DNA from: Nitrospirota bacterium
Lineage (GTDB): Bacteria > Nitrospirota > Thermodesulfovibrionia > UBA6902
Direction of reading: 5' to 3'
Assembly (NCBI GenBank): GCA_016234115.1
Contig: JACRHD010000019.1
Location: 1 to 64,000, forward strand
Length of the DNA stretch: 64,000 bases
Below, in pieces: positions 1 through 64,000 of this stretch; within the stretch, counting starts at the first letter, position 1; each line of letters opens with the position of its first letter. The notes beneath the pieces were generated by a model, which searched no databases, was not told the DNA's origin, and saw nothing but the letters and a program-made list of their open reading frames with translations. The position numbers were made by a program, and so were the translations under genes.

Positions 1-35
1 CCGAACATGTCCGTATCGCGTCTACGGAAATCATC

Positions 36-96
36 TGACATCAGGGGGGTCTCCCCCCCCACTGTCAGAAAAGGTCATCATAATTTGAAAAGGTCA
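36..96. repeat. Inverted repeat plus 10-nt direct repeat, possible insertion-sequence end
   Basis: TGACA at 36-40 and TGTCA at 63-67 bracket a G-run and a C-run, giving a strong hairpin. Immediately after it the word GAAAAGGTCA occurs twice, at 68-77 and 87-96. Reiterated short repeats next to an inverted terminus resemble the ends of IS21-family elements, but no transposase is visible because the window starts here. The element abuts the point where the RhuM fragment loses its reading frame, which fits an insertion or deletion boundary. Identification as an IS end is only an inference. Confidence 0.3.
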
Positions 97-98
97 GT

Positions 99-347
99 TT
101 ATTCCGGGATTATGGGCCGCTTTAATTCGAAAAACAACACCGTTTCTGATAGTTCGCCTTCTTCATACGCGTTGTTCAGATGGATATTGATATTGGGGAT
201 GGTCGTCTGAAATAGTTCAGCCATTGCCATCTGGCTCATCCACACAGTTTCATCCTGCAATTTCACTTCAATATTAGTTTTGCCGTCTTCCGTCTGGTAC
301 AAAAGCAAATCGCTTATAGTCGGGAACGGTTTTTTCTTTTTTTTCAT
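99..347 (-). pseudogene. Truncated RhuM-family protein, N-terminal fragment
   Basis: The 82 residues match the start of RhuM-family proteins: the sequence ETVWMSQMAMAELFQTT, then NINIHLNN and EGEL, is the family's N-terminal DNA-binding-like segment. Full members are over 300 residues, so about three quarters is missing. Homology stops after SETV, and the last dozen residues look like out-of-frame sequence next to the repeat at 36-96. The fragment follows the cas6e remnant on the same strand by only a few bases. A second, complete RhuM-Fic protein lies at 25618-26607 with a similar N-terminus. Expression as a functional protein is unlikely. Confidence 0.6.
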
Positions 348-370
348 CTAAACCTCTCTGTTTTCTAATT

Positions 371-463
371 TCATATTCTTCTCACCAGCATAAGGCCGCA
401 GCCGAAGGCTTTGGCGGGGCCGATGCCTTGCTGCATCAATTGAACAAGCGCTTCAGGGTAACC
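371..463 (-). pseudogene. cas6e (casE) C-terminal remnant
   Basis: Reading the minus strand up to the TGA at 373-371 gives about 30 residues that include LVQLMQQGIGPAKAFGCG followed by LMLVRRI. This is the characteristic glycine-rich C-terminal motif of the type I-E crRNA endonuclease Cas6e (E. coli CasE has QQGIGPAKSMGCG). No start codon or upstream cas6e body exists. The sequence joins directly, in another frame, to a piece of cas3 near position 463. The deletion that made this join must have removed the end of cas3, the Cascade genes and most of cas6e. No cas1, cas2 or repeat array is visible in the window. Confidence 0.75.
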
Positions 464-1921
464 GTCTCATCCGTATCCGGCATGGGATTAGCCGCAGTGT
501 GAATCATTTGCAGCGCCTTGTATCTGCTGACGGAGAAGTTCGTTATAAATTCTTCATATCTCTCATTGATCTGATCCGGCTCGTCACCCCACGGCTCGTC
601 CTTATAAACAGCCTCGATCCATGTACGGTAAGCTTCAGGGAATACCACTTTGTTCTCTTGCGCTCTTGCGGCTTTGTGCAAGCCACTCGCTGCATTGCAC
701 CCATCCGTCTTCATCTTCATGACCTTTAAATGCAGAGTGTTTCAGCGCGATAAATTTATCGTTGAAACGTGCGGAACCGTGAGCAAGAAGGACATTCGGA
801 TGATCTTCAAAGATCAGTGTTGCGATCCGTTCGAGACGACCGAGCATTGCATTAGCTGTCGCTTGCGTGGGAAGGGCAAAAACGATTGAATCTGCCAACC
901 CTGCCGCTATCAGCCGCCATGCATAAGCCAGTGCAGCCTCAGTTTTCCCACTTCCTGTTGGAGCCTCAATAATTGTCAGGCCGGATTTTAGTGGCAAATC
1001 ATCAATCAATGCTTGCATCGAATGCGGTTGCTGCCCGGATTTAAGGAGCGCGCTGACACCGACATATGAACGTGACTTCCCAACAATACCGGATAATTCG
1101 AGGACACTGTGGGCGTTGTCTCTCCGCCTCTCAAAATAAGTATTAATGTCCAGTGATTCCTGACAATACGGAAAACTATCAGGCTCACAGCGTGACCCCA
1201 GCCAGTCGGATACAGAACAATAGCCAGCCAAAAGCGGAGAACATTCAGGGGGACTATCATTCAAAGAAAGCCCGAAGGGTAAAAGAAAAGTTCTTTCAAG
1301 TGCACTGAGCCAGTCTTGCCTTGCCTGCCGGTCTACTTTTGCGAGACGCGGATCATATACAACCGGCAACGAAGCATCTGCCGTATATTCAGAACGTCTA
1401 ATATGCCCGTGATGTCCTGTCACTGCCTCAATCCATGTCTTCCAGGATTGCCATTTCTCTGAACCACTCTCATCCGGGAAGTCGAGAAAACTCAGCGAGC
1501 CATCTGAATCTTCCGGCTGTAAACCAAGCATTTCCAGATTATCCCGTCTGAACCAGAAAAGCCCTCCACTGCCGTGAAAGTAATTTTTACATTCAGTATA
1601 TGATGGAAGCGAGCTATACGTTCCGGCGTCAGGATATAACGACTGCCAGACTTCTCTGGCCCGAAACTGAAATCGTATATCGAATTTGCCGTAATCGTGC
1701 AGGGCTACGAAGAAGAGCATCCACGCCATTGCGGTGTCTGCTGTTGAATCATTATTGTTTAAAAAAGCCTTGCGAATCGTATGACTCGCTTCCCACCATG
1801 CAGCCGCCACCCCCGCCACATCCAGGCAATGATAAACCAGCGGATGCCATTTCGGCTTGCCCGGATAATCCGGATTTGCCTTCCCCCAATATCTAAAATA
1901 AGATTCGTTCAATTTTCCCAA
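464..1921 (-). pseudogene. cas3: cas3 (type I-E) with large internal deletion and frameshift
   Basis: From the ATG at 1921 about 420 residues align in order with E. coli Cas3: YWGK, YHCLDVAGVAAAWW, the HD-nuclease motif LHDYGKFDIRFQF, TGHHG, SDWLGS, and the helicase Walker A APTGSGKTEAALAYAW with FALPTQATANAM. At about 650-660 the frame is lost and a second frame continues with FPEAYRTWIEAVYKDEPW and DTDETV, which belong near residue 770-830 of Cas3. The DEAD box, the other helicase motifs and the far C-terminus are absent. The remaining open frames are 428 and 94 codons, against roughly 890 in the intact enzyme. The nuclease domain could still fold, but target-degrading helicase activity cannot remain. 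Confidence 0.85.
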
Positions 1922-2168
1922 TCCTATTCTATCGCCCGGCCTGTCCCAGGAAGTGTCCTATGTTTTTTTAACGCAAATGAAAAAGAGCCATGAAGAACAT
2001 TATAAACTTTTCCTTTATTCTTTTCTCCGCGGCCCCATTCCGCAGGTCTCGCCGAAAGTTTCATAAGCCTCCCCTAACCCTTCTCCGATAAGGGGTCTGC
2101 AATGAACCTCCCCGCAGCAGAGACTGTGGGGTATTGAAAATTAATCAACCCATGCCGAAAGAAATTTC

Positions 2169-2197
2169 TTGACATGCCGTGAGAGTTTGGGAATAAT
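2169..2197 (+). promoter_or_regulatory. Sigma-70 type promoter for the HD-GYP-like gene
   Basis: TTGACA at 2169-2174 (perfect -35) is separated by 17 bases from AATAAT at 2192-2197 (5/6 match to -10). The predicted transcript starts near 2204, about 75 bases before the ATG at 2280. The rest of 1922-2279 shows no other gene. Confidence 0.7.
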
Positions 2198-2279
2198 AAA
2201 CCATTCTTATTTTTCCCGCAGGTTTGACTGAAGCTGGGGCGGACATATTTATTTTCCGTTTAGGGAGACGCTAAACCGA

Positions 2280-3437
2280 ATGGAGCTTAAACGCTTCGAG
2301 AGTGCCGACATCGAAATAGGCAAGCCCCTTTCACAGGACGCCTTTGATGAAAACGGCGGCCTTGTGCTTCAGAAAGGTCATGTTATTGAAACAGAAGAAC
2401 AATTGAAGGCCCACCTTGAACGCGGGTTATTTCATAGACAAGCCGCGCCTGCCGCATTGGAAACCGGTTCTACACAGGAGCAAATCACGACTCTCACGCC
2501 GTTTGAACTGCTTGACGACGCGCAGGTCCGGTTAGCGCATCTGTTTGACGACATAACCGCTTCATGCACAATAGAAGAACGTCACGTGAATGAGATTACG
2601 GGATTATGCAAGACGCTGCAGGAGGCGTGTAATGAAGACATGGACGCCGCTATAAGTTATTTAATCATGCGCAATGCAGCAAGATATACGGTCAAGCATC
2701 CCGTTCATAATGCAATCATCTGTGAACTCATGACTCGAAATCTGAAGTGGAATGATCAGGACCGTTTATCTCTTTTAGCGGCAGTCATGACCTCAAATAT
2801 AGGCATGATAGAATTACAGGAGGACCTGTACCGCCAGGGGAAGTCCCTGTCCAGGGAGCAGAGTACGGAGATACACAAGCATCCTGAAAAAGCGGTGGAG
2901 ATACTGGCCAAGGCCGGAATAAGAGACCGGTTATGGCTTGACAGCGTCCTTCACCATCACGAAACTCTCGATGGCAGAGGATACCCGCATATGCTGAAGG
3001 GCGAAACCGTTCCGCTGCCTTCGCAGATTATTAAAATCGGAGATATTTACTGCGCCAAGACAACTGAGCGCGCATACCGGACTCCTTTACTGCCGGACAA
3101 GGCGATACGCGTGATTTTCTTAAGTCGCGGGAGGGACATTGAAGCAAGTATAGCCGAGATGTTCGTCAAACTGATCGGGCTTTATCCCCCCGGCACTATT
3201 GTGAGACTTGTAAATGGTGAAATAGCCATAGTTATACGCCGCGGCGAAAAAGCGCACTGTCCGATTGTCAGAAGCATCATCAGACTGAACGGAGAAGCAC
3301 ACCATCTCCCTCTATGGAGGGATTGCAGCAATAACGAGTATGCCATCAAAGAAGCCGTCTACCCTGACAAGAGAATGGTCAAGCTCAATAAACACTTGTT
3401 GTGGGGATATGTTGACGCGGATCCCGCGATAAAATAG
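2280..3437 (+). CDS. HD-GYP-related protein with degenerate HD motif
   Basis: This 385-residue soluble protein has an N-terminal segment (about 1-50) of the type that precedes many HD-GYP domains, then an HD-GYP-like domain at about 130-290. HKHPEKAVEIL and the signature HHHETLDGRGYP are intact. The core HDxGK motif that supplies metal ligands is replaced by SNIGM. HD-GYP enzymes hydrolyse cyclic di-GMP using the HD residues, so this one may be inactive or act as a binding or scaffold protein. The C-terminal ~90 residues form the usual tail. Its 3' end overlaps the convergent rluD gene by 53 bases. A perfect -35 promoter lies upstream. Confidence 0.85.
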   Translation: MELKRFESADIEIGKPLSQDAFDENGGLVLQKGHVIETEEQLKAHLERGLFHRQAAPAALETGSTQEQITTLTPFELLDDAQVRLAHLFDDITASCTIEERHVNEITGLCKTLQEACNEDMDAAISYLIMRNAARYTVKHPVHNAIICELMTRNLKWNDQDRLSLLAAVMTSNIGMIELQEDLYRQGKSLSREQSTEIHKHPEKAVEILAKAGIRDRLWLDSVLHHHETLDGRGYPHMLKGETVPLPSQIIKIGDIYCAKTTERAYRTPLLPDKAIRVIFLSRGRDIEASIAEMFVKLIGLYPPGTIVRLVNGEIAIVIRRGEKAHCPIVRSIIRLNGEAHHLPLWRDCSNNEYAIKEAVYPDKRMVKLNKHLLWGYVDADPAIK

Positions 3438-4362
3438 CAATCTCTTCTGTTGCCTTCTTCATGTCTTCCGGCATCGGGGCCGTAAATTCAAGGTCCTCTC
3501 CCGTGACCGGATGCCTCAGCTTCAGACTGTACGCGTGAAGCATCTGCCGTCCGAAGGTCACGGTTTCCAGTCCCTGTCTTATTGAGATTAGCTTGCCGTA
3601 CATCCTGTCACCCAGCACAGGATTGCCGACAGACGCAAAATGAACGCGTATCTGGTGGGTCCTTCCTGTTAATATCCTTATGTCCGCGAGGGTCGCGGAT
3701 TTAAACCGCTGCAATACAATGAATTGGGTCACGGCCTCTTTGCCCCTTCTTGTTTTTGTCGACATCTTTTTCCTGTCAGAGACGGACCTGCCTATTGCGG
3801 CCTTAATCTCTCCCCGGTCCCTTTTCAGGTCCCCGAAAAGGAGGGCCCGATAGTGCTTTTCAACGCGACGCTCTTTAAATTGCCTGATAAGGTCATAATA
3901 TGCGGCATCGTTTTTTGCAATTACGATCACCCCGGAAGTGTCCTTGTCGAGACGGTGAACGACACCGGGCCTTAAGGGCGCCCCTGCCGCGGCGAGTTTG
4001 CTGCATCTTGAGATTATCGCATTCATGAGGGTGCCGCTTTTATTGCCTGCCGCCGGATGGGTGACCATGTGAGGCGGTTTGTTGACTACGATGATGTGTT
4101 CATCTTCATGTATGATATCTACCGGTATGTCTTCGGGAGCGAGAGATCCTTCCTGCTCATCCGGGAATGTCAGCTCTATCCTGTCGCCTTCTCTTACTTT
4201 ATAGCCTGCTTTTTCCATGTTTGAACCGACGGTGATCAAGCCCTGCCCTATAAGTCTTTTAATTCGCGAGCGCGTCAAATTGCTTTTTAAAGAAATGTAA
4301 GTGTCGAGTCTTTCCGCCCTTTCTTCAGGCGCAACCACATATGAGATTTTCTTCATGTCCAT
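3385..4362 (-). CDS. rluD: Ribosomal large subunit pseudouridine synthase D
   Basis: RluD isomerises specific uridines of 23S rRNA helix 69 to pseudouridine. The protein has an N-terminal S4 RNA-binding domain (about 15-75, with SRIKRLIGQGLITV) and a catalytic RluA-type domain. The HRLDKDTSG motif places the catalytic aspartate at D139. TGRTHQIRVH and the C-terminal RQMLHAYSL, also family signatures, are present. The length of 325 is normal. A second in-frame ATG two codons in (4356) could be the true start, since no clear ribosome-binding site precedes the first. It is divergent from the TPR gene at 4421 and overlaps the end of the HD-GYP-like gene. Confidence 0.93.
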   Translation of the reverse strand: MDMKKISYVVAPEERAERLDTYISLKSNLTRSRIKRLIGQGLITVGSNMEKAGYKVREGDRIELTFPDEQEGSLAPEDIPVDIIHEDEHIIVVNKPPHMVTHPAAGNKSGTLMNAIISRCSKLAAAGAPLRPGVVHRLDKDTSGVIVIAKNDAAYYDLIRQFKERRVEKHYRALLFGDLKRDRGEIKAAIGRSVSDRKKMSTKTRRGKEAVTQFIVLQRFKSATLADIRILTGRTHQIRVHFASVGNPVLGDRMYGKLISIRQGLETVTFGRQMLHAYSLKLRHPVTGEDLEFTAPMPEDMKKATEEIAILSRDPRQHIPTTSVY

Positions 4363-4385
4363 AGTTTATCAGAAGATACCGAAAG

Positions 4386-4415
4386 TTGACTTGACGGCGT
4401 ATAAAAAGGTATTTT
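4386..4415 (+). promoter_or_regulatory. Promoter placing the start of transcription at the TPR start codon
   Basis: TTGACT at 4386-4391 and TATTTT at 4410-4415 are 18 bases apart. The ATG at 4421 follows the -10 by only five bases and has no Shine-Dalgarno sequence, so the message is probably leaderless. Confidence 0.45.
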
Positions 4416-4420
4416 TATAA

Positions 4421-4978
4421 ATGCCTTCGGGAAAATATAAAAAATTGACGATAGCCGTCATAACCGCGCTGATAATCGGCATCGTAATTCTTGCCGTCAC
4501 TACTTCGGACCATAAGGAAGGCGGGGTCCCATCTTCCGGGGCGCAGAGGAATTCGGTCCCCTCGGGACCCGTGATGGATTCTAACGCGCGGTCGCCCATC
4601 GATCAGTTGGAGGACCTGCCCGATGACCCGGAGGAACTCACCGCGCTCGGAGACAAGTATTTCGAAACCGGCAGATACGATAAGGCGGCCCGGGCTTATG
4701 AGAAGGCTATTCAAAAAAGGCCGAATGATGTGGATGCCTACAATGATTTGGGACTATCGCTCCATTTTATGAAGCGGTCTGATGACGCCGCCGACATTCT
4801 GAGAAAAGGAACGCAGGTTGATCCTTCTTACCAGCGGGTCCGGTTAAGCCTTGGTTATGTACTGATGTCTTCGGGGCAGAAGGAGGAGGCAAAGGTTATT
4901 TTGAAGAAAGTTGTAGAGATGAACCCTGATACTGATATTGGGATTGAGGCAAAAAGACTGCTTACCTTTTTGAAATAA
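4421..4978 (+). CDS. Membrane-anchored TPR protein
   Basis: The 185-residue protein starts with a single hydrophobic segment (about 8-27, LTIAVITALIIGIVILAV) that anchors it with the rest outside the cytoplasm. A low-complexity Ser/Pro/Gly linker follows. From about residue 65 there are three tetratricopeptide-type repeats (for example YFETGRYDKAARAYEKAIQKRP and YNDLGLSLHFMKRSDDAADIL). TPR units bind other proteins, but the partner cannot be told from the sequence. There is no Shine-Dalgarno sequence before the ATG. It stands alone between rluD and a repeat-rich spacer. Confidence 0.75.
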   Translation: MPSGKYKKLTIAVITALIIGIVILAVTTSDHKEGGVPSSGAQRNSVPSGPVMDSNARSPIDQLEDLPDDPEELTALGDKYFETGRYDKAARAYEKAIQKRPNDVDAYNDLGLSLHFMKRSDDAADILRKGTQVDPSYQRVRLSLGYVLMSSGQKEEAKVILKKVVEMNPDTDIGIEAKRLLTFLK

Positions 4979-5014
4979 AACGACCCTTAAAGGGAGAAGG
5001 GATTTTTTCCCTGG

Positions 5015-5164
5015 TTAATCTTCCGCGGACTCCGGCCCGCTTCTTTGATCCTGGTCTGATAAGTAGTCTGTATAATCCTTTAAATAATCCATTATATCTG
5101 AGGGGATTTCAATCCCCAGCTTTCTTAACTCATCTAATATTTCACAACTTTTCAGGTTTACCAT
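5015..5164 (-). CDS. Small hypothetical protein, 49 aa
   Basis: A 50-codon frame on the minus strand starts at ATG 5164 and is preceded five bases upstream by GGAGG, a near-perfect ribosome-binding site. The product begins MVNLKSCEILDELRKLGIEI and continues with PSDIMDYLKDYTDYLSDQD, ending in an acidic tail. It is mostly helical, acidic and has no membrane segment or recognised domain. The strong ribosome-binding site is the main evidence that it is real. Function unknown. Confidence 0.5.
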   Translation of the reverse strand: MVNLKSCEILDELRKLGIEIPSDIMDYLKDYTDYLSDQDQRSGPESAED

Positions 5165-5373
5165 TAAGCCTCCACATTATTAAAGTGAAGCAAGTGTTAT
5201 GCCAACTAATAACCCTTTGGTTTTTCATATAATTGCCATTAATTCTGCTGCCTTGATGGACAAAATCTGACAATATGACTAAAAAATTGACCTCATCAGC
5301 CCTGATTATTCAGAAATATCGCACCCCGGGATGCTGCTCCAAAGCGGCCGTCGGGCCTTGCAGGACATCCAGA

Positions 5374-5550
5374 ATCCACCACCTAACCACAGAGGGCAAA
5401 GAGAAAAGATTTATTTATCCGCAGATTTCACAGATTTCACAGATTGATAAAATATTTCTAAATACATCTGTGTTAATCAGTGTAATCTGTGGATTAATAT
5501 TTATTTTTTCCTCTGTGGTCTCTATGGTTTGTCTCTTGATGGTGAATCAG
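5374..5550. repeat. Long imperfect palindrome of the 'CACAGAG' family
   Basis: The left arm begins with CCACCACCTAACCACAGAGG and the right arm ends with the complementary CCTCTGTGGTCTCTATGG, followed by TTGATGGTGAATC. Inside are near-tandem words (ttcacagatttcacagatt). A second copy with the same flanks and length occupies 57538-57724, which shows that this is a dispersed element. The translation of a long open frame across it has no protein-like character. Confidence 0.75.
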
Positions 5551-5638
5551 GGACATGGAACAGAATTGACTTTTAATGAAAATTTTTAGTATATAAAACT
5601 ACTGTTGCAGTTATTCCACATTGAGAGGTATATAAAAA

Positions 5639-7546
5639 ATGACGAAGACAAATCTTGAATTCAGGACGGAAGTCAAACAGCTCCTCGACTTGATGATCCA
5701 TTCTCTTTATTCTCATAAGGAAATATTTCTGAGGGAGCTAATTTCCAATGCGTCGGACGCCATTGACAGGGCGCGTTATGAATCCTTGACAAACAGCGGT
5801 ATTATGGAAAATGAGGGAGGCTGGAAAATAAAAATATCGGCCGATAAGGATGCCGGAACTCTGACAATAAGCGACAACGGGATCGGCATGACCAGGGATG
5901 AAGCAATAGCCGCCCTCGGCACCATTGCTCATTCCGGCACCAAGGAATTCATCGCAGCGCTGCAGAGCAGGGAAGTGAAAGACAACCCTGATCTCATAGG
6001 GCAGTTCGGGGTGGGCTTTTATTCTTCCTTTATGGTTGCCGACAAAGTTACGGTCGTTTCAAGGAAAGCCGGCATCGGCGACAGCAGCGGCGTGAAATGG
6101 GAATCAACCGCAGACGGTTTCTATACGGTCGAAGACATACAAAAGGACCAAAAAGGCACGGATGTCACCCTCCATCTGAAGGCTGATGAGAAGAAGTATC
6201 TCGATGAATGGGAGATCCGGGGGATAATCAGGAAATATTCCGACTATATAGAGCATCCCGTTGTCATGGATATTGAACGGGAAAAAGACAGTGAGCTGAA
6301 AAAAGGCGAGAAGGTCAGGGTCGTGGAGGAAGAGACCTTGAATTCCGGGAAGGCCATATGGCTGAGGGACAAATCACAGATAACGCAGGAGGAATACAAC
6401 GAATTTTATAAGCATGTCTCACATGATTTTTCCGACCCCGCAATGGCGGTCCATTTCAGGGCGGAAGGGACTTCAGAGTTTACCGCCCTTCTCTACCTGC
6501 CGTCGAGGGCGCCGTTTGATATCTTTTACAAGGATTTCAAGATCGGGCCCGCCCTCTATGTAAAGAGAGTGCAGATCATGGACCACTGCGAGCAGTTGAT
6601 CCCGCTCTATTTAAGGTTTGTAAAAGGTGTTGTGGATTCATCGGACTTACCCTTGAATGTCTCAAGGGAACTGCTGCAAAAGAACCGGCAGGTCGAGATC
6701 ATCAATAAAAATATCACCAGAAAGGTCCTCGATACTCTGTCGGACATGAAAAAGAACAGGTTTGACGAGTATCTCAGGTTTTATAAGGAATTTGGAAGGA
6801 TCCTCAAAGAAGGCATCCATTATGATGTCTCAAAGAGAGAGACGATCGCGGACCTGCTTATTTTTGATTCAACGCAAAAGGCCGCAGGCACATATACCAC
6901 CCTCCAGGAATACCTGGACGGTATGAAAGAAGGGCAGGAAGAAATCTTTTATATCACCGGCTCATCGCGCGCGGAGATAATAAAGTCGCCGTATCTTGAG
7001 GCCTTCAGGGACAAAGGTTACGAAGTGCTGATCATGCTCGACGAGGTGGATGACATAGTGATGAGCGCGCTTCATGAGTACAAGGGAAAGAAAATAAAAT
7101 CAGTGATCAAGGGGGATATCAAGCTCGACAAGCCTGACGAAGCCGAAAAGGAAGCAGGGAAAAAACTTGAAACGCTTATTGCGCTTATCAGAGAGCAGTT
7201 GAAGGATGAAGTCAAGGACGTCCGGTTTTCGGGAAGACTCAGGGACACGGCCTGCTGCCTTGTCGCCGATGAAGGAGGAATAGACCCTCAACTTGAAAAG
7301 CTTCTCAGGTCGATGGGACAGAATGTGCCTGAGAACAAACGCATTCTCGAAATCAATCCGTCGCATCCCATTTTCGGGGCCATGAACAGGCTCTTCGAGA
7401 GAAACCCGAAGAGCGCCGTCCTTGAAGAATATATAAACCTCCTTTATGACCAGGCCCTTCTGCTTGAAGGCTCAAAACCGAAAGACCCGGTTTCCTTTGC
7501 GGGCACCGTTACCAGGTTGATGGTACGGGATGCGGAGAAGGAGTGA
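5639..7546 (+). CDS. htpG: Molecular chaperone HtpG (Hsp90 family)
   Basis: HtpG is the bacterial Hsp90, a cytosolic dimer that uses ATP to remodel client proteins. All GHKL-ATPase motifs are present in the first 200 residues: ELISNASDA with the catalytic glutamate and metal-coordinating Asn, ISDNGIGMT, GTIAHSGTKEF, and GQFGVGFYSSFMVAD. The middle domain has the conserved arginine in NVSRELLQ. The C-terminal dimerisation domain ends at residue 635, normal for the family. The ATG follows a weak GAGAGG at a rather long distance. The next gene overlaps its stop by three bases, suggesting co-translation. Confidence 0.96.
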   Translation: MTKTNLEFRTEVKQLLDLMIHSLYSHKEIFLRELISNASDAIDRARYESLTNSGIMENEGGWKIKISADKDAGTLTISDNGIGMTRDEAIAALGTIAHSGTKEFIAALQSREVKDNPDLIGQFGVGFYSSFMVADKVTVVSRKAGIGDSSGVKWESTADGFYTVEDIQKDQKGTDVTLHLKADEKKYLDEWEIRGIIRKYSDYIEHPVVMDIEREKDSELKKGEKVRVVEEETLNSGKAIWLRDKSQITQEEYNEFYKHVSHDFSDPAMAVHFRAEGTSEFTALLYLPSRAPFDIFYKDFKIGPALYVKRVQIMDHCEQLIPLYLRFVKGVVDSSDLPLNVSRELLQKNRQVEIINKNITRKVLDTLSDMKKNRFDEYLRFYKEFGRILKEGIHYDVSKRETIADLLIFDSTQKAAGTYTTLQEYLDGMKEGQEEIFYITGSSRAEIIKSPYLEAFRDKGYEVLIMLDEVDDIVMSALHEYKGKKIKSVIKGDIKLDKPDEAEKEAGKKLETLIALIREQLKDEVKDVRFSGRLRDTACCLVADEGGIDPQLEKLLRSMGQNVPENKRILEINPSHPIFGAMNRLFERNPKSAVLEEYINLLYDQALLLEGSKPKDPVSFAGTVTRLMVRDAEKE

Positions 7547-8364
7547 ACCGAAATGAGGGTCCGGGGAAAAACACCGAAAGCTGGAATTTAAAGACGTGGG
7601 TATGGGTGCTTTTGTGCAGCGCCGCCATATTTTCAACCGTACCCTCGGCAAGAGGTTTTCAGAAATTTGTTTACAGCACGGCGGGCCGGGAACTCTTTAT
7701 GTATGTTACGCTGTCTGCCATTTGCGGCGCCTGCGCTGCGGCCCTGTATTTTCTGGCTTGTAAATTAAGAGTCTCAAAATTCCGGCAATATATGTGGGTC
7801 CTGGTATGCGCCTCGTCATACTCTTACATCACCTGGCGTCTCCGGCCGTATCCCGAAGAGGCGCTGCACCTTGTCGAGTACGCCCTGCTTTCCTTTTTTA
7901 TTTTCAGGGCGTTCGCTCACAGAATACGGGATTGGTCGGTTTATATAACGACCATACTTATGGTGGCGTTCATAGGGACGGTCGAAGAATTTATACAGTG
8001 GATAATCCCCAGCCGGTACTGGACATTCAGAGATATCGGAATAAATATGCTTGGCGGAGGGATCCTGCAACTGGCGATATGGAAAGGGGTCAGGCCTGAA
8101 ATCATACGCAAACCGTTGAAGAAATTCTCTGTAAAAATGCTTGCCGCAGTATTGACCGCCGACCTGGTCCTGCTGACGCTCTGCCTCTCCAATACCCCGC
8201 AGGCAGTAAGTCATTATACCGATGTCTTCCAGGGTCTCTCATGGCTGAGGACCGAGGAGCCGATGTCGGAATTCGGGCCCCCCCTGATCACGTGGACGCT
8301 GCTGTTTATTTCGTTAATCGTCGTATGGATATCGGCAGTAAAATGGATGAGAAGGCTTCAATAG
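7543..8364 (+). CDS. VanZ-like integral membrane protein
   Basis: The 273-residue protein starts at GTG 7543, whose last two bases are part of the htpG stop codon (GTGA overlap). It has about seven hydrophobic segments. The segment around residues 145-175, with GTVEEFIQWIIPSRYWTFRDIG and then NMLGG, is the signature of the VanZ-like family (charged EEF-Q, P-R, D-N-GG pattern). VanZ-like proteins are membrane proteins of mostly unknown function, the founder giving low-level teicoplanin resistance. A long C-terminal extension with two further membrane segments follows the VanZ domain. Translational coupling to htpG suggests an envelope stress link, but this is only an inference. Confidence 0.75.
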   Translation: MNRNEGPGKNTESWNLKTWVWVLLCSAAIFSTVPSARGFQKFVYSTAGRELFMYVTLSAICGACAAALYFLACKLRVSKFRQYMWVLVCASSYSYITWRLRPYPEEALHLVEYALLSFFIFRAFAHRIRDWSVYITTILMVAFIGTVEEFIQWIIPSRYWTFRDIGINMLGGGILQLAIWKGVRPEIIRKPLKKFSVKMLAAVLTADLVLLTLCLSNTPQAVSHYTDVFQGLSWLRTEEPMSEFGPPLITWTLLFISLIVVWISAVKWMRRLQ

Positions 8365-8715
8365 TCACTCTTCTTCAACAGGGAGGTTGTTGCCGGTCCA
8401 CTCGTCTATTCCCCCTTCGTATACCTTAACATTCTGGACGTTAAGCAGTTTCAGAGCGAGAGCGACTTTTTTGGAGGCAACGCAATCCTTATGTTTGCAG
8501 TAAATAATAATTTCGCCATACGGCGTCAGTTCTTTTCTTCTGTCGATGACTTCAGGATATGGAATGGTTGTCGCCCCTTTTATTTTGGACCTGTTCCCGT
8601 CATATTTCCCTATGGTATCGACCAGAACAAAATCTGATTTCTCTTCCATGCGCTTCAGAAGGTCCTCTTTGTCGATGCATTCCAGAGTAAAGGTCAATTC
8701 TTTTTTATATGGCAT
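8365..8715 (-). CDS. Single-domain rhodanese-like protein
   Basis: Rhodanese-type proteins carry sulfane sulfur on an active-site cysteine. This 116-residue protein contains the fold's N-terminal motif FVLVDTIGKYDGNRSKIKGA with IPYPEV, and an active-site loop IIYCKHKDCVASKKVALAL with two cysteines at about residues 73 and 78. Either could be the catalytic residue. The C-terminal VKVYEGGIDEW is a family signature. No signal peptide is present, so it is cytoplasmic. It is convergent with the VanZ-like gene (ends touch) and shares a strand with cobO, 30 bases downstream of it, probably co-transcribed. Confidence 0.85.
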   Translation of the reverse strand: MPYKKELTFTLECIDKEDLLKRMEEKSDFVLVDTIGKYDGNRSKIKGATTIPYPEVIDRRKELTPYGEIIIYCKHKDCVASKKVALALKLLNVQNVKVYEGGIDEWTGNNLPVEEE

Positions 8716-8745
8716 ACAGCTTACCTCCCCTTGCCCTCTTTCAGG

Positions 8746-9273
8746 TTAAAACTCGACCCCTTTTCGCGCCTTGACCCCTTTGCTGAAAGGGTGCTTGATC
8801 ATCCGCATCTCCGTCACGTAGTCGGCGGCCTCTATTAATTCTTCGGGCGCGCCTCTGCCCGTGAATATGAGCTCAAGTCTCTCCGGCTTCGCCTCTACGA
8901 TTTTCAGCCCGCTCTTTATCGTCGCGTAGCCGCAACTCAGAACAGTAATGAATTCGTCCAGGATGACCACATCATACGCGTCGCTCCTGATTTCTTCAAG
9001 TGAATACGAGACGGCCTTTTTTACGGCGTCTTTCAATTCCTTCAGGATTACGCCGGGATCGAACAGAGGAGTAGTCTGGTCCTTAAATCTGACGACCTTG
9101 ATCCCGGCCTTTCTCGCGGTGATGATCTCCCCGGAATCTTTAGGTCCGCTTTTCAGAAACTGGAGTATCAGGACCTTCCTGCCGTGACCCGCGGCCCTCT
9201 TGGCAAGTCCGAAGGCTGCGGTAGTCTTCCCCTTCCCTTCGCCGGTATATATGTGGATGAGTCCCTTTGGCAT
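8746..9273 (-). CDS. cobO: Cob(I)alamin adenosyltransferase (CobO/BtuR family)
   Basis: The enzyme transfers the adenosyl group of ATP to cobalt of reduced corrinoids, giving adenosylcobalamin. The P-loop is at residues 9-18 (YTGEGKGKTT), followed by GLAKRAAGHGRKV and LQFLKSG, which are typical CobO sequence. DVVILDEFITVLSCGY gives the Walker B-like acidic residues. RLELIFTGRGAPEELIEAADYVTEM is the conserved C-terminal part. The length of 175 is normal. The B12-binding radical SAM protein at 31277 shows that the organism uses corrinoids. Confidence 0.93.
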   Translation of the reverse strand: MPKGLIHIYTGEGKGKTTAAFGLAKRAAGHGRKVLILQFLKSGPKDSGEIITARKAGIKVVRFKDQTTPLFDPGVILKELKDAVKKAVSYSLEEIRSDAYDVVILDEFITVLSCGYATIKSGLKIVEAKPERLELIFTGRGAPEELIEAADYVTEMRMIKHPFSKGVKARKGVEF

Positions 9274-9279
9274 TTTGAT

Positions 9280-9353
9280 AGAGTCAAGAGTTATGAGTTA
9301 AGAAAATAAAAAAATACATGTTTTTTCTCTCTTGACTCTTGACTCTGAACTCC
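9280..9353. repeat. Palindromic 'GAGTCAAGAGTTATGAGTTAAG' repeat next to tRNA-Gly
   Basis: The left arm (agagtcaagagttatgag) and the right arm (cttgactcttgactctgaac) are complementary and each is made of a reiterated 7-base word. An A/T-rich loop separates them. It lies four bases from the 3' end of tRNA-Gly. Related copies sit beside tRNA-Ser (56525-56602) and at 57227-57261. Confidence 0.7.
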
Positions 9354-9357
9354 AATA

Positions 9358-9432
9358 TGGAGCGGGCGACGGGATTCGAACCCGCGACTTTCAGCTTGGG
9401 AAGCTAACACTCTACCACTGAGTTACGCCCGC
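9358..9432 (-). tRNA. tRNA-Gly (anticodon CCC)
   Basis: The minus strand gives acceptor arms GCGGGCG and CGCCCGC that pair fully, a D arm with CAGTGGTAG, an anticodon stem TTAGC/GCTGA around loop TTCCCAA (anticodon CCC, reading GGG), and a T arm CGCGGGTTCGAATCCCG. The discriminator base is T, as usual for glycine tRNAs, and CCA is encoded (9360-9358). Confidence 0.95.
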
Positions 9433-9611
9433 ATTTATCGGTGAAGTATTGTATATCGCAGGGAATGTTTAATGCAAGAGAGCACCCCCCTCCCCGGACC
9501 TCTTTGCCCCGCCATTGATGCCTGTATTGTTGCTATTTCAACGGGCTTATTTTAAAGTAAAACGCATCGAATATTACTTGAAATCCAAGTTATCTTTCAA
9601 AGGAGATTACC

Positions 9612-10349
9612 ATGCATAATAAAGAGCTTGATCAGACACTCGTACTCATCAAACCGGACGCCCTGAAAAATTCGTTGACAGGGTATGTGCTTTCACAGCT
9701 TTCCGAATTCCACACCGGCCTGCGCTTTGCGGGTACAAAAGTCGTCAACGTCTCGAGGATGCTCGCCGAGGAGCATTACGCGGAGCATCGGGGGAAAGTA
9801 TTTTATCCTTCGCTCATAGAATATATCAGGGGATATCTTCATTATCCCGGCAAGCCGGAAAAACAGAGGGTCATAGCAATCGTGTATCAGGGACCCAATG
9901 CGGTTGATAAGGTCCGCGAAATTGTGGGCCCTACAAACCCTCATCTTGCCAGGGAACAGAAGCCCGGCTGCATCCGGTCGCTCGGGACGCTGGTGCCGCT
10001 GACCGACGACAAAGGAGAGGTGGTCGGCGAAAGGATGGACAACCTGATACACGCCTCGGCGACCCCCGCTGAAGCCGAGCGCGAAATCAAGCTCTGGTTC
10101 AGGCCGGCCGACATCCCCCCGTATATGCGCATATACACCACCCGGCAAAGCGGAGGATTTTTTTATTATAAGGACGACAAGCTTCTCACTGCTCACGAAC
10201 CGGGCAGTGTCTGCCTCCTCGCTCCGGGTGACGTGACATGGGAATCCGATTTGAACGCGCTGGAGCTGATCAGCCGGAAGCAGCCGGCGCCGTGTACGCT
10301 CCGGACCGTGGCCGCAAAATATCTCGTTAACGAGAAGGGCGAAGATTAA
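9612..10349 (+). CDS. ndk: Nucleoside-diphosphate kinase-like protein with C-terminal extension
   Basis: NDK transfers the gamma-phosphate between nucleoside triphosphates and diphosphates through a phosphohistidine. The start TLVLIKPDAL is the family signature, and RMDNLIHASAT supplies the active-site histidine (H147, normally in NxxHxSDS). An insertion of about 25 residues precedes the active site, and about 80 residues (165-245) extend past the normal end, so the protein is much longer than the usual 140-150. The extension contains SGGFFYYKDDKL and no recognised domain. A good GGAG ribosome-binding site precedes the ATG. The next two genes follow closely on the same strand. Some long NDK-like proteins may have other activities, so the kinase role is likely but not certain. 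Confidence 0.85.
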   Translation: MHNKELDQTLVLIKPDALKNSLTGYVLSQLSEFHTGLRFAGTKVVNVSRMLAEEHYAEHRGKVFYPSLIEYIRGYLHYPGKPEKQRVIAIVYQGPNAVDKVREIVGPTNPHLAREQKPGCIRSLGTLVPLTDDKGEVVGERMDNLIHASATPAEAEREIKLWFRPADIPPYMRIYTTRQSGGFFYYKDDKLLTAHEPGSVCLLAPGDVTWESDLNALELISRKQPAPCTLRTVAAKYLVNEKGED

Positions 10350-10433
10350 TAAAAGACGTGAATCGCGTCCGGGTAACGTGCCCGCCAAAGAAACGGACCC
10401 GGACACGAGTAACGGAATTAAGGAGGAACACAT

Positions 10434-10604
10434 ATGGCAATTAAAAAAGAGCTGCTCGATATCCTTGCGTGCCCGAAATGCAAAGGAGACCTCAGATTGA
10501 ATGATGCGGGAAACGGGCTCATCTGCGACAACTGCAGGCTGCTCTATCATATAAAAGACGATATCCCGGTCATGCTCATCGACGAGGCCGAGAAGCTCGG
10601 GTAG
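10434..10604 (+). CDS. Trm112/UPF0434-family zinc-ribbon protein, 56 aa
   Basis: A 57-codon gene starts at ATG 10434, preceded by AAGGAGGAA at optimal distance. The product begins MAIKKELLDILACPKCKGDL and contains a second CDNC pair, then YHIKDDIPVMLIDEAEKL. This is the complete UPF0434/Trm112-like family pattern: CPxCxG, CxxC and the IPVML-D-A tail. The four cysteines should bind one zinc. Bacterial members are small cytosolic proteins, and eukaryotic Trm112 activates methyltransferases. The partner here is unknown. It sits 10 bases before the endonuclease Q gene, probably in one operon with ndk. Confidence 0.88.
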   Translation: MAIKKELLDILACPKCKGDLRLNDAGNGLICDNCRLLYHIKDDIPVMLIDEAEKLG

Positions 10605-10614
10605 AGGACCCTTC

Positions 10615-11880
10615 ATGCCGTTCATCGCCGACCTTCATATCCATTCAAAATATTCACGGGCCACCAGTAAAGACATGTCTCCTGAAAGTATCTGGCGCTG
10701 GGCCCAGTTAAAAGGGATCACCGTCATCGGCACCGGCGACTTCACCCATCCGGAATGGACCAGGGAGCTCAGGGAGAAGCTTGAGCCTGCCGGCAACGGC
10801 CTTTTTACCCTGAAAGAGAAATTTCGCGCCGTCGACGTTCCCGGCCCGTGCAGCGCGGACGTCATGTTTCTGCTCTCCGCGGAAATCAGTTGCATCTACG
10901 GCAAAAACGGAAAGACGAGGAAGGTGCATTCCATAATTCTCGCGCCTGATTTTGACGATGTCGCACGGATAAACCTCGCCCTGTCGAAAATCGGCAACCT
11001 CTCCTCCGACGGCAGGCCCATATTGGGACTTGACGCCAAAGAGCTTTTGAGAATCGCGCTTGAGGCGGCCCCCGACTCCATGCTCGTGCCCGCCCATGCG
11101 TGGACGCCGCATTTTTCCGTCTTCGGGGCCGCGTCGGGCTTCGATGCGCTGGAGGATTGTTTTGAGGAGCTTACGCCTCACATTTACGCCCTCGAGACAG
11201 GTCTGTCTTCCGATCCCGCGATGAACCGGAGGCTCTCGGCCCTTGACGGGTTGACCCTTATTTCGAATTCCGACGCTCATTCCCCGGCAAAGATCGGACG
11301 GGAGGCATCTGTCTTCAATACAGCAGTTTCGTATAACGGGATTATAGATGCCCTGAAGAAGAAGAAGGGTTTTGCCGGGACCATTGAGTTCTTCCCTGAA
11401 GAGGGGAAATACCATCACGACGGCCACAGACTGTGCAACGTCAGTTTTTCGCCTGAGGAAACGATAAGACATAATTACCTCTGCCCTGTATGCGGCAAAA
11501 AAGTCACGGTTGGAGTAATGCACAGGGTTGAATTGCTTGCAGACAGACCTGAAGGGGCCGGGCCGGGCGCGCCTTTCCATTCAATAATCCCCCTTACCGA
11601 GATTATCGCCGAGACGCTGAAGGTAGGGGTAAACAGCAAGGCAGTTGATAAGGTATATCAGAAGCTGCTTCAGGAGCTCGGCAATGAGTTCAATATCCTC
11701 ATGGAGGTCCCGCTCGGGGACATAGAAAAAGCCGGCTCGCCTGTCCTGCGGGAGGCCGTATCCCGGATGCGCGCGGGGAACGTCAACATAGCCCCCGGTT
11801 ACGACGGCGAGTATGGAAAGGTGAAGATATTTGAGACGTTTAAGAAGAAAGAGGTGAAGGGGCAGAGGAGGCTTTTTTGA
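10615..11880 (+). CDS. Endonuclease Q family protein (PHP-domain deaminated-DNA nuclease)
   Basis: Endonuclease Q cleaves DNA on the 5' side of hypoxanthine, uracil, xanthine or an abasic site; it is known mainly from Thermococcales and a few bacteria. The 421-residue protein has the PHP metal centre (DLHIHSKYSRATSK at 6-19, GTGDFTHP at 39-46, SNSDAHS at 218-223), the zinc-binding insert with C274, C290, C293 and H303, and a helical C-terminal segment. This order and length match the family. The start ATG is 10 bases after the Trm112-like gene. Linkage to ndk fits a nucleotide-pool and DNA-damage theme. Substrate range cannot be told from the sequence. Confidence 0.85.
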   Translation: MPFIADLHIHSKYSRATSKDMSPESIWRWAQLKGITVIGTGDFTHPEWTRELREKLEPAGNGLFTLKEKFRAVDVPGPCSADVMFLLSAEISCIYGKNGKTRKVHSIILAPDFDDVARINLALSKIGNLSSDGRPILGLDAKELLRIALEAAPDSMLVPAHAWTPHFSVFGAASGFDALEDCFEELTPHIYALETGLSSDPAMNRRLSALDGLTLISNSDAHSPAKIGREASVFNTAVSYNGIIDALKKKKGFAGTIEFFPEEGKYHHDGHRLCNVSFSPEETIRHNYLCPVCGKKVTVGVMHRVELLADRPEGAGPGAPFHSIIPLTEIIAETLKVGVNSKAVDKVYQKLLQELGNEFNILMEVPLGDIEKAGSPVLREAVSRMRAGNVNIAPGYDGEYGKVKIFETFKKKEVKGQRRLF

Positions 11881-11890
11881 GATCGTTTTA

Positions 11891-12670
11891 TCACATTACA
11901 ACCGCGCTGCCGTACACGTAAATGAAGTGCCCCTTTATTTCGAGGACATTTTTCTCCCAGTCGGCGGGCAGGGGCCAGTAAGGCTCCGCGTCTTTCAGCG
12001 CCTTTACGGCCGCCTCATCAAGTTCTTTATAGCCTGAGGTCCTGAGCACCTCGACATCCCCGAGCCGTCCGTCTTTCTTAATCGAAAACTTTATATACAG
12101 ATCGCCGGACAGTCCGAGACGGGCCGCCTCTTTCGGATATTGCCAGATATTCTCGATTTTTTCTTTCAGCAGCTTCATATACCCCCTGTGTCTGAATTCA
12201 GATGTGTCAAAAGTAAGTCCCTTATTGGGCGGAGTTTCTTTCATGGCGAATTTTTCTATCACCTTTTCATCAAAGAGGGCCGACGGAGGCACGAGGGAAG
12301 GCCCCTTTTCAGCAGGGGGACCTGATTCCCCTCCATCAAGGGGTGTCAGGGGGATGTCCCCCTTTTTCGCTCCCCCTGCGGCCTCTGTCGCCGCGGGAGG
12401 GACGCCGTCGCCCTGACCATAAAGGGTATCGGGCTTTACTTCAGCGGGAGGGACCCTTTTCGGAATTTCCCTGACAGGAGGCAAGACCTGTTTGGCGGCA
12501 GGTTTAGGGGCCGGCTTTACAGGGGCGGCCTTATGTTCGTCCAGCGGTCCGACGATATTAACGTCAAATACCGGAAACGTGCGCTCCTCGTTGAAAGATG
12601 TCAGCAGCAGCATCGCTGCAAATACTACGTGGGAAAACAGTGACGCGACTATGTATCGATTGAACAACAA
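11891..12670 (-). CDS. TonB-family energy transducer
   Basis: TonB proteins couple the inner-membrane proton gradient to outer-membrane transporters. The start (TTG at 12670) is followed by one hydrophobic segment (about 8-24), then a long proline-rich periplasmic spacer (about 40-150, with APVKPAPKPAAKQVLPPV), then the TonB C-terminal domain (about 170-255) with YPKEAARLGLSGDLYIKFSI and GDVEVLRTSGYKELDEAAVKAL. The spacer includes KKGDIPLTPLDGG and GPPAEKG, which are encoded by a copy of the genomic C/G-run palindrome. No ExbB or ExbD gene is nearby. A -10-like TATAAA lies only two bases before the TTG, and no Shine-Dalgarno sequence is seen. Confidence 0.85.
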   Translation of the reverse strand: MLFNRYIVASLFSHVVFAAMLLLTSFNEERTFPVFDVNIVGPLDEHKAAPVKPAPKPAAKQVLPPVREIPKRVPPAEVKPDTLYGQGDGVPPAATEAAGGAKKGDIPLTPLDGGESGPPAEKGPSLVPPSALFDEKVIEKFAMKETPPNKGLTFDTSEFRHRGYMKLLKEKIENIWQYPKEAARLGLSGDLYIKFSIKKDGRLGDVEVLRTSGYKELDEAAVKALKDAEPYWPLPADWEKNVLEIKGHFIYVYGSAVVM

Positions 12671-12687
12671 TTTTTATACCCTTTACC

Positions 12688-12772
12688 AAATCGGGGGCAA
12701 GGGTCAGGGGTCATGGGTCAAGGGAATAAGTCATTGCTTGCCCCTTGCCCCTTGCCCTTGCCCCTGTCTTTA
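12688..12772. repeat. Palindromic 'GGGTCAAGGGTCAGGGG' repeat
   Basis: The left arm (gggggcaagggtcaggggtcatgggtcaaggg) is complementary in character to the right arm (ccccttgccccttgcccttgcccc), both made of reiterated 7-8 base words. A sister copy is at 62030-62101. Confidence 0.65.
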
Positions 12773-12780
12773 TTTACATT

Positions 12781-13317
12781 TTACCCTGCTTTTACTCCGG
12801 GAGGAAACGGGCAGTATATAATGGACCGCCTCGGCCTGCTGTTTTCTTCAGGGAAGAAATACGCGCATATCTGGAAGGAGAAATTTCCCATACTGCCGGA
12901 TATGCTGCCGTCCCTGTTTTCCTTCCACGACTTGCTCGTCTTTAATTCGTTGATCGCTATGATGATATAGAGGTTGTCTTTCTCCATTCCAGCGATATCT
13001 TCGGCGCTCGGCACGGCAATCCCCCTGGCATTGCCATATGGAGTGTGAGAGTGAAAATCGCCGATTATCTGCAATTTTACGAATTCGGAAAGAATGGGCT
13101 CTATCTTCTTCTTATCGCGGTGGTGAAGCACGACGGCACGCCGCTTCCTCCTTGCCGACTGAAGGCTGAAGGCATATTCGATGATGAACCTGTCATGGAG
13201 GCGGTACCCCAACAGGTAGCCGAGGGACTCTTTCTTATAGACCTCGGCGCTGCTCAAGAGGAGACCCATAAAGGCATTCTCGGAGAGATATACCTTCATG
13301 GGTTTTACTCTCTTCAT
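12781..13317 (-). CDS. JAB/MPN (JAMM) metalloprotease-domain protein
   Basis: The JAMM zinc site is complete: glutamate E30 (KKESLGYLLG), then GDFHSHTP with H89 and H91, and PSAEDI with S104 and D107. Family members cleave isopeptide or peptide bonds, and bacterial ones often process ubiquitin-like or sulfur-carrier proteins. The substrate here is unknown. I place the start at ATG 13317, whose A is the last base of the UspA stop codon (TAATG). A longer frame exists upstream, but it runs through the uspA coding sequence. Expression is thus probably translationally coupled to uspA. The C-terminus is unremarkable. Confidence 0.75.
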   Translation of the reverse strand: MKRVKPMKVYLSENAFMGLLLSSAEVYKKESLGYLLGYRLHDRFIIEYAFSLQSARRKRRAVVLHHRDKKKIEPILSEFVKLQIIGDFHSHTPYGNARGIAVPSAEDIAGMEKDNLYIIIAINELKTSKSWKENRDGSISGSMGNFSFQICAYFFPEENSRPRRSIIYCPFPPGVKAG

Positions 13318-13772
13318 TATGACTTTCTGTGTTCCGGCACTCTTACCGTCATTACGGCGCACGGCGCCCTCCTGACAACCCTCTCAGCAGTGCTTCCAAA
13401 GATAAACCTCTCGAGACCCGATCTGCCGTAAGTCCCGATTACTATCATATCTATTTTTTTGTCGCCGGCGAACTTGAGGATTTCTTCATACGGTATGCCC
13501 TTCAGTACGGCCTTTTCAATATTCTGAAAACCCCTTAACTCCTCATGGCAGCATCTGTCCATCTCGGTCGCGGCCCATTTGTTCAGTTCCTTGTACATCT
13601 CGTCATGAGAAACGTGCGGGACGTGCATGCCTGTTGCCTTTGCGAGGTCATAAATAACATGGACCATGTAAAGTTTTGCTTCATAATGCGTTGCCAGATC
13701 TACTGCGTAAGTCAGCGCTTGCTGTGCCCCTTCCGAAAAATCCGTTGGAAAAAGGATTCGTTCTACTTTCAT
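13317..13772 (-). CDS. Universal stress protein UspA family
   Basis: The 151-residue protein is one UspA domain. RILFPTDFSEGAQQALTYA is the N-terminal strand-turn-helix, with the invariant aspartate that contacts nucleotide. GTYGRSGLERFIFGSTAERVV is the ATP-binding G-2X-G-9X-GS motif. Such proteins are soluble dimers induced by stress. AAAGAGGGAGG lies a few bases before the ATG. Its stop codon overlaps the start of the JAMM-domain gene, so the two are made together. Confidence 0.92.
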   Translation of the reverse strand: MKVERILFPTDFSEGAQQALTYAVDLATHYEAKLYMVHVIYDLAKATGMHVPHVSHDEMYKELNKWAATEMDRCCHEELRGFQNIEKAVLKGIPYEEILKFAGDKKIDMIVIGTYGRSGLERFIFGSTAERVVRRAPCAVMTVRVPEHRKS

Positions 13773-13849
13773 ACGATAACCTCCCTCTTTTTTATTTGTT
13801 ATAAGGCATTTTTACCGCAACGAGTTCATAAGTAAAGACATAACTCAGC

Positions 13850-13933
13850 GTCATGCCCGAAGCCTGCCCTCGAATGTCTTAATCGGGGGTCCTTAATCGG
13901 GCATGCACCCTTCGACAAGCTCAGGGTGCATAT
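13850..13933. repeat. Palindromic 'ATGCCCGAAG / TTCGACAAGCTCAGGGTG' repeat
   Basis: GTCATGCCCGAAG and AATCGGGCATGCACCC form one inverted pair, and CACCCTTCGACAAGCTCAGGGTG forms a second, near-perfect hairpin. Related units are at 48605-48766 and 59866-59940. The element lies in the spacer between uspA and coaX. Confidence 0.7.
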
Positions 13934-13944
13934 TATTTCATCCG

Positions 13945-14697
13945 CTATACAACATTCATTTCATATATAAACCGCAGACCCTCAAATGTCAGATGCGGGT
14001 TTTCGATGTCGATTACATTCATGAACGGCCTGATCAGCCGGAACAGCCCCCCCGTAGCAACGACCTTTAAATCCCCGCCGAGCTCTTTTTCAATTTCGCC
14101 GATGATCTTTTCAGCGGCCCCGGCATGCCCCAGAATTACGCCTGTTAGTATATTGTTTTCAGTATCTTTACTCAATAGCCTGACAGGCATTTTCAGCCCC
14201 ACTTCCGGCAGTTTTGAAGTCCCTCCGGCAAGCGCCTTGACAGCCAACTCAATGCCGGGCATAATGGCGCCCCCTTTGTACTTGCCGTCTCCGGTAATCG
14301 CGCTGAAAACGGTTGCGGTCCCAAAGGCCGCTATGACTACATTGCCGTTATAAAGTCTATGTGCGGCCACCATCTGGGCGATCCTGTCCGCCCCTGTTCC
14401 GGCAGGAAATTTCAGACCGGTCCTGGTCTTGTGCGTTACATTCAGCGGCGTGATTGCAAACCTCTTTTTCACCGCATTTATAAGTGCAGGGGTAACCTCC
14501 GGCACAACCGAGCACACGGCAGCGCCCCGGATTCTTTTTATCCGGTGTAATTTCTTCATGCCTTCAAGGAGATAGGCATACTCTGCTTCGTCTCTCCCGC
14601 CGACAAGTGTCTTCAGGCGCAAAGCGTCACTCATTACCCCGTCACTATAAAAGCCGACTTTAGTGCTCGTGTTTCCTATGTCGATCAGTAAGAGCAT
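13945..14697 (-). CDS. coaX: Type III pantothenate kinase
   Basis: CoaX phosphorylates pantothenate, the first step of coenzyme A synthesis. The protein has the ASKHA-fold phosphate loop LLIDIGNTSTKVGFY at residues 3-17, the GADRIAQMVAA motif (about 102-112) with the catalytic aspartate, FGTATVFSAI, GGAIMPGI and GTSKLPEV, all typical of type III enzymes. Length 250 is normal. The start overlaps the 3' end of birA by 13 bases on the same strand. The birA-coaX pairing is common in bacteria. Confidence 0.94.
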   Translation of the reverse strand: MLLLIDIGNTSTKVGFYSDGVMSDALRLKTLVGGRDEAEYAYLLEGMKKLHRIKRIRGAAVCSVVPEVTPALINAVKKRFAITPLNVTHKTRTGLKFPAGTGADRIAQMVAAHRLYNGNVVIAAFGTATVFSAITGDGKYKGGAIMPGIELAVKALAGGTSKLPEVGLKMPVRLLSKDTENNILTGVILGHAGAAEKIIGEIEKELGGDLKVVATGGLFRLIRPFMNVIDIENPHLTFEGLRFIYEMNVV

Positions 14698-15494
14698 ATA
14701 AAAGGGTTCAAGGGTTTATTTTTCACTATCGTCACTTCTCCTGCGTTTAGGGTCTCGATATTGCCGCCGGGCGTCCTGATAATCAGCCCGCCCATTTCAT
14801 TTACGTCTTCTGCAATCCCGGATATGACCCGGTCCCGGTTTCTAACGGTGATTTCATGTCCTAAGGTGCAGTTTAAACGAATCCATTTATTAATTAAAGC
14901 CCTTTTATTTCCACTTAAAATAATCTTATATGTTTTTTCCAATTCCCCGAGTATTGTCCCCAAAAGTCCCATCCTGTCGACATCTTCTCCTCTTATTAGT
15001 TTTAGTGAAGTTGCCGATGATCTTAAATCTTCAGGGAATTCATGCAGCGACATGTTTACATTCAGCCCGATCCCGACGGTAAGTATTTTTATCCTGTTTC
15101 TTTCGGTCTTCATCTCAAGCAGGATGCCGCCCGCTTTCCTGCCGTCTATAAGGATGTCATTGGGCCACTTTACCTCGGCATTCAGTCCGGTATTTTCCCT
15201 TACAGCGGTTATGGTTGCAACTGCCGCAGCCAGGGTGAGTAAGGACGCCTCCGAGGGTGGGAATGGGGGTTTCAGAATTACAGTAAAATACAGGTTTACT
15301 CCAGGCGGGGATATCCAAGCCCTGCCCAGCCTCCCCTTGCCCCGGCTTTGAGAATCGGCAAGCACGACAAGTCCGTCCGTATCATCCCTTTGCCGGCTCA
15401 GTTCAGCAGCATAATCGTTTGTGGACGTCGCCGTTTTCAGGGATATGATTTCTTTTCCGATCAGCCCAATTTCTCCTTTCAATCCTTCCTCCAA
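14685..15494 (-). CDS. birA: Biotin-[acetyl-CoA carboxylase] ligase
   Basis: The enzyme activates biotin as biotinyl-AMP and attaches it to the carrier protein. The catalytic domain shows STNDYA, SRGKGRLGRAWISPPG (biotinyl-AMP loop), LTLAAAVATI, and WPNDILIDGRKAGGIL with the conserved lysine. The SH3-like C-terminal domain is present. There is no N-terminal helix-turn-helix, so this is the monofunctional form and not a biotin-operon repressor. It is followed by coaX with a 13-base overlap. Confidence 0.93.
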   Translation of the reverse strand: MEEGLKGEIGLIGKEIISLKTATSTNDYAAELSRQRDDTDGLVVLADSQSRGKGRLGRAWISPPGVNLYFTVILKPPFPPSEASLLTLAAAVATITAVRENTGLNAEVKWPNDILIDGRKAGGILLEMKTERNRIKILTVGIGLNVNMSLHEFPEDLRSSATSLKLIRGEDVDRMGLLGTILGELEKTYKIILSGNKRALINKWIRLNCTLGHEITVRNRDRVISGIAEDVNEMGGLIIRTPGGNIETLNAGEVTIVKNKPLNPFICSY

Positions 15495-15621
15495 TCCTTC
15501 CTGTAAGGAATTATATCATATTGTAACGTCACATAAAACCAGAGAAAAATGACTGCAAAAATAATCATGGATGAAAAAAAACCTGCTTTCCGTTACCATA
15601 GCCGGATATGTCATGAATCGG

Positions 15622-15652
15622 CGCAGGGGCGACCCGCCGGGGAGCCCCTACA
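15622..15652. repeat. Short palindrome of the 'AGGGGC...GCCCCT' family
   Basis: AGGGGCGACCC and GGAGCCCCT face each other around CGCCGG. The element lies just before the true start of the protease gene. An AGGGGC/GCCCCT pair also brackets 19253-19333. Confidence 0.5.
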
Positions 15653-15668
15653 GTTTAGGGAGGCTGTT

Positions 15669-16757
15669 TTGAAAAGACTCATTTTTCTTGTTATGTTGTT
15701 CATCCCGGCCTTTTCCTTTGCCGACGCCGGGAAGGTCTTCAGGGAAAACAGCAAATCAGTCGTAGTAGTCACGGCGTATAACCAAAAAGGCGAGCCTCTC
15801 ACTGAGGGCACCGGTTTCATCACGGGACGGGACGGCATCGTTGTTACAAACTTTCATGTCATCAGCATTGCTTCGGACGTCAAGGTGAAAGCCGGGGGCA
15901 AGGTCCTGAATGTGGAAGGCGTAATTCACGAGGACAGAAAGAATGATCTCATCGTCCTGAAGGTAAAGGGGAACAACCTGCCGGCCGTTAAATTCGGGGA
16001 CTTCAATAAAGCCGGCATGGGAGAAAAGGTCTACATCATCAGCAGCAGCGACGGCAGGGAAAATGTGATATCAGACGGAACGTTTAAGGGAATAAAAGAA
16101 ATTACACATAACGGGAAAGCGCTGAAGATTGCCGCCCCTGTTACTCACGGCAGCAGCGGAAGTCCGGTGTTTAATGAACGCGGCGAGGTCATAGGGATCG
16201 TAACTTTCCTGATCAGAAGGACCCAAAACCTGATTCTCGCAATGCCCTCCGGGATCATAAGCGAAAAGACGTCAGGCCCTGAAATTTCAAAGACCGACGC
16301 CATCAGGGCTTATAAGAATATGCCGGAGCGCTGGTTTTACCTCGGCTATTTTTTAATGGAGGCGGGCGCGCACAAGGATGCTATCGATGTTTTGAAAGAA
16401 GCCGTGAGGCTTCAGCATGGTTTCGCCGAGGCCCATTATTACCTCGGGGTGGCATATGAAGAATCAAAAATGGATACAAAAGCGGTCGGGGCTTACAGGA
16501 AGGCCGTCGGCGCCGACCCCGCCTTCTCCGACGCGTACTTCAGTCTCGGTATGACGTACGGAAGGCTCGGCAGGTACAGGGAAGCGGCCGACGCGCTTAA
16601 AGAAGCGGTAAGGCTCGAACCTGATTACGCAGACGCCCGTTACTACCTTTGCCTTACGTATCTGCTGCTGAAAGACAAGGCGTCCGCCTCGGAGGAATTC
16701 AGGGCACTAAAAGAAATAAGCCCAGAGCTCGCAAACAAGGTCCTCAAGAACATGTGA
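15669..16757 (+). CDS. Secreted trypsin-like serine protease with TPR repeats
   Basis: I choose TTG 15669 as start: AGGGAGG lies five bases upstream, and the product then begins with a signal peptide (KRLIFLVMLFIPAFSFADAG) at its very N-terminus. An upstream in-frame ATG would add 40 residues translated from a palindromic repeat. The protease domain (about 20-200) has the catalytic triad in NFHVIS, DRKNDLIVL and HGSSGSPVF. Three or four TPR units follow (about 235-355: YYLGVAYEESKMDTKAVGAYRKAV and relatives). It should act in the periplasm, with TPRs presenting or recruiting substrates. It differs from DegP by having TPRs in place of PDZ domains. Confidence 0.85.
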   Translation: MKRLIFLVMLFIPAFSFADAGKVFRENSKSVVVVTAYNQKGEPLTEGTGFITGRDGIVVTNFHVISIASDVKVKAGGKVLNVEGVIHEDRKNDLIVLKVKGNNLPAVKFGDFNKAGMGEKVYIISSSDGRENVISDGTFKGIKEITHNGKALKIAAPVTHGSSGSPVFNERGEVIGIVTFLIRRTQNLILAMPSGIISEKTSGPEISKTDAIRAYKNMPERWFYLGYFLMEAGAHKDAIDVLKEAVRLQHGFAEAHYYLGVAYEESKMDTKAVGAYRKAVGADPAFSDAYFSLGMTYGRLGRYREAADALKEAVRLEPDYADARYYLCLTYLLLKDKASASEEFRALKEISPELANKVLKNM

Positions 16758-16937
16758 CTACAGTATCTTACCTCTCCTGCTGAAGAATTCGCTCAACGCC
16801 AGCCGCACAACGGCGCCTTTTGACCATTTCTGTCCGGTCTCTTTTGAATATTCTCCTGCTGCTTCTTTCAGCGCTTCGAGGACCTCCTCTTCGAGGTATA
16901 AAGTGGTTTTGATCAATTTCTCTTTTTCGTCGCTCAT
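16758..16937 (-). CDS. Ribbon-helix-helix-like small protein, 59 aa
   Basis: The 60-codon frame starts at ATG 16937 with GAGG five bases upstream. The product has KLIKTTLYLEEEVLEALKEAA followed by SKGAVVRLALSEFFSR, the strand-helix-helix pattern of Arc/MetJ-type DNA-binding proteins. These usually act as dimeric repressors or antitoxins. No toxin gene is adjacent. Its stop codon touches the stop codon of the convergent protease gene. Confidence 0.6.
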   Translation of the reverse strand: MSDEKEKLIKTTLYLEEEVLEALKEAAGEYSKETGQKWSKGAVVRLALSEFFSRRGKIL

Positions 16938-16949
16938 AATGCCTCATTT

Positions 16950-17034
16950 AGCTGTCAGCGATCAGCATTCAGCAGTCGGCTAACAAAACATATATTCTTC
17001 GCTGAGTGCTGAAGGCTGATCGCCGAGAGCTGCT
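16950..17034. repeat. Palindromic 'CAGCGATCAGCATTCAGCAGTCGGC' repeat
   Basis: The left arm (agctgtcagcgatcagcattcagcag) and right arm (ctgagtgctgaaggctgatcgccgagagct) are complementary around an A/T loop. A coding version of this word family forms the signal peptide of the secretin at 60416-60471. Confidence 0.65.
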
Positions 17035-17038
17035 GCTG

Positions 17039-17068
17039 TTGGTAGCCATTAAAAATTTATACTATAAT
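17039..17068 (+). promoter_or_regulatory. Promoter of mqnB with very short leader
   Basis: TTGGTA at 17039-17044 and a perfect TATAAT at 17063-17068 are 18 bases apart. The ATG of mqnB is at 17081, so the untranslated leader would be only about five bases, and no Shine-Dalgarno sequence is present. Confidence 0.55.
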
Positions 17069-17080
17069 ACACAGCATATC

Positions 17081-17809
17081 ATGAAATTTATAGCACTATT
17101 ATCTTCGATGCCTTTTGAATCGGAAATGGTCCTTGCCTCTTTAACGCGTGTCCGCGCAGCAGAAATCGCCGCGAAGAAAATTTATAAAGGCGAGCTGTCG
17201 GGTCATGATATCATTCTCATGCATACAGGAATCGGCAAGGTAAACGCCGCCCATTCCGCGACATGCCTGATTGAACATTTTCCCGTTAAACAGGTCATTA
17301 ACATCGGTGTCGGAGGGGCATATCCCGCGTCCCGGCTTGGAATCGGAGATATCGCTGTTGCAACAAAAGAGATATATGGTGATGAAGGGATAGCCGGGTC
17401 AAATGGATGGAAGGGGATGGATGAGATCGGAATACCTCTTGTGAAGGCGGGAAGGAAGAAATATTTCAACAAATTCCGGCTTGATAAATCACTGAAAGGG
17501 GCAACGGCGGGGCTTGTCGCCCGTCACTCGTCGCTTGTCGCTAAATCAGGGGCGTTCATCACGGTCTCGGCGACTTCCGGCACGCTCGGGAGGGCGGGTG
17601 AGCTTGAGAGGCGTTTTCGCGCCATCTGCGAGAATATGGAGGGCGCTGCCATAGCGCATGTTTGCGCGATATATGATCTCCCCCTTTTTGAAATGAGGGG
17701 CATCAGTAATATTGCGGGCGTAAGAGACAAGAGGAAATGGAATCTCGGCCTGGCCGCGGACAACTGCCAGAGGGCGGTCCTTGAGATGATACAAAGGACG
17801 CCTTGTTAA
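17081..17809 (+). CDS. mqnB: Futalosine hydrolase
   Basis: MqnB removes hypoxanthine from futalosine in the alternative menaquinone pathway. The 242-residue protein is in the MTA/SAH nucleosidase family: MHTGIGKVNAAHSATCLI, INIGVGGAYP, and ENMEGAAIAHVCAIYDLPLFEMRGISN, with the catalytic acid region near the end. I start at ATG 17081 because the family begins with a strand such as MKFIALLSSMPFE, and a longer frame would translate repeat sequence. The futalosine route is typical of Nitrospirota, Campylobacterota and several anaerobes. A plain MTA/SAH nucleosidase is less likely given the ENMEGAA context and short N-terminus. Confidence 0.85.
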   Translation: MKFIALLSSMPFESEMVLASLTRVRAAEIAAKKIYKGELSGHDIILMHTGIGKVNAAHSATCLIEHFPVKQVINIGVGGAYPASRLGIGDIAVATKEIYGDEGIAGSNGWKGMDEIGIPLVKAGRKKYFNKFRLDKSLKGATAGLVARHSSLVAKSGAFITVSATSGTLGRAGELERRFRAICENMEGAAIAHVCAIYDLPLFEMRGISNIAGVRDKRKWNLGLAADNCQRAVLEMIQRTPC

Positions 17810-17888
17810 TTTTTTAATGCCTCGGCTATAATGGTTATCCGTTTTATTGAAAAGATACTGTTTGATTGTTCACAAATCTTGTGAAAGA

Positions 17889-18020
17889 ATTCTCCCCCTT
17901 TAGCAAAGGGGGGCGAGGGGGGATTTTGGAAAACTGGATTTTGGAAAACTACTAATTATCCATAAAATCTCCCCTTACCCCTGCTTAAGGCACCTACTGT
18001 TGGTCTTTTCCAAAGAGGGG
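17889..18020. repeat. C/G-run palindrome, interrupted copy
   Basis: Left half CTCCCCCTTTAGCAAAGGGGGGCGAGGGG and right half AATCTCCCCTTACCCCT...CTTTTCCAAAGAGGGG match the intact copy at 44312-44411. In this copy about 22 bases (from GCTTAAGG to TTGGT) interrupt the right half, and a 15-base unit GGATTTTGGAAAACT is duplicated. It fills the leader of mdh. Confidence 0.7.
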
Positions 18021-18037
18021 AATGAAAGAAGGAAAAA

Positions 18038-18964
18038 ATGCGAAAGAAAGTTACCATCGTAGGCGCGGGAAATGTAGGCGCCTCGACCGCCCTGATGACC
18101 GCGCAAAGCGGGCTTGCCGATGTAGTGCTTATCGATATTGCCGAAGGGGTCCCCCAGGGCAAGGCCCTCGATATCGCGCAGGCGTGTCCGCTGTGGGGCT
18201 CTGCCGTTTCTTTAAAAGGCACAAACAGCTACTCCGACACGGCGGATTCGGATATAGTGGTCATTACCGCCGGTTTCCCGAGGAAGCCGAACATGTCCAG
18301 GGACGACCTGCTTCATGCCAATGCCGAAGTCGTGAAAACAGCGTCGGCTTCAATCGCCGGGACCTCGCCGCATTCAATAATCATAGTTGTGACCAACCCG
18401 ATGGACGCGATGGCCCAGCTTTCATGGAAGACAACGGAGTTCTCATGCAAGCGCGTGATGGGAATGGGCGGGATACTTGACGCGGCCCGGTTCAGGGCAT
18501 TTCTTGCCTGGGAACTTGAGGTGTCCCCGGCGGATATAGAGACGACGATCCTTGGCGGACACGGCGACCAGATGGTCCCCCTTCCAAGGTTTACTACGGT
18601 AAAGGGAATACCCGTAAGCGAGGTCATGAAGCAAAAGAGGATCGACACGTTGATACAGCGCACAAGAAACGGCGGCGCTGAGATAGTCGGACTGCTCAAG
18701 TCCGGGAGCGCCTATTATGCCCCGGCAGCGGCGACATTCCAGATGATCAGGTCCATTCTTCTCGATGAAAAGAGACTGCTGCCGTGCGCCGCTTACCTCA
18801 ATGGTGAATACGGCGTAAAAGACCTCTACGTCGGCGTGCCCGTGGTTTTAGGCAAAGATGGGGTTGAAAGAGTCGTGGAGATAAAGCTGACAAAAGAGGA
18901 GAAGTCCCGGTTCAGGGAGTCGTGCGTTGCCGTGAAAAAGCTCGTAAAAAAGCTTGCGATATAA
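18038..18964 (+). CDS. mdh: Malate dehydrogenase (LDH/MDH superfamily)
   Basis: The enzyme oxidises malate to oxaloacetate with NAD. The NAD-binding loop is VGAGNVGAS (8-16) and D33 in VLIDI favours NAD over NADP. Substrate residues are R82 and R88 (FPRKPNMSRDDL), which mark malate rather than lactate specificity, and R151. The catalytic histidine is H175 in ILGGHGDQMVPLPRF. Length 308 fits the LDH-like tetrameric MDH group. AGAAGGA lies seven bases before the ATG. It is a single gene behind an interrupted palindromic repeat. Confidence 0.94.
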   Translation: MRKKVTIVGAGNVGASTALMTAQSGLADVVLIDIAEGVPQGKALDIAQACPLWGSAVSLKGTNSYSDTADSDIVVITAGFPRKPNMSRDDLLHANAEVVKTASASIAGTSPHSIIIVVTNPMDAMAQLSWKTTEFSCKRVMGMGGILDAARFRAFLAWELEVSPADIETTILGGHGDQMVPLPRFTTVKGIPVSEVMKQKRIDTLIQRTRNGGAEIVGLLKSGSAYYAPAAATFQMIRSILLDEKRLLPCAAYLNGEYGVKDLYVGVPVVLGKDGVERVVEIKLTKEEKSRFRESCVAVKKLVKKLAI

Positions 18965-18984
18965 GCTGCCGTGATCTGTCGCTG

Positions 18985-19193
18985 TTACAATCTCTGAAGA
19001 CTTCTTGCCGGCACGGCGTCAATCTGCTTCAGACTCATCCAGCCCTTTTCAAAAAAGATTTCACCTATGAGTCTTCTGGGAGCCTCAGGACGGAGAGATT
19101 CGATAACTGTTCGTCTAAAGCCGCTTTCAACTGTTCTATACTTGCGAAGCCCATGTCGATGGCGATATTGCCGAACCGAAGATCGTAATTCAT
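18985..19193 (-). pseudogene. Frameshifted stand-alone MshEN-like small protein
   Basis: A good ribosome-binding site (GGAGGGG) precedes ATG 19193. The product begins NYDLRFGNIAIDMGFASIEQ and continues LKAALDEQ, which resembles the FGxxAxxxGFxxxxQLxxALxEQ pattern of MshEN/GspE N-terminal domains. It hits a stop after 42 residues. In the -1 frame, from about 19090, homology-like sequence resumes: RRLIGEIFFEKGWMSLKQID. That completes the second MshEN-like motif and ends at 18985. A single-base indel near 19085-19095 therefore splits a ~69-residue gene. Sequencing error is possible. Confidence 0.6.
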
Positions 19194-19252
19194 GATAAAG
19201 GCCCCTCCTTTGGTGTTATTAAACTTCTTATAGCATACTTTTGGATGCCGAT

Positions 19253-19333
19253 CAAGTAGGGGCAGACCTGCGTGTCTGTCTGACAAACATGGGAACAATA
19301 CAAAGAAGGGCTCACACATAGGTGCGCCCCTAC
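19253..19333. repeat. 'AGTAGGGGC ... GCCCCTACT' inverted pair
   Basis: CAAGTAGGGGCAGACCTGCG at the left and GTGCGCCCCTACTTG at the right are inverted copies around about 50 bases. The right arm runs into the promoter of the 6S-like RNA. Confidence 0.55.
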
Positions 19334-19361
19334 TTGATTATCTGCCGGATCGCGGTATAAT
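19334..19361 (+). promoter_or_regulatory. Promoter of the 6S-like RNA
   Basis: TTGATT at 19334-19339 and TATAAT at 19356-19361 (perfect -10) are 16 bases apart. Transcription should start near 19368, giving a ~174-base RNA up to the T-run. Confidence 0.6.
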
Positions 19362-19367
19362 TAAATC

Positions 19368-19541
19368 AGAGAGAGAACAAAAAAAGTTGCGATACCCTGG
19401 AGTGGATTAAGCTTAACGCCAGGCAAAATGGCAGTGAGCGGAGTGGAAAGTCAGAGTTTCCTCTGAGTCGAAGAAGAAATTTTTATCCCCCGTCTCACAA
19501 AGACGCTTAAGGGTAACCTGCCAGGGGCATCGCAATTTTTT
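19368..19541 (+). ncRNA. ssrS: Probable 6S RNA
   Basis: This non-coding stretch has a strong promoter and ends in TTTTTT. TTGCGAT (19387-19393) pairs with ATCGCAA, and CCCTGG pairs with CCAGGG, making a 13-pair closing stem. TTAAGC pairs with GCTTAA above an open bubble. The 3' side of the bubble holds a small hairpin CGTCTCACAAAGACG, as in 6S RNA. The 3' strand AAGGGTAACCTGCCAGGGGC resembles E. coli 6S (AAGGGTTACAGCCTGCGGC). The 5' CCCTGGAGTGG is also 6S-like. Length about 174 matches. 6S RNA binds the housekeeping RNA polymerase holoenzyme as a promoter mimic. The apical arm pairs poorly by eye, so the call is not certain. Confidence 0.6.
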
Positions 19542-19589
19542 GTCCGGACGGGTTGACATTAGAGGATGGAAATTTGTACCTTGTAAGGC

Positions 19590-20057
19590 ATGGTCAGCGC
19601 CGTCAAACAATTTTTTGATAAATATATCAAACCCCCTTCGAAGACCGCGGACGGCGTATCCGAACACTCTTTATGCATCGCTACTGCCGCGCTTCTTATA
19701 GAAATGATGCGCGCGGACAGCGACATCACGGAAGCCGAGCGGGCCTCGATATCAAAAACCATCCAGTCAAAGTTCGCCCTTTCCAAGGAGGAGACGCATG
19801 AGCTTATGAAACTCGCCGAAGAAGAGATCCGGCAGGCCACCGGGTATTTCGAGTTCACTTCTCTCATCAATAAAGGGTTTTCACACGAGCAGAAGAAATC
19901 AGTTATTGAACACCTTTGGGAGATAGCCTTTGCCGACGCGGCCCTTGACAGGCACGAAGAGCACATGGTCCGAAAGATCTCCGGCCTGATCCACGTTTCC
20001 CACAGGGATTTCATCGACTCCAAGCTCAGGGTGCGCAAGCGGTTGCTGGGGAAGTGA
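19590..20057 (+). CDS. TerB-family protein
   Basis: The 155-residue all-helical protein matches the TerB fold: IATAALLIEMMRADSDITEAERASI and later LWEIAFADAALDRHEEHMVRKISGLIHVS, the repeated acidic helix pairs of the family. TerB-like domains bind metals and occur in tellurite and stress-response systems, but stand-alone members in this lineage have no proven function. There is no other ter gene nearby. It ends flush with the convergent prc gene. Confidence 0.8.
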   Translation: MVSAVKQFFDKYIKPPSKTADGVSEHSLCIATAALLIEMMRADSDITEAERASISKTIQSKFALSKEETHELMKLAEEEIRQATGYFEFTSLINKGFSHEQKKSVIEHLWEIAFADAALDRHEEHMVRKISGLIHVSHRDFIDSKLRVRKRLLGK

Positions 20058-22205
20058 TTATAAGCCGGTCCCGTTGGCGGAAACGATGTCCGCCAGCACG
20101 CACATCGACTCTTTCACGTAGAAGTCTCCCGCCATACCCTTGATCAGGAAGTTCTTTCTCTCCTCGCCCGAGGGAGGCATATTCGAGGGTTTCGAATCGG
20201 GATTAGCGCCGTGGCCGTGGAAGCCGCTGACCTCCTTCTCTCTCATCTTCTTCGCCTCTTCGCGCTCCTTCTTCATGGCGCCGATACTCAGCGTCTTTAC
20301 CGTCTTCTTTTGCAGCTCGCTTATCCTCGCGCTCTCCTGCCCGATCTCAATGAAGTCCCGGTCATCTTTCAGCCGCTCGAGGCTCTTTAACTTCAGCTTG
20401 GCGGCGTCCGGGCTCAGCTTCAATTTCGTATAGGCAACCGGCTTCACCGTGTCCCATGGTAGCGCATGATCGAGGTGCTGTTCTCCGCTCTTCAAGCCCT
20501 TCAGGCGGTCTGGGAGGACGATATCGGGGACCACCCCACGGTACTGGGTGGATTCGCCGCTCACCCGGTAAAATTTCTGAATAGTGAGCATCAACGCGCC
20601 CAGGGGTTTGAATTTCTCCATATTGCTGAACGGGATCATGCCGTTGAGGTCCGACAACCTCTGTACCGTTCCTTTCCCGAAGGTGTGATCACTCCCGATG
20701 ATCACTGCGCGCCCGTAGTCCTGGAGCGACCCCGCGAGGATCTCCGAAGCGGACGCGCTGAGGCTGTTCACGAGCACGACGAGGGGGCCCCTGTACTCGA
20801 TGGAAGGATCGTCGTCCGAAAGCACCGTCAGGTTGCCCGAACTGCTCTTGACCTGTACGACCGGTCCCTTTCTGATAAATAGCCCCGCAATGCTCACCGC
20901 GTCGGAGAGCGAGCCTCCCCCGTTACTCCTGAGGTCGAGGATCAGCCCTTTGATGCCGGCAGAGGCGAGCTTTCTCACTTCGTTCCTGACATCCTCCGTC
21001 GAATTACGTGAATTCCGGCCTCCGTGGTCGTTGAAATCCCGGTAGAAGCTCGGGAGCTTGATATATCCGAACGTATGCCCGCTCTTTTCATCGGTAAGCG
21101 TTCCTCCCCTGGCGAAGGTGTCCTCGAACCGGATCACGTCGCGCACGATCTTGATGACAAGATGGTTGCCGTCCTGCCTCGTTACAGTAAGCCTCACTTC
21201 GGTCCCTTTCTTTCCCCGGATGAGCCTCACCGCCTCGCTCACCCTCATATCGATGAGAGGGACAGGTTCCCCGTCCCCCTGCGCGACCTTCAGCACGATG
21301 TCCCCTGCCATCAGTTGTCCCTGCTTGGCCGCGGGCCCGCCCGGCATGATGTTATCGACCGTAATGAGACCGTTCTCTTCGCGGAGCACCGCTCCTATCC
21401 CCTCCATGGTGCCCGACATACTGATGTCGAACTCTTCCTTGGCGCTCGGCGGCATATACTCCGTATGGGGATCAAAGGCGCGTGCGACAGCGCTGAAATA
21501 CCTGTCATACTTCTCCGCGCTTTTCTCACGGAGCATCCTCGATAAACTCTCCTCATACCCCTTAAGGGTCCTCTCCCTGGCGGTCCTGCGGAGGTCCCCG
21601 CCCGGCGTGTCCTGCCTGGGGGCGTCCTTGTCGGTCCCATAGGCCTCCTTCTCCGCAAGCAGGTTCAGGTACTGGTTGATCACGTCATATGTGAGGAGCT
21701 TTTTCCAGCGTTCCCTCAACTCCTTTTCATTCTTGCAGAAATCGGTCTTCTCAGTGTCCGTTTCGAAGGTCTCGCCGGAGTCGAGGTCCATTTCGCCTGA
21801 AAGCAGCTCTTTGACCATTGCCCTGACCCGCTCGACCCTCTTTACAAGGAGCTTCGCGCTTACAGATGGAAGTTCGATGTTCCCGCTATTGATCTCGATG
21901 TTGATCTTTCCCGCATACTCCTGCAGCTTGTCGGCATCGGCCCTGAGCAGGAACCTCTTGCCCGGATCGAGCCGCTTCAGGTAGAGCGCGAACGCGTCCC
22001 TGGAGAGGGCATGATCGAACATTTTATGGCTGAAGTGATGGGCGCTCAACTGCTGAAGCATCATGTAGCCGACCAGGCTCGCGCGGCCCTGGTAATAGCT
22101 CTCCGGCTCCTCGCGGCCATAAGCGGGCACAAGGCCGAAAAGGAAAAAACAAAGTACCACTGTCGCGACTAACCGTCTGTTTAACATCAGGAAACCTCTT
22201 TTCAT
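20058..22205 (-). CDS. prc: Carboxy-terminal processing protease Prc (tail-specific protease)
   Basis: Prc degrades or trims periplasmic proteins from the C-terminus. The 715-residue protein has a signal peptide (LVATVVLCFFLFGLVPAYG), an N-terminal Prc domain, a PDZ domain (about 245-330, GIGAVLREENGLITVDNIMPGGPA), and an S41 catalytic domain. The nucleophile is in NSLSASASEIL and the lysine base in FGKGTVQ (about 480-510). A C-terminal Prc-specific helical domain follows. Length and order match E. coli Prc and not the shorter CtpA type. Start could be ATG 22205 or the second Met six codons in. Confidence 0.93.
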   Translation of the reverse strand: MKRGFLMLNRRLVATVVLCFFLFGLVPAYGREEPESYYQGRASLVGYMMLQQLSAHHFSHKMFDHALSRDAFALYLKRLDPGKRFLLRADADKLQEYAGKINIEINSGNIELPSVSAKLLVKRVERVRAMVKELLSGEMDLDSGETFETDTEKTDFCKNEKELRERWKKLLTYDVINQYLNLLAEKEAYGTDKDAPRQDTPGGDLRRTARERTLKGYEESLSRMLREKSAEKYDRYFSAVARAFDPHTEYMPPSAKEEFDISMSGTMEGIGAVLREENGLITVDNIMPGGPAAKQGQLMAGDIVLKVAQGDGEPVPLIDMRVSEAVRLIRGKKGTEVRLTVTRQDGNHLVIKIVRDVIRFEDTFARGGTLTDEKSGHTFGYIKLPSFYRDFNDHGGRNSRNSTEDVRNEVRKLASAGIKGLILDLRSNGGGSLSDAVSIAGLFIRKGPVVQVKSSSGNLTVLSDDDPSIEYRGPLVVLVNSLSASASEILAGSLQDYGRAVIIGSDHTFGKGTVQRLSDLNGMIPFSNMEKFKPLGALMLTIQKFYRVSGESTQYRGVVPDIVLPDRLKGLKSGEQHLDHALPWDTVKPVAYTKLKLSPDAAKLKLKSLERLKDDRDFIEIGQESARISELQKKTVKTLSIGAMKKEREEAKKMREKEVSGFHGHGANPDSKPSNMPPSGEERKNFLIKGMAGDFYVKESMCVLADIVSANGTGL

Positions 22206-22216
22206 TATCTTCTCGA

Positions 22217-22530
22217 TTAATCAGGGGTGGACCGGGACACCGGCGCCTCCCTGGGGACAAGTGAGATGGACTTCATGAAATCATAACGAAACACGTAACC
22301 ATAATCATAACAAAATTCCGTATATCGAGAAAAGTCCACGCCGGAGGCTGCGCCGACGTATTGTTCCGGATTGACGGACTTCATTGATGCCTCGCTCAGG
22401 TGAGCAGGTGGTTGTTGTGGAAGTGAAAACCCGGCTTTTGAAGCAGACAGCAACACTTCCTATTCTCCTTCCATTCCCAGACCTCGGCGAGCGCCTTTGA
22501 AACAGAAGCCGGTTTCTCAATCGATTTCAT
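22217..22530 (-). other. Spacer with a decayed small gene
   Basis: A 44-codon frame from ATG 22530 gives MKSIEKPASVSKALAEVWEW followed by KEN, the style of short proteins that start SKALxEVWxWK, but it becomes protein-unlike after 23 residues and stops at 22396. Another frame across 22217-22456 continues with LSEASMKSVNPEQYVG. No complete gene can be assembled. The stretch looks like an eroded gene between prc and the DUF3037 operon. Confidence 0.3.
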
Positions 22531-22567
22531 AAACTACCTTAGTTCGAAAGATTTGAAGTGATCTTTA

Positions 22568-23410
22568 CTACTCACTATGCGATTCTATTTCCTCTTTAAG
22601 ATGTTCAGCAAAATCCTCGGCTTCATCTTCCTTGATAAATTCATGCGGGCAGTTCATCCGATTCATGATATTTTGTGCCTTGACAAATGAGGACTTAAGC
22701 CTTTCATCCTGCGGTGAGCCTATGAGGATATTTATCTTAAATGGCTCTCCGCCATCCATTAAGCTTGTAATCCGTCCAAGCCAGACATTTGCTTTGTCTG
22801 TTATTGAACCAGCCTCTAATAAATCAAAAGAGACCGGTTCATGTATACGCCATTGCTCATTTTTCCAGCAATATTTAAATTCATGATCATAGTTGTTGCC
22901 TATAATATGGTGAGGTACAAGATTAGAAAGTATACGCCTTTCCTCCAGTGGTTTCTTATAAACCTTCCATACATCCTCATCACTTCTGCTTTGTCTCTCA
23001 GTTTTTTCATAATACTTTTCCACGTAACGGTTATAGATCTGTTCAAGTGTTTCCTGAGGGTTTTCCGTTAATCCATATCCCTCATCGGAGAATTGCAGCG
23101 AACTATCATCTATCGGCAGGACCCTTGGAGTAAAGTCTTTAACGCTAACCGGCATTTTTTCAAACGGGAGTTCAGTAACCAAACGATCACCTTCTTCCTC
23201 AAGCCTTGCCTGAATGTATCTTGAGACCTGCCGGAAGTGGTCGCCGTTTATATTTGAAAACATTTTTGAAATGCGGGCGTATCTTGACGTGCAGACAGCG
23301 CTGAGAAATCTGGCTTTAGGAGCATATAGTACAACTCCTACATTGATGAACTCGCCTGATACGATATCATGGATATATCTTAGGACTGAAAAACTATAAG
23401 GTATCTTCAT
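22568..23410 (-). CDS. DUF3037-family protein
   Basis: The start at ATG 23410 has GGAGGG seven bases upstream; an earlier ATG in the same frame would overlap vapC. The 280-residue product begins MKIPYSFSVLRYIHDIVSGE then FINVGVVLYAP, the signature of the DUF3037 family. The rest is charged and soluble with no catalytic motif that I recognise. Members occur in mobile and defence-rich regions, but the function is unknown. It follows the VapBC-type pair by 13 bases, probably in the same operon. Confidence 0.75.
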   Translation of the reverse strand: MKIPYSFSVLRYIHDIVSGEFINVGVVLYAPKARFLSAVCTSRYARISKMFSNINGDHFRQVSRYIQARLEEEGDRLVTELPFEKMPVSVKDFTPRVLPIDDSSLQFSDEGYGLTENPQETLEQIYNRYVEKYYEKTERQSRSDEDVWKVYKKPLEERRILSNLVPHHIIGNNYDHEFKYCWKNEQWRIHEPVSFDLLEAGSITDKANVWLGRITSLMDGGEPFKINILIGSPQDERLKSSFVKAQNIMNRMNCPHEFIKEDEAEDFAEHLKEEIESHSE

Positions 23411-23423
23411 TGCAATGCCCTCC

Positions 23424-23810
23424 TTACCAAGTAGTTGAGACAACACCGGAAAGAGCGATATTCTTATCTTTCGTAATCAATGTCGCGTCATGATGCAAGG
23501 CGGTTGCAGCTATGAGTCTGTCATGCATTTCAAGGTCGGCGTCAATTTTATCGGCAATTTTCAATACCTCGGCATTTAATGGCGCGACTTCAAAATTATC
23601 GCATTCTTCAATCCGTGTTAACGTTTCTTCAAAGGAAAGTGCGATTCTGCCCTTTTTTGCAATATACATTATCTCAGCCAGAACAACAGCGGGTACTATT
23701 ACGGATCCTTCTGTTTCAGAGTTCTGAAAGGCATGCAACGCATTACTGCCCAACCTGCCGTCGTCCGTAAAGTACCAGACAAGCGAATGGGTATCAGTCA
23801 CATAGTCCAT
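23424..23810 (-). CDS. vapC: PIN-domain toxin, VapC type
   Basis: VapC toxins are Mg-dependent ribonucleases, often cutting tRNA. The 128-residue protein has the PIN acidic residues: D6 in YVTDTHSLVWY, the glutamate in LAEIMYIA, the aspartate of EMHDRLIAATAL, and ITKDKNI near the end. The start ATG overlaps the stop of the upstream antitoxin gene (TAATG), as is normal for such pairs. Confidence 0.88.
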   Translation of the reverse strand: MDYVTDTHSLVWYFTDDGRLGSNALHAFQNSETEGSVIVPAVVLAEIMYIAKKGRIALSFEETLTRIEECDNFEVAPLNAEVLKIADKIDADLEMHDRLIAATALHHDATLITKDKNIALSGVVSTTW

Positions 23811-24043
23811 TAGACCCTGCCTTTCTCATACGGAAAAAGCGATTTCCTGGCTTCCGTAAACAGGGACTCATCGATATGGCTGCCTTTCCATATCCCTTTT
23901 AATGAGACCCTCTTGCCGGTCTTTTGTACGCCCGCCGTAATCTCCCCTGTCAGCAAATGAATAATCCGGTACATGTTTGGCAGCTTGTCGGCAGGAATTT
24001 TTTCGATCTCTTTCAAGATTTTCTCTTTATAACTTATCTGCAT
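23810..24043 (-). CDS. Antitoxin of the VapBC-type pair
   Basis: The 77-residue protein precedes vapC and shares its stop/start overlap. GGAGG lies upstream of the ATG. KEKILKEIEKIPADKLPNMYRIIHLL followed by SLKGIWKGSHIDESLFTEARKSLF is the pattern of short PIN-associated antitoxins, in which the C-terminal arm wraps the toxin. An N-terminal DNA-binding motif is not clear. Confidence 0.75.
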   Translation of the reverse strand: MQISYKEKILKEIEKIPADKLPNMYRIIHLLTGEITAGVQKTGKRVSLKGIWKGSHIDESLFTEARKSLFPYEKGRV

Positions 24044-24204
24044 ATCAACCTCCTTTTCGACATATTATTATCTCATAATTTTGCATTGATTGCTTTTGTA
24101 ATCCGCAAGCAGTTTGCCTCCGGCATGAGGAAAAGCAAGAGATTGCCTGACCGGGCTTCTTCGGCATTGCAAATAAGGCGTCTGCTTCATAATGAGTGAG
24201 CACA

Positions 24205-25611
24205 CTAATGCCTCCCAGTCTCTTTTGTCTGCTCTCCGATCCATTTGAGAGCCGAGTCTTCATTTTGCTCTATGGCTATCTCGACTGCTCGCTTGGCAAT
24301 ATCCAGCATAGCTTTAGATTGTATTTTCTTTTCAAACGACGACATTAACAACTCGGTTATTCTATTCTGTGTTTCTTCCTTTGCAAATGGGACAATAAAT
24401 TTCTCTATGTCCGATGGATACAATTCAGCTTGTGCAGCGCCAGATTTGTGTTTCTGAGTTTGCAAGCGGCCTATAATAGAGTTCATAACAAAGCCGACAT
24501 AAATTTGATTTTCTTTTTCCAAACGCAAGATGTTTACATGATTACTTGCAATACATTTGTCCTTTATTAAGTAAACATTTGTTCTGCCAATGTTGGCCCC
24601 TGTTGTGTATATAAGAATATCATTTTGAAATATGCGTGCCTTTTTTTGCGAGTCCCAACTCTGATCATCTGTTCTTTCGAAATTATCATAGTCTAAATGA
24701 TCGTCCAGAATATGCTGACTGTTTACCACTTTAATTTGTCCTTCAGGGTTATATTGTGGCTGCAAGCCCCGTGCATTAAACTTAGCAATTTCTCTAATTT
24801 GCTTACATTGTGTGGTCAATTTAATAATCTCTATAAGCTCATCATATTTTGGTTGGAAGTGTTCGGCGTCAATACGCCCGGCTTGTTCTGTGTCGGAATA
24901 GTTTTTGACGAACGATAGGCGGTGCTTGGGTTGCCAAGCTAAAAGGCCAAGTTCAGAAAGAAGTATGGCTTGGGCGTTCTCAAAATAGTTTTCTGAATCC
25001 TTGATTGCGTTATAAGCATTGACCACTACGCTTCTAATGGATTCTTGAAATTCTACATCTAATATGGGAATAGGAGTTTGTCTAACTTTCTGTAAAGATA
25101 GCCCTTGCTGCACCATTCCAGTTGTATTTCGCTGAAGCCAGTCCTGACCGAATTCACAGTTAAGAAAAGTCAAAGCATATTCTGGAATAATAACTTTACT
25201 ATCAAGTGCGATCTTTGCAACATCCTGGTCAATATTTGCTGGTAAGACATCTTTTTTTACTAAAGCGCAATATCCAACCGTTCCCCTTGTAGACAAAATA
25301 AGATCATTTTCTTTTAATGATGAACGTCTATTTTTATCATCAACCCATTTAGCAAGTCTGTCAGCTCCAATAGAATCGGCAAACCAATTCTTCGCATTTT
25401 TCGCAGTTAAATGACGAATAGGGGAATTATCATCCACTTCGTGATAACCATGCTGTCCATCAGTGACAAAAGCAAAATCTCCAATTAGGATGCTATCAAA
25501 TTTATCAAGCTGAGCATCGTCTCTTAAATATTTCGGCTTGTAATAATCTGCATCAAATCTTAAATCTTCCTGATGCAAAACAGATGAATATTTGACAATC
25601 GAATATTGCAT
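24205..25611 (-). CDS. hsdS: Type I restriction-modification specificity subunit HsdS
   Basis: HsdS chooses the DNA target through two target-recognition domains. In this 468-residue protein the two halves are visible: TRD1 about 40-185 (GDFAFVTDGQHGYHEVDDN, LILSTRGTVGY, GLSLQKVRQTPIPIL) with a following coiled coil, and TRD2 about 265-420 (IREIAKFNARGLQPQYN, ILIYTTGANIGRTNVYLI, AELYPSDIEKFIVPF), then a second helix. It is separated from the RhuM-Fic gene by six bases and lies at the end of the three-gene operon. Confidence 0.9.
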   Translation of the reverse strand: MQYSIVKYSSVLHQEDLRFDADYYKPKYLRDDAQLDKFDSILIGDFAFVTDGQHGYHEVDDNSPIRHLTAKNAKNWFADSIGADRLAKWVDDKNRRSSLKENDLILSTRGTVGYCALVKKDVLPANIDQDVAKIALDSKVIIPEYALTFLNCEFGQDWLQRNTTGMVQQGLSLQKVRQTPIPILDVEFQESIRSVVVNAYNAIKDSENYFENAQAILLSELGLLAWQPKHRLSFVKNYSDTEQAGRIDAEHFQPKYDELIEIIKLTTQCKQIREIAKFNARGLQPQYNPEGQIKVVNSQHILDDHLDYDNFERTDDQSWDSQKKARIFQNDILIYTTGANIGRTNVYLIKDKCIASNHVNILRLEKENQIYVGFVMNSIIGRLQTQKHKSGAAQAELYPSDIEKFIVPFAKEETQNRITELLMSSFEKKIQSKAMLDIAKRAVEIAIEQNEDSALKWIGEQTKETGRH

Positions 25612-25617
25612 GGTTAT

Positions 25618-26607
25618 TTATTCAGAGATTAAATTTTTAATAATCTTAATCATTACATCTTTATCTTTCGGGTCGCTTTCGGCAACCAGTAAGGCCAGCG
25701 CCGTCAAGGCGTTGTCGTTGATTTTTCTTTCGCCGGATTTCTTGAAAAGATAATTTGACCTGTCCAGAAAGAAGACGAACAAAAATGAGGCGGTCCTTTT
25801 GTTGCCGTCGGTAAAGGGGTGATCTTTAATTATCAGGTACACCAAATGCGATGCTTTGTCTTCAATAGTCGGATACAGTTCCTTTTTATCAAAGGTTTGA
25901 TACAGCCCTTTGATGACGCCTGCAAAACTGCCGTCTCTTTCCACACCGAACAAATCACCGGCTTCTTTCCTGGCAATCAGCTCTTTTTTAAGAGCAGCTA
26001 TTATCCTGACACAGGCATTATATTGCAAAATAAAGGTGGTCTGCCCGCCCTTTTGCGCTTGCAGTTTCCCCTTGTCATATTGGTCAAGAAGAGACAGGGT
26101 TTTGGAATAATCGGCAAGCAGGTTTAAGATTTCTGTTTCCTGACCTTTCAGGAGTTCTTTTTGCGACTGCTTTTGCAGAAATAAAACCGCCTCCTGAAGT
26201 TCATTAAATTTGGTCTGGGCTTCCAAAAGCCTTTTTTCGTTTATGGCATAACCGTTGACAAGATATTGCTTAACAATTTTTGACGCCCATCTTCTAAAAT
26301 GTATTGCGCGAGGTGAGTTTGCTTTATAGCCAACCGCCAGGATTACATCCAGGCTGTAAAATTCAACGGGTTTGTCCGAATTTGGAATGTGCATTTTTTG
26401 CACATTGCTTTTACGGTCAACCTCTTTATCGGTAAATATTTTATTAATATGCTTAGTAATAACAGACCTTTCTTTTCCAAAAAGCATGGCGATTTCACTT
26501 TGACTTAGCCAAACCGATTCTTTTTCAAAATGAACTTTAAGCTCTACCTCGTTTTTTGAGGTCTTATAAATAACTATCTCGCCTTTTTGCAGATTATCTT
26601 TTCTCAT
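25618..26607 (-). CDS. RhuM-Fic/DOC fusion protein
   Basis: The N-terminal part (about 10-135) is RhuM-like (ESVWLSQSEIAMLFGKERSVITKHI, FYSLDVILAVGYKANSPRAIHFRRWA). The C-terminal part (about 225-329) is a Fic/DOC domain with the active motif HPFTDGNKRTASFLF. Fic proteins transfer AMP or phosphate to target proteins. This fusion is a known architecture (virulence RhuM/Fic/DOC) and is frequently encoded inside restriction-modification operons. It sits between hsdM and hsdS with gaps of three and six bases, so it is co-transcribed and possibly a toxin-like guard. No inhibitory (S/T)xxxE(G/N) antitoxin helix is evident. Confidence 0.88.
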   Translation of the reverse strand: MRKDNLQKGEIVIYKTSKNEVELKVHFEKESVWLSQSEIAMLFGKERSVITKHINKIFTDKEVDRKSNVQKMHIPNSDKPVEFYSLDVILAVGYKANSPRAIHFRRWASKIVKQYLVNGYAINEKRLLEAQTKFNELQEAVLFLQKQSQKELLKGQETEILNLLADYSKTLSLLDQYDKGKLQAQKGGQTTFILQYNACVRIIAALKKELIARKEAGDLFGVERDGSFAGVIKGLYQTFDKKELYPTIEDKASHLVYLIIKDHPFTDGNKRTASFLFVFFLDRSNYLFKKSGERKINDNALTALALLVAESDPKDKDVMIKIIKNLISE

Positions 26608-26610
26608 AAC

Positions 26611-28713
26611 TTATTTCCAAAACGACAGCTTTTCTTTCTTGGCAAAATCTATGAACGCTTCCGCTATTCCGTCTGCCAATTCCCCGCCGTGATTGTGCAG
26701 ATCATGATCAACTATAAGGTGGCCGTTTCTGTCAAGCTTATATTGCCCATTCCCGTTCTTGACGTAAACGTAATCGCCGGAGTTGTCCTTGCCGCCCTTC
26801 TCGCTGACAGCAAAGAAGATAGGATAGTCATCGACCTTTGGACATAGTTTGTCGTCCCATTTCTGTATAAACAAAACACTGGTTTTAGTTCCAGTGTGCG
26901 GCTTGAAGGTGTTGCCGTGCAACCCGACCACAGCCAGTATCCGCCCGTGCTGGGCTATAAATTCACGAATTGATTTGTCCGAGGTATTATTGAAGCGTCC
27001 CTGAGGCAGGACTATTGCCATTCGTCCCCCGGGTTTGAGAAAGTCCAGGTTACGCTCGATAAACAGAATGTCCCGCCCGACTTTGGACTGCGCTTTATTG
27101 TTGGCCTTAAACCCCAGTTCGTACTGATGCAGGATGCGGCTTTCTTTAATATCTCCGGCAAACGGCGGATTGGCCATGAGGATATCAAACTTGAAATATT
27201 TGTTTTCACCCTTTTCGGCCCTGAGATTTTCCAGCCGCTCAAACCCCTTGCCATAAGTTTTAATCCACTTTTTGTCTTTCTCCGTTTTGTCGCCCCAGCG
27301 TTCATAGTCCAGCGCATTTAAATGCAGGACATTGGTTTCGCCGTCACCTGCAATAAGATTCAGAGTGCGGGCCACGCGCACGGTCTTTTCGTCGAAATCA
27401 ATACCAAACACCTTGAGCACATGCTCCTTATCTTGTTCAGGTATCTCCTCATTGGTAAAAAGATGACCTGTGAGTTTGAAAATAGTGTGGACCGGGAAAC
27501 CGCAACTGCCTGCAGCGGAGTCGATCATGTATTCACCCCGTTTGGGATTGAGCATCTGCACACACATGTCAATGACATGTCGCGGGGTGAAATATTGCCC
27601 CTTCTCTCCTTTGGCAGACTTATTTACAAGATATTCAAAGGCTTCATCTATAACCAATAAATTGGAGTTGAACAGTTTTACATCCTGCAGGCTCGACGCG
27701 CAGACCGCTAAATGACTATCTGATAAATCAAAAACAGCGCCGTCAGGGAATACGCCTGTCCATTGACTCCTGGCTTTATTGAACAGACCCTGAATCTTGT
27801 TTTTTAACTCCGTGTCGGTTTGACCGGAATTCCTGAACTCCAGCACTCTGAAGCCCTCATCATCAATGCCGCTTACTGCTGCCTTGAGAGCATCATAATC
27901 GGCGCCGTCGAAATAGCTGGGCTTATCGCCATATGGCTTGGCAGGTTCATGCACCGCTGTTTTAGTAACCTGTTTAGTGAAATAATTGATAACCCCTTTG
28001 TCTTTCTGGCTCAGGAACTCATCGTAGAGCTTTGTGAATATGAGCTTGAACACCTCTTCAAATACGTCAACACCGGCATTTGCCAGCACTTCGTCTTCCA
28101 TTTCCAGAATAATGTCTTTTAAGGACTTGCGCTCGTTGGCGATTTTGTCCTTTATGATGAGATCTCTCAGAGTAAACCGTTCACTGAGTATGTCCGTAAG
28201 GCTTTGGCTTACACCAGGAATATCGGTTATGCTTTCAAAGTAATTAGGGTCTTTGCGGTGGTAATATGAAATCTTCTCGCCATTGGTCCACACACTCATG
28301 GGCGCGCCGGTTGCATTGCAATATGAACGCAGTTGGTCTTTGCCGTCTTTTAGTTTCGGCTTTTTCAGCTCGACAATGATGTATGGGGTATCAGGTCGGT
28401 CTTTATCAAAGACTACAATATCGGCGCTCTTTTTCTCCCTGCCGAAAGTGACGGGATATTCAAAGGCAAGACGTTTTTTGGGGTATCCGTACTGTTGTAG
28501 CAGTCTGACAGTAAAAAGCTGACGAACTATTTCTTCCGGCTTCAACTGGATGTCTTTATCGCGGACAATACAGGTGACAAAAGGCGTCTTCTTCCCTTTC
28601 GATTCCTTCATGACAATCTTTCTGCGGAGAGCGGCAATCTCCTCATCGGAAAAAAGAGAGAGATGATAATTGCTGTCTTTGAGTGTTGTTTGGATAATAT
28701 CTTCTTGTGTCAT
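26611..28713 (-). CDS. hsdM: HsdM-type adenine methyltransferase fused to an N-terminal nuclease-like domain
   Basis: The 700-residue protein has two parts. Residues about 50-165 match the HsdR N-terminal-type PD-(D/E)xK domain: VRLLQQYGYPKKRLAFEYPV, then SADIVVFDKD and PYIIVELKKPK, giving the D...ExK nuclease residues. Residues about 310-650 are an N6-adenine methyltransferase of the HsdM type, with GQYFTPRHVIDMCV, DSAAGSCGF (SAM binding), and LMANPPFAGDI (catalytic NPPF). Typical HsdM is about 500 residues and lacks the nuclease part. No helicase-type HsdR gene is present nearby. The system may cut without a translocase, like BcgI-type RM plus S enzymes. Confidence 0.88.
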   Translation of the reverse strand: MTQEDIIQTTLKDSNYHLSLFSDEEIAALRRKIVMKESKGKKTPFVTCIVRDKDIQLKPEEIVRQLFTVRLLQQYGYPKKRLAFEYPVTFGREKKSADIVVFDKDRPDTPYIIVELKKPKLKDGKDQLRSYCNATGAPMSVWTNGEKISYYHRKDPNYFESITDIPGVSQSLTDILSERFTLRDLIIKDKIANERKSLKDIILEMEDEVLANAGVDVFEEVFKLIFTKLYDEFLSQKDKGVINYFTKQVTKTAVHEPAKPYGDKPSYFDGADYDALKAAVSGIDDEGFRVLEFRNSGQTDTELKNKIQGLFNKARSQWTGVFPDGAVFDLSDSHLAVCASSLQDVKLFNSNLLVIDEAFEYLVNKSAKGEKGQYFTPRHVIDMCVQMLNPKRGEYMIDSAAGSCGFPVHTIFKLTGHLFTNEEIPEQDKEHVLKVFGIDFDEKTVRVARTLNLIAGDGETNVLHLNALDYERWGDKTEKDKKWIKTYGKGFERLENLRAEKGENKYFKFDILMANPPFAGDIKESRILHQYELGFKANNKAQSKVGRDILFIERNLDFLKPGGRMAIVLPQGRFNNTSDKSIREFIAQHGRILAVVGLHGNTFKPHTGTKTSVLFIQKWDDKLCPKVDDYPIFFAVSEKGGKDNSGDYVYVKNGNGQYKLDRNGHLIVDHDLHNHGGELADGIAEAFIDFAKKEKLSFWK

Positions 28714-28864
28714 TTGATTTGCTTTTCCCTCAAGTGGTTAATGGGCTCATCTCGCCAATGCGGATCGCACCAACCTGCTGTCTTCAGAGCTGGCGTGATA
28801 TAAACCCTACATGTATCGGCGTCGTTTAGTCCCGACATTTTAATTATGCCCTTGCCAGATTTCT

Positions 28865-28894
28865 TTGATATTACCCCTTACCAGAATGTACTAT
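28865..28894 (+). promoter_or_regulatory. Candidate promoter upstream of rfaE2
   Basis: TTGATA at 28865-28870 and TACTAT at 28889-28894 are 18 bases apart. The downstream spacer contains AAGGAGGAATGG and a six-codon frame, but the spacing to that ATG is too short to be a ribosome-binding site. A nearer -10-like TAAAAT lies at 28964-28969. Confidence 0.35.
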
Positions 28895-28974
28895 TATATA
28901 CCAGCCGTGAAAAAGGAGGAATGGAAATTTTAGAGCAATAGTCTGCATTGCAAAAATAAGACGTAAAATTTAAA

Positions 28975-29445
28975 ATGCTTATTACCATGAACAAAGTCAT
29001 GAGCAGGAATGATCTTCAGGACGCTGTTGCCCGGCTGAAAAGAGAGGGCAAGAAGGTCGTCTTTACCAACGGCTGTTTCGACATCATCCATATCGGGCAT
29101 GTCCGCTATCTCACTGAGGCGAAGAAGCTTGGGGACATACTTGTCGTCGGGCTGAATGCGGACAGTTCGGTGTCACGCATAAAGCCGGGCAGGCCGGTCA
29201 ACCCGGAGAACGAACGGGCTGAGGTCCTCTCGGCGTTGTGCGCGGTCGATTATGTCAGCATCTTTGATGAGGATACCCCTTATGAGCTCATCAAAACGGT
29301 CCGGCCTGATGTGCTCGTAAAAGGCGCGGACTGGGACGTAAAGGACATTGTGGGGGCCGATCTCGTGAAAGAGGTGCGGACTATCACTTTTGTTAAGGGG
29401 GTCTCGACGACTGAGATCATCAAAAGAATTCAGGAGAAAGGTTAA
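28975..29445 (+). CDS. rfaE2: D-glycero-beta-D-manno-heptose 1-phosphate adenylyltransferase
   Basis: The enzyme joins AMP to heptose 1-phosphate to make ADP-heptose for lipopolysaccharide core. The nucleotidyltransferase motif is TNGCFDIIHIGHVRYL (HxGH), with VVGLNADSSVSRIKPGRPVNPENERAEVL and VLVKGADW as further family motifs. It is the free-standing C-terminal half of the HldE type, length 156. ADP-heptose synthesis implies an outer membrane with heptose-containing core. It is followed at 29554 by a membrane glycosyltransferase, which fits envelope polysaccharide work. No ribosome-binding site is evident before the ATG. Confidence 0.93.
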   Translation: MLITMNKVMSRNDLQDAVARLKREGKKVVFTNGCFDIIHIGHVRYLTEAKKLGDILVVGLNADSSVSRIKPGRPVNPENERAEVLSALCAVDYVSIFDEDTPYELIKTVRPDVLVKGADWDVKDIVGADLVKEVRTITFVKGVSTTEIIKRIQEKG

Positions 29446-29448
29446 TAC

Positions 29449-29543
29449 AAAATACCCCTCTTTGAAAAAGAGGGGCAGGGGAGATTTTATAAATAAATTT
29501 GTTTTCAAAATCCCCCCTTCCCCCCCTTTTTCAAAGGGGGAAA
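29449..29543. repeat. C/G-run palindrome
   Basis: ATACCCCTCTTTGAAAAAGAGGGGCAGGGGAGATTTT at the left mirrors AAAATCCCCCCTTCCCCCCCTTTTTCAAAGGGGG at the right. Same family as 44312-44411 and 57751-57842. It lies just before the glycosyltransferase gene. Confidence 0.75.
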
Positions 29544-29553
29544 CTGTATCTTA

Positions 29554-31236
29554 ATGGACAGTTCTCGCCGCAAATATAAGCCGGTTTATGCCGTGCTCAT
29601 CTTAGACCTCCTGATTTATACCATATTCGCAGTTTCTTCTCACCACTATGAAAGGTTGACCGGGGACTCGACCTTGTATCTGAGCATAGCTGAAAAATAT
29701 GTAAGGGGCGATTTCAGCAACGCCGTCAACGGCTACTGGGGACCGCTCCTGTCATGGCTGCTGGTTCCTTTCTTATACCTTGGAGCGTCCCATGTCTTTA
29801 CGATCAATGCCGTAAACCTGATTTTCGGCTGGCTGGCGTTGATCGGCGTCTGGAAATTATCGGGTAAATTCCGGATGGACGATAAGGCCAGGGGCATCAT
29901 ATTGCTTCCGATGGTCCCCATTCTCCTGTTCTTCTCGCTCATAGAGCCTATGGATTTCTTATTGCTGTGCGTGCTGATATTTTATCTTAACGCCGTGGCA
30001 AGCGAAGACTATCCCGACAGGTTGTCCAACGCGGTGTTCAGCGGCACGTTGGGCGCATACGCGTATTTTGCCAAGCCGTACGGCTTCCCTTTCTTTATAA
30101 GCCATTTCCTGTTGATCAATGCGTATCATTATTTCAGGGTGTCTTCGGAAAAGGGCAAAAAATCCGTATTGAAAAACGCTATTGCCGGGCTTGTCGTATT
30201 CTCACTTTTAAGCGGCGTCTGGATCTCCCTGATCAGCATTAAATATAACAAGCTGACTTTTTCCAATATGGGCAGGGGCGTATTTGCGTCGCTGGGCCCC
30301 GGGTCTACTCACAATACGCTCGAAAAAGGCGACCCGATATTCTTTGAGGGTTTCTTTGAGCCGCCTAACGAAACGGCATTTGTCATTTACGAAGACCCGA
30401 GCTACGCGCGAAAAAAGACGTGGAACCCGCTGGAGTCGCGGAGGTCGTTCAAACACTTTCTGTCCAACTTCACCGAGAACATCTTCGAGGGTCTGAGGAT
30501 ATATGATTCTTTTTCCAGGCTGTCGATCGCCATCGTCATTATATACATACTGCTGGTTTTTTCCCGGCCTTTTAAGGAGCTGCTGTCACGGGGGGAGCTG
30601 CTCTGGCCGTTATTGACCGTCATCCTGTACACCGGGGGGTACACGCCGTTTCATTTCGAGGCGAGGTATCTGTGGATTGTCAATATTCTCCTTCTGCTGA
30701 TGGGCGGCAAGGCCCTCCATGAATTATTTCAAACGGGATTTTTTAAAAACAGGACTACGGCGAACATATTGACGGTATTTTTTATAGTGTCTTTTATAGT
30801 GACCCCGGTCAAATCGTTCCTCGATATCAGCAACGACAATATCAATAAAGGGATGCACGTCCTCGGCGCAGAACTCGGCAGGCGGTATGATATACGCGGC
30901 AATATCGCTTCAAACAGGGAAAAAGTGGAGATGTCCTCGCACGACGCCTGGCACAGGACCTTCCGGCTGGCTTACTGGTTAAACAGCAGATACTTCGGAC
31001 AGGCCAGGGAAAATGTCAGCGACGAAGAGCTGAAAAGCGAACTGCTGAAGTATAAGATCGACTATTACTTCTTCTGGGGTGACCCGAAGGGCGCGCCTCA
31101 ATTCCTGTCGCACTACAGAGAGTTGACCCGGGGCGAAATGCCGGGTCTGGCGATTTATTCACTGAATGATAAAATTAAAGAAGCCGGCCGGGTCATATCT
31201 TTTCATGAGAGAGGGAAGCCTGTTCCTGTCGTATAG
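29554..31236 (+). CDS. Integral membrane GT-C type glycosyltransferase
   Basis: The 560-residue protein has about ten hydrophobic segments over the first 400 residues and a soluble C-terminal tail. The first outside loop carries ERLTGDSTLYLSIAEKYVRGD, the acidic loop expected of polyprenyl-phosphate-sugar dependent GT-C enzymes such as the ArnT/PMT group. YWGPLLSWLLVPF and FHFEARYLWIVNILLLLMGG are also typical. It should transfer a lipid-linked sugar on the periplasmic side. The acceptor is unknown. The neighbours (heptose enzyme upstream, radical SAM downstream) suggest envelope lipid or glycan modification. Confidence 0.75.
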   Translation: MDSSRRKYKPVYAVLILDLLIYTIFAVSSHHYERLTGDSTLYLSIAEKYVRGDFSNAVNGYWGPLLSWLLVPFLYLGASHVFTINAVNLIFGWLALIGVWKLSGKFRMDDKARGIILLPMVPILLFFSLIEPMDFLLLCVLIFYLNAVASEDYPDRLSNAVFSGTLGAYAYFAKPYGFPFFISHFLLINAYHYFRVSSEKGKKSVLKNAIAGLVVFSLLSGVWISLISIKYNKLTFSNMGRGVFASLGPGSTHNTLEKGDPIFFEGFFEPPNETAFVIYEDPSYARKKTWNPLESRRSFKHFLSNFTENIFEGLRIYDSFSRLSIAIVIIYILLVFSRPFKELLSRGELLWPLLTVILYTGGYTPFHFEARYLWIVNILLLLMGGKALHELFQTGFFKNRTTANILTVFFIVSFIVTPVKSFLDISNDNINKGMHVLGAELGRRYDIRGNIASNREKVEMSSHDAWHRTFRLAYWLNSRYFGQARENVSDEELKSELLKYKIDYYFFWGDPKGAPQFLSHYRELTRGEMPGLAIYSLNDKIKEAGRVISFHERGKPVPVV

Positions 31237-31276
31237 AAATTTTTCCACAGCCTCCCCTCTCTCGGCGGACATTTGA

Positions 31277-32953
31277 ATGCACTTCACAATGAAGAATACG
31301 GCAAGGATGAAAATACTCCTGATCCAGCCCCCTGTGAGGGATTTTTACGACACGGACATCCGGCTTCAGCCGATAGGACTGTGTTACATCAGGGCCGCGA
31401 TCAGACATTTTATTCCGGACGTGGAAGTTATCATCAAGGACTATCATTCCGGCTGCGGCAGGAAGACCGTATCCATACCGAAGGAGCTTGCGTATTTAGC
31501 CGAATATTATCCCGTTGCGGACAAGTCTCCTTTTTCGGTATTTCACCGATACTATCATTTCGGGGCATCCTTTGATGCGATTGCAGCGGAGCTTGCGGAG
31601 ATAAGGCCCGACATTGTGGGGATATCTTCCCTGTTTACACCTTACTACAGGGAGGCCCTGGAGGTGGCCCGGCGTGTAAAAATGCGGCCCGGCGTACCCG
31701 TTGTGATGGGCGGCCCTCATGTCTCCGAAGTCCCGGAGAAGGTCCTCGACAGCCCTTTTGTCGATTATATAATCCAGGGTGAAGGCGAAAGACCGATGGT
31801 GGAGTTTATACAATATTTGCGGGGGCGCATAAGGGTCGAAGAGGTTTCCGGTCTCGGCTATAAAAGGCGGCAGAAGCTGTGTCTCAACCAGAGACGACAG
31901 AACTATCATATCGATCAATTGCCGTTTCCCGACTTGAGCGATTTCCCGCCGGCCAGGTATAAATTAAACGGCAGGCCGATGACCTTCATGATTACTTCCC
32001 GGGGGTGTCCCCACAGGTGTTCCTTCTGTTCTGTCCACAGCGTCTTCGGCGCCGGATACCGCAGCCGCTCGGTAAGCAACATCCTTGAGGAGATTGAACT
32101 TAGACACCGGCAAGGTTACCGCGTGATCGATTTCGAGGATGACAACCTTACGTACCACATGAATGATTTCAGGGAACTTTGCCGCAGGCTTATCGAAAGA
32201 TTTCCCGGCCGGCAGATGGAGTTTGTCGCGATGAACGGGACCAGCTACATGAACCTGAATGACGAATTGCTGGAACTGATGCTTCACGCCGGGTTCACAA
32301 AACTGAATCTTTCGCTCGTCAGCGCGGACAAAGACGTGAGGGCTTCAGCCGGGCGTCCGCACACCCTCGAAGCCTACGTGAAAGTCGTCGATAAGGCCGT
32401 TGAACTAAGTTTCAAAACCGTCTCCTACCATATCCTCGGCCTGCCGGGCGACAGCATTGCCGGCATGGTGAATACCCTGGCCTTCAACGCGCGCCTTCCT
32501 GTGCTGCTCGGGGCCTCCCCGTTTTACAGGACCCCGAAATCACCCCTCGCGCAGGGCCTGCAGCTTACAGAGGAAGACTATATAAAAGCGAGGCTGACGG
32601 CGCTCGCCGCCGGGACCGGTCCCTTCAGGCCTGAAGATATTTATACACTGTTCATCACAGTAAGGGTAATAAATTTTCTAAAAGGACTCGATATCCCGGA
32701 GTCGTCTGACCTTGATACTCTTCTGAGTCAGACCTGGAATGACAACCGTACGCGCATCGGCATCGAAATGCTCGGGGAGTTTTTGAAGACCGGTGTTTTG
32801 AATTTTCATACCTCAGGGGGAAATATCCCGAATAAGAAATTCAATGCGGAACTCTTCATCCGCGTACTGGATGAAGCAGGACATATCGGCTGTCTCAACG
32901 GCAAACGGATTTTGACACAGGGGCCTATTTATGGGACACCAACAGTCTCTTGA
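31277..32953 (+). CDS. B12-binding-domain radical SAM protein
   Basis: The N-terminal part (about 12-170) is a B12-binding Rossmann domain: KILLIQPPVRDF, RPDIVGISSLFTPYYREALEVA, VMGGPHVSEVPEKVL and YIIQGEGE. The radical SAM core follows, with the CxxxCxxC cluster in SRGCPHRCSFCSVHSVFG (about 238-250), GYRVIDFEDDNLT, and LGLPGDS. The C-terminal part (about 430-558) is a helical tail. Such enzymes carry out methylations or rearrangements in natural-product and lipid synthesis. The substrate is unknown. The start may be ATG 31307, where the family's KILLIQPP begins, but neither candidate has a good ribosome-binding site. Its 3' end overlaps the convergent permease by 29 bases. Confidence 0.87.
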   Translation: MHFTMKNTARMKILLIQPPVRDFYDTDIRLQPIGLCYIRAAIRHFIPDVEVIIKDYHSGCGRKTVSIPKELAYLAEYYPVADKSPFSVFHRYYHFGASFDAIAAELAEIRPDIVGISSLFTPYYREALEVARRVKMRPGVPVVMGGPHVSEVPEKVLDSPFVDYIIQGEGERPMVEFIQYLRGRIRVEEVSGLGYKRRQKLCLNQRRQNYHIDQLPFPDLSDFPPARYKLNGRPMTFMITSRGCPHRCSFCSVHSVFGAGYRSRSVSNILEEIELRHRQGYRVIDFEDDNLTYHMNDFRELCRRLIERFPGRQMEFVAMNGTSYMNLNDELLELMLHAGFTKLNLSLVSADKDVRASAGRPHTLEAYVKVVDKAVELSFKTVSYHILGLPGDSIAGMVNTLAFNARLPVLLGASPFYRTPKSPLAQGLQLTEEDYIKARLTALAAGTGPFRPEDIYTLFITVRVINFLKGLDIPESSDLDTLLSQTWNDNRTRIGIEMLGEFLKTGVLNFHTSGGNIPNKKFNAELFIRVLDEAGHIGCLNGKRILTQGPIYGTPTVS

Positions 32954-33698
32954 CGGTTTTGGGGAGAGGAAGAAGTACGAGGTCCTGCCTGCATATCTCA
33001 GGTTTATATGATTCATAATCGAGGATGCCCAGTCTCTTTTCAAGCCACTGAGATGCCAAAGAGAGGAGATAGCACGATATCCAGAACCCCATTGCCATAC
33101 AGATATACGCGGCATATATCCTGTTGGGCTGGCGCTGGCTGATGATTACGCCTGTTCGCGTGAGGTCCACAATGCCGACTATGTAGACAATCGAGGTGCT
33201 CTTGAACAGGGAATTAAAGAAGCTGACGAACGAAGGGAGCATCTTCTTGAAGGCCTGAGGCAGGATTATGAGTTTTACAGCCTGATACCGTGTCATTCCC
33301 GTGGACAGGGCGGCCTCCATCTGTCCCAACGGCACAGTCAGTATGCCCGCCCTCACTATCTCCGCCTGGTAAGCGGACGCGTACACGGAAAGGGAAATGA
33401 CCGCGCACCAGAAAAGCGGCATCTTCGCGCCGACGACGGGGAGGAAGAAATAAAACCAGAACAGGATGAGCAGCAGCGGCGTCGATCTGATGACATCGAC
33501 GTAGAGGCCGCAGGGGTGCCGCAAATAACCCCTGCAGGAGGTCCTTCCTAATCCGAACAGTATGCCGAAAAACAGGCCGATGACAATGGAGAGCACCGCC
33601 AGGACTATGTTCAGGACCAGCCCCGTCAGCGGACCGTTGGGGTACGCGCCGATGAGATAAAACCGCCAGTTTGCGAGCTGTTCAAAAAGGAATTCCAT
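32925..33698 (-). CDS. Amino-acid ABC transporter permease, second subunit
   Basis: The 257-residue membrane protein is a HisM/GlnP-type permease: LNIVLAVLSIVIGLFFGILFGL, DVIRSTPLLLILFWFYFFLP, and the EAA-like loop EAALSTGMTRYQAVKLIILPQAFKKMLPSF that docks the ATPase. It follows the first permease by one base. No ATP-binding gene lies downstream, because the next gene is convergent. Substrate probably a polar amino acid. Confidence 0.9.
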   Translation of the reverse strand: MEFLFEQLANWRFYLIGAYPNGPLTGLVLNIVLAVLSIVIGLFFGILFGLGRTSCRGYLRHPCGLYVDVIRSTPLLLILFWFYFFLPVVGAKMPLFWCAVISLSVYASAYQAEIVRAGILTVPLGQMEAALSTGMTRYQAVKLIILPQAFKKMLPSFVSFFNSLFKSTSIVYIVGIVDLTRTGVIISQRQPNRIYAAYICMAMGFWISCYLLSLASQWLEKRLGILDYESYKPEICRQDLVLLPLPKTVKRLLVSHK

Positions 33699-33699
33699 A

Positions 33700-34437
33700 T
33701 CAGTTCCTCATCTGCGTCATGCTTGTGACGTCGATTTTCAGAAACCTCTCAAGACGTATCATGAGTATCGCCAGGAAGAGAGATATCCCGATATAAAAAG
33801 CCGTGGCCAGAAGGGTCACTTCGAGACCGCGGAATGTTATCGATTCAACCTGCTGCGTGGCCCATGTAAGTTCGGGGGCCGCTATCGCCATACAGAGGGA
33901 ACTGTTCTTGAAATTATGGATCATCCTCGTCCCAAGGGGCGGCAGGATGGCCCTGAAGGCATCGGGCAGTATGATGTACCTTATCTGCTGGAACCTGTTG
34001 AGCCCGGTAGAGACCGCGGCCTCGATGCGGCCCCTCGGCACGCTCAAGAGCCCTGTCCTGACGATATCGGAAACATAGGCGGAATTATCGACGGTAAGGC
34101 CGAGGATGCCGGCCACAACGGAATAATACGTATACCTGTTCAATACATCAGTCAGCCCGAACGGCAGCATCTGCGGGAAGATGAAATAAAAAAACAGCAG
34201 CCAGAACAGTCCCGGGATGTTTCTTACGGTCTCGACATATATTTTGGCGGGTATGTTAAGGAATTTGAACCTCGTAGTCCTCAGTACGGCCAGGACGGTG
34301 CCGGCCAGCAGGGACAATACCGTGGTCACGGCGGCTATAAGAAAGGTAAGCTCTACGCCGGTAATCAGCCATCCGACATACGGCTCTCTGAAAGGGATGC
34401 CCCAGTCAAAATCGTAACGTAAATTCAGGAACTTCAT
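33700..34437 (-). CDS. Amino-acid ABC transporter permease, first subunit
   Basis: The 245-residue permease shows GVELTFLIAAVTTVLSLLAGTVLAVLR, VETVRNIPGLFWLLFFYFIFP, and the docking loop EAAVSTGLNRFQQIRYIILPDAFRAILPPLGTRMI. Five membrane segments are expected. It is the partner of the following permease and lies downstream of the binding protein, in the order binding protein, permease, permease. An ATPase has to be supplied from elsewhere. Confidence 0.9.
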   Translation of the reverse strand: MKFLNLRYDFDWGIPFREPYVGWLITGVELTFLIAAVTTVLSLLAGTVLAVLRTTRFKFLNIPAKIYVETVRNIPGLFWLLFFYFIFPQMLPFGLTDVLNRYTYYSVVAGILGLTVDNSAYVSDIVRTGLLSVPRGRIEAAVSTGLNRFQQIRYIILPDAFRAILPPLGTRMIHNFKNSSLCMAIAAPELTWATQQVESITFRGLEVTLLATAFYIGISLFLAILMIRLERFLKIDVTSMTQMRN

Positions 34438-34492
34438 CCTGTTAAATATTACTCCTTCAGTATCTTTAAATGCAATCCGGAAAAGGAAAGGC

Positions 34493-34556
34493 GGGTTTAA
34501 AACCCGCCCCCGCCAACCTCCATATTCTGTACGGGCGGGGTCACCCCACCTCTACT
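34493..34556. repeat. Short palindromes between binding protein and permease genes
   Basis: GCGGGTTTAAAACCCGC (perfect, 34493-34509) is followed by GGGCGGGGTCACCCCACC. Hairpins between a binding protein gene and permease genes commonly stabilise the upstream message so that more binding protein is made. Confidence 0.55.
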
Positions 34557-35420
34557 CTAATCAGGCCATACAAAAAGCATATCGCCGTATGTGTCCGAAA
34601 GACGCGGCCTCGAATTAACAGACATCGGGAATGTGCCCTTCGGTCCAAACCACTTCAGGTAAAGCTTTTCATATGTCCCGTCTTCAAGCATGTCCTGAAG
34701 GATGAAGCTTATCCTGTCTCTCCAGTCGCTATCATTCTCCGGCACACCGATGCCGTAAAGTCCGGGGCTGTAAATCATTCCGGCTACGGCCTCGTATTCT
34801 GCGCCAAGACTCCCTGACACCGCGGCCATTATCGGCGCGTCCTGTGAATATGCGTCAATCTTGCCCTGTTTTAAAGCGAGGAAACCTTCCGCGCTGTTCT
34901 GGAAAGAAAGCATTTCAGGTTTCTTATCACTGTGCTTTGCAAGCTCCTGCGGCGCGGCGATAAAAGCGTTGGACCCCTGATCAACGCCTATCTTCTTGCC
35001 GCCGAGGTCTTTCAATGATTTAAATTTCCCTTTTTTCGCATAAAATATTTTGCCTGTCCAGAAATATGGCGGCTCTGCATAATCCATTTGTTCCTGACGG
35101 CTGTTCGTCACGCTGATGTTGGCGAGTGAGATATCGATTGACCTGTTTGCCAAAAAGGCGATCCTCGTCTTATTGTCTACCAATACCCTTTCAACTTTGA
35201 CTCCGAGCCTCTTCGCGATTTCGTCTCCGAGGTCCACGTCAAAACCTGTCCATACGCCTTTTTCATCAATGTAGTTCATCGGGGGAGTTGCATTGCCGAT
35301 TCCTATGCGGACAACCCCTCTCTTCTTCACCTCGTCAAGCAGTCCTTCTCCTGCCGCAAGGGAAACTAAAGACACAAGCAACAGCGCCGACAACAACACA
35401 ATTACACTACTTCTCTTCAT
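34557..35420 (-). CDS. Periplasmic amino-acid binding protein of ABC transporter
   Basis: The 287-residue family-3 solute-binding protein has a signal peptide (VIVLLSALLLVSLVSLAAG), then the conserved RGVVRIGIGNATPPMNYIDE, GFDVDLGDEIAKRLG, VDNKTRIAFLANRSIDISLANISVT, and GKKIGVDQGSNAF. The ligand arginine (VTNSRQEQ) is present, so an amino-acid ligand is likely. AAGGAGAATTTTAGT precedes the ATG. A sigma-54 promoter lies at 35490-35504 and an NtrC-type regulator gene ends 217 bases upstream. Confidence 0.92.
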   Translation of the reverse strand: MKRSSVIVLLSALLLVSLVSLAAGEGLLDEVKKRGVVRIGIGNATPPMNYIDEKGVWTGFDVDLGDEIAKRLGVKVERVLVDNKTRIAFLANRSIDISLANISVTNSRQEQMDYAEPPYFWTGKIFYAKKGKFKSLKDLGGKKIGVDQGSNAFIAAPQELAKHSDKKPEMLSFQNSAEGFLALKQGKIDAYSQDAPIMAAVSGSLGAEYEAVAGMIYSPGLYGIGVPENDSDWRDRISFILQDMLEDGTYEKLYLKWFGPKGTFPMSVNSRPRLSDTYGDMLFVWPD

Positions 35421-35489
35421 ACTAAAATTCTCCTTTCATTAAGGTTTCATTTCAGGCCTGGAATAAGCCGGTTGATGCCATTGATCCAA

Positions 35490-35504
35490 GCAATATCCAT
35501 ACCA
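35490..35504 (-). promoter_or_regulatory. Sigma-54 (-24/-12) promoter of the ABC transporter operon
   Basis: On the minus strand TGGTATG, four bases, then TTGCT gives the invariant GG and GC ten bases apart, matching the sigma-54 consensus TGGCACG-N4-TTGCA at most positions. The predicted start near 35478 gives a leader of about 58 bases to the ATG at 35420. Confidence 0.7.
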
Positions 35505-35566
35505 ATCATAACCGGCAAATTCCCCTGAAAAATTAAGGGGCAGTCCATTCAAGGCTGTGCAATAGC

Positions 35567-35598
35567 TGAACACAATGTTCAATCCCTGAGCACAGGGA
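35567..35598. promoter_or_regulatory. Two palindromes, candidate enhancer sites for the NtrC-type regulator
   Basis: TGAACA-CAA-TGTTCA (35567-35581) and TCCCTG-AGCA-CAGGGA (35583-35598) are perfect 6-bp inverted repeats. They lie 65-95 bases upstream of the sigma-54 promoter, the distance usual for activator sites. Confidence 0.5.
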
Positions 35599-35636
35599 AT
35601 GAAAAACCATTTCAGGGATAGGCCAACGTCCGTCAC

Positions 35637-37016
35637 TTACCTGCGGCCCATTTTTTCCCTGAGTGTGTTCCTTGAAATACCTAAAAGCCTGGCCGCAAGG
35701 GCCTGGTTGCCGCCCGTCAGTTCAAGCGCCTTCTTTACGAGAAGACCCTCGAAGTTGGAGACCGCCTCGTTGTATACGTCCTCTCCGCTTCTACGCAGGA
35801 TTTCATCTACAGCGCCCGACAACATCTTTTCAATGTCCGTATCTCCTTTACCTGACGGTCTTGTCTGTGACATCCAGCCGCAGTCTTCAGGTGAAAGATA
35901 ATTACCCGAGCATAAAACCATGCCCCTCTGGACAGCGCTCTGAAGCTCCCTTATATTTCCGGGCCAGTGATATTTTCTGAAATTATCCAGCACCCCGGAT
36001 GAGACGCCCCTGACGTCTTTTCCGAATTCCCTGTTGAACTTCCGGACAAAATAATCGGCAAGGTCTTCGAGGTCTTCCTTCCTCTCCCTGAGCGCAGGCA
36101 CGTGGATGCCGACGACGTTCAACCGCCAGTACAGGTCTTCCCTGAACCTCCCCGCGCTTATCATGGACTCAAGGTCTTTATTGGTGGCTGCTATGGTCCT
36201 GACGTCCGTTTCAATTATCCCGCTTCCGCCAAGACGTTGAATGCAGCCGTCCTGGAGCACCCTGAGCATCTTCGCCTGAAGAGAAAGCGGCATGTCCCCG
36301 ATCTCATCGAGGAACATCGTGCCGCCGTCGCACTGTTCAAATTTGCCGATCTTCCTGGAATCGGCCCCTGTAAACGCGCCTTTCTCATGCCCGAAGAGCT
36401 CGCTCTCAAGCAGGTCCTCGGGAATGGCAGCGCAGTTGACGGGAAGGAACAGCTTGCCGCTTCTCGCGCTGTGCTGATGAATCGCCCTTGCGATAAGCTC
36501 TTTCCCCGTGCCTGTCTCGCCTGACAACAAAACAGTGACGTTACTTTCAGCGACCTGCCCGATCTTCTTGAATATCTCAAGCATGACGGCGCTCTTGCCG
36601 ATGATCGCGTCTCCTTCTTCCACTTCCGCTTCAAAGCTCACGGGCATATTCGTCTTGCCGACCGCAAGGGCCTTTTCAACGAGCGAAATTAATTGCGCGT
36701 TGTCGACCGGCTTTGTTATGTAATCATACGCACCGAACTTCATCGCGGTAATGGCCTTTTGCGAGGTGCTGAACGCGGTCATTATTATCGCAGTGAGTCC
36801 GGGATGAAGCGACTTCAATTTCCTGAGGGTCTCAAGCCCGTCCATCCCGGGCATGTTGATGTCCATGATTACGAGGTCCGGCGTCTCTTTTGCCGCCCGC
36901 TCCGCCGCCTCCTCTCCGCTTGAGGCCGTGATGACGTCGTAATCGTACCTGCCTAAAAGTTTTTTAAACGAATGAAGTATACCCGCTTCGTCATCGACTA
37001 CAAGGATCTTTTCCAT
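35637..37016 (-). CDS. NtrC-family sigma-54-dependent response regulator
   Basis: The 459-residue protein has a receiver domain (1-120) with phosphoacceptor D52 in [13 protein letters not shown] and K in [10 protein letters not shown]. The AAA+ domain (about 140-370) has Walker [16 protein letters not shown] and the sigma-54 contact loop GAFTGA. A Fis-type helix-turn-helix ends the protein ([23 protein letters not shown]). It activates transcription from -24/-12 promoters as a hexamer. The sensor kinase is at 37786-39180, separated from it by a toxin-antitoxin pair. Its likely target is the adjacent ABC operon. Confidence 0.95.
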
Positions 37017-37064
37017 ATCAGCCGCTTCTCTGTTCTCTTTCCGCCAGTTCCTGAAATCTCTTTT

Positions 37065-37427
37065 TTATTTTCTTCTGATTCTAAGCTTCCCTGGTTCAAG
37101 AATTATTAGGTTACCATTAAAGTCGGTTTCAGTGAGGGTTTCAAATGCCATAATTATCTGATTGTTTAATTCTGAAGTGGAGACGTCATTAGGAAAATGA
37201 ACAATAACAATTCCTGAGTGGCTGCCGACAGGATAGCGCAAAAGATTTCCAAAACCCAGGTCGCCGGTCAAAATGACGGCTTTTTTCTTTTGGGCGAATG
37301 CAAATATCTCATCGTCGCTTTTTCCCCTCAAACCCTCATCCCGAACATCCAACGCTTCGTGACCTTTAGTCCTTAATACCTTTGCAGTTGACCGAGGCAT
37401 GTCCTCATCAATCACAAATTTGAGCAT
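37065..37427 (-). CDS. DUF5615-family PIN-like toxin
   Basis: The 120-residue protein has FVIDEDMPRSTAKVLRTKGHEALDVRDEGLRG, DDEIFAFAQKKKAVILTGDLGFGN, and YPVGSHSGIVIVHFP, the acidic-residue pattern of DUF5615 PIN-like nucleases. It follows its antitoxin (DUF433) by one base. The pair sits between the kinase and regulator genes of one two-component system. Confidence 0.85.
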   Translation of the reverse strand: MLKFVIDEDMPRSTAKVLRTKGHEALDVRDEGLRGKSDDEIFAFAQKKKAVILTGDLGFGNLLRYPVGSHSGIVIVHFPNDVSTSELNNQIIMAFETLTETDFNGNLIILEPGKLRIRRK

Positions 37428-37428
37428 T

Positions 37429-37653
37429 TCAAGCTATTGCTCTGACTTCTTCATTAGAGAGGTGTTTTGCAGCATAATCCAGTGCAGCCAATATATCTTC
37501 TCTGGCAAGATCATATTCCGCCATAACTTCTTCATAAGTCATCCCGGCGGCCAGTTTGCCGAGAACTAAATCTACCGGGACACGTGTTCCTTTGATAACA
37601 GGTTTGCCGAAGCGGACTTTTTCGTCGATTGTTATTCTTGGAGCAATTTCCAT
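37429..37653 (-). CDS. DUF433-family antitoxin
   Basis: The 74-residue protein is a complete DUF433 domain: IAPRITIDEKVRFGKPVIKGTRVPVDLVLGKLAAGMTYEEVMAEYD, then DILAALDYAAKHL. It is a winged-helix-like DNA-binding antitoxin found in front of DUF5615 toxins. GGAGGTGG lies a few bases before the ATG. Confidence 0.88.
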   Translation of the reverse strand: MEIAPRITIDEKVRFGKPVIKGTRVPVDLVLGKLAAGMTYEEVMAEYDLAREDILAALDYAAKHLSNEEVRAIA

Positions 37654-37708
37654 AACGCCACCTCCTGCTAAATTATATCAAATCAAAGTCTGTAAAAGCT
37701 GTTTAAGC

Positions 37709-37786
37709 TTAGGGTGAGCGGTCATCGCTCAAGTCTACACCCAGTACGGCTTCCGTTACTTTGACCTTTTCGTCATTCAGCAGCAT
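37709..37786 (-). other. 25-codon frame coupled to the kinase stop codon
   Basis: The ATG at 37786 shares a base with the kinase stop codon (TGATG). The frame encodes MLLNDEKVKVTEAVLGVDLS and stops at 37709. It might be a remnant of a gene cut off when the toxin-antitoxin pair arrived, or a meaningless overlap. Confidence 0.25.
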
Positions 37787-39180
37787 CACTCTCCCTTCGG
37801 CAGCCTCACGGTAAACACCGTCCCGGCGCCTTCATTGCTTTGAAAGAACACCGAGCCGCCGTGGGATTTGACGATATTATATACGATTGAAAGCCCAAGT
37901 CCCGTGCCGTCTTCTTTTGTTGTAAAGAACGGGTCAAAGACCTTTGAACGGATATCGGCGGGTATGCCGCAGCCTTTGTCCGTTATCGTTACCTCGACAA
38001 ACCTGTCATCCGCCTTCCCGGATATCCCGAGGTCGCCTCCATCGGGCATGGCCTGTATGGCGTTAAGGACCAGGTTCAGGAATACGTGCTCAAGCAGGGC
38101 GCGGTCTCCCTTTACGGGCGGAAGGGTCTCCAGCATTTCCCTGCGGACCGTCAGCCGGTAATTACGTATATCGAAAGCGGCCAGCGACAGGACCCTGTCT
38201 ATCATTGAATATATATTTATCTCGGAGATATGAAATTCTTTCTCCCTGATGAAGCCCTGAAATTTCGTAATTATCGTGTCGATCTTATCGATCTCTTTGC
38301 TGATTACTTCAGCGTCCTCCTTCGTCATGTCCGGCTGTTCCCTGTACGCCTGAAAAAGCATCTTCAGAGTGGTCAGCGGATTTTTGAGTTCATGCGCGAG
38401 GCCTGATGAAATCTGTCCTATGGTGGACAGCTTTTCAGCCTGCAGGAGGCGCGTATACGTGTACGCCTCTTCCATTTTTTCACTCACTGTCTTCAGTTCC
38501 ATTGAAAGCCTGTTGAAATTGCGCGCGAGATATCCTATTTCGCCTCCATACGGGACGTCCACCCGCTTGCCGAAATCCCCCCTGCCTAACACCTTCGTAA
38601 ACTCTACGAATTTATTTAAAGGTCCTGTTATCAGGCGGCTGAATACGATGGACGCCAGAATGCCCAGAATTGTCACTAATATGGTGATCGGCAAGGTCAT
38701 TTTTCTTATCTGACTGATGGTATGTTTTAAATTGTCTTCCCTGATGCCCAGATGGAGCTCCGCCTTTGTTCCGGGAAAAACCTTTACACCCGCATCTCTG
38801 ATATATCCCTTTTCCGTGTCCAGGAGCTGAATGTGCGTTGCCCTGTCGTCAAGCGGGTTCCAAAACAGGATACCGGTTGGGACATCATCACTGAATGTAT
38901 GCGCGATGACCATTCCTTCCTCATTTGTGACGAAGATGTATTCCACATCATTCTCCTTATTAAGGACTTCGGAGATATCTTTGGTTACCTGAAAATAGTC
39001 TTTACGAAGGACATGGTTCGCCACCCTGTCGGAGAGATTGCCCGCAATCGAGACGGCCCTTTTTTCAAGCTCTTCCCTGAAGGCGTCGATGATCACGCCG
39101 CGGATCGACAGAAGGGTGAAGAAGACCACGCTGACAGCAACCGCCGTTGTCATGATGGCTATTTTTGTTCTGAGTTTCAT
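37786..39180 (-). CDS. Membrane sensor histidine kinase
   Basis: The 464-residue kinase has a membrane segment at 7-27, a periplasmic sensor of about 140 residues (VEYIFVTNEEGMVIAHTF), a second membrane segment (LPITILVTILGILASIVFS), and HAMP (PLNKFVEFTKVLGRGDFGKRVDVPYGGEI). The phosphoacceptor is in GLAHELKNPLTTLKMLF, and the ATPase domain has NLVLNAIQAMPDGG, DKGCGIP, FFTTKEDGTGLGLSI and GGSVFF. It should phosphorylate the NtrC-type regulator downstream. The neighbouring PhnD-like lipoprotein gene upstream may supply the ligand signal. Confidence 0.95.
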   Translation of the reverse strand: MKLRTKIAIMTTAVAVSVVFFTLLSIRGVIIDAFREELEKRAVSIAGNLSDRVANHVLRKDYFQVTKDISEVLNKENDVEYIFVTNEEGMVIAHTFSDDVPTGILFWNPLDDRATHIQLLDTEKGYIRDAGVKVFPGTKAELHLGIREDNLKHTISQIRKMTLPITILVTILGILASIVFSRLITGPLNKFVEFTKVLGRGDFGKRVDVPYGGEIGYLARNFNRLSMELKTVSEKMEEAYTYTRLLQAEKLSTIGQISSGLAHELKNPLTTLKMLFQAYREQPDMTKEDAEVISKEIDKIDTIITKFQGFIREKEFHISEINIYSMIDRVLSLAAFDIRNYRLTVRREMLETLPPVKGDRALLEHVFLNLVLNAIQAMPDGGDLGISGKADDRFVEVTITDKGCGIPADIRSKVFDPFFTTKEDGTGLGLSIVYNIVKSHGGSVFFQSNEGAGTVFTVRLPKGE

Positions 39181-39195
39181 ATGCTCAATTCAAAC

Positions 39196-39331
39196 CAAAA
39201 AGGCACTGAGACACAGAGAAAGAAGTTGAGAAGATATGAAATTGTGAAGATGAAAAAAACTAAATCCCACAATCCTCTCAACTTCTCATCTTTCATATCT
39301 TCTCCGTGTCTCTGTGTCTCTGTGGTTAATT
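39196..39331. repeat. Palindromic 'GAGACACAGAGAAAGAAG' repeat
   Basis: The left arm (ctgagacacagagaaagaagttgagaagatatg) is complementary to the right arm (catatcttctccgtgtctctgtgtctctgtgg). A/T-rich reiterated words fill the loop. It overlaps the last bases of the PhnD-like gene. Confidence 0.7.
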
Positions 39332-39955
39332 TCCCTTCAGCAAGCCATACTTTATCGCCAGCGCCTTCACCTTCTGCAGCTCAAGTTCATCAACTTCCGT
39401 AAAACCCATCGGCATCTCTGTCTTTTCCCACCGTGTGATCTGGTCCTTATGCTTCCCCTGCGGTTCGAAGGCGAGGAGCGCGGCCCTTACCGCCTCTACT
39501 GTTTTTGCGTCCACAGCGCTGCTGTACGCTATAAGGATGCCGGGACCGCCGTCCGTATTCACCCCTCTCACCAAATATTTTATCCCGTATCTGGCCTCGC
39601 CGATAACATAGCCCATTGTCCCGACAACGGCAAAATGCGTAACTCCCGTTCCGAGGTCCTTAACTGTGTCCTCATAATTGCCGGCAAATTTTATGCTGAA
39701 GTGCCTCCCGGTGGCGCTTTCAAGATATTTCAGGAAAGGCATGTAAATACCGGCGTCTTCTTTCTGACCGGGCCTGAGGTCAAAACCGAACCAGAGTGTG
39801 TCCTGAGGGGGATATTCAATCCCGTCGGGTTTCTCGACGGACTTCCCGGCAAGACTCACTTTTTTTGCTTCTTCGGTTTTGGAGCATCCTGCCAACAGCA
39901 GGGGGAATAATATGGACAGTATTATGAAATGCCTTTTGAGCAAGGTTAAATACAT
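39326..39955 (-). CDS. PhnD-like periplasmic lipoprotein with a shortened middle
   Basis: A lipoprotein signal (SILFPLLLAGC) precedes a solute-binding-like domain: DTLWFGFDLRPGQKEDAGIYMPFLKYLESATGRHFSIKF, then FAVVGTMGYVIGEARYGIKYLVRGVNTDGG. PhnD-type proteins are about 300 residues. Here the chain jumps from VNTDGG straight to PGILIAYSSAVDAKTVEAVRAALLAF, which aligns with the late part of the family (PGYPIAVRKDL-type). About 90-100 residues of lobe II are missing while the frame is kept. It could be a reduced sensor protein for the kinase downstream or a decaying gene. Confidence 0.7.
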   Translation of the reverse strand: MYLTLLKRHFIILSILFPLLLAGCSKTEEAKKVSLAGKSVEKPDGIEYPPQDTLWFGFDLRPGQKEDAGIYMPFLKYLESATGRHFSIKFAGNYEDTVKDLGTGVTHFAVVGTMGYVIGEARYGIKYLVRGVNTDGGPGILIAYSSAVDAKTVEAVRAALLAFEPQGKHKDQITRWEKTEMPMGFTEVDELELQKVKALAIKYGLLKGN

Positions 39956-40054
39956 TTAACACATTATAGGGATTGCGTTGAGACAGGTCAATAATTAATA
40001 ATGCAATCAACCACTGAAAACAGATGGTGCGCCCGCGCCCGTGCCGGGCGCAAT

Positions 40055-40095
40055 AAAAAGGAGGAAATGCATATTCACATTTCCTCCTTTTTTTG
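40055..40095 (-). terminator. Strong rho-independent terminator of the PEP-CTERM gene
   Basis: AAAAAGGAGGAAATG and CATTTCCTCCTTTTTTT form a 15-pair stem with an eight-base loop. The A-run and T-run flank it on both sides, so it can work in both directions. It lies 20 bases past the stop codon of the PEP-CTERM gene. Confidence 0.85.
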
Positions 40096-40115
40096 ATCTG
40101 GGTATGTTTGTTGTC

Positions 40116-40673
40116 TTATATGTTTTTCTTTTTTATGAAGCGCCTGACTCCTAACATCACTGCACCCGTTAAGAAGAGCATTGTGCTTGCCGGCTCGGGA
40201 GCAACATGTACGGCATCTAATGTGATTACAGTATTTGCAGGATTATCATCACGGGTAAAAGATAACTGCCAGTAATCAGCATGCAAAAAATCATGGTCCG
40301 CGTCGATCGGATTAAGTCCATCACTGTCAGAGTCGGAAATGACCAGCCCGAAATCATCTTTACTGAAAGAATAAGTTTTTGCAAAGGGATTGGAGGTTTC
40401 CCCCTCATGGGGTGTAACGACATGATTAAACATCCACGTCACATCCCACGTAGTTACCCCGTCCGCAATAGACAGGGAAGCATCCCAATAATCACCGTCA
40501 TAAGCCCATGAAAAAGGGACAAGATTTTCCGGGTCCCAACCCCATGTCGCCGACATTGCCCCTGCACTTTCCACAAAAACTCCTTCATTCACACCGGCTG
40601 CCGCGAAGGAACTGTAACTTACAATCCCGATGCATAAGAAAACACACAAAATAATTTTTTTCATAAATTTCAC
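40116..40673 (-). CDS. PEP-CTERM sorting-domain protein
   Basis: The 185-residue secreted protein has a signal peptide (KIILCVFLCIGIVSYSSFAAAG), an acidic, aromatic-rich body, and a C-terminal sorting signal: APEPASTMLFLTGAVMLG followed by VRRFIKKKN (PEP motif, hydrophobic helix, basic tail). Exosortase cleaves such proteins and they are associated with exopolysaccharide and biofilm. No exosortase is in the window. GGGAG precedes the ATG. A sigma-54 promoter is at 40729-40743, and the regulator and kinase genes lie directly upstream on the same strand. Confidence 0.9.
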   Translation of the reverse strand: MKFMKKIILCVFLCIGIVSYSSFAAAGVNEGVFVESAGAMSATWGWDPENLVPFSWAYDGDYWDASLSIADGVTTWDVTWMFNHVVTPHEGETSNPFAKTYSFSKDDFGLVISDSDSDGLNPIDADHDFLHADYWQLSFTRDDNPANTVITLDAVHVAPEPASTMLFLTGAVMLGVRRFIKKKNI

Positions 40674-40728
40674 TCCCTTCTTTATAATTGTTTCTTAATC
40701 TTAATGGGTAAGACTGATAATATTCTCT

Positions 40729-40743
40729 GCAAGCGCCATGCCA
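40729..40743 (-). promoter_or_regulatory. Sigma-54 promoter of the PEP-CTERM gene
   Basis: On the minus strand TGGCATG, four bases, TTGCA matches the consensus TGGCACG-N4-TTGCA at all but one position. Expected start near 40718, leader about 45 bases. Confidence 0.8.
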
Positions 40744-40857
40744 CTTGATTGATTCCTTATTGAACTTTAAATTTCCCTCTATAACAGGGAGGTTGCATAA
40801 TCAGCATAACGCCTGCCGGAAATTCAAAGGGCTGCAAAGAAATCGTTCCTGAATCCA

Positions 40858-40873
40858 TTGAGATTCGTCTCAA
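40858..40873. promoter_or_regulatory. Palindrome, candidate activator site
   Basis: TTGAGA-TTCG-TCTCAA is a perfect 6-bp inverted repeat about 115 bases upstream of the sigma-54 promoter. A second inverted pair, TCCCT...AGGGA, lies at 40774-40790, closer in. Confidence 0.4.
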
Positions 40874-40959
40874 CTTCTCGAAAACAATATTTTTTAATAG
40901 AAAGAAGTCAATGAAATCATTATTGATGCTGCAAGAAAAATTGCACCCATCAGGGAGAA

Positions 40960-42420
40960 TTATGGACGGCTCCTAAGTGTTTTCAGTCTGCTGTTCAAGG
41001 CCTGACGTGTAATGCCGAGCAACGACGCCGCAATCCCCTGATTGCCGTTAGAGCGTTTCAATGCCTCGGTCACTATGAAGTCTTCCGCTTCCTTCAGGGT
41101 GGGGAAGCGACCGGAGATATCCGGCATGGCCGTTTTCCCGGAATTCGGTATTGAAATAACCGGCTGCATATATTTACCCTGCCTGATGAAATATTCTTTA
41201 ACGCATCCCAATGACAGTACCCCTGAGCTGTGCTTTGCAACAGCGTCAAAGATTATGGCCTTCAGTTCCCGTATATTGCCGGGATAATGGTAACTGGAGA
41301 GCAGGGATATAAGTTCATTGGGGGGCGTAGGTTTTTTCTTTTTCAATGAGCGCGCCGACATCTCCAGAAAATGATCCGCCAAAACATACAGATCTTCAAA
41401 ACGCTCCCTGAGAGGAGGTATTTGAACTTGTATCACGCTAAGTCTGTAATATAAATCTTCCCTGAATTTACCTTCAGACACCAGTTTGTTGATATCGCGG
41501 TTGGTGGCCGCGATAATACGCGCATCACTTTTTTCAGGTAAATCAGAGCCGAGTGGATAATAAGTTCCATCCTCGATCAGCCGCAGCAGTTTAATTTGCG
41601 ACATTATATTTAAGTCTGCAAATTCATCAAGAAAGAGCGTGCCGCCCGAGGCCCTGACGATAAGACCGTCCCTGTCTTTGTCCGCTCCTGTATACGCGCC
41701 CTTTTTGTGCCCGAACAATGTATCTGAGAAAATCGTGTCGTCAAGGCCTGCGGCATTAACGGCCACAAATGCGCCGCTCATTTCGCTGATATCGTGAATT
41801 GCCTTTGAAACAAGTTCCTTTCCGGCTCCGGTCTCGCCTGTAACAAGCACCGGTTCCCGGGACCTGGAGATTGTTTCAATATAATGAAAGACGGCCCTCA
41901 TCTTTTTGCTCTGTGTAAGAATGGATGAAAAAGCCTGCTCATATTCAAGCTTGTCCGTGAGAAGATGATGTCTCAGGGATGAAATATGCTCTCTCAAAGA
42001 TGTTATCTCTTCGCCCATGGAATTCAGTTCCAGGGCTTTTTTTACACTGGAGATAAAGCGGTTGTCCTCAACCGGTTTCACGAGATAATCCGTAGCGCCT
42101 ATTTTCATGCACTCTACAGCCTTTTCAACATCATTTGCTGCGGTCACTATGATAACGGCAAGATGCGGAAACTCGGATCTAATTTTTTCAAGCAGGACAA
42201 GCCCGGGGATATGCGGCATATTCAGATCCAGAACAACCGCCGACATATCCTGTCCGGAAAGCAGCGGCAGGACATTCCTGCTGTCGTCGACAGCCAGAAT
42301 ATTTTCAATCCCTTGAGTCAGGAGCATGGCCCTGTAACCAAGCAATATCTGCTGTTCGTCATCAACCAGCAAAACCGGTAATGAGTGACGCGAGACATGT
42401 GAAGGACTGTTTCTTTTCAT
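40960..42420 (-). CDS. Sigma-54-dependent response regulator (PrsR-like position)
   Basis: The 486-residue protein has a receiver (about 14-130, D65 in AVVLDLNMPH, K in DYLVKPVEDN), an AAA+ domain with GETGAGKELVSKAIH and GAYTGADKDR (the GAYTGA variant of the sigma-54 contact loop), and a Fis-type C-terminus (GNQGIAASLLGITRQALNSRLKTL). Its ATG overlaps the kinase stop codon by four bases. In PEP-CTERM bacteria, a regulator called PrsR with a kinase PrsK controls sorting-signal genes through sigma-54. The layout here fits such a system, but this kinase has a different sensor part, so I leave the gene unnamed. Confidence 0.93.
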   Translation of the reverse strand: MKRNSPSHVSRHSLPVLLVDDEQQILLGYRAMLLTQGIENILAVDDSRNVLPLLSGQDMSAVVLDLNMPHIPGLVLLEKIRSEFPHLAVIIVTAANDVEKAVECMKIGATDYLVKPVEDNRFISSVKKALELNSMGEEITSLREHISSLRHHLLTDKLEYEQAFSSILTQSKKMRAVFHYIETISRSREPVLVTGETGAGKELVSKAIHDISEMSGAFVAVNAAGLDDTIFSDTLFGHKKGAYTGADKDRDGLIVRASGGTLFLDEFADLNIMSQIKLLRLIEDGTYYPLGSDLPEKSDARIIAATNRDINKLVSEGKFREDLYYRLSVIQVQIPPLRERFEDLYVLADHFLEMSARSLKKKKPTPPNELISLLSSYHYPGNIRELKAIIFDAVAKHSSGVLSLGCVKEYFIRQGKYMQPVISIPNSGKTAMPDISGRFPTLKEAEDFIVTEALKRSNGNQGIAASLLGITRQALNSRLKTLRSRP

Positions 42421-44051
42421 TGCGCTTTTACCGGCAATTTTATGCTGACCGTGGTCCCCCTCCCGACCTCTGATTTGAACGTAAGAGAACCATCATGAGC
42501 TTTGATGATTGTCTCAGAGATGGAAAGACCGAGCCCCGTGCCCCCGCTTCCGGATTTAGTGGTAAAGAAAGGTTCTGTAATCTGTCCGAGTATGTCATCG
42601 GATATGCCGGTCCCGTCGTCCTGGACTTTAATTACAACATGCATTGATTGCTCATCATAAGACGTTAATACCCTGACACCGGATTTTTTATCAGGCAGGG
42701 ACTGAAGGGCATTTATGATTATATTTATGATCACCTGCTCAATCTGTTGAGCGCTGCCTCTGATCAGAGGGACATCATCACTACAATCAACATAAAAATT
42801 ATCGGTAAATTTTCTTATCTGATTATTCAGAATTGATATGGATGTCATAACAACATTGTTGACGCTGACCTCCTCGCGCATGCAGGTTATTTCCGGACGC
42901 GCAAAATTCCTTAGATTTTCAACGAACTTCCTGATCCGTAAAGAACCCTCATTTATTCCGTTCATAAGTTCAGGCACAAGGGCCTGTAATTTTGGATAAG
43001 AGATGCCGGCAAGTTTAAAACTCCCTTTATCCTGATAGTATTGTCCGAGGATCGACAGCGCATCCTGCCAGATTTTGTTCAGAGTCTGGGCATTGTGGTG
43101 GATAAAACTATTGGGGTTATTAATCTCATGCGCAACTCCGGAGACAAGTGCGCCGAGAGAAGTCATTTTATTGGCATGAATCAGTTGCGACTGAATGCGC
43201 CTTGCCTCTTCTTCCATACGCACTCCAGCGGTAATGTCTCTGGTGACCTCTATGGCTTTTATTGTTTTTCCGGAGCCGTCTAAAATGGGAAAGGCCCTCT
43301 TGTCCAGTATCTTACCTTCCGGATTTAAGACCCGGGCCGATTCTTCCCTGCCTGATTTAAAACTCTCTTCCACAGGACAGTTTTTACATGGAGACGAGAG
43401 ACGGCAGCATAGTGTATGGCAATATTCCCCGGATATCTCGGCAGCGCTCCTGCCAAATCTTGACGCAAAGGCCTGATTGGCCCATATAACGGACATATCG
43501 CGGCCCAGAAGAATTATATCATCAGAAATGGCGTCAAGCAGGGCATGGAATTCCTGCGATAGCCTTTTATACTGTTCTTTGCTTCGGGTCAGCTTTTCCT
43601 CTGCCTGCTTTCGCGCGGTAATGTCCGTAACGGCCCCTACCCATTTTACGGCCTTCCCTTTTTCATGACCGACAGCCTTGCCGCGTTCTTCCCAGTGACA
43701 GTAAGAGCCGTCTTTGCATCTCATGCGGTAGGCTGCGTGAAAATCATTGCCTGTCCTGAGGGCGCTCTCTACGGATTTCTGAAACCTGTCGCGATCTTCA
43801 GGATGGACGTTCTCCATATGGCCTGTAACTGTGCGGGGAAACTCCCCAGGACCGTAACCAAGACAACTGTCAATGTCCCCGAACCATTTTAATATGTTAT
43901 GCCTGACATCCCCTTCCCATATGAGATCAGTTGTTGAAGTTGCAACGGCACGAAAGCGTTTCTCGCTCTCAATCAACTCGCTCTCCGCATGACCGGGGCT
44001 TTGCCTGCTTTGCGATTTTGTTCTCTGTCTTTTCTTGTTCCCCGCGTCCAT
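42417..44051 (-). CDS. PAS-domain sensor histidine kinase with cysteine-rich PAS
   Basis: The 544-residue protein is soluble. A PAS/PAC domain (about 30-155, DLIWEGDVRHNILKWFGD, GAVTDITARKQ) is followed by a second PAS (about 170-285) containing a cysteine cluster EYCHTLCCRLSSPCKNCPVEE. HisKA has GVAHEINNPNSFIHHNAQTL, and the ATPase domain has NIIINALQSLP, DDGTGISDDIL, FFTTKSGSGGTGLGLSI. It should phosphorylate the following regulator, with which it overlaps (ATGA). The cysteines suggest redox or metal sensing by analogy; no such function is proven. Confidence 0.93.
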   Translation of the reverse strand: MDAGNKKRQRTKSQSRQSPGHAESELIESEKRFRAVATSTTDLIWEGDVRHNILKWFGDIDSCLGYGPGEFPRTVTGHMENVHPEDRDRFQKSVESALRTGNDFHAAYRMRCKDGSYCHWEERGKAVGHEKGKAVKWVGAVTDITARKQAEEKLTRSKEQYKRLSQEFHALLDAISDDIILLGRDMSVIWANQAFASRFGRSAAEISGEYCHTLCCRLSSPCKNCPVEESFKSGREESARVLNPEGKILDKRAFPILDGSGKTIKAIEVTRDITAGVRMEEEARRIQSQLIHANKMTSLGALVSGVAHEINNPNSFIHHNAQTLNKIWQDALSILGQYYQDKGSFKLAGISYPKLQALVPELMNGINEGSLRIRKFVENLRNFARPEITCMREEVSVNNVVMTSISILNNQIRKFTDNFYVDCSDDVPLIRGSAQQIEQVIINIIINALQSLPDKKSGVRVLTSYDEQSMHVVIKVQDDGTGISDDILGQITEPFFTTKSGSGGTGLGLSISETIIKAHDGSLTFKSEVGRGTTVSIKLPVKAQ

Positions 44052-44311
44052 AAGATGATGCCGTCTCTTTAAAAGGGGGGGTAACAGACTATGACGATAA
44101 GAAAATTCTGCATTGCCCGGACTCCCCCTGCATAAATAAATAAGATTTTTCTGGTTAGCTTATATATATAAATCCAGGGGAATACCCCTGTTATTTTTAG
44201 ATGAAATCAGGTAGAGCCGATATTATGTTTTTAACCATAACATAGCATTTTCATTTTTTTCAATATTATTAAAGGGGGGGTAACCATTCAGTGAAGGGTA
44301 ATGTACCAATG

Positions 44312-44411
44312 ATACCCTCCCCTTTAGCAAAGGGGGGCGAGGGGGGATTTTTTTGAAAAAAATGAATTTATTACAAAATCTCCCCTTCCCCTCTTTTCCA
44401 AAGAGGGGGAT
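44312..44411. repeat. C/G-run palindrome, intact copy
   Basis: CCCTCCCCTTTAGCAAAGGGGGGCGAGGGGGG at the left mirrors ATCTCCCCTTCCCCTCTTTTCCAAAGAGGGGG at the right around an A/T loop. It fills the spacer 44052-44446 with flanking related words (ACCATTCAGTGAAGGG and CCCACCCTTCACTGAAACG form an outer inverted pair). I see no gene in this 395-base spacer. Confidence 0.8.
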
Positions 44412-44482
44412 AACCCGGTCCCCACCCTTCACTGAAACGTTACGGGGTGGGGAGGTTCGTGATTTCTGCTATACTTTATTGC

Positions 44483-47400
44483 ATGCCGCTGAATCTTTCT
44501 GTTTTTGAAGACGCCCTCCGGGCATTGTATGAAAAGAGGACGGACGCCTTTACATCCCTTTCAGGATCTTCGGGGGCCCTGTTTTTTTCCATGATCAAGT
44601 CCCCTTGCCTGCTGCTTTGCGCGACCGAGGAGTCGGCAGGCGCGTTCTGCGCGGACGCTCTCTTCTGGTCCCGGCTCCTGGAAACGGAGTCGCCCCTTCT
44701 TATTCATCCCAAAGACGATCCGCAGCGGCTGACGGACCTGAACGAGCTTTACACTCATAACAAAGGGAAGATTATCTCGTCCGTTGACGCGGCCTTCTCA
44801 CCATTATGGAAGAGAAAAGAATTTCCGGTCTACAGCATTACAAAAGGCGTCATCATCGACCGGGACGTGATCGTTCAGCAGCTTCAGAGGCAGGGTTACC
44901 ATGTGGTCCCTGTCGTTACCGGGGAAGGGGAGATGAGCATGAGGGGGGGGATCCTCGACATATACCCTCCCGACAATGAATACCCTGTGCGAATAGAGTT
45001 TTTCGGCGATGAGATCGAATCGGTCAGGTTCTTTGATATCGACACACAGTTGTCGGTAAAGGAAATTAATGATATACAGGTTTGCCCTGCAATCGAACCG
45101 GAAGAAGGGCCGGACCTGATCGAGTTATTATCGGATTCCCTCCTGATATTGAATGAGCCGGATGATATTAAAAGGCACCGGCCGGAGATGGAGGAGTTAA
45201 TAATTAAAAAAATCCCCCTTACTCCCCCTTTGCCAAAGGGGGACTTAACAGTCCCCCCTTTAGAAAAGGGGCTGGGCTCCCGTTGCCTCGAAGAATTGCA
45301 ACGGGAAGCGGGGGGATTTGATACTTCAGATATTCCCGGGCGCAGGACCGTCACCTTCACGTCCCTTCCCCTGCACGGCGAGGGCTTTCATTTTCCTGTC
45401 AACAGTCCCGCGGGATTAGGCGTTTTGCCGGAAGAAAGAAGTTCCGTCGAGGATTTTGTGAAGAAGGTAATTGAACTGAAGAAACAATTTTTTGTCCTGA
45501 TGACGTGTTCTTCGGAGGGTCAGGCAAAGAGGCTGAAGGAATTATTTTTCGACTCTGATACGGACGCCCCGATACTCGGCGGAAGCGCCGCTAAAAAAGA
45601 TGCGCGCAGTCCCGTTATTACGATCGGCGAATTGAGCAGGGGATTCTCATATCAGGACGTGGTCATTCTCTCCGCGACGGACATCTTCGGGCAGAGGCCG
45701 TCTTTCAAGTCCGCGAAGAAATCCCGCGTATCGGCCATTATTTCATCCATAGAGGACTTCAAGGAAGGCGATTACCTGGTCCATGACGAGCACGGCATAG
45801 GTAAATTCCTCGGACTTAAAAAGGAAAAGATAGAAGACTATGAAGGCGATTTCATCGTCGTGGAATACCTCGATAGCGCAAGGTTATACGTCCCTCTTGA
45901 ACATATCAACACCATCCGGAAATACCACGCTGCCGAGGGCGTCAGGCCCAAAACAGACAGGTTAGGCGGCAAGACGTGGGAGAAGACCAAACAGAAGGTC
46001 AAACAGAAAATAAGAGACCTCGCGGAAAAGCTGCTGGCCATATACGCCAGACGCTCGACAGCTCAGGGGTTTGCTTTTTCAGCCGACACGGAGATGCACA
46101 GGGAATTTGATACCTTTTTCCCATATGAAGCGACACCGGACCAGGTCACTTCCATCAATGAGATAAAACGGGACATGGAAAGCCCTGTCCCGATGGACAG
46201 GCTCCTGTGCGGCGACGTCGGTTACGGCAAGACCGAGGTGGTGATGAGGGCCTGTTTCAAGGCGGTCTGCGATTCAAAGCAGGTTGCGGTGCTCGTTCCC
46301 ACCACGATATTAGCGGAACAGCACTTTGAAACATTCACCGCGAGATTTTCAGCCTTCCCCGTCAAAATCGATTACCTGAGCCGTTTCAAAAACAGGGCCG
46401 AACAGAAGCAGACCCTCAAGGCGCTTACGGAAGGCGGAGTGGACATCATTATCGGGACCCACAGGCTGATTGCAAAGGACGTGAGTTTTTATGACCTCGG
46501 ACTGCTTGTCATCGACGAGGAACACAAGTTCGGCGTGGCGCACAAGGAAAAGTTAAAGGCCCTGAGCGAGGGGGTCGATGTCCTCTCTCTTTCCGCGACC
46601 CCTATCCCGAGGACGCTCCATATGGCCCTGTCAGGCATCAGGGTGATGAGCGTCATCGAGACCCCGCCTGAAGACAGGCTCGCGGTAAAGAGCGCTGTTG
46701 CGCGCTTCAATCCCGCGCTGATAAAAGAGGCCCTCGATAAAGAACTGGAGAGGGGCGGGCAGGTATTCTTTGTGCACAACCGTATCCAGGATATTTACAA
46801 GATCGGAAATTTTTTAAGGGAGCTGACCCCGGAGGCGAAGATAGGCGTGGCCCACGGACAGATGAATGAAAAAGAGTTAGAGGGAGTGATGAGGGCGTTT
46901 TTCCACAAGGAGATAAACGTCCTCGTATCGACCGCCATCATCGGGTCAGGGCTCGATATACCTTCCGCAAATACAATCATCATCAACAGGGCCGACAGGT
47001 TCGGGCTTGCCGACCTGTACCAGTTGAGGGGCAGGGTCGGGCGCTCCAATGTCAGGGCGTACGCGTATTTCCTCATCCCGGGCGAGGACATCATCACAGA
47101 GGACGCGAGAAAAAAACTCCAGGCGATACAGGAGTTAGGTTATTTAGGCGCGGGCTTCAGGCTCGCCATGAAAGACCTCGAAATCAGGGGCGCGGGGAAT
47201 CTTTTGGGCGCTGAACAGTCAGGACACATCGAGGCGGTCGGATTTGATATGTACATGGAGATGCTTGAGCAGGCTGTTGCCGAGCTCAAGGGAGAAAAGA
47301 TCGAGCCGAAGCTTGAGCCGGTCATCGACATGAAGATCACCGCCGTGATTCCTGAAGACTATATCGAGGACCCCGACCTGCGTCTGAGCGTCTACAGGAA

Positions 47401-47746
47401 GATAGCCTCAGCCAGAGACATCAAGGCCCTTGAAAGGCTGTCGGAAGAGCTGAAAGACAGGTTCGGGACACCTCCCAAAAAGACCAGGCGTCTTCTGGAG
47501 GTCATGGAGCTCAAGGTGCTGGCAAAGGAGCTGCATATAGCAAAAATACAGAACTTCCTGGGCCGGATACAGGTTGTCTTTGCGCCTGACACGCCCGTCA
47601 CCTCGGAGAAAATATTCTCGCTCTACAATACCCGCAAGAAGGTCCTGAAATACCTCCCCGAAGGAGGCATCGAGCTCGATCTCAGGGGGAAAGACTGGGA
47701 ATTGATTTTCAGGGAAGTGAAGGGTGTGATGGAGGAGCTGCGGTAA
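44483..47746 (+). CDS. mfd: Transcription-repair coupling factor Mfd
   Basis: Mfd removes stalled RNA polymerase from damaged DNA and recruits UvrA. The UvrB-like N-terminal part (about 30-350), the RNA-polymerase-interacting domain (about 420-490, GDYLVHDEHGIGKFLGLKKEK, EYLDSARLYVPLEHI), the translocase domains (MDRLLCGDVGYGKTEVVMRA, IDEEHKFGVAHKEKLK, LSATPIPRTLHMAL, GRVGRSNVRAYAYF) and the C-terminal TRCF domain are all present. Residues about 243-279 (KKIPLTPPLPKGDLTVPPLE onward) are encoded by an in-frame palindromic repeat. I start at ATG 44483; a GTG 12 codons upstream is less likely. TATACT at 44470-44475 sits seven bases before the ATG, so the message may be leaderless. Confidence 0.96.
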   Translation: MPLNLSVFEDALRALYEKRTDAFTSLSGSSGALFFSMIKSPCLLLCATEESAGAFCADALFWSRLLETESPLLIHPKDDPQRLTDLNELYTHNKGKIISSVDAAFSPLWKRKEFPVYSITKGVIIDRDVIVQQLQRQGYHVVPVVTGEGEMSMRGGILDIYPPDNEYPVRIEFFGDEIESVRFFDIDTQLSVKEINDIQVCPAIEPEEGPDLIELLSDSLLILNEPDDIKRHRPEMEELIIKKIPLTPPLPKGDLTVPPLEKGLGSRCLEELQREAGGFDTSDIPGRRTVTFTSLPLHGEGFHFPVNSPAGLGVLPEERSSVEDFVKKVIELKKQFFVLMTCSSEGQAKRLKELFFDSDTDAPILGGSAAKKDARSPVITIGELSRGFSYQDVVILSATDIFGQRPSFKSAKKSRVSAIISSIEDFKEGDYLVHDEHGIGKFLGLKKEKIEDYEGDFIVVEYLDSARLYVPLEHINTIRKYHAAEGVRPKTDRLGGKTWEKTKQKVKQKIRDLAEKLLAIYARRSTAQGFAFSADTEMHREFDTFFPYEATPDQVTSINEIKRDMESPVPMDRLLCGDVGYGKTEVVMRACFKAVCDSKQVAVLVPTTILAEQHFETFTARFSAFPVKIDYLSRFKNRAEQKQTLKALTEGGVDIIIGTHRLIAKDVSFYDLGLLVIDEEHKFGVAHKEKLKALSEGVDVLSLSATPIPRTLHMALSGIRVMSVIETPPEDRLAVKSAVARFNPALIKEALDKELERGGQVFFVHNRIQDIYKIGNFLRELTPEAKIGVAHGQMNEKELEGVMRAFFHKEINVLVSTAIIGSGLDIPSANTIIINRADRFGLADLYQLRGRVGRSNVRAYAYFLIPGEDIITEDARKKLQAIQELGYLGAGFRLAMKDLEIRGAGNLLGAEQSGHIEAVGFDMYMEMLEQAVAELKGEKIEPKLEPVIDMKITAVIPEDYIEDPDLRLSVYRKIASARDIKALERLSEELKDRFGTPPKKTRRLLEVMELKVLAKELHIAKIQNFLGRIQVVFAPDTPVTSEKIFSLYNTRKKVLKYLPEGGIELDLRGKDWELIFREVKGVMEELR
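45211..45318. repeat. Palindromic repeat inserted in frame within mfd
   Basis: The 108-base element is bounded by AATCCCCC and GGGGGGATT. Inside are CCCCCTTTGCCAAAGGGGG (45224-45242), a second C-run/G-run pair, and CCCGTTGC...GCAACGGG. Its length is a multiple of three and it contains no stop, adding 36 residues to the Mfd N-terminal region. Confidence 0.8.
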
Positions 47747-47798
47747 AAAAGCTATCAGCTTAAAAGAGGCGGCGCCCTCTTTATGGTATATTTAAATC

Positions 47799-48581
47799 AT
47801 GAACCCCCTGGATGTCTACAAGAAACTCCCCCGCAAAAACTGCGGGAAGTGTCTTTCAGGGACCTGCATGTCGTTTGCAGTGCAATTCCTGAGAAGGCTT
47901 GTAACGTCATCCGAATGTCCTGAGCTCGATGAGAAAGGGAAACAGGAAATCGACGCCATGCTTACCGATCCGGGCGACTGGAAGGAGAGAAGGCTCCAGG
48001 AATTGTTTGAGGAGATTTTTAATCCCCCCCCTTTGGCAAAGGGGGCAAAGGGGGGAAAGGGGGGGTTATCAGGCATTGCGGAGGGGATAGGGGCATTGGC
48101 TGAAGGAAACTCGTTGACGATTCGCTACCTTGGAAAGGACATTATCGTCAACCCGTCCGGTTTCAGCGCCGAGTTGAATATAATGGACAAACTCCTTATC
48201 CTCATGTATGTGAAAACCGCAGGCAGTAAACCCCTCAGCGGCAAATGGGTAGCGTTCAGGGAGCTCAAGGACGGGCTTATCAGGTCAGAGAGTTTTCACG
48301 AGGCGTGTGAGCTGTCCCTTGCAAGGATGTTCGGCAAAGATCCTGACGGTTTTATTCAAAAGCTGCGGGGCTTGGGCGCTCAGGACGCATCGGGCTTTTC
48401 GGCCAAACACAGTTTAGTTATATATACATTGCCCAGGGTCCCCTTTCTCGTGCTTCTCTGGCCGGGGGATGAAGAGTTCGGGCCTGATTGCAAGGTCCTC
48501 TTTGACTCGACCGTTACGGACTATATCGACGTCGAGGCGCTGCTTTATCTCGGTATGTCCCTTGTAAGGGCGGTGAATTGA
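47799..48581 (+). CDS. DUF3786 protein with N-terminal Fe-S motif
   Basis: The 260-residue protein starts with a four-cysteine motif (KNCGKCLSGTCMSFA ... ECP, residues 14-40), like the Fe-S domain of corrinoid/CODH-linked proteins. The rest is the DUF3786 domain (about 100-260, PLSGKWVAFRELKDGLIRSESFHEACE, PFLVLLWPGDEEFGPDCKVLFD, DYIDVEALLYLG). The function is unknown, and members occur in anaerobic bacteria, often near corrinoid enzymes. About 15 residues (FNPPPLAKGAKGGKGGLSG) come from a C/G-run repeat between the two domains. TATATT lies six bases before the ATG without a Shine-Dalgarno sequence. Confidence 0.85.
   Translation: MNPLDVYKKLPRKNCGKCLSGTCMSFAVQFLRRLVTSSECPELDEKGKQEIDAMLTDPGDWKERRLQELFEEIFNPPPLAKGAKGGKGGLSGIAEGIGALAEGNSLTIRYLGKDIIVNPSGFSAELNIMDKLLILMYVKTAGSKPLSGKWVAFRELKDGLIRSESFHEACELSLARMFGKDPDGFIQKLRGLGAQDASGFSAKHSLVIYTLPRVPFLVLLWPGDEEFGPDCKVLFDSTVTDYIDVEALLYLGMSLVRAVN
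48021..48067. repeat. C/G-run palindrome inside the DUF3786 gene
   Basis: AATCCCCCCCCTTTGGCAAAGGGGGCAAAGGGGGG plus a further G-run is a half-size copy of the 44312-44411 family, read in frame between the Fe-S motif and the DUF3786 domain. Confidence 0.75.
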
Positions 48582-48604
48582 ATGAGAGATGGAACAGGGT
48601 CAGC

Positions 48605-48766
48605 CGTCATGCCCGAAGTTTCTAATCGGGCATCCAGACTTCGACATTCATACCCTTCGACGGGCTCAGGGTGACACAGCTTGTCATGGTTAGCCTGTCG
48701 AACCATGAGCTTATCGAACCATGAATTCCCGCTTAAGGACTGCGGGAATGACGGCAGGAGATCATA
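48605..48766. repeat. Cluster of 'CATGCCCGAAG', 'CTTCGACGGGCTCAGGGTG' and 'TTCCCGC...GCGGGAA' palindromes
   Basis: The spacer of 200 bases after DUF3786 is filled with three linked palindromic words, including ATTCCCGCTTAAGGACTGCGGGAATGAC, which is a near-perfect hairpin. Related units are at 13850-13933 and 59866-59940. Confidence 0.75.
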
Positions 48767-48781
48767 GGAGCAACATTTGTT

Positions 48782-49618
48782 ATGAACAACATTAAAATTA
48801 CAAAAAAGTCCGGGATGCTGGAGGACTTCAACTCGCGCAAATTAATGGAGTCCCTTCTGCGGTCAGGCGCTGAGCAGGACCAGGCTGAAGAGATTCTCGA
48901 CAGAATAACCGCTGAGATAACTCCCTATGTGAGCACAAAAAAGATTTACAGGCTCGCTTACAAATATCTCAGGCAGTTTAACAGGATGTCCTGTCTTAAA
49001 TATTCATTAAAGAGGGGACTGTCCAGGCTCGGGCCGTCGGGATATCCCTTTGAAGAATATTTCGGCGGGTTAATGAGATATTACGGTTATCATGTCGATG
49101 TTGGAATTATCCTCGAAGGGAAATGCGTCAGCCACGAAGTCGACGTCTTTGCGGTCAGCGACCGGGAGGTATTGGCTGTCGAGTGCAAGTACCGCAACAA
49201 CTCCGACACCGCCCCCCCTGATGTAAAGACAGCCCTTTACGTCCAGGCGCGGTTTGAGGACCTCAGGCCCGTCATTAAGGCCCGTTATCCCGGCAAGGCC
49301 TTTTCAGGCTGGCTCGTGACCAATACCCGCTTTACCTCCGACGCCATCCGTTACGCGGAATGCGCCGGACTCAGGATCAGGAGCTGGCGGTACCCGGAAA
49401 ACAACAGCCTGGAGAAGATGATCGAAGACAAGAAACTGTACCCGGTCACGATATTATCCTCTCTCAACTCCTTCCAGATCAGGAAATTATCCAAACAGCA
49501 ATTGGTCCTCATGAAGGACCTTGCACAGGCGGACGTTAGGGATATCAGGAGGCTGCTGTCCATTTCCGAGAACAGGGCCGCTGAACTGATACAGCAGGCG
49601 AGTGAGCTGTGCTTCTGA
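48782..49618 (+). CDS. ATP-cone domain protein with Mrr-like nuclease domain
   Basis: Residues about 5-90 form an ATP-cone (KSGMLEDFNSRKLMESLLRSG, DRITAEITPYVSTKKIYRLAY), the nucleotide-sensing module of ribonucleotide reductases and NrdR. Residues about 95-200 form a PD-(D/E)xK nuclease of the Mrr type: GYPFEEYFGGLMRYYGYHVDVG, then HEVDVFAVSDREVLAVECKYR with the D and ExK residues, and FSGWLVTNTRFTSDAIRYAECAGL. A helical tail follows (about 215-278). It may cut DNA in a nucleotide-dependent way. No methyltransferase is next to it. GCAACATTTGTT precedes the ATG and no good ribosome-binding site is visible. Confidence 0.85.
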   Translation: MNNIKITKKSGMLEDFNSRKLMESLLRSGAEQDQAEEILDRITAEITPYVSTKKIYRLAYKYLRQFNRMSCLKYSLKRGLSRLGPSGYPFEEYFGGLMRYYGYHVDVGIILEGKCVSHEVDVFAVSDREVLAVECKYRNNSDTAPPDVKTALYVQARFEDLRPVIKARYPGKAFSGWLVTNTRFTSDAIRYAECAGLRIRSWRYPENNSLEKMIEDKKLYPVTILSSLNSFQIRKLSKQQLVLMKDLAQADVRDIRRLLSISENRAAELIQQASELCF

Positions 49619-49825
49619 CACACATATTCATTACAAGCTTTACCTGCCTTTCAAGCGTTTATACTGAAAAAGATGACCGCGCTCAGCGGCTGGTTTCCAG
49701 CTCTGCTTCGGAAGATACGATTATTCGCCCCTTAATCTTTTTTTTATAATTGCCGATTAAGAGTTAGTGAAAATGAAAATTCCCTGTCGCAAACGGGCAG
49801 GGTATCAAGGGTTTAATTTGAAAAA

Positions 49826-49856
49826 TCCCCCTTCCCCACTTTTCCAAAGGGGGAAT
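49826..49856. repeat. Half-size C/G-run palindrome acting as ribosome-binding region
   Basis: AATCCCCCTTCCCCACTTTTCCAAAGGGGGAATT ends four bases before the ATG of the HDOD gene, so its AAAGGGGGAA is the only Shine-Dalgarno-like sequence available to that gene. Confidence 0.65.
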
Positions 49857-49860
49857 TATA

Positions 49861-50772
49861 ATGCTGATAACTAATTTTAAAGAAAAAGTTTACAACTGTA
49901 TTGAGTTTCTCCCGCCGATTCCGGACATAATGAAGGAGCTTAATGAATTGCTGCAGAAAAAAGACTGTGATCTGCGGGACATAAGCGGAGTTATAGAAAA
50001 AGATCCCTCATTAAGCCTGAACGTTTTAAAGATCGCAAATTCGGCTTTCTACGGCTTGCCTTATGAGGTCTCCTCCATGGAGCGGGCTGTAGCGCTTATA
50101 GGCCTTCAGGAAGTAGCGTCTCTCTGTATGGTATGCAACATTACCGATATACTTAAACCGGAGCCGGGCGTTATGACAATGGATATAAAATCCTTCTGGG
50201 AACATTCAGTAGCCACAGGAGTGATAGCAAAGATATTCTGTAAAGAATTCAATATCAGGACGCAGGAAAATCTTTATCTGGCAGGTCTTATCCATGATGT
50301 GGGCAAAATAATTATAGACAGGTTTTCCCATATCGCATACGACGGCATTATTAAAGCAACGCATGATGAGAATATAGCTCTTATTGAGGCGGAGAAACGT
50401 ATTATAGGGGAGTCTCATGACAGGGTCGGCGGGTGGCTTATAGAAAAATGGGAGCTCCCGAAGGTGTTTTTTGAGGTGGCTGCGCATCACCATTCATTAA
50501 TGGACGCTTCAGACGGAAACAGGCGGGCAGTGGCTATCATTTCTTTATCAAATCATATTGCGCGTATAAAGGGTTTCGGCTTTGGAGGAGATATGAGGGG
50601 AATTATATTGCAGGAGACTGATGCCTTCAGGATAATCAATGCAGAATATCCTCATCTCCGGGACCAGGATATAGCGAGGTTTGTCATGGACCTGGACAGG
50701 GCGGACAATGAGATCGCAGGATTGGAAAGGATGATGAATGCAGGCAGCAGGCCAAAAACTTACAGACGCTGA
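49861..50772 (+). CDS. HDOD-domain signalling protein
   Basis: The 303-residue protein is an HDOD domain (about 10-210): FLPPIPDIMKELNELLQ, PSLSLNVLKIANSAFYG, SMERAVALIGLQEVASLC, and GLIHDVGKIIIDRF with HD residues retained. HDOD proteins are found with chemotaxis and c-di-GMP proteins and often work by binding. GESHDRVGGWLIEKWELP is the late conserved part. Its 3' end overlaps cheR by 35 bases, so it belongs to the chemosensory operon. Confidence 0.9.
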   Translation: MLITNFKEKVYNCIEFLPPIPDIMKELNELLQKKDCDLRDISGVIEKDPSLSLNVLKIANSAFYGLPYEVSSMERAVALIGLQEVASLCMVCNITDILKPEPGVMTMDIKSFWEHSVATGVIAKIFCKEFNIRTQENLYLAGLIHDVGKIIIDRFSHIAYDGIIKATHDENIALIEAEKRIIGESHDRVGGWLIEKWELPKVFFEVAAHHHSLMDASDGNRRAVAIISLSNHIARIKGFGFGGDMRGIILQETDAFRIINAEYPHLRDQDIARFVMDLDRADNEIAGLERMMNAGSRPKTYRR

Positions 50773-51586
50773 ATTTAACGCGTTAAGAGATTACATCTAT
50801 AATAAAAGCGGTATTTTTTTCACCGAAAGAAACCGCTTCCAGCTTGAGACAAAAATAAAAGAAAGACTGGACAAGACAGGGTGCAGGGATGCGTTTGAAT
50901 ATGTAAAGCATCTTGAGGATTATAAAGCAGGCGCTGCCGAGCTTGATGAACTGTTTAATACCGTCACTGTTAATGAAACCAGTTTTTTCAGGGACAAGTC
51001 TTTTATTTCAGCGCTTGAGAAAAACGTCATCCCGGAATTAGTACAAAAGTACGACATGCCGGGATTTAAACAGATCAGGGTCTGGAGCGCAGCTTCTTCA
51101 TCCGGCGAAGAGGCATACACGATAGCCATACTGCTGTCTGAATGTCTTAAGGACGCGATCAGCAGATGGCGCATCAGGATCCATGCGACAGACATCGACG
51201 ATAACGTTCTCAAGAGGTGTAAGGACGGGAAATACAAAAGTAGCGCATTACGCAACGTCAGTCCCTCTTTAATTGAAAAATATTTTGACCGGTCCGATGC
51301 CGACACCTTCTCTGTAAAGAATAATTTAAAAGAAATGGTAGTTCCTGCAAAATGCAATCTGATCAATCCTGCCTCATGCAGCGCCTTCTCCGGGGTGGAC
51401 CTCATTTTGATCCGCAACGTTCTGATATATTTTGATGCCGAATCAAAGAAAAAAGTCCTGAAAATGTGCTACGAAAACTTAAGAAACGGCGGATATATGT
51501 TTTTAGGACATTCAGAAACCATTTTCGGCGTTACCACCGGTTTTAAGATGGTAAGTTTCGTGAATGCTACCGCATACAGGAAGTAG
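50738..51586 (+). CDS. cheR: Chemotaxis protein methyltransferase CheR
   Basis: CheR methylates glutamates of chemoreceptors with S-adenosylmethionine. An N-terminal helical domain (LTDAEFNALRDYIYNKSGIFFTERNRFQLETKI) is followed by the catalytic domain with NETSFFRD, VWSAASSSGEEAYTIA (SAM binding), HATDIDDNVLKRC, DLILIRNVLIYFD and MFLGHSETI. Length 282 is normal. No receptor-tethering extension is seen. The receptor encoded at 54796 is the likely substrate. Confidence 0.95.
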   Translation: MQAAGQKLTDAEFNALRDYIYNKSGIFFTERNRFQLETKIKERLDKTGCRDAFEYVKHLEDYKAGAAELDELFNTVTVNETSFFRDKSFISALEKNVIPELVQKYDMPGFKQIRVWSAASSSGEEAYTIAILLSECLKDAISRWRIRIHATDIDDNVLKRCKDGKYKSSALRNVSPSLIEKYFDRSDADTFSVKNNLKEMVVPAKCNLINPASCSAFSGVDLILIRNVLIYFDAESKKKVLKMCYENLRNGGYMFLGHSETIFGVTTGFKMVSFVNATAYRK

Positions 51587-51717
51587 TTTTGTAAGTACCC
51601 CCCTGCATTTTCAGAAAGCCTTCCGTCGTCTCAAAGATTATAAATCCTCATTTTTTCATACCTGAAAGTTAAGTTCTTATGAAGGCCTGCCGATATGTAG
51701 GATTATAAGATTCATTC

Positions 51718-51735
51718 GGGGAGGATACGAAAATC
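51718..51735 (+). promoter_or_regulatory. Ribosome-binding site in front of an ATC codon
   Basis: GGGGAGG at 51718-51724 is followed, after eight bases, by ATC at 51733, in frame with the CheW domain. No ATG, GTG or TTG lies in frame within usable distance. Confidence 0.55.
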
Positions 51736-52485
51736 AAGGCTGTAACATTCAGGATAGGCGCTGAACACTTCAGTGTGGATATAGGCCATATAAAGGAGAT
51801 AAAGCCTTTTTCAGAGTTGAAAAACACTTATGTCCCGAACTCCGGGGCCTGGCTGAAAGGGCTCGTAAATCTGCGGGGCAATCTGGTGCCTGTGATAGAT
51901 TTGGGCATTATCTTTAATATCCGGGACAAGGCTGATAAAGGGCATAATGTAATGATCCTTTCTGTAAAGGGGAGAATTATAGGCATACTCGTTGATGCCA
52001 TTGGAACAATTATGGACATCGGTGAGGATGAGCTCGAGAAGCCTCCGACAACGCTTTCGAAGGATGAGACAAAATACATCGCAGGTGTTAAGCGGCTTGA
52101 GAATGCGCTGCTGGTCCATCTTGCGCCGGAGCATCTGATAACTATGGAGGAAAGCAGCCAGAGTTACCGGGAAAAAAGAAGACATACGAGGAAGACAGTA
52201 AATTTATTGGCGATGTATACGGTTTCATACAATGGCGCGGACTATCAATGGCTGCCCTGCGTTGTGCTGGATATGTCCCCCGGAGGACTCAGGATAAAGC
52301 TGAATGAACATCTTAATATCGGCACAACTGTCAGGTTAAATATTAAAGACGATCTGGAAATCGAGGGGACAGTTGTAAGTTCACGTAATGAGGAGGACAA
52401 ATCGAGTGAGCATGCGGGCATAAAATTCAATGATCTTCAGGAAGTAATCGAGGGGAAAATTATAAAGTTGCTGAGGGACAAATAA
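51733..52485 (+). CDS. CheW-PilZ fusion protein
   Basis: CheW couples chemoreceptors to the CheA kinase and PilZ binds cyclic di-GMP. Residues 1-140 are CheW: KAVTFRIGAEHFSVDIGHIKEI, GLVNLRGNLVPVIDLG, and GIIVDAIG-type strand order. Residues about 150-250 are PilZ with both ligand motifs: RRHTR (RxxxR) and DMSPGG (D/NxSxxG). I start at ATC 51733: it follows GGGGAGG at the right distance and keeps the first CheW strands, which the next GTG (51775) would remove. The next gene, cheA, begins right after the stop. The fusion would let c-di-GMP act on the receptor-kinase array. Confidence 0.82.
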   Translation: MKAVTFRIGAEHFSVDIGHIKEIKPFSELKNTYVPNSGAWLKGLVNLRGNLVPVIDLGIIFNIRDKADKGHNVMILSVKGRIIGILVDAIGTIMDIGEDELEKPPTTLSKDETKYIAGVKRLENALLVHLAPEHLITMEESSQSYREKRRHTRKTVNLLAMYTVSYNGADYQWLPCVVLDMSPGGLRIKLNEHLNIGTTVRLNIKDDLEIEGTVVSSRNEEDKSSEHAGIKFNDLQEVIEGKIIKLLRDK

Positions 52486-54732
52486 ATGGCGCAGGATGAA
52501 ATTGTACAGGGAAATGCAGGGGACATATTACCCGACTTTGTCACCGAAGATATTTTAAAGGATTTTCTGGCAGAGGCCGGCGAAGGCATACAGGGATTGG
52601 AGTTTGATTTTATAGCCCTTGAGAAAAACCCTGATGATGCGGAGCTTATCAATAAAATCTTTCGTGTGATTCATTCAGTCAAGGGCGCCTCGTCCTTCAT
52701 CGGCTTCAGGAATCTGGAAAGCATTTCACATAAAACAGAAGATGTGCTCAACAAGCTCAGAAAATCAGAATTAACCCTGACCCCGTGCATAATGGATATA
52801 TTGCTGAGCGCTGTTGACTCAATTAAGCTGATTTTAAAAGATATTGAGGAAAACAGGAGTGACACACATATATCTACCGGCCCGGTTATTGAAAAGCTTG
52901 TCAACATAGTGACGGAATGCAGGCAGGCGAAAGAATTCGAACTGGAACAGAGTACTCACCCCGGCGCTGTTCAGCCTTCAGAGCCGGAGAAAACTCCCCG
53001 GTTCACTGCTCCGAAAGTCGCTATCCAGGCGCCTGCCAGAGAAGACATACGATCGGTAAGGATCAATGTTGAGAGACTGGATTATCTCTTCAATCTTGTA
53101 GGGGAGCTGGTACTCTCCAGAAACAGGCATATACAGCTCCAGAGACACCTCTGGCAGAAGTACCCTAACGATGAAACCATAAGCCTGGACCTGCTTGAGG
53201 CCGGCAGTTATCTGAACCGGCTGACATCCGACATACAATTGGCAGTCATGAAGACGAGGATGATACCCATATCGTCCATCTTTAATAAATTCCAGAGGAT
53301 CGTCAGGGACCTGGCAAAGAGTCTTAAAAAAGAAGTCGAGATTTACATATCAGGCGAGTACACGGAAATTGATAAAAACATCATTGAAGGCATAGGCGAC
53401 CCGCTGACGCACATTGTCAGAAATTCTGTAGACCATGGACTGGAGATGCCGGATGAAAGAGAGGCGGCGGGGAAGCCGCGGGCAGGGTACATTGAATTAA
53501 AATCCTATTATGAGGGCAATTACGTGATTATTTCCGTCAAGGACGACGGCAAAGGCATTGACCTGGAAGCAGTGCGGAAAAAGGCCGTTGAAAAGGGCAT
53601 GATCACGGCCTCAGACGCAGAGAAGCTTTCAAAGAATACCCTCCTTGGCTTTATATTCGCCCCAGGGTTTTCAACGGCCAAAAATATTACCGCCACATCC
53701 GGCAGGGGGGTCGGCATGGATGTCGTCAGGACCAATATAGAAAAATTACGGGGCCAGATTATTCTGGATTCTGATCTGGGCGCCGGCACCGAACTGAAGT
53801 TGAAGATACCTCTTACCCTGGCCATCCTTGAAACTCTTGTAGTGACTGTATCCGGGCAGAAATATGCCATACCGCTTCCAAATGTTACAGAAACGCACAG
53901 GACCGGATACGGGCAGATAGAAATGGTAAGAGGCAAACGGGTCTTCAGGATGAGGGACGAATTGATGCCGCTTGTCCTGCTGTCGGAGGTGTTTAATCTT
54001 CCGCACAAATACGATGATGCTGCAGAAGTCACCATTGTGGTCCTGAAGCACGGGATGCTCAAGATGGGACTGGTAGTCGATAAAACCTCGGGACAGGAAG
54101 AGGTCGTTATCAAGCCTCTCGATTGCCTTGACGGGATATCCGAGCCGAAGGGCCTGTCAGGCGCGACTATTTTGGGAGACGGTTCGATTACTTTCATACT
54201 GGACGTAGACGAATTGATGAAACTGACAAAGGCGGGGGAGCGGCAGTTGGACGCTGAAAATCCGGGCGTAAGGGAAGCAGGCCGGGTTGAAACAGACACA
54301 ATAAACGTTGTCCTGGTGGACAATCTGGATAAAGAACAATATGCGGTCCCCGCAAGAAGGATTAAAGAAATAGAGATCATAAAGAAAACGGATATTGAGG
54401 AGATAGGCGGCAGAATGATGATAAAGTACAGGGGGAAAATAATTTCGTTGACTACAATCCCCTGCATAACCGGCGTGCCTGATCATGGTGCATTTGAAAA
54501 TTACTACATGGTGATATTGACCGGTCAGGAAGCGCTGGAGTCGCGGGCAGATACCGATGGCGAGGTTGGGCTTCTCGTCGGGCGTCTTCTCGGAATCAAG
54601 AAAACAACAGAATCGTCTTTTGACAGGAACAGGAAGGCCCTGAGCGGGGTCAGGGGCTCCACTATTTTCAACGGCAGGACGACATTCCTTCTCGATATTG
54701 AAGAGGTTGTGGCGTCAACAGCACTGAGTTAA
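52486..54732 (+). CDS. cheA: Chemotaxis histidine kinase CheA, with two CheW-like domains
   Basis: The 748-residue kinase starts with an HPt domain (about 22-130, phosphoacceptor H63 in VIHSVKGASSF). After a linker with no clear P2 domain come the dimerisation helices (VRINVERLDYLFNLVGELVLSRNRH), the ATPase domain (DPLTHIVRNSVDHGLE, DDGKGID, TSGRGVGMDVV), and CheW-like P5 (about 440-580). A second, divergent CheW-like domain follows (about 600-745, NVVLVDNLDKEQYAVPARRIKEIEII). CheA normally phosphorylates CheY and CheB, neither of which is in the window. It starts at the stop codon of the CheW-PilZ gene. Confidence 0.94.
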   Translation: MAQDEIVQGNAGDILPDFVTEDILKDFLAEAGEGIQGLEFDFIALEKNPDDAELINKIFRVIHSVKGASSFIGFRNLESISHKTEDVLNKLRKSELTLTPCIMDILLSAVDSIKLILKDIEENRSDTHISTGPVIEKLVNIVTECRQAKEFELEQSTHPGAVQPSEPEKTPRFTAPKVAIQAPAREDIRSVRINVERLDYLFNLVGELVLSRNRHIQLQRHLWQKYPNDETISLDLLEAGSYLNRLTSDIQLAVMKTRMIPISSIFNKFQRIVRDLAKSLKKEVEIYISGEYTEIDKNIIEGIGDPLTHIVRNSVDHGLEMPDEREAAGKPRAGYIELKSYYEGNYVIISVKDDGKGIDLEAVRKKAVEKGMITASDAEKLSKNTLLGFIFAPGFSTAKNITATSGRGVGMDVVRTNIEKLRGQIILDSDLGAGTELKLKIPLTLAILETLVVTVSGQKYAIPLPNVTETHRTGYGQIEMVRGKRVFRMRDELMPLVLLSEVFNLPHKYDDAAEVTIVVLKHGMLKMGLVVDKTSGQEEVVIKPLDCLDGISEPKGLSGATILGDGSITFILDVDELMKLTKAGERQLDAENPGVREAGRVETDTINVVLVDNLDKEQYAVPARRIKEIEIIKKTDIEEIGGRMMIKYRGKIISLTTIPCITGVPDHGAFENYYMVILTGQEALESRADTDGEVGLLVGRLLGIKKTTESSFDRNRKALSGVRGSTIFNGRTTFLLDIEEVVASTALS

Positions 54733-54795
54733 TGAACAGTAATTACAGATTAAAAAAATAGCAGGAAAAACAAACTTCAGAACGGGAGGATAAAC

Positions 54796-56373
54796 ATGAA
54801 AATAAGAAATCTCAAATTGAAAACCCAGTTGTTGTCCGGTTTCACTGCGATAATTCTGATTATGGTCGCCATGGTCGTTACGACTGTATATTTATTCAAC
54901 AGTGTCGACAGCAAAGGCACAAGCGCCAAGACGGTCGCGGATGAAAGCGTGCCTTACGCGTTGCTTGCCGAAAAGATGGCGTTTTACATAGTCCAGGTCC
55001 AGCAGTTTCTGACTGATGTCTCGGTAACTAATGACCGTGAAGGTTACAAGGATGCCGAAGACGCCGCAAAAGGTTTCAGAGAGGGGATCGGCAGGTTCAA
55101 GACCGTCTTCAAGGCAAAAAATGATTTCCAGTCTCTGGACAAGATAGAAAAGCTGGACACCGCGTTTAACAAATATTATGAAAGCGGCAAAAGGATGACG
55201 AATGCATACCTTGCACAGGGGCAGCAGGCGGGCAACGGGATGATGGAGGAATTCGACAGTTCGGCCCTCGCCCTGACAGCGGGGATGAATGAATTTGAAA
55301 GGCTAAAGGTTGATGAGGCGCAGCAGGGAATACGGAATGTCGAAGCAGCGACACGGCAGGTGCAGAAGGTTTCCGTTGTCCTCGGGACCGTGGCGCTTAT
55401 AATAAGCGCATTAATTGCGGTCATCATACTTCGCGGCGTGTCCCGTCCCATGGAAGAATTGACCTCCAGCATTGCAAAAGTTGCGGATGGCGATCTCCGC
55501 GTTAAAATCAATGTCTCCGGCAGTGACGAAATAAACAGGTTTTCGAATGAAATAAATAAAATGAACCTGAATATGAGCAGGGCAATAAACCAGATAGGCA
55601 ACACTGTCGCAGAGCTTTCCGGCTACGGCTCGACCCTGGCCTCAAAAAGCACACAGACAGGGGAAAGCGCGCAGGACCAGACAATGAAGGCCACCGCTGT
55701 GGCAACGGCGGCCGAGGAGATGACCTCTACAGTCACAGAGATCGCAAATTCATCATCCAATGCAAGCGAACTGTCGAAGCAGGCCTACAGGATCGTTCAG
55801 GACAGCTCGGGAATCATAAAAGAGACGGCCGCCATAATCAACGCCCAGGGGGAGAAGAGCAGGAAAATAGGAGAGGTAATAAATTTTATCAACGACATAG
55901 CCAACAAAACTGATCTGCTTGCGGTAAACGCCGCTATAGAGGCTGCCAATGCCGGCGAGCACGGAAAGGGTTTTGCAGTCGTAGCAGAAGAGGTCAGAAA
56001 GCTTGCCGAAAGGACCTCAAAGGCAAGCGCGGAAATTACGGCAATTATAGAAGATATTCAGGATGGATCAAAACAGGCTGTTGTATCAATGGATAAAGTT
56101 AACAGTTCATTTGACGACGTTATGTCAAATGTTGAGAAGGTCAACGATCTCATAACGCAGATTGCGACGGCGGTCGAGGAGCAGTCGGCTGCGTCAGACG
56201 AGATCGCTTCAAATATACAGATGGTCGCCCAGATTGCGCAGGGCACTTTTATTTCATCCGAGGAGACAATTAAAATTGTGACGGATATTGTCGATATATC
56301 AGAAAGGTTAAGAAATAATACAGCGGTTTTTAAAACAGACCTCTCTGATGCAGACTCAGCCCGACCTGTATAA
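54796..56373 (+). CDS. Methyl-accepting chemotaxis protein
   Basis: The 525-residue receptor has a membrane helix (about 11-33), a four-helix-bundle periplasmic sensor (about 40-185), a second membrane helix (about 192-213, [23 protein letters not shown]), HAMP (about 215-268), and a signalling domain with [57 protein letters not shown] precedes the ATG. It lies downstream of cheA and should feed this array. The ligand is unknown. Confidence 0.94.
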
Positions 56374-56428
56374 TATGTACAGTCAGGGATATAAGCATAT
56401 CCCTCAGGAGAAACAGTATTAAAGTAAA

Positions 56429-56518
56429 TGGCGGAGAGGCAGGGATTCGAACCCTGGGTGAGGTTGCCCCCACAACGGTTTTCGAGACCGCCCCATTCAA
56501 CCGCTCTGGCACCTCTCC
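56429..56518 (-). tRNA. tRNA-Ser (anticodon CGA)
   Basis: The minus strand gives acceptor GGAGAGG/CCTCTCC, D arm CAGAGCGGTTGAATGG, anticodon stem with loop CTCGAAA (anticodon CGA, reading UCG), a long variable arm (TTGTGGGGGCAACCTCACC) typical of class II serine tRNAs, T arm CAGGGTTCGAATCCCTG, discriminator G, and encoded CCA. Confidence 0.95.
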
Positions 56519-56524
56519 ATTTGT

Positions 56525-56602
56525 TAGAGTTAAGAGTCATGAGTTAAGAGTTAAGTAAAAAAAATCCGTTTCATGACTCATAACTCTTGACTCGTAACTC
56601 TA
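56525..56602. repeat. Palindromic 'GAGTTAAGAGTCATGAG' repeat next to tRNA-Ser
   Basis: AGAGTTAAGAGTCATGAGTTAAGAG and its complement CATGACTCATAACTCTTGACTCGTAACTCTA form the arms. The left end is six bases from the 5' end of tRNA-Ser, and the right end supplies the stop codon of tadA. Confidence 0.75.
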
Positions 56603-57052
56603 CAAAGTCGTTCTCAATTTTACAAAAAACCGCGTAAGAATGTCTGCACATTCTTTTTCCATGATTCCTGAAACTACTTTAATGGTATGGTTAAGGTTCG
56701 GATCATACGCAAGCTGGAACCGGCTTTTCACCGCCCCGTATCTTTCATCCTCGCAGCCGTATACGAGCCTGCCGAGGCGGGCGTTCACCATGGCCCCGGC
56801 GCACATGACGCACGGTTCCTTGGTCACGTACAGCGTTGCGTCAGTCAGTCGCCAATTGCCGGTCCTCTGCGCGCCTTCACGTATGGCCATTAATTCCGCA
56901 TGGGCCGTAGGGTCGCAGGCAGATTCCCTCCTGTTGCGCGCCGTTGCGATGATCCTGTCTTCAATCACAATGACCGCCCCGACAGGGACCTCATTTTCTT
57001 CAAACGCCGCCTCCGCCTCTTTCAGGGCGAGCCGCATGTAATGTTTATCCAT
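56600..57052 (-). CDS. tadA: tRNA-specific adenosine deaminase
   Basis: TadA converts adenosine 34 to inosine in tRNA-Arg(ACG). The 150-residue protein has the zinc motif TAHAELMAI (His and catalytic Glu) and EPCVMCAGAMVNARLGRLVYG (two Cys). I start at ATG 57052 (DKHYMRLALKEAEAAFEENEVPVGAV); a longer frame begins at 57109 but adds repeat-derived residues. The stop codon lies inside the palindrome next to tRNA-Ser. Confidence 0.93.
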   Translation of the reverse strand: MDKHYMRLALKEAEAAFEENEVPVGAVIVIEDRIIATARNRRESACDPTAHAELMAIREGAQRTGNWRLTDATLYVTKEPCVMCAGAMVNARLGRLVYGCEDERYGAVKSRFQLAYDPNLNHTIKVVSGIMEKECADILTRFFVKLRTTL

Positions 57053-57183
57053 TACGGTTTTCACGACCGTCTTTGCCTGCCCTTTGTGTATTTCGGGAAT
57101 CCTTCCCAAAATCTATCCCCCTTTTCCCCTTTATCACCTTCTCTATCATGTACCCAGTCTTTCACATTACGGCATCGGATTAG

Positions 57184-57204
57184 TTTCGGGAGGGACTCCC
57201 GAAA
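57184..57204. other. Perfect 9-bp hairpin in spacer
   Basis: TTTCGGGAG-GGA-CTCCCGAAA is a perfect inverted repeat in the spacer upstream of tadA. It has no T-run, so a terminator role is uncertain. Confidence 0.45.
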
Positions 57205-57258
57205 TACAGAGCCCCAATCTTTTCTAAACTCCAAACTCTTAACTCTTGACTCTTAACT

Positions 57259-57432
57259 CTACTCCTGACGGTTTTCACGACCATCCTTGCCTGCCCCTTT
57301 CTTCTTGGGAAAACATACAGGACAGTAATATTCCCCGAGATCGAGGCTGCATACATGGCTTCATTCAGGACAGCAGATGCACTCGTCTACGGGCTTTTTA
57401 CAAACGTCACAGACTTCAGTATTGTTTTCCAT
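57259..57432 (-). pseudogene. Zinc-ribbon small protein gene with an in-frame TGA
   Basis: From ATG 57432 the frame reads MENNTEVCDVCKKPVDECIC then CPE, then a TGA at 57363-57361, then SHVCSLDLGEYYCPVCFPKK and ends at 57259. The CxxC...CxC...CxxC pattern continues through the stop, which sits where a cysteine would be expected. The whole would be 57 codons. A point mutation (TGT or TGC to TGA), a sequencing error, or recoding are all possible. Confidence 0.5.
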
Positions 57433-57537
57433 TGCGGACTCCGTTTCAAAAAACTGTTCAAGCGGTTCAAGCAGTTGCTTGATTCTATTTCAGATTACAT
57501 CAGCGCTTCGTTCAAATCAAGATAAGCCCTCAGCCAA

Positions 57538-57724
57538 AATCCACCACCTGACCACAGAGGTCACAGAGAAAGTCATTGTTATTCAGGAAAAAATACCATA
57601 ATAGCTGCTTTAACTCTGCACACCCCGGCATTTATAAAAAAAACTTGCTCTTCGCAATAAGCACCTGATATCCGGTAGAAAAAACTCTGTGGTCTCTGTG
57701 GCTTGTCTTTTGATGGTGAATCAA
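57538..57724. repeat. Second copy of the long 'CACAGAG' palindrome
   Basis: It opens with CCACCACCTGACCACAGAGG and closes with CTCTGTGGTCTCTGTGG and TTGATGGTGAATC, the same flanks as the copy at 5374-5550. The middle differs. The stretch 57433-57750 contains no other gene. Confidence 0.75.
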
Positions 57725-57750
57725 GGTCAGTTACAGGGCTTAAACATGAA

Positions 57751-57842
57751 GCCCCTCTTTGAAAAAGAGGGGGAAGGGGAGATTTTTCTCATGAATGTTT
57801 TTATTTCAAAATCCCCCTTGATCCCCTTTTTCAAAGGGGGAA
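57751..57842. repeat. C/G-run palindrome
   Basis: CCCCTCTTTGAAAAAGAGGGGGAAGGGGAGATTTTT at the left mirrors AAAATCCCCCTTGATCCCCTTTTTCAAAGGGGG at the right. It is very similar to 29449-29543. Confidence 0.8.
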
Positions 57843-57945
57843 TACGCCGATAACCGAGAATTACAAATCATGGGAGCTGCTTCTGTGAACTTGCGCCGTT
57901 TATATGTTAAAATGGTGAGCATACTTGACAGTAAGGAGAAACCGT

Positions 57946-59283
57946 TTGGGAAAGACCGTAGCGGTCAGTTTTGAAGGAGATTCGGTAAAGATAGTTCACG
58001 CCTCCCTCAGAGGCAAAGGTCTTACAGTCAATAAAGCGGAATCAATCCCTGAAAGTGATTTTGATAATTATCTCCGCCGGGAAAAAGCCCGGGAGTTCAT
58101 CGTGACCGGCGAATTCAGGGAGTCCTACCATGACGTTATCACGACCCCCGTGGTCAAGGATCAGTATCTTAAAAAGGTCGTGGAAGCGGAGATACGGAAG
58201 GTCCTTGTGCAGAAGGAGTTTTCCTTTGTCTATTCCCCCGTGGGCGAGAAGGTAATTGACAACAGGAAAGCGCAGGAGGTCTTCTATTACGCTGTCCCTA
58301 AAGACACGGTCAGGGACATCGTGAACAGGTTTCATGATAACGGAAAGACGGTGAAGGCGCTCTATTCTGCCGTCTTTTCAGCGGCGGCCCTGATTGATAA
58401 AGGCGTTCACGGTGAAGCCCACCTGGGCATCTTCAGCGCCGGAAAGGCGCGGGCCGCCTTTTTTAAAAAAGAGGGCAAGATATATTTCCTGAGAAATTAT
58501 GAATCTTATGAAGCGCAGCTCTCCGACTTCGATATCCAGAATATAAACATGACGATCAGTTTCTGTTTTCAGAGCCTCAGGCTCAATCCCGCATCTGTTT
58601 TCATAATGGGTCCCATGTCTGAATCATTGCAGCTCAACTCCATGTCGACCGCTCCCCTGGCGTGCCTTGTCAGGCCTGAACATATTAAATGCAGCAGGGA
58701 GATGTTCAGTGGGTTTACGCTGCCCATCGCCTCATTCCTTACGTCCGGGGCGTCGGATATCCTCGGTATGGAATTCGGGGGAATTTACCGGCTGAAGAAG
58801 TTTATGGCTTATGCATCGATGGTCTTTATCGCGCTCACGCTTATATGCGCGGGCGCCATATCATATGAATTGAAAAATGTGGCCGACAAAAGAGAGCGCA
58901 TAAGACAGGCAAAAGACAGCGGCTCGGATGTGGAAAGGATTTTCGCGGATTATGCATCGAGGCAGGAACGGATCAGCCGGTATATGCCGGCAGTGGAATT
59001 TCTGAACAGGCCGTCGCCCGATCTCCGGGGACTGCTGATTTCTCTGGGAGGCTCGGATTTCAGGGAATTGACGCTCAACGGAATCGAGGTCTCCTACAGC
59101 GAGGGGAAAAGCACCGTCTCCCTCAGGGGCGTTTCCGGGGCGGACACATATAGTGCGCTGCAGGATTCACTGGATAATATGGAAAAAGAACTGGCCAAAA
59201 TCGGGAATATGAAAATTACAGACCGTGCGGTCGAGCTTAAAGACAAAACATTTTCAATAGAGCTGGGCCCAAAGACGGAATGA
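57946..59283 (+). CDS. MshI/PilM-PilN-like pilus assembly protein
   Basis: The 445-residue protein has a cytoplasmic actin-like PilM domain (about 1-280: KTVAVSFEGDSVKIVHASL, VVKDQYLKKVVEAEIRKVL, FFKKEGKIYFLRNYES) and a PilN-like part with one membrane helix (about 290-310, FMAYASMVFIALTLICAGAI) and periplasmic coiled coil plus small domain. It corresponds to the fused MshI/GspL type. I start at TTG 57946 because AAGGAG lies seven bases upstream; an earlier TTG at 57925 is less likely. It is the first gene of the pilus locus. Confidence 0.8.
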   Translation: MGKTVAVSFEGDSVKIVHASLRGKGLTVNKAESIPESDFDNYLRREKAREFIVTGEFRESYHDVITTPVVKDQYLKKVVEAEIRKVLVQKEFSFVYSPVGEKVIDNRKAQEVFYYAVPKDTVRDIVNRFHDNGKTVKALYSAVFSAAALIDKGVHGEAHLGIFSAGKARAAFFKKEGKIYFLRNYESYEAQLSDFDIQNINMTISFCFQSLRLNPASVFIMGPMSESLQLNSMSTAPLACLVRPEHIKCSREMFSGFTLPIASFLTSGASDILGMEFGGIYRLKKFMAYASMVFIALTLICAGAISYELKNVADKRERIRQAKDSGSDVERIFADYASRQERISRYMPAVEFLNRPSPDLRGLLISLGGSDFRELTLNGIEVSYSEGKSTVSLRGVSGADTYSALQDSLDNMEKELAKIGNMKITDRAVELKDKTFSIELGPKTE

Positions 59284-59296
59284 TGCAGGGGAAGAT

Positions 59297-59833
59297 TTGC
59301 AGATAAATTACTTTAAATACCTGAAAAGAAGTTTTCCGGCTTATTTAATATGCGGGACGCTGTTAGGATTAGCGGTTTTTTCAGCGGCGATGATTCACCG
59401 GTATGACAACTACCTGACGGCTTCTCTGGAGGCGATGAACAATATCAACCGTAAAAAAGAAGATATCAAGATGGAGATAGACCGGATAGACGAGTTAATA
59501 GAATATTTTCAAACCGGCTTTGACGTCAGGGAAGGCAGGATTGACCCGGAAATGCTCATTCTTCACGCGCTCGATAAAATGAAGGCGCGTCTTGATAACG
59601 CTGAAATAACTGTCTCCAGATTTGAAGACGTTGAGGGAGAGACGAGGCTTCCCGTCGAGATCAGGCTTCCTGCAGACAATTACGGGACGGCCATTGACTG
59701 CGCCGGCTTTATCGAATCGTTCAGGCTGCCTGACTTCAGGATAAAGCATTTTCTCCTTTCCAAAGGAGATGACGGCAGGGCAGTAGTAAGTATTCAGGGA
59801 AGCTTTGTGGCGCCGAGTATACAGGGGGGCTAA
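59297..59833 (+). CDS. MshJ/PilO-like inner-membrane protein
   Basis: The 178-residue protein has a short cytoplasmic start, one membrane helix (about 13-32, AYLICGTLLGLAVFSAAMI), a coiled coil (about 38-70), and a small periplasmic domain. Size, topology and position after the PilM-PilN-like gene match MshJ/PilO. Sequence similarity is too low to say more. The start is TTG 59297, preceded by GGGGAAG. Confidence 0.65.
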   Translation: MQINYFKYLKRSFPAYLICGTLLGLAVFSAAMIHRYDNYLTASLEAMNNINRKKEDIKMEIDRIDELIEYFQTGFDVREGRIDPEMLILHALDKMKARLDNAEITVSRFEDVEGETRLPVEIRLPADNYGTAIDCAGFIESFRLPDFRIKHFLLSKGDDGRAVVSIQGSFVAPSIQGG

Positions 59834-59865
59834 TGGTATGTTTGAACAAAAAATTTCATAAGTTG

Positions 59866-59940
59866 TCATTCCCGCAGTCAGTAAGCGGGAATCCGGACAG
59901 CGAGAAGTGGATGCCCGATCAAGAACTTCGGGCATGACGT
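59866..59940. repeat. 'GTCATTCCCGC ... GCGGGAAT' and 'ATGCCCGATC ... TTCGGGCATGAC' palindromes
   Basis: Two hairpins side by side: ATTCCCGCAGTCAGTAAGCGGGAAT and ATGCCCGATCAAGAACTTCGGGCAT. Related to 48605-48766. Confidence 0.75.
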
Positions 59941-59950
59941 AATCCTAACT

Positions 59951-60394
59951 ATGGATAACAGGATAAAGATTTTGATTGCCTTTCCATTCGTTTTCGTTAT
60001 AATACTTTTTATCGCGGCGAAGAACGTTCCTCTGAAGCTGAGGCTTACAGCGGCTGAAGAAGGGATACTGACGTTTGCGCCCGCCGAACTTGCGGTAGAG
60101 CAAAGGCCCGAGGTCCCAGTATCCCGGGAAATAAAAAGCCCTCTCCGTTTCGGCGTCCCGCAGTCAGGCGCAGTCAGGGCAGCAGATGAGGATATAACTC
60201 CGGAAACGGACTATGAAGATAACGCCCTTTCACTTATCGTTGTCAGCGGCAACAGGAAGATGGCGATCATCAGAGGGATCATTGTCAGGGAGGGGGACAA
60301 TATCGACGGTATGAGGATAGTCAGGATAGAGCCTGAGAAGGTCCTGGTTAAAGGCAGGACCGAAAGATGGATATACCCGGAGAAAACGAGATGA
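59951..60394 (+). CDS. MshK/PilP-like pilus periplasmic protein
   Basis: The 147-residue protein has an N-terminal membrane helix (KILIAFPFVFVIILFIAA), a variable linker, and a C-terminal domain ALSLIVVSGNRKMAIIRGIIVREGD followed by RIEPEKVLVKGRTERWIYP, which is the beta-strand domain of PilP/GspC/MshK proteins that touch the secretin. Its stop codon overlaps the next gene by four bases (ATGA). Confidence 0.7.
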   Translation: MDNRIKILIAFPFVFVIILFIAAKNVPLKLRLTAAEEGILTFAPAELAVEQRPEVPVSREIKSPLRFGVPQSGAVRAADEDITPETDYEDNALSLIVVSGNRKMAIIRGIIVREGDNIDGMRIVRIEPEKVLVKGRTERWIYPEKTR

Positions 60395-61959
60395 AAAAAT
60401 ATTATGTGTTTAATTTCAGCGCTCAGCACTCAGTGCTCAGTGCTCTGTGCTTTGTGCTTTGTGTTCTGTTTCTGATCTCATGCTCATCTTTACGCCGTCC
60501 TGAAGCGCAACCGGCAAAAGAAGTAAAAGACCAGCCTGAGCTCCTCAGGCAGGCCCCGGTCCCGCCTGAGGCCCCTGGACCGGCCATGCCGGAATTTGCT
60601 CCTGTCAATGAAGCGAGCTCCCCGCTGCAGACCCGGACTGTGTCCGTCTCGGCGAGAAACACGGCCCTGCGGGAGGTGCTCTTTACCATTTCTGAGACGG
60701 CCGGACTCAACCTCGTGATGGAGCGCGGCGTCGATGCGGAGCAGCCTGTCACAATGACACTGAAAAATATGAGCGTGGCGGACGCGCTCAATACCGTCCT
60801 GGATTCGGCGGATTATTTTTATTCTGTGAAAGACAATATACTCACTGTAAAGGCCGTGGAAACGGAGATATTCGAAATCGGCCATCCCAACGTGGTGCAG
60901 GAATATAAGATCAAGACCGGCGGGGACATCCTCAGCGGCACGTCCTCGGCTTCCGGGGCGACAAACGCGGTAAGCGGCGACGTATCGATACAGTCGTCGT
61001 CCGACGCGACGTCATTTAATTTCTGGGCCGCGATAGAAAAATCTCTCGACGCCCTTCTGAAGTCACAGGGCGGGGAGCAGGGGAAGAAGGTCCAGCCGGG
61101 ATATACTGTAAACAGGATGGCGGGCACTGTCATGGTCACGGCGTCAAAAAAAGACCTCCAGAAGGTGCGGTCTTATATTACAAACCTCAAGACCTCCCTG
61201 GGCAGACAGGTGCTCATTGAAGCGCGCATCGTGGAGGTCCAGTTGTCCGAGGGGCTGAAATACGGAATCGACTGGACCGCGGTCGTTAAATGGTTCAGCA
61301 TCGACTCTACGAGCTTCGGCCCGGCGAACTTTTCAAATGTCGTAGACGGCAACGGCCCGAACTTCCTGTTCACCATTACTGAAAATGATAATTTCTCCCT
61401 CCTCCTGCGGGCGCTGCAGGAGCAGGGCAATGTCCGGACCTTGTCAAACCCGAGAATTAATATAATGAACGGTCAGACGGCCCTGCTGAGCGTGGGAAGA
61501 AACACGAGCTTCATTTCGAGGGTCGAGACCACCACGACCTCTACGCAGGGGTCCGCCCCGTCGACCACCTTCACCGTTGAGACCAACAGTATACTGTCCG
61601 GGGTCATGTTCGGCATAGTCCCGTTCATCAACAGCAGCGGGGAGATAGCATTGACCATAACGCCGATAATCACGAACCTCGTGCAGCTCGAGGAGCAGAC
61701 AATCGGGGCCGGGACCTCCTCCTCCGTTCAGATAAAGCTTCCCACCGTCGATCTGAGGGAAATGACTACTATGGTAAAGGTGCCGGACGGTCAGATGATC
61801 GTCATAGGCGGGCTGATCGACAACAGAGAAAGGTTGAATGAAGACAGGGTGCCTTTGCTTGGAGATATCCCGGTCCTGGGACATGCATTCAGGAGCGTCA
61901 GCAAGACCGAAGAGAAGACAGAGCTCGTGATTATGCTGATACCGAGGATCGTAAGTTAA
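60391..61959 (+). CDS. mshL: Outer-membrane secretin, MshL/PilQ family
   Basis: The 522-residue lipoprotein forms the outer-membrane pore for the pilus. The signal peptide ends in the lipobox FLISC. The N-domains (about 80-150, VSVSARNTALREVLFTISETAGL, TLKNMSVADALNTVLDSADY) are followed by a secretin domain (about 260-520) with RQVLIEARIVEVQLSEGLKYGIDW, VRTLSNPRINIMNGQTALLSVG, VPDGQMIVIGGLID and DRVPLLGDIPVLGHAF. GDILSGTSSASGATNAVSG resembles MshL. The signal peptide is encoded by a copy of the 'CAGCACTCAGTGCTCAGTGC' repeat family. Start ATG 60391 overlaps the previous stop. Confidence 0.9.
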   Translation: MKKYYVFNFSAQHSVLSALCFVLCVLFLISCSSLRRPEAQPAKEVKDQPELLRQAPVPPEAPGPAMPEFAPVNEASSPLQTRTVSVSARNTALREVLFTISETAGLNLVMERGVDAEQPVTMTLKNMSVADALNTVLDSADYFYSVKDNILTVKAVETEIFEIGHPNVVQEYKIKTGGDILSGTSSASGATNAVSGDVSIQSSSDATSFNFWAAIEKSLDALLKSQGGEQGKKVQPGYTVNRMAGTVMVTASKKDLQKVRSYITNLKTSLGRQVLIEARIVEVQLSEGLKYGIDWTAVVKWFSIDSTSFGPANFSNVVDGNGPNFLFTITENDNFSLLLRALQEQGNVRTLSNPRINIMNGQTALLSVGRNTSFISRVETTTTSTQGSAPSTTFTVETNSILSGVMFGIVPFINSSGEIALTITPIITNLVQLEEQTIGAGTSSSVQIKLPTVDLREMTTMVKVPDGQMIVIGGLIDNRERLNEDRVPLLGDIPVLGHAFRSVSKTEEKTELVIMLIPRIVS

Positions 61960-62029
61960 ATGCAATCATTGATACTCACCCCTTCATTACCTCCCGGTAC
62001 GGGTCGATTCCGATCCATCGCAGGAAATT

Positions 62030-62101
62030 TTAGGGTCAGGGGTCAAGGGTCAAGGGTCCGGTTTTTCACTGGCCCCTGGCCCCTGGCCCCTGGCCCCTGG
62101 A
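62030..62101. repeat. Palindromic 'GGGTCAAGGGTCAAGGGTC / GGCCCCTGGCCCCTGG' repeat
   Basis: Left arm of reiterated AGGGTCA words, right arm of four GGCCCCT units, in the 160-base spacer before the ATPase gene. It is the sister of 12688-12772. Confidence 0.65.
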
Positions 62102-62120
62102 AGCAGAGGAAGAATCTCGA

Positions 62121-63770
62121 TTGAAGCTCGGCGACATTCTCATAGAAAAAGGGCTGCTTACAAAGGACAGGCTGGAGCTTGCCCTCGCCCATCAGAAAGT
62201 CACAGGCTCTCTATTAGGAGAAACGCTGATAAAGCTCGGGTTCGTTTCTTCCGCGGAGATCGCCAGAACGCTTGCCGGCCAGTCCGGGGTGCCGTTTATA
62301 GATCTGGCGGAATATAATATCGCGGAAGACGCTATCCGCCTGGTCCCGAAAGAGGTCGCGGAAAAGACCGGGTTTATCCCGCTCCGCCTGACGGACGGGG
62401 CGATCGAGATAGGGGTCACCAATCCCTCGAACATCCAGGCGATAGACACGGCCTCACGAATCACCGGCAGGAAACCCGTAATCTTCATGATCGACAATAC
62501 GGGGTTTTACGAGACCCTGGAGAGGTCCTATTTCTTTCTCGAAAACCCCATCCAGCAGAACATCCTTGCGACAGTCAACGAAATAAAGTCCTCTCCGGCA
62601 GTCCCGGCAGCCATGGTCGCCGAGCTTGCCCAGAACCTCATCATGGAGGGAATCAGGAGGAAGGCGACGGATATCCATATCAGTCCCGCAGCGGACACGC
62701 TGAATGTATTTTACCGGGTGGACGGCGTGCTGCAATACGGCTTCTGCATCCCCAGGGCCGCGCAGGCGGGCATTGTGTCGAGGATAAAGGTCATGTCGAT
62801 GCTGGACATCTCGGAGCAGAGGCTGCCCCAGGACGGGTCCTTCTCAATGGCGTTTCTGAATACAAAATATGAGATGCGCATATCGACGACGCCGACCATT
62901 TACGGCGAGAACATAGTGCTAAGGGTGCTTGCGGGCGCCGGGCAGATGATCAGGATCGAGTCCCTCGGCTTCGATCCGAACAACACAAATCAGTTGCGCG
63001 CGCTGTTTCAGAAGCCCTATGGAATAATCCTGATTACAGGGCCTACGGGCAGCGGTAAGACAACAACGCTTTATGCGGCGCTGAGGGAAGTAAACCTTAT
63101 TGAAAGGAACGTGCTGACGGTTGAAGACCCTGTCGAATACAAGCTGAGTTTTGTAAAGCAGACTTCCGTAAATCTAAAAGCCGGCTATGATTTCGCCCTT
63201 GCCGGCAGGACGTTCATGAGACAGGACCCCGACGTAATGCTTCTGGGAGAGATAAGAGACGAGGAGACCGCGAAGATCGCGGTAAGGGCCTCCATCACCG
63301 GGCACCTTGTCCTGTCCACACTGCATACAAACGACGCCGTCACGTCCATTCCCAGGCTGCTCGATTTCAAGATCGACAAATTTCTGCTCTCCACGTCCAT
63401 CCTCGCGGTCATTGCGCAGAGGCTTGTAAGAAAGCTGTGCAGTAACTGCAAGGAAGAATATCCGGTCTCCGAAGAGGAACTGACATTGTTGAATGTGACC
63501 GGCAGGGGACATGACGTCTCCCTCAAAACAGCGTTCAGGTCAAAGGGCTGCGCCATGTGCAATCATACCGGCTATAGGGGCAGGACCGTTGTCGGAGAGA
63601 TAATGGTCGTCAATGACGAGATCAGGGAATATATAGCTTCAGGGGCCTCTCTGATGAAGGTCAGGGAGGCGTCGTTAAAAAACGGCATGGTCCCCCTGAA
63701 GATCGCCGGCATCCGGAAAATCGAACAGGAAATTACGAGCATAGATGAGATCGTGAGGCTGATTGACTGA
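62121..63770 (+). CDS. mshE: Pilus extension ATPase MshE/PilB with c-di-GMP-binding N-terminus
   Basis: The 549-residue ATPase powers pilus assembly. The N-terminus has two MshEN motifs, KLGDILIEKGLLTKDRLELA followed by LAHQ (2-25), and LGETLIKLGFVSSAEIARTL with AGQ (32-54). These are the known c-di-GMP-binding repeats. The ATPase domain has GPTGSGKTTTLYA (Walker A), the Asp box, LLGEIRDEETAKIA (Walker B) and the His box GHLVLSTLHTNDA. Two cysteine pairs (CSNC, CAMC) bind zinc. The start is TTG 62121 after GAGGAAG. C-di-GMP should promote pilus assembly. Confidence 0.93.
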   Translation: MKLGDILIEKGLLTKDRLELALAHQKVTGSLLGETLIKLGFVSSAEIARTLAGQSGVPFIDLAEYNIAEDAIRLVPKEVAEKTGFIPLRLTDGAIEIGVTNPSNIQAIDTASRITGRKPVIFMIDNTGFYETLERSYFFLENPIQQNILATVNEIKSSPAVPAAMVAELAQNLIMEGIRRKATDIHISPAADTLNVFYRVDGVLQYGFCIPRAAQAGIVSRIKVMSMLDISEQRLPQDGSFSMAFLNTKYEMRISTTPTIYGENIVLRVLAGAGQMIRIESLGFDPNNTNQLRALFQKPYGIILITGPTGSGKTTTLYAALREVNLIERNVLTVEDPVEYKLSFVKQTSVNLKAGYDFALAGRTFMRQDPDVMLLGEIRDEETAKIAVRASITGHLVLSTLHTNDAVTSIPRLLDFKIDKFLLSTSILAVIAQRLVRKLCSNCKEEYPVSEEELTLLNVTGRGHDVSLKTAFRSKGCAMCNHTGYRGRTVVGEIMVVNDEIREYIASGASLMKVREASLKNGMVPLKIAGIRKIEQEITSIDEIVRLID

Positions 63771-63891
63771 GATGAAGGCAGAAAGGCATGGAGGCATGAA
63801 GTGATGGAGGTATGGAGGGAAGAAGTGATGAAGTGGGCACTTTACTTCTTCACTCCCTGCCTTCATGCCTTTCTGCCTTCATCCCTTCATC
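63771..63891. repeat. Palindromic 'GATGAAGGCAGAAAGGCATGGAGG' repeat
   Basis: Left arm of reiterated words (gcatggaggcatgaagtgatggaggtatggaggg), right arm complementary (cttcactccctgccttcatgcctttctgccttcatcccttcatcac). It separates mshE from the next gene. Confidence 0.7.
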
Positions 63892-63903
63892 ACTAAGTTT
63901 GTT

Positions 63904-64000
63904 ATGCCATTTTTTACATACAAAGCAATCAACAACGAAGGTGAATTAATAAAAGGCATAGTCGAAGATATCGACGAGACAACCGCCGTGGGCAGTATCT
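63904..64000 (+). CDS. Pilus inner-membrane platform protein, partial (MshG/PilC/GspF)
   Basis: The gene starts at ATG 63904 and runs off the window after 32 codons. MPFFTYKAINNEGELIKGIV followed by EDIDETTA is the well conserved first strand-turn-strand of the GspF/PilC family, which forms the inner-membrane platform. Its place after the ATPase matches the msh and gsp order. Confidence 0.8.
   Translation, partial: MPFFTYKAINNEGELIKGIVEDIDETTAVGSI

What the first reader, a model, noticed from the sequence alone, without database searches (positions are those of the whole stretch)
49861..56373. Chemosensory operon with a CheW-PilZ fusion and no CheY, CheB or CheD
HDOD, CheR, CheW-PilZ, CheA and a receptor are tightly packed. 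The PilZ part has both c-di-GMP motifs. Placing a c-di-GMP receptor on the coupling protein itself would let the messenger act directly on the receptor-kinase array. CheA has an extra CheW-like domain and no clear P2, and its phosphorylation target is not encoded here. The nearby pilus locus with a c-di-GMP-binding ATPase is a natural output.
Basis: partly seen in the sequence, partly recalled or inferred. Interest (0 to 1): 0.6.

Follow-up and report, generated by a model that had tools for sequence, protein, structure and literature searches.

The report
Chemosensory coupling protein carrying c-di-GMP receptor
A small group of Nitrospirota bacteria has a separate chemical-sensing array whose connector protein (CheW) carries a sensor domain for the messenger c-di-GMP; the set has its own modified receptors and appears to be switched on with the flagella, so the messenger could tune a whole sensing array directly.

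Summary
In detail: HDOD, CheR, CheW-PilZ, CheA (Hpt-P3-P4-CheW-CheW, no P2, no REC) and one receptor, with no CheY/CheB in the cluster. The fusion is real. Orthologues (about 60% identical) occur in four other Nitrospirota genomes of the same family, and all keep RxxxR and DxSxxG. It is rare: 5 of 37 family genomes, none in other families of a phylum sample.

The conserved unit is cheW-pilZ, cheA and receptor(s). The HDOD-cheR genes and the neighbouring pilus locus are not conserved.

Best reading: a dedicated, insulated array co-expressed with flagella, in which c-di-GMP acts on the coupling protein. Flagellar output is favoured over pili but not shown; kinase control by c-di-GMP is inferred. 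New variant of a known kind (PilZ on receptors or CheR partners).

The parts
49733..49759 (+). sigma-28-like promoter TAATCTTT-N11-GCCGATTA upstream of HDOD-cheR (13/16 to consensus)
   Evidence: second-best of 63 ORF upstream regions in the window, but not seen upstream of HDOD in G004 or G009
49861..50772 (+). HDOD-domain protein
   Evidence: Pfam PF08668 8.2e-57; present upstream in G004 and G009, absent in G031 and G034
50738..51586 (+). CheR methyltransferase
   Evidence: Pfam CheR 4.8e-57 and CheR_N; absent from the G031/G034 operons
51669..51696 (+). sigma-28-like promoter TTAAGTTC-N12-GCCGATAT; site conserved in five of five orthologous loci
   Evidence: 0-2 of 400 shuffles reach the score in each; best of 63 upstream regions in the window
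51718..51724 (+). ribosome-binding site GGGGAGG, 8 nt before the AUC start
51733..52485 (+). CheW-PilZ fusion, AUC start; CheW part 51733-52152, PilZ part 52171-52482
52177..52191 (+). PilZ motif RxxxR (RRHTR), in the inter-domain junction
   Evidence: invariant R149 and R153 in five orthologues; low-confidence linker in the model
52270..52287 (+). PilZ motif DxSxxG (DMSPGG)
   Evidence: invariant D180, S182, G184, G185
52486..54732 (+). CheA: Hpt 52549-52818, dimerisation 53050-53256, ATPase 53398-53817, CheW-like domains 53833-54222 and 54322-54717; no P2, no REC
   Evidence: relatives G031/G034 have two Hpt domains and a C-terminal REC
54796..56373 (+). 36-heptad-class transmembrane MCP
   Evidence: ungapped match to E. 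coli Tsr; 14+14 residues shorter than six other receptors of the genome
55849..56061 (+). MCP hairpin tip with [24 protein letters not shown] signature
   Evidence: found only in the seven receptors of the five CheW-PilZ operons among 230 class genomes

Best explanation
This is a dedicated accessory chemosensory array expressed with the flagellar late genes. Its receptor(s), CheW-PilZ and double-CheW CheA form a private set: receptor tips and the CheW part have changed together, so they probably do not mix with the cell's three other systems. Because the only CheW in the unit carries a PilZ domain, c-di-GMP can bind at the CheW/PilZ junction (RxxxR in the linker, DxSxxG in the barrel). There it would fold the PilZ domain against the CheW, altering CheW contacts with receptor tips or CheA, so that CheA output depends on both the receptor stimulus and the c-di-GMP level. 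Output most likely reaches the flagellar motor through a CheY encoded elsewhere; in the relatives G031 and G034 a REC domain on CheA is an additional phosphate acceptor. Shown by sequence: gene set, fusion, motif conservation, sigma-28-like site, tip and CheW co-divergence. Inferred: c-di-GMP binding, effect on the kinase, flagellar output, private array.
For: Fusion and domains. PilZ motifs invariant although the PilZ part is only 37-44% identical between clades, against 68-74% for CheW. Model: CheW pLDDT about 73-94, PilZ about 62-83, linker 140-153 below 50; Foldseek hits E. coli CheW 1.7e-11, Alg44 PilZ 4e-4, YcgR 3e-4. Sigma-28-like site in 5/5 loci although the sequences around it have diverged. 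Stringent pattern 16 hits against 1 in the reversed control, including flagellins and two of the cheW-pilZ genes. In the own genome the looser pattern precedes fliC, motA, the flagellar che cluster and an MCP. FliA and flagellins present. Unique receptor tip in exactly the seven operon receptors (93-100% identity; next best 72%). R388/E385 inter-dimer ionic lock and the role of tip residues in CheA/CheW binding: PMC8144572, PMC4692393. Fixed CheW differences including a 2-residue insertion next to the region matching E. coli CheW V36/E38 (those positions from memory). Precedent: PilZ on receptors alters taxis and binds c-di-GMP via RxxxR: PMC6454048, PMC6406031.
Against: No binding or activity data; all genomes are metagenome assemblies. 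The loose sigma-28 pattern as a whole is not enriched in the own genome (30 hits against 35 controls), and the own site is one of the weaker ones (13/16). Sigma-28-like sites also precede two pilin-like genes, rhodanese and multihaem cytochrome genes, so this promoter does not by itself exclude a pilus output. No CheY is linked, and the CheA lacks P2. Relative orientation of the two domains in the model is not reliable (pTM 0.55).
Confidence: 0.5

Rival explanations
1. The PilZ domain does not gate the kinase but acts as a tether: c-di-GMP-bound PilZ, sited on every CheW, docks the array to a motor or envelope partner (as YcgR/MotI do with the motor), placing the array or sequestering c-di-GMP.
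For: Foldseek hits for the PilZ part include YcgR and MotI; the junction is flexible; sigma-28-like sites shared with motA and fliC.
Against: Fixed changes lie in the CheW segment and the receptor tips, which points to altered array contacts rather than only an added tether; no partner identified.
Confidence: 0.2
2. One reading: the array controls type IV pili through the nearby pilus locus and its c-di-GMP-binding ATPase.
For: pilMNOPQ-type genes at 57925-61959 and an MshEN-T2SSE ATPase at 62121-63770 lie next door; an MshEN ATPase also lies beyond typA in G004; sigma-28-like sites precede two pilin-like genes in the own genome.
Against: No pilus genes beside the operon in G009, G031, G034; no PilG/PilH-like CheY in the cluster.
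Confidence: 0.17
3. Ordinary accessory chemotaxis set in which the PilZ extension is vestigial or structural.
For: PilZ part evolves faster than CheW.
Against: Every defining residue of RxxxR and DxSxxG is invariant in five diverged orthologues, and none lost the domain.
Confidence: 0.1

Closest known systems
PilZ-bearing chemoreceptors (Tlp1 and Aer of Azospirillum brasilense, Cbp1 of Azorhizobium)
   Same: c-di-GMP receptor domain built into an array component; RxxxR motif; link with flagellar taxis (PMC6406031, PMC6454048)
   Different: there PilZ sits on one receptor species and tunes that receptor; here it sits on the coupling protein, so it would act on the whole array; the MCPs here have no PilZ
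MapZ (PilZ adaptor of CheR1 in Pseudomonas)
   Same: PilZ domain joins c-di-GMP to the chemosensory core; Foldseek finds MapZ structures 5xly and 5y4r
   Different: MapZ is a separate protein that inhibits CheR; here PilZ is covalently part of CheW
CheV (CheW-REC)
   Same: coupling protein with a C-terminal input domain (from general knowledge)
   Different: input is c-di-GMP binding rather than phosphorylation; C-terminal domain is PilZ by profile and fold
F5-type chemosensory class
   Same: CheA with an additional CheW domain (PMC10746217)
   Different: gene order is W-A-M without CheB, and the receptors are 36-heptad rather than the 38H stated for F5

Membership tests
CheW coupling proteins | CheW domain over its full length, with the NLRG core and the CheW fold | tested here: met
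   PF01584 positions 2-137 of 138, E 1e-27; R48/G49 invariant with 21 other CheWs; Foldseek E. coli CheW 1.7e-11, TM 0.83-0.85 by target
PilZ c-di-GMP receptors | RxxxR and D/NxSxxG motifs in a PilZ barrel | tested here: met
   PF07238 E 2.8e-14; both motifs invariant in five orthologues; PilZ structures are the top non-CheW/CheA hits
PilZ c-di-GMP receptors | measured binding of c-di-GMP | not testable with these tools
   needs ITC or thermal shift on purified protein
F5 chemosensory class | additional CheW domain in CheA | tested here: met
   two CheW stretches in CheA of all five operons
F5 chemosensory class | gene order A-W...B-R | tested here: not met
   order is (HDOD-R)-W-A-M, no CheB
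F5 chemosensory class | 38H receptors | tested here: not met
   operon receptors align without gaps to Tsr, the 36H type, and are 14+14 residues shorter than the longer class
Type IV pilus (Pil-Chp) chemosensory systems | linked PilG/PilH-type CheYs and conserved linkage to pil genes | tested here: not met
   no stand-alone REC gene in the cluster; pilM-Q linkage only in this genome
sigma-28 (FliA) regulon | TAAAGTTT-N11-GCCGATAA promoter used by FliA | tested here: inconclusive
   site conserved in 5/5 and FliA present, but binding and transcription untested

The most novel reading that the evidence does not exclude
A complete chemosensory array, insulated from the other arrays of the cell by co-changed receptor tips and CheW, has every coupling-protein position equipped with a c-di-GMP receptor, so the second messenger allosterically sets the gain or on/off state of the whole kinase array rather than of one receptor; its supply may also be throttled by AUU/AUC initiation.
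Probability: 0.35. Interest if true: 0.78.

Novelty: new variant of a known kind. Interest (0 to 1): 0.62.

Why it matters
c-di-GMP control of swimming is known at the motor (YcgR), at CheR (MapZ) and on single receptors (Tlp1, Cbp1). Putting the receptor on CheW would be a very direct way to let the sessile/motile messenger set the sensitivity of a whole array, and would make a clean testable case of array-level gating. The perfect co-occurrence of CheW-PilZ with a unique receptor tip also gives a natural example of how one cell may keep parallel arrays apart.

Tried and rejected
The loose sigma-28 pattern alone is not enriched in the own genome, so I relied on conservation across loci, shuffles and a stricter pattern. 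The HDOD-cheR promoter-like site is not conserved in G004 or G009, so I do not claim it. A first AlphaFold model from five sequences was poor for CheW; adding other CheWs fixed that. An alignment that also held stand-alone PilZ proteins misplaced them on CheW and was dropped. Considered and rejected: assembly artefact (five separate genomes carry the fusion), degenerate PilZ (motifs invariant), F5 membership (gene order and receptor class fail).

Full report
What is there. CheA runs Hpt, dimerisation, ATPase, CheW, CheW; between Hpt (to residue 111) and the dimerisation domain (from 189) there is only a short linker, so P2 is absent, and there is no REC. The PilZ part scores 2.8e-14 to Pfam PilZ and carries RRHTR and DMSPGG. 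The window lies in a 3.5 Mb Nitrospirota assembly of 69 contigs (97% complete) with three further che clusters (C51, C68:119-131 kb, C49), many receiver domains, FliA and two flagellins.

Conservation. Full-length fusions occur in four other genomes of the same family: G004 and G009 (same genus), G031 and G034 (another genus), at about 60% identity. Only 5 of 37 family genomes have it, and a sample of 396 phylum genomes gave no fusion outside the family. Between clades the CheW part is 68-74% identical and the PilZ part 37-44%, yet R149, R153, D180, S182, G184 and G185 are invariant. That is the pattern expected of a ligand site under selection.

The conserved unit is cheW-pilZ, cheA and one or two receptors. 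HDOD and cheR precede it only in the window's genus; in G031 and G034 the neighbours upstream are unrelated genes, and CheA there has a second Hpt and a C-terminal REC. The receptors differ in their sensory parts: the window's has a periplasmic domain, G004 and G009 show a CxxCH haem-binding motif there, and one G031 receptor has hardly any periplasmic part. So inputs are exchanged while the CheW-PilZ/CheA core stays. The pilus genes next door are not conserved neighbours.

Start codon. The mechanical ORF begins at 51775, but CheW homology begins earlier. In the five loci the aligned first codon is AUC, AUU, AUG, AUU, AUU; no ATG, GTG or TTG lies upstream in frame before a stop; and a purine-rich ribosome-binding site sits some 8 nt before it. 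The model's first beta strand covers residues 2-8 with pLDDT about 93. In the four loci without AUG the next canonical starts fall at different places (codons 8-29) and would remove strand 1 wholly or in part. Initiation at AUU/AUC is thus the best reading; it is rare and usually inefficient (established for infC, from general knowledge) and may keep the amount of this protein low.

Promoter. Upstream of cheW-pilZ each locus has a sigma-28-like site: TTAAGTTC-N12-GCCGATAT (window), TCAAGTTT-N11-ACCGATAT (G004), TTAAGTTT-N11-GCCGATAA (G009), TAAAGTAT-N11-ACCGATAA (G034), TAAAGTAT-N11-GCCGATAC (G031), scoring 13-15 of 16; 0-2 of 400 shuffles per locus reach the score, although the last 60 bases before the start are only 25-38% identical without gaps. 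A strict pattern finds 16 sites in the four relatives against 1 for the reversed control, 14 of them between genes, before flagellins, both G031/G034 cheW-pilZ genes, a HAMP protein, and also rhodanese and multihaem cytochrome genes. In the window's genome looser sites precede flagellin, motA, the HEAT gene that opens the flagellar che cluster, a PilJ-type MCP, a CheY-like gene and two pilin-like genes. In the window the two best-scoring upstream regions of 63 are those of cheW-pilZ and of HDOD. Co-expression with flagella is therefore likely; exclusive flagellar output is not shown.

A private array. The operon receptors align without gaps to Tsr (36-heptad type), while six other receptors of the genome are 14 residues longer in each arm and two are 7 shorter in each. 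All operon receptors share the tip [24 protein letters not shown], where the others have QTNLLALNAAIEAARAGE or close to it. In Tsr numbering this is N376D, L380V and R388N. R388 forms an inter-dimer ionic lock with E385 (PMC8144572), and trimer-contact residues are nearly invariant and probably also serve CheA/CheW binding (PMC4692393). A search of 230 class genomes gave exactly seven receptors with 93-100% identity to this tip, all in the five CheW-PilZ operons; the next best anywhere is 72%. The CheW part has 24 residues fixed in all five and absent from 21 other CheWs at the same place, including a 2-residue insertion (K30, N31). Receptor tip and coupling protein have therefore diverged together, which suggests an array that does not mix with the others.

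Mechanism. The model (26 sequences) shows a well-predicted CheW fold, a PilZ barrel, and a low-confidence junction 140-153 that holds the RxxxR motif; the best structural matches are E. coli CheW and c-di-GMP-bound PilZ domains. In known PilZ proteins such as YcgR and VCA0042 the N-terminal RxxxR segment closes over c-di-GMP and draws the neighbouring domain in (general knowledge). By analogy, c-di-GMP would pull PilZ against CheW and change its contacts in the receptor/CheA lattice. That step, the phosphate target and the behaviour are inferred.

Compared with what is known. PilZ domains on receptors (Tlp1, Aer, Cbp1) and on a CheR partner (MapZ) are published. I found no mention of a CheW-PilZ protein in the open-access library searched, which does not cover subscription journals. 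I rate it a new variant of a known kind.

Noticed in passing
51733-51735; L026-L029: cheW-pilZ starts at AUC or AUU in four of five orthologues, with no canonical in-frame start upstream; annotation pipelines will truncate the first CheW strand.
   Followed up: yes
L074, L134, L139 (rhodanese); L130, L133, L140 (multihaem cytochromes); L067, L070 (pilin-like): Sigma-28-like promoter sites precede a secreted rhodanese gene in three genomes, multihaem c-type cytochrome genes in relatives and two pilin-like genes in the own genome, suggesting a FliA regulon wider than flagella in this family.
   Followed up: partly
L055:4957-6546, L056:4413-5921: The operon MCPs of G004 and G009 have a periplasmic CxxCH haem-binding motif (NCLGCHNV), so the array may sense redox or a haem ligand there; Pfam has no name for the domain.
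   Followed up: no
L058:9745-13005, L057:11139-14291: In G031 and G034 the CheA of this operon has two Hpt domains and a C-terminal receiver, unlike the window's genus.
   Followed up: yes
48782-49618: ATP-cone plus Mrr-type nuclease (AF1548-like C-terminal) gene just upstream of the cluster; apparently unrelated.
   Followed up: no
62121-63770: PilB/GspE-type ATPase with an MshEN domain beside pilMNOPQ-type genes.
   Followed up: partly
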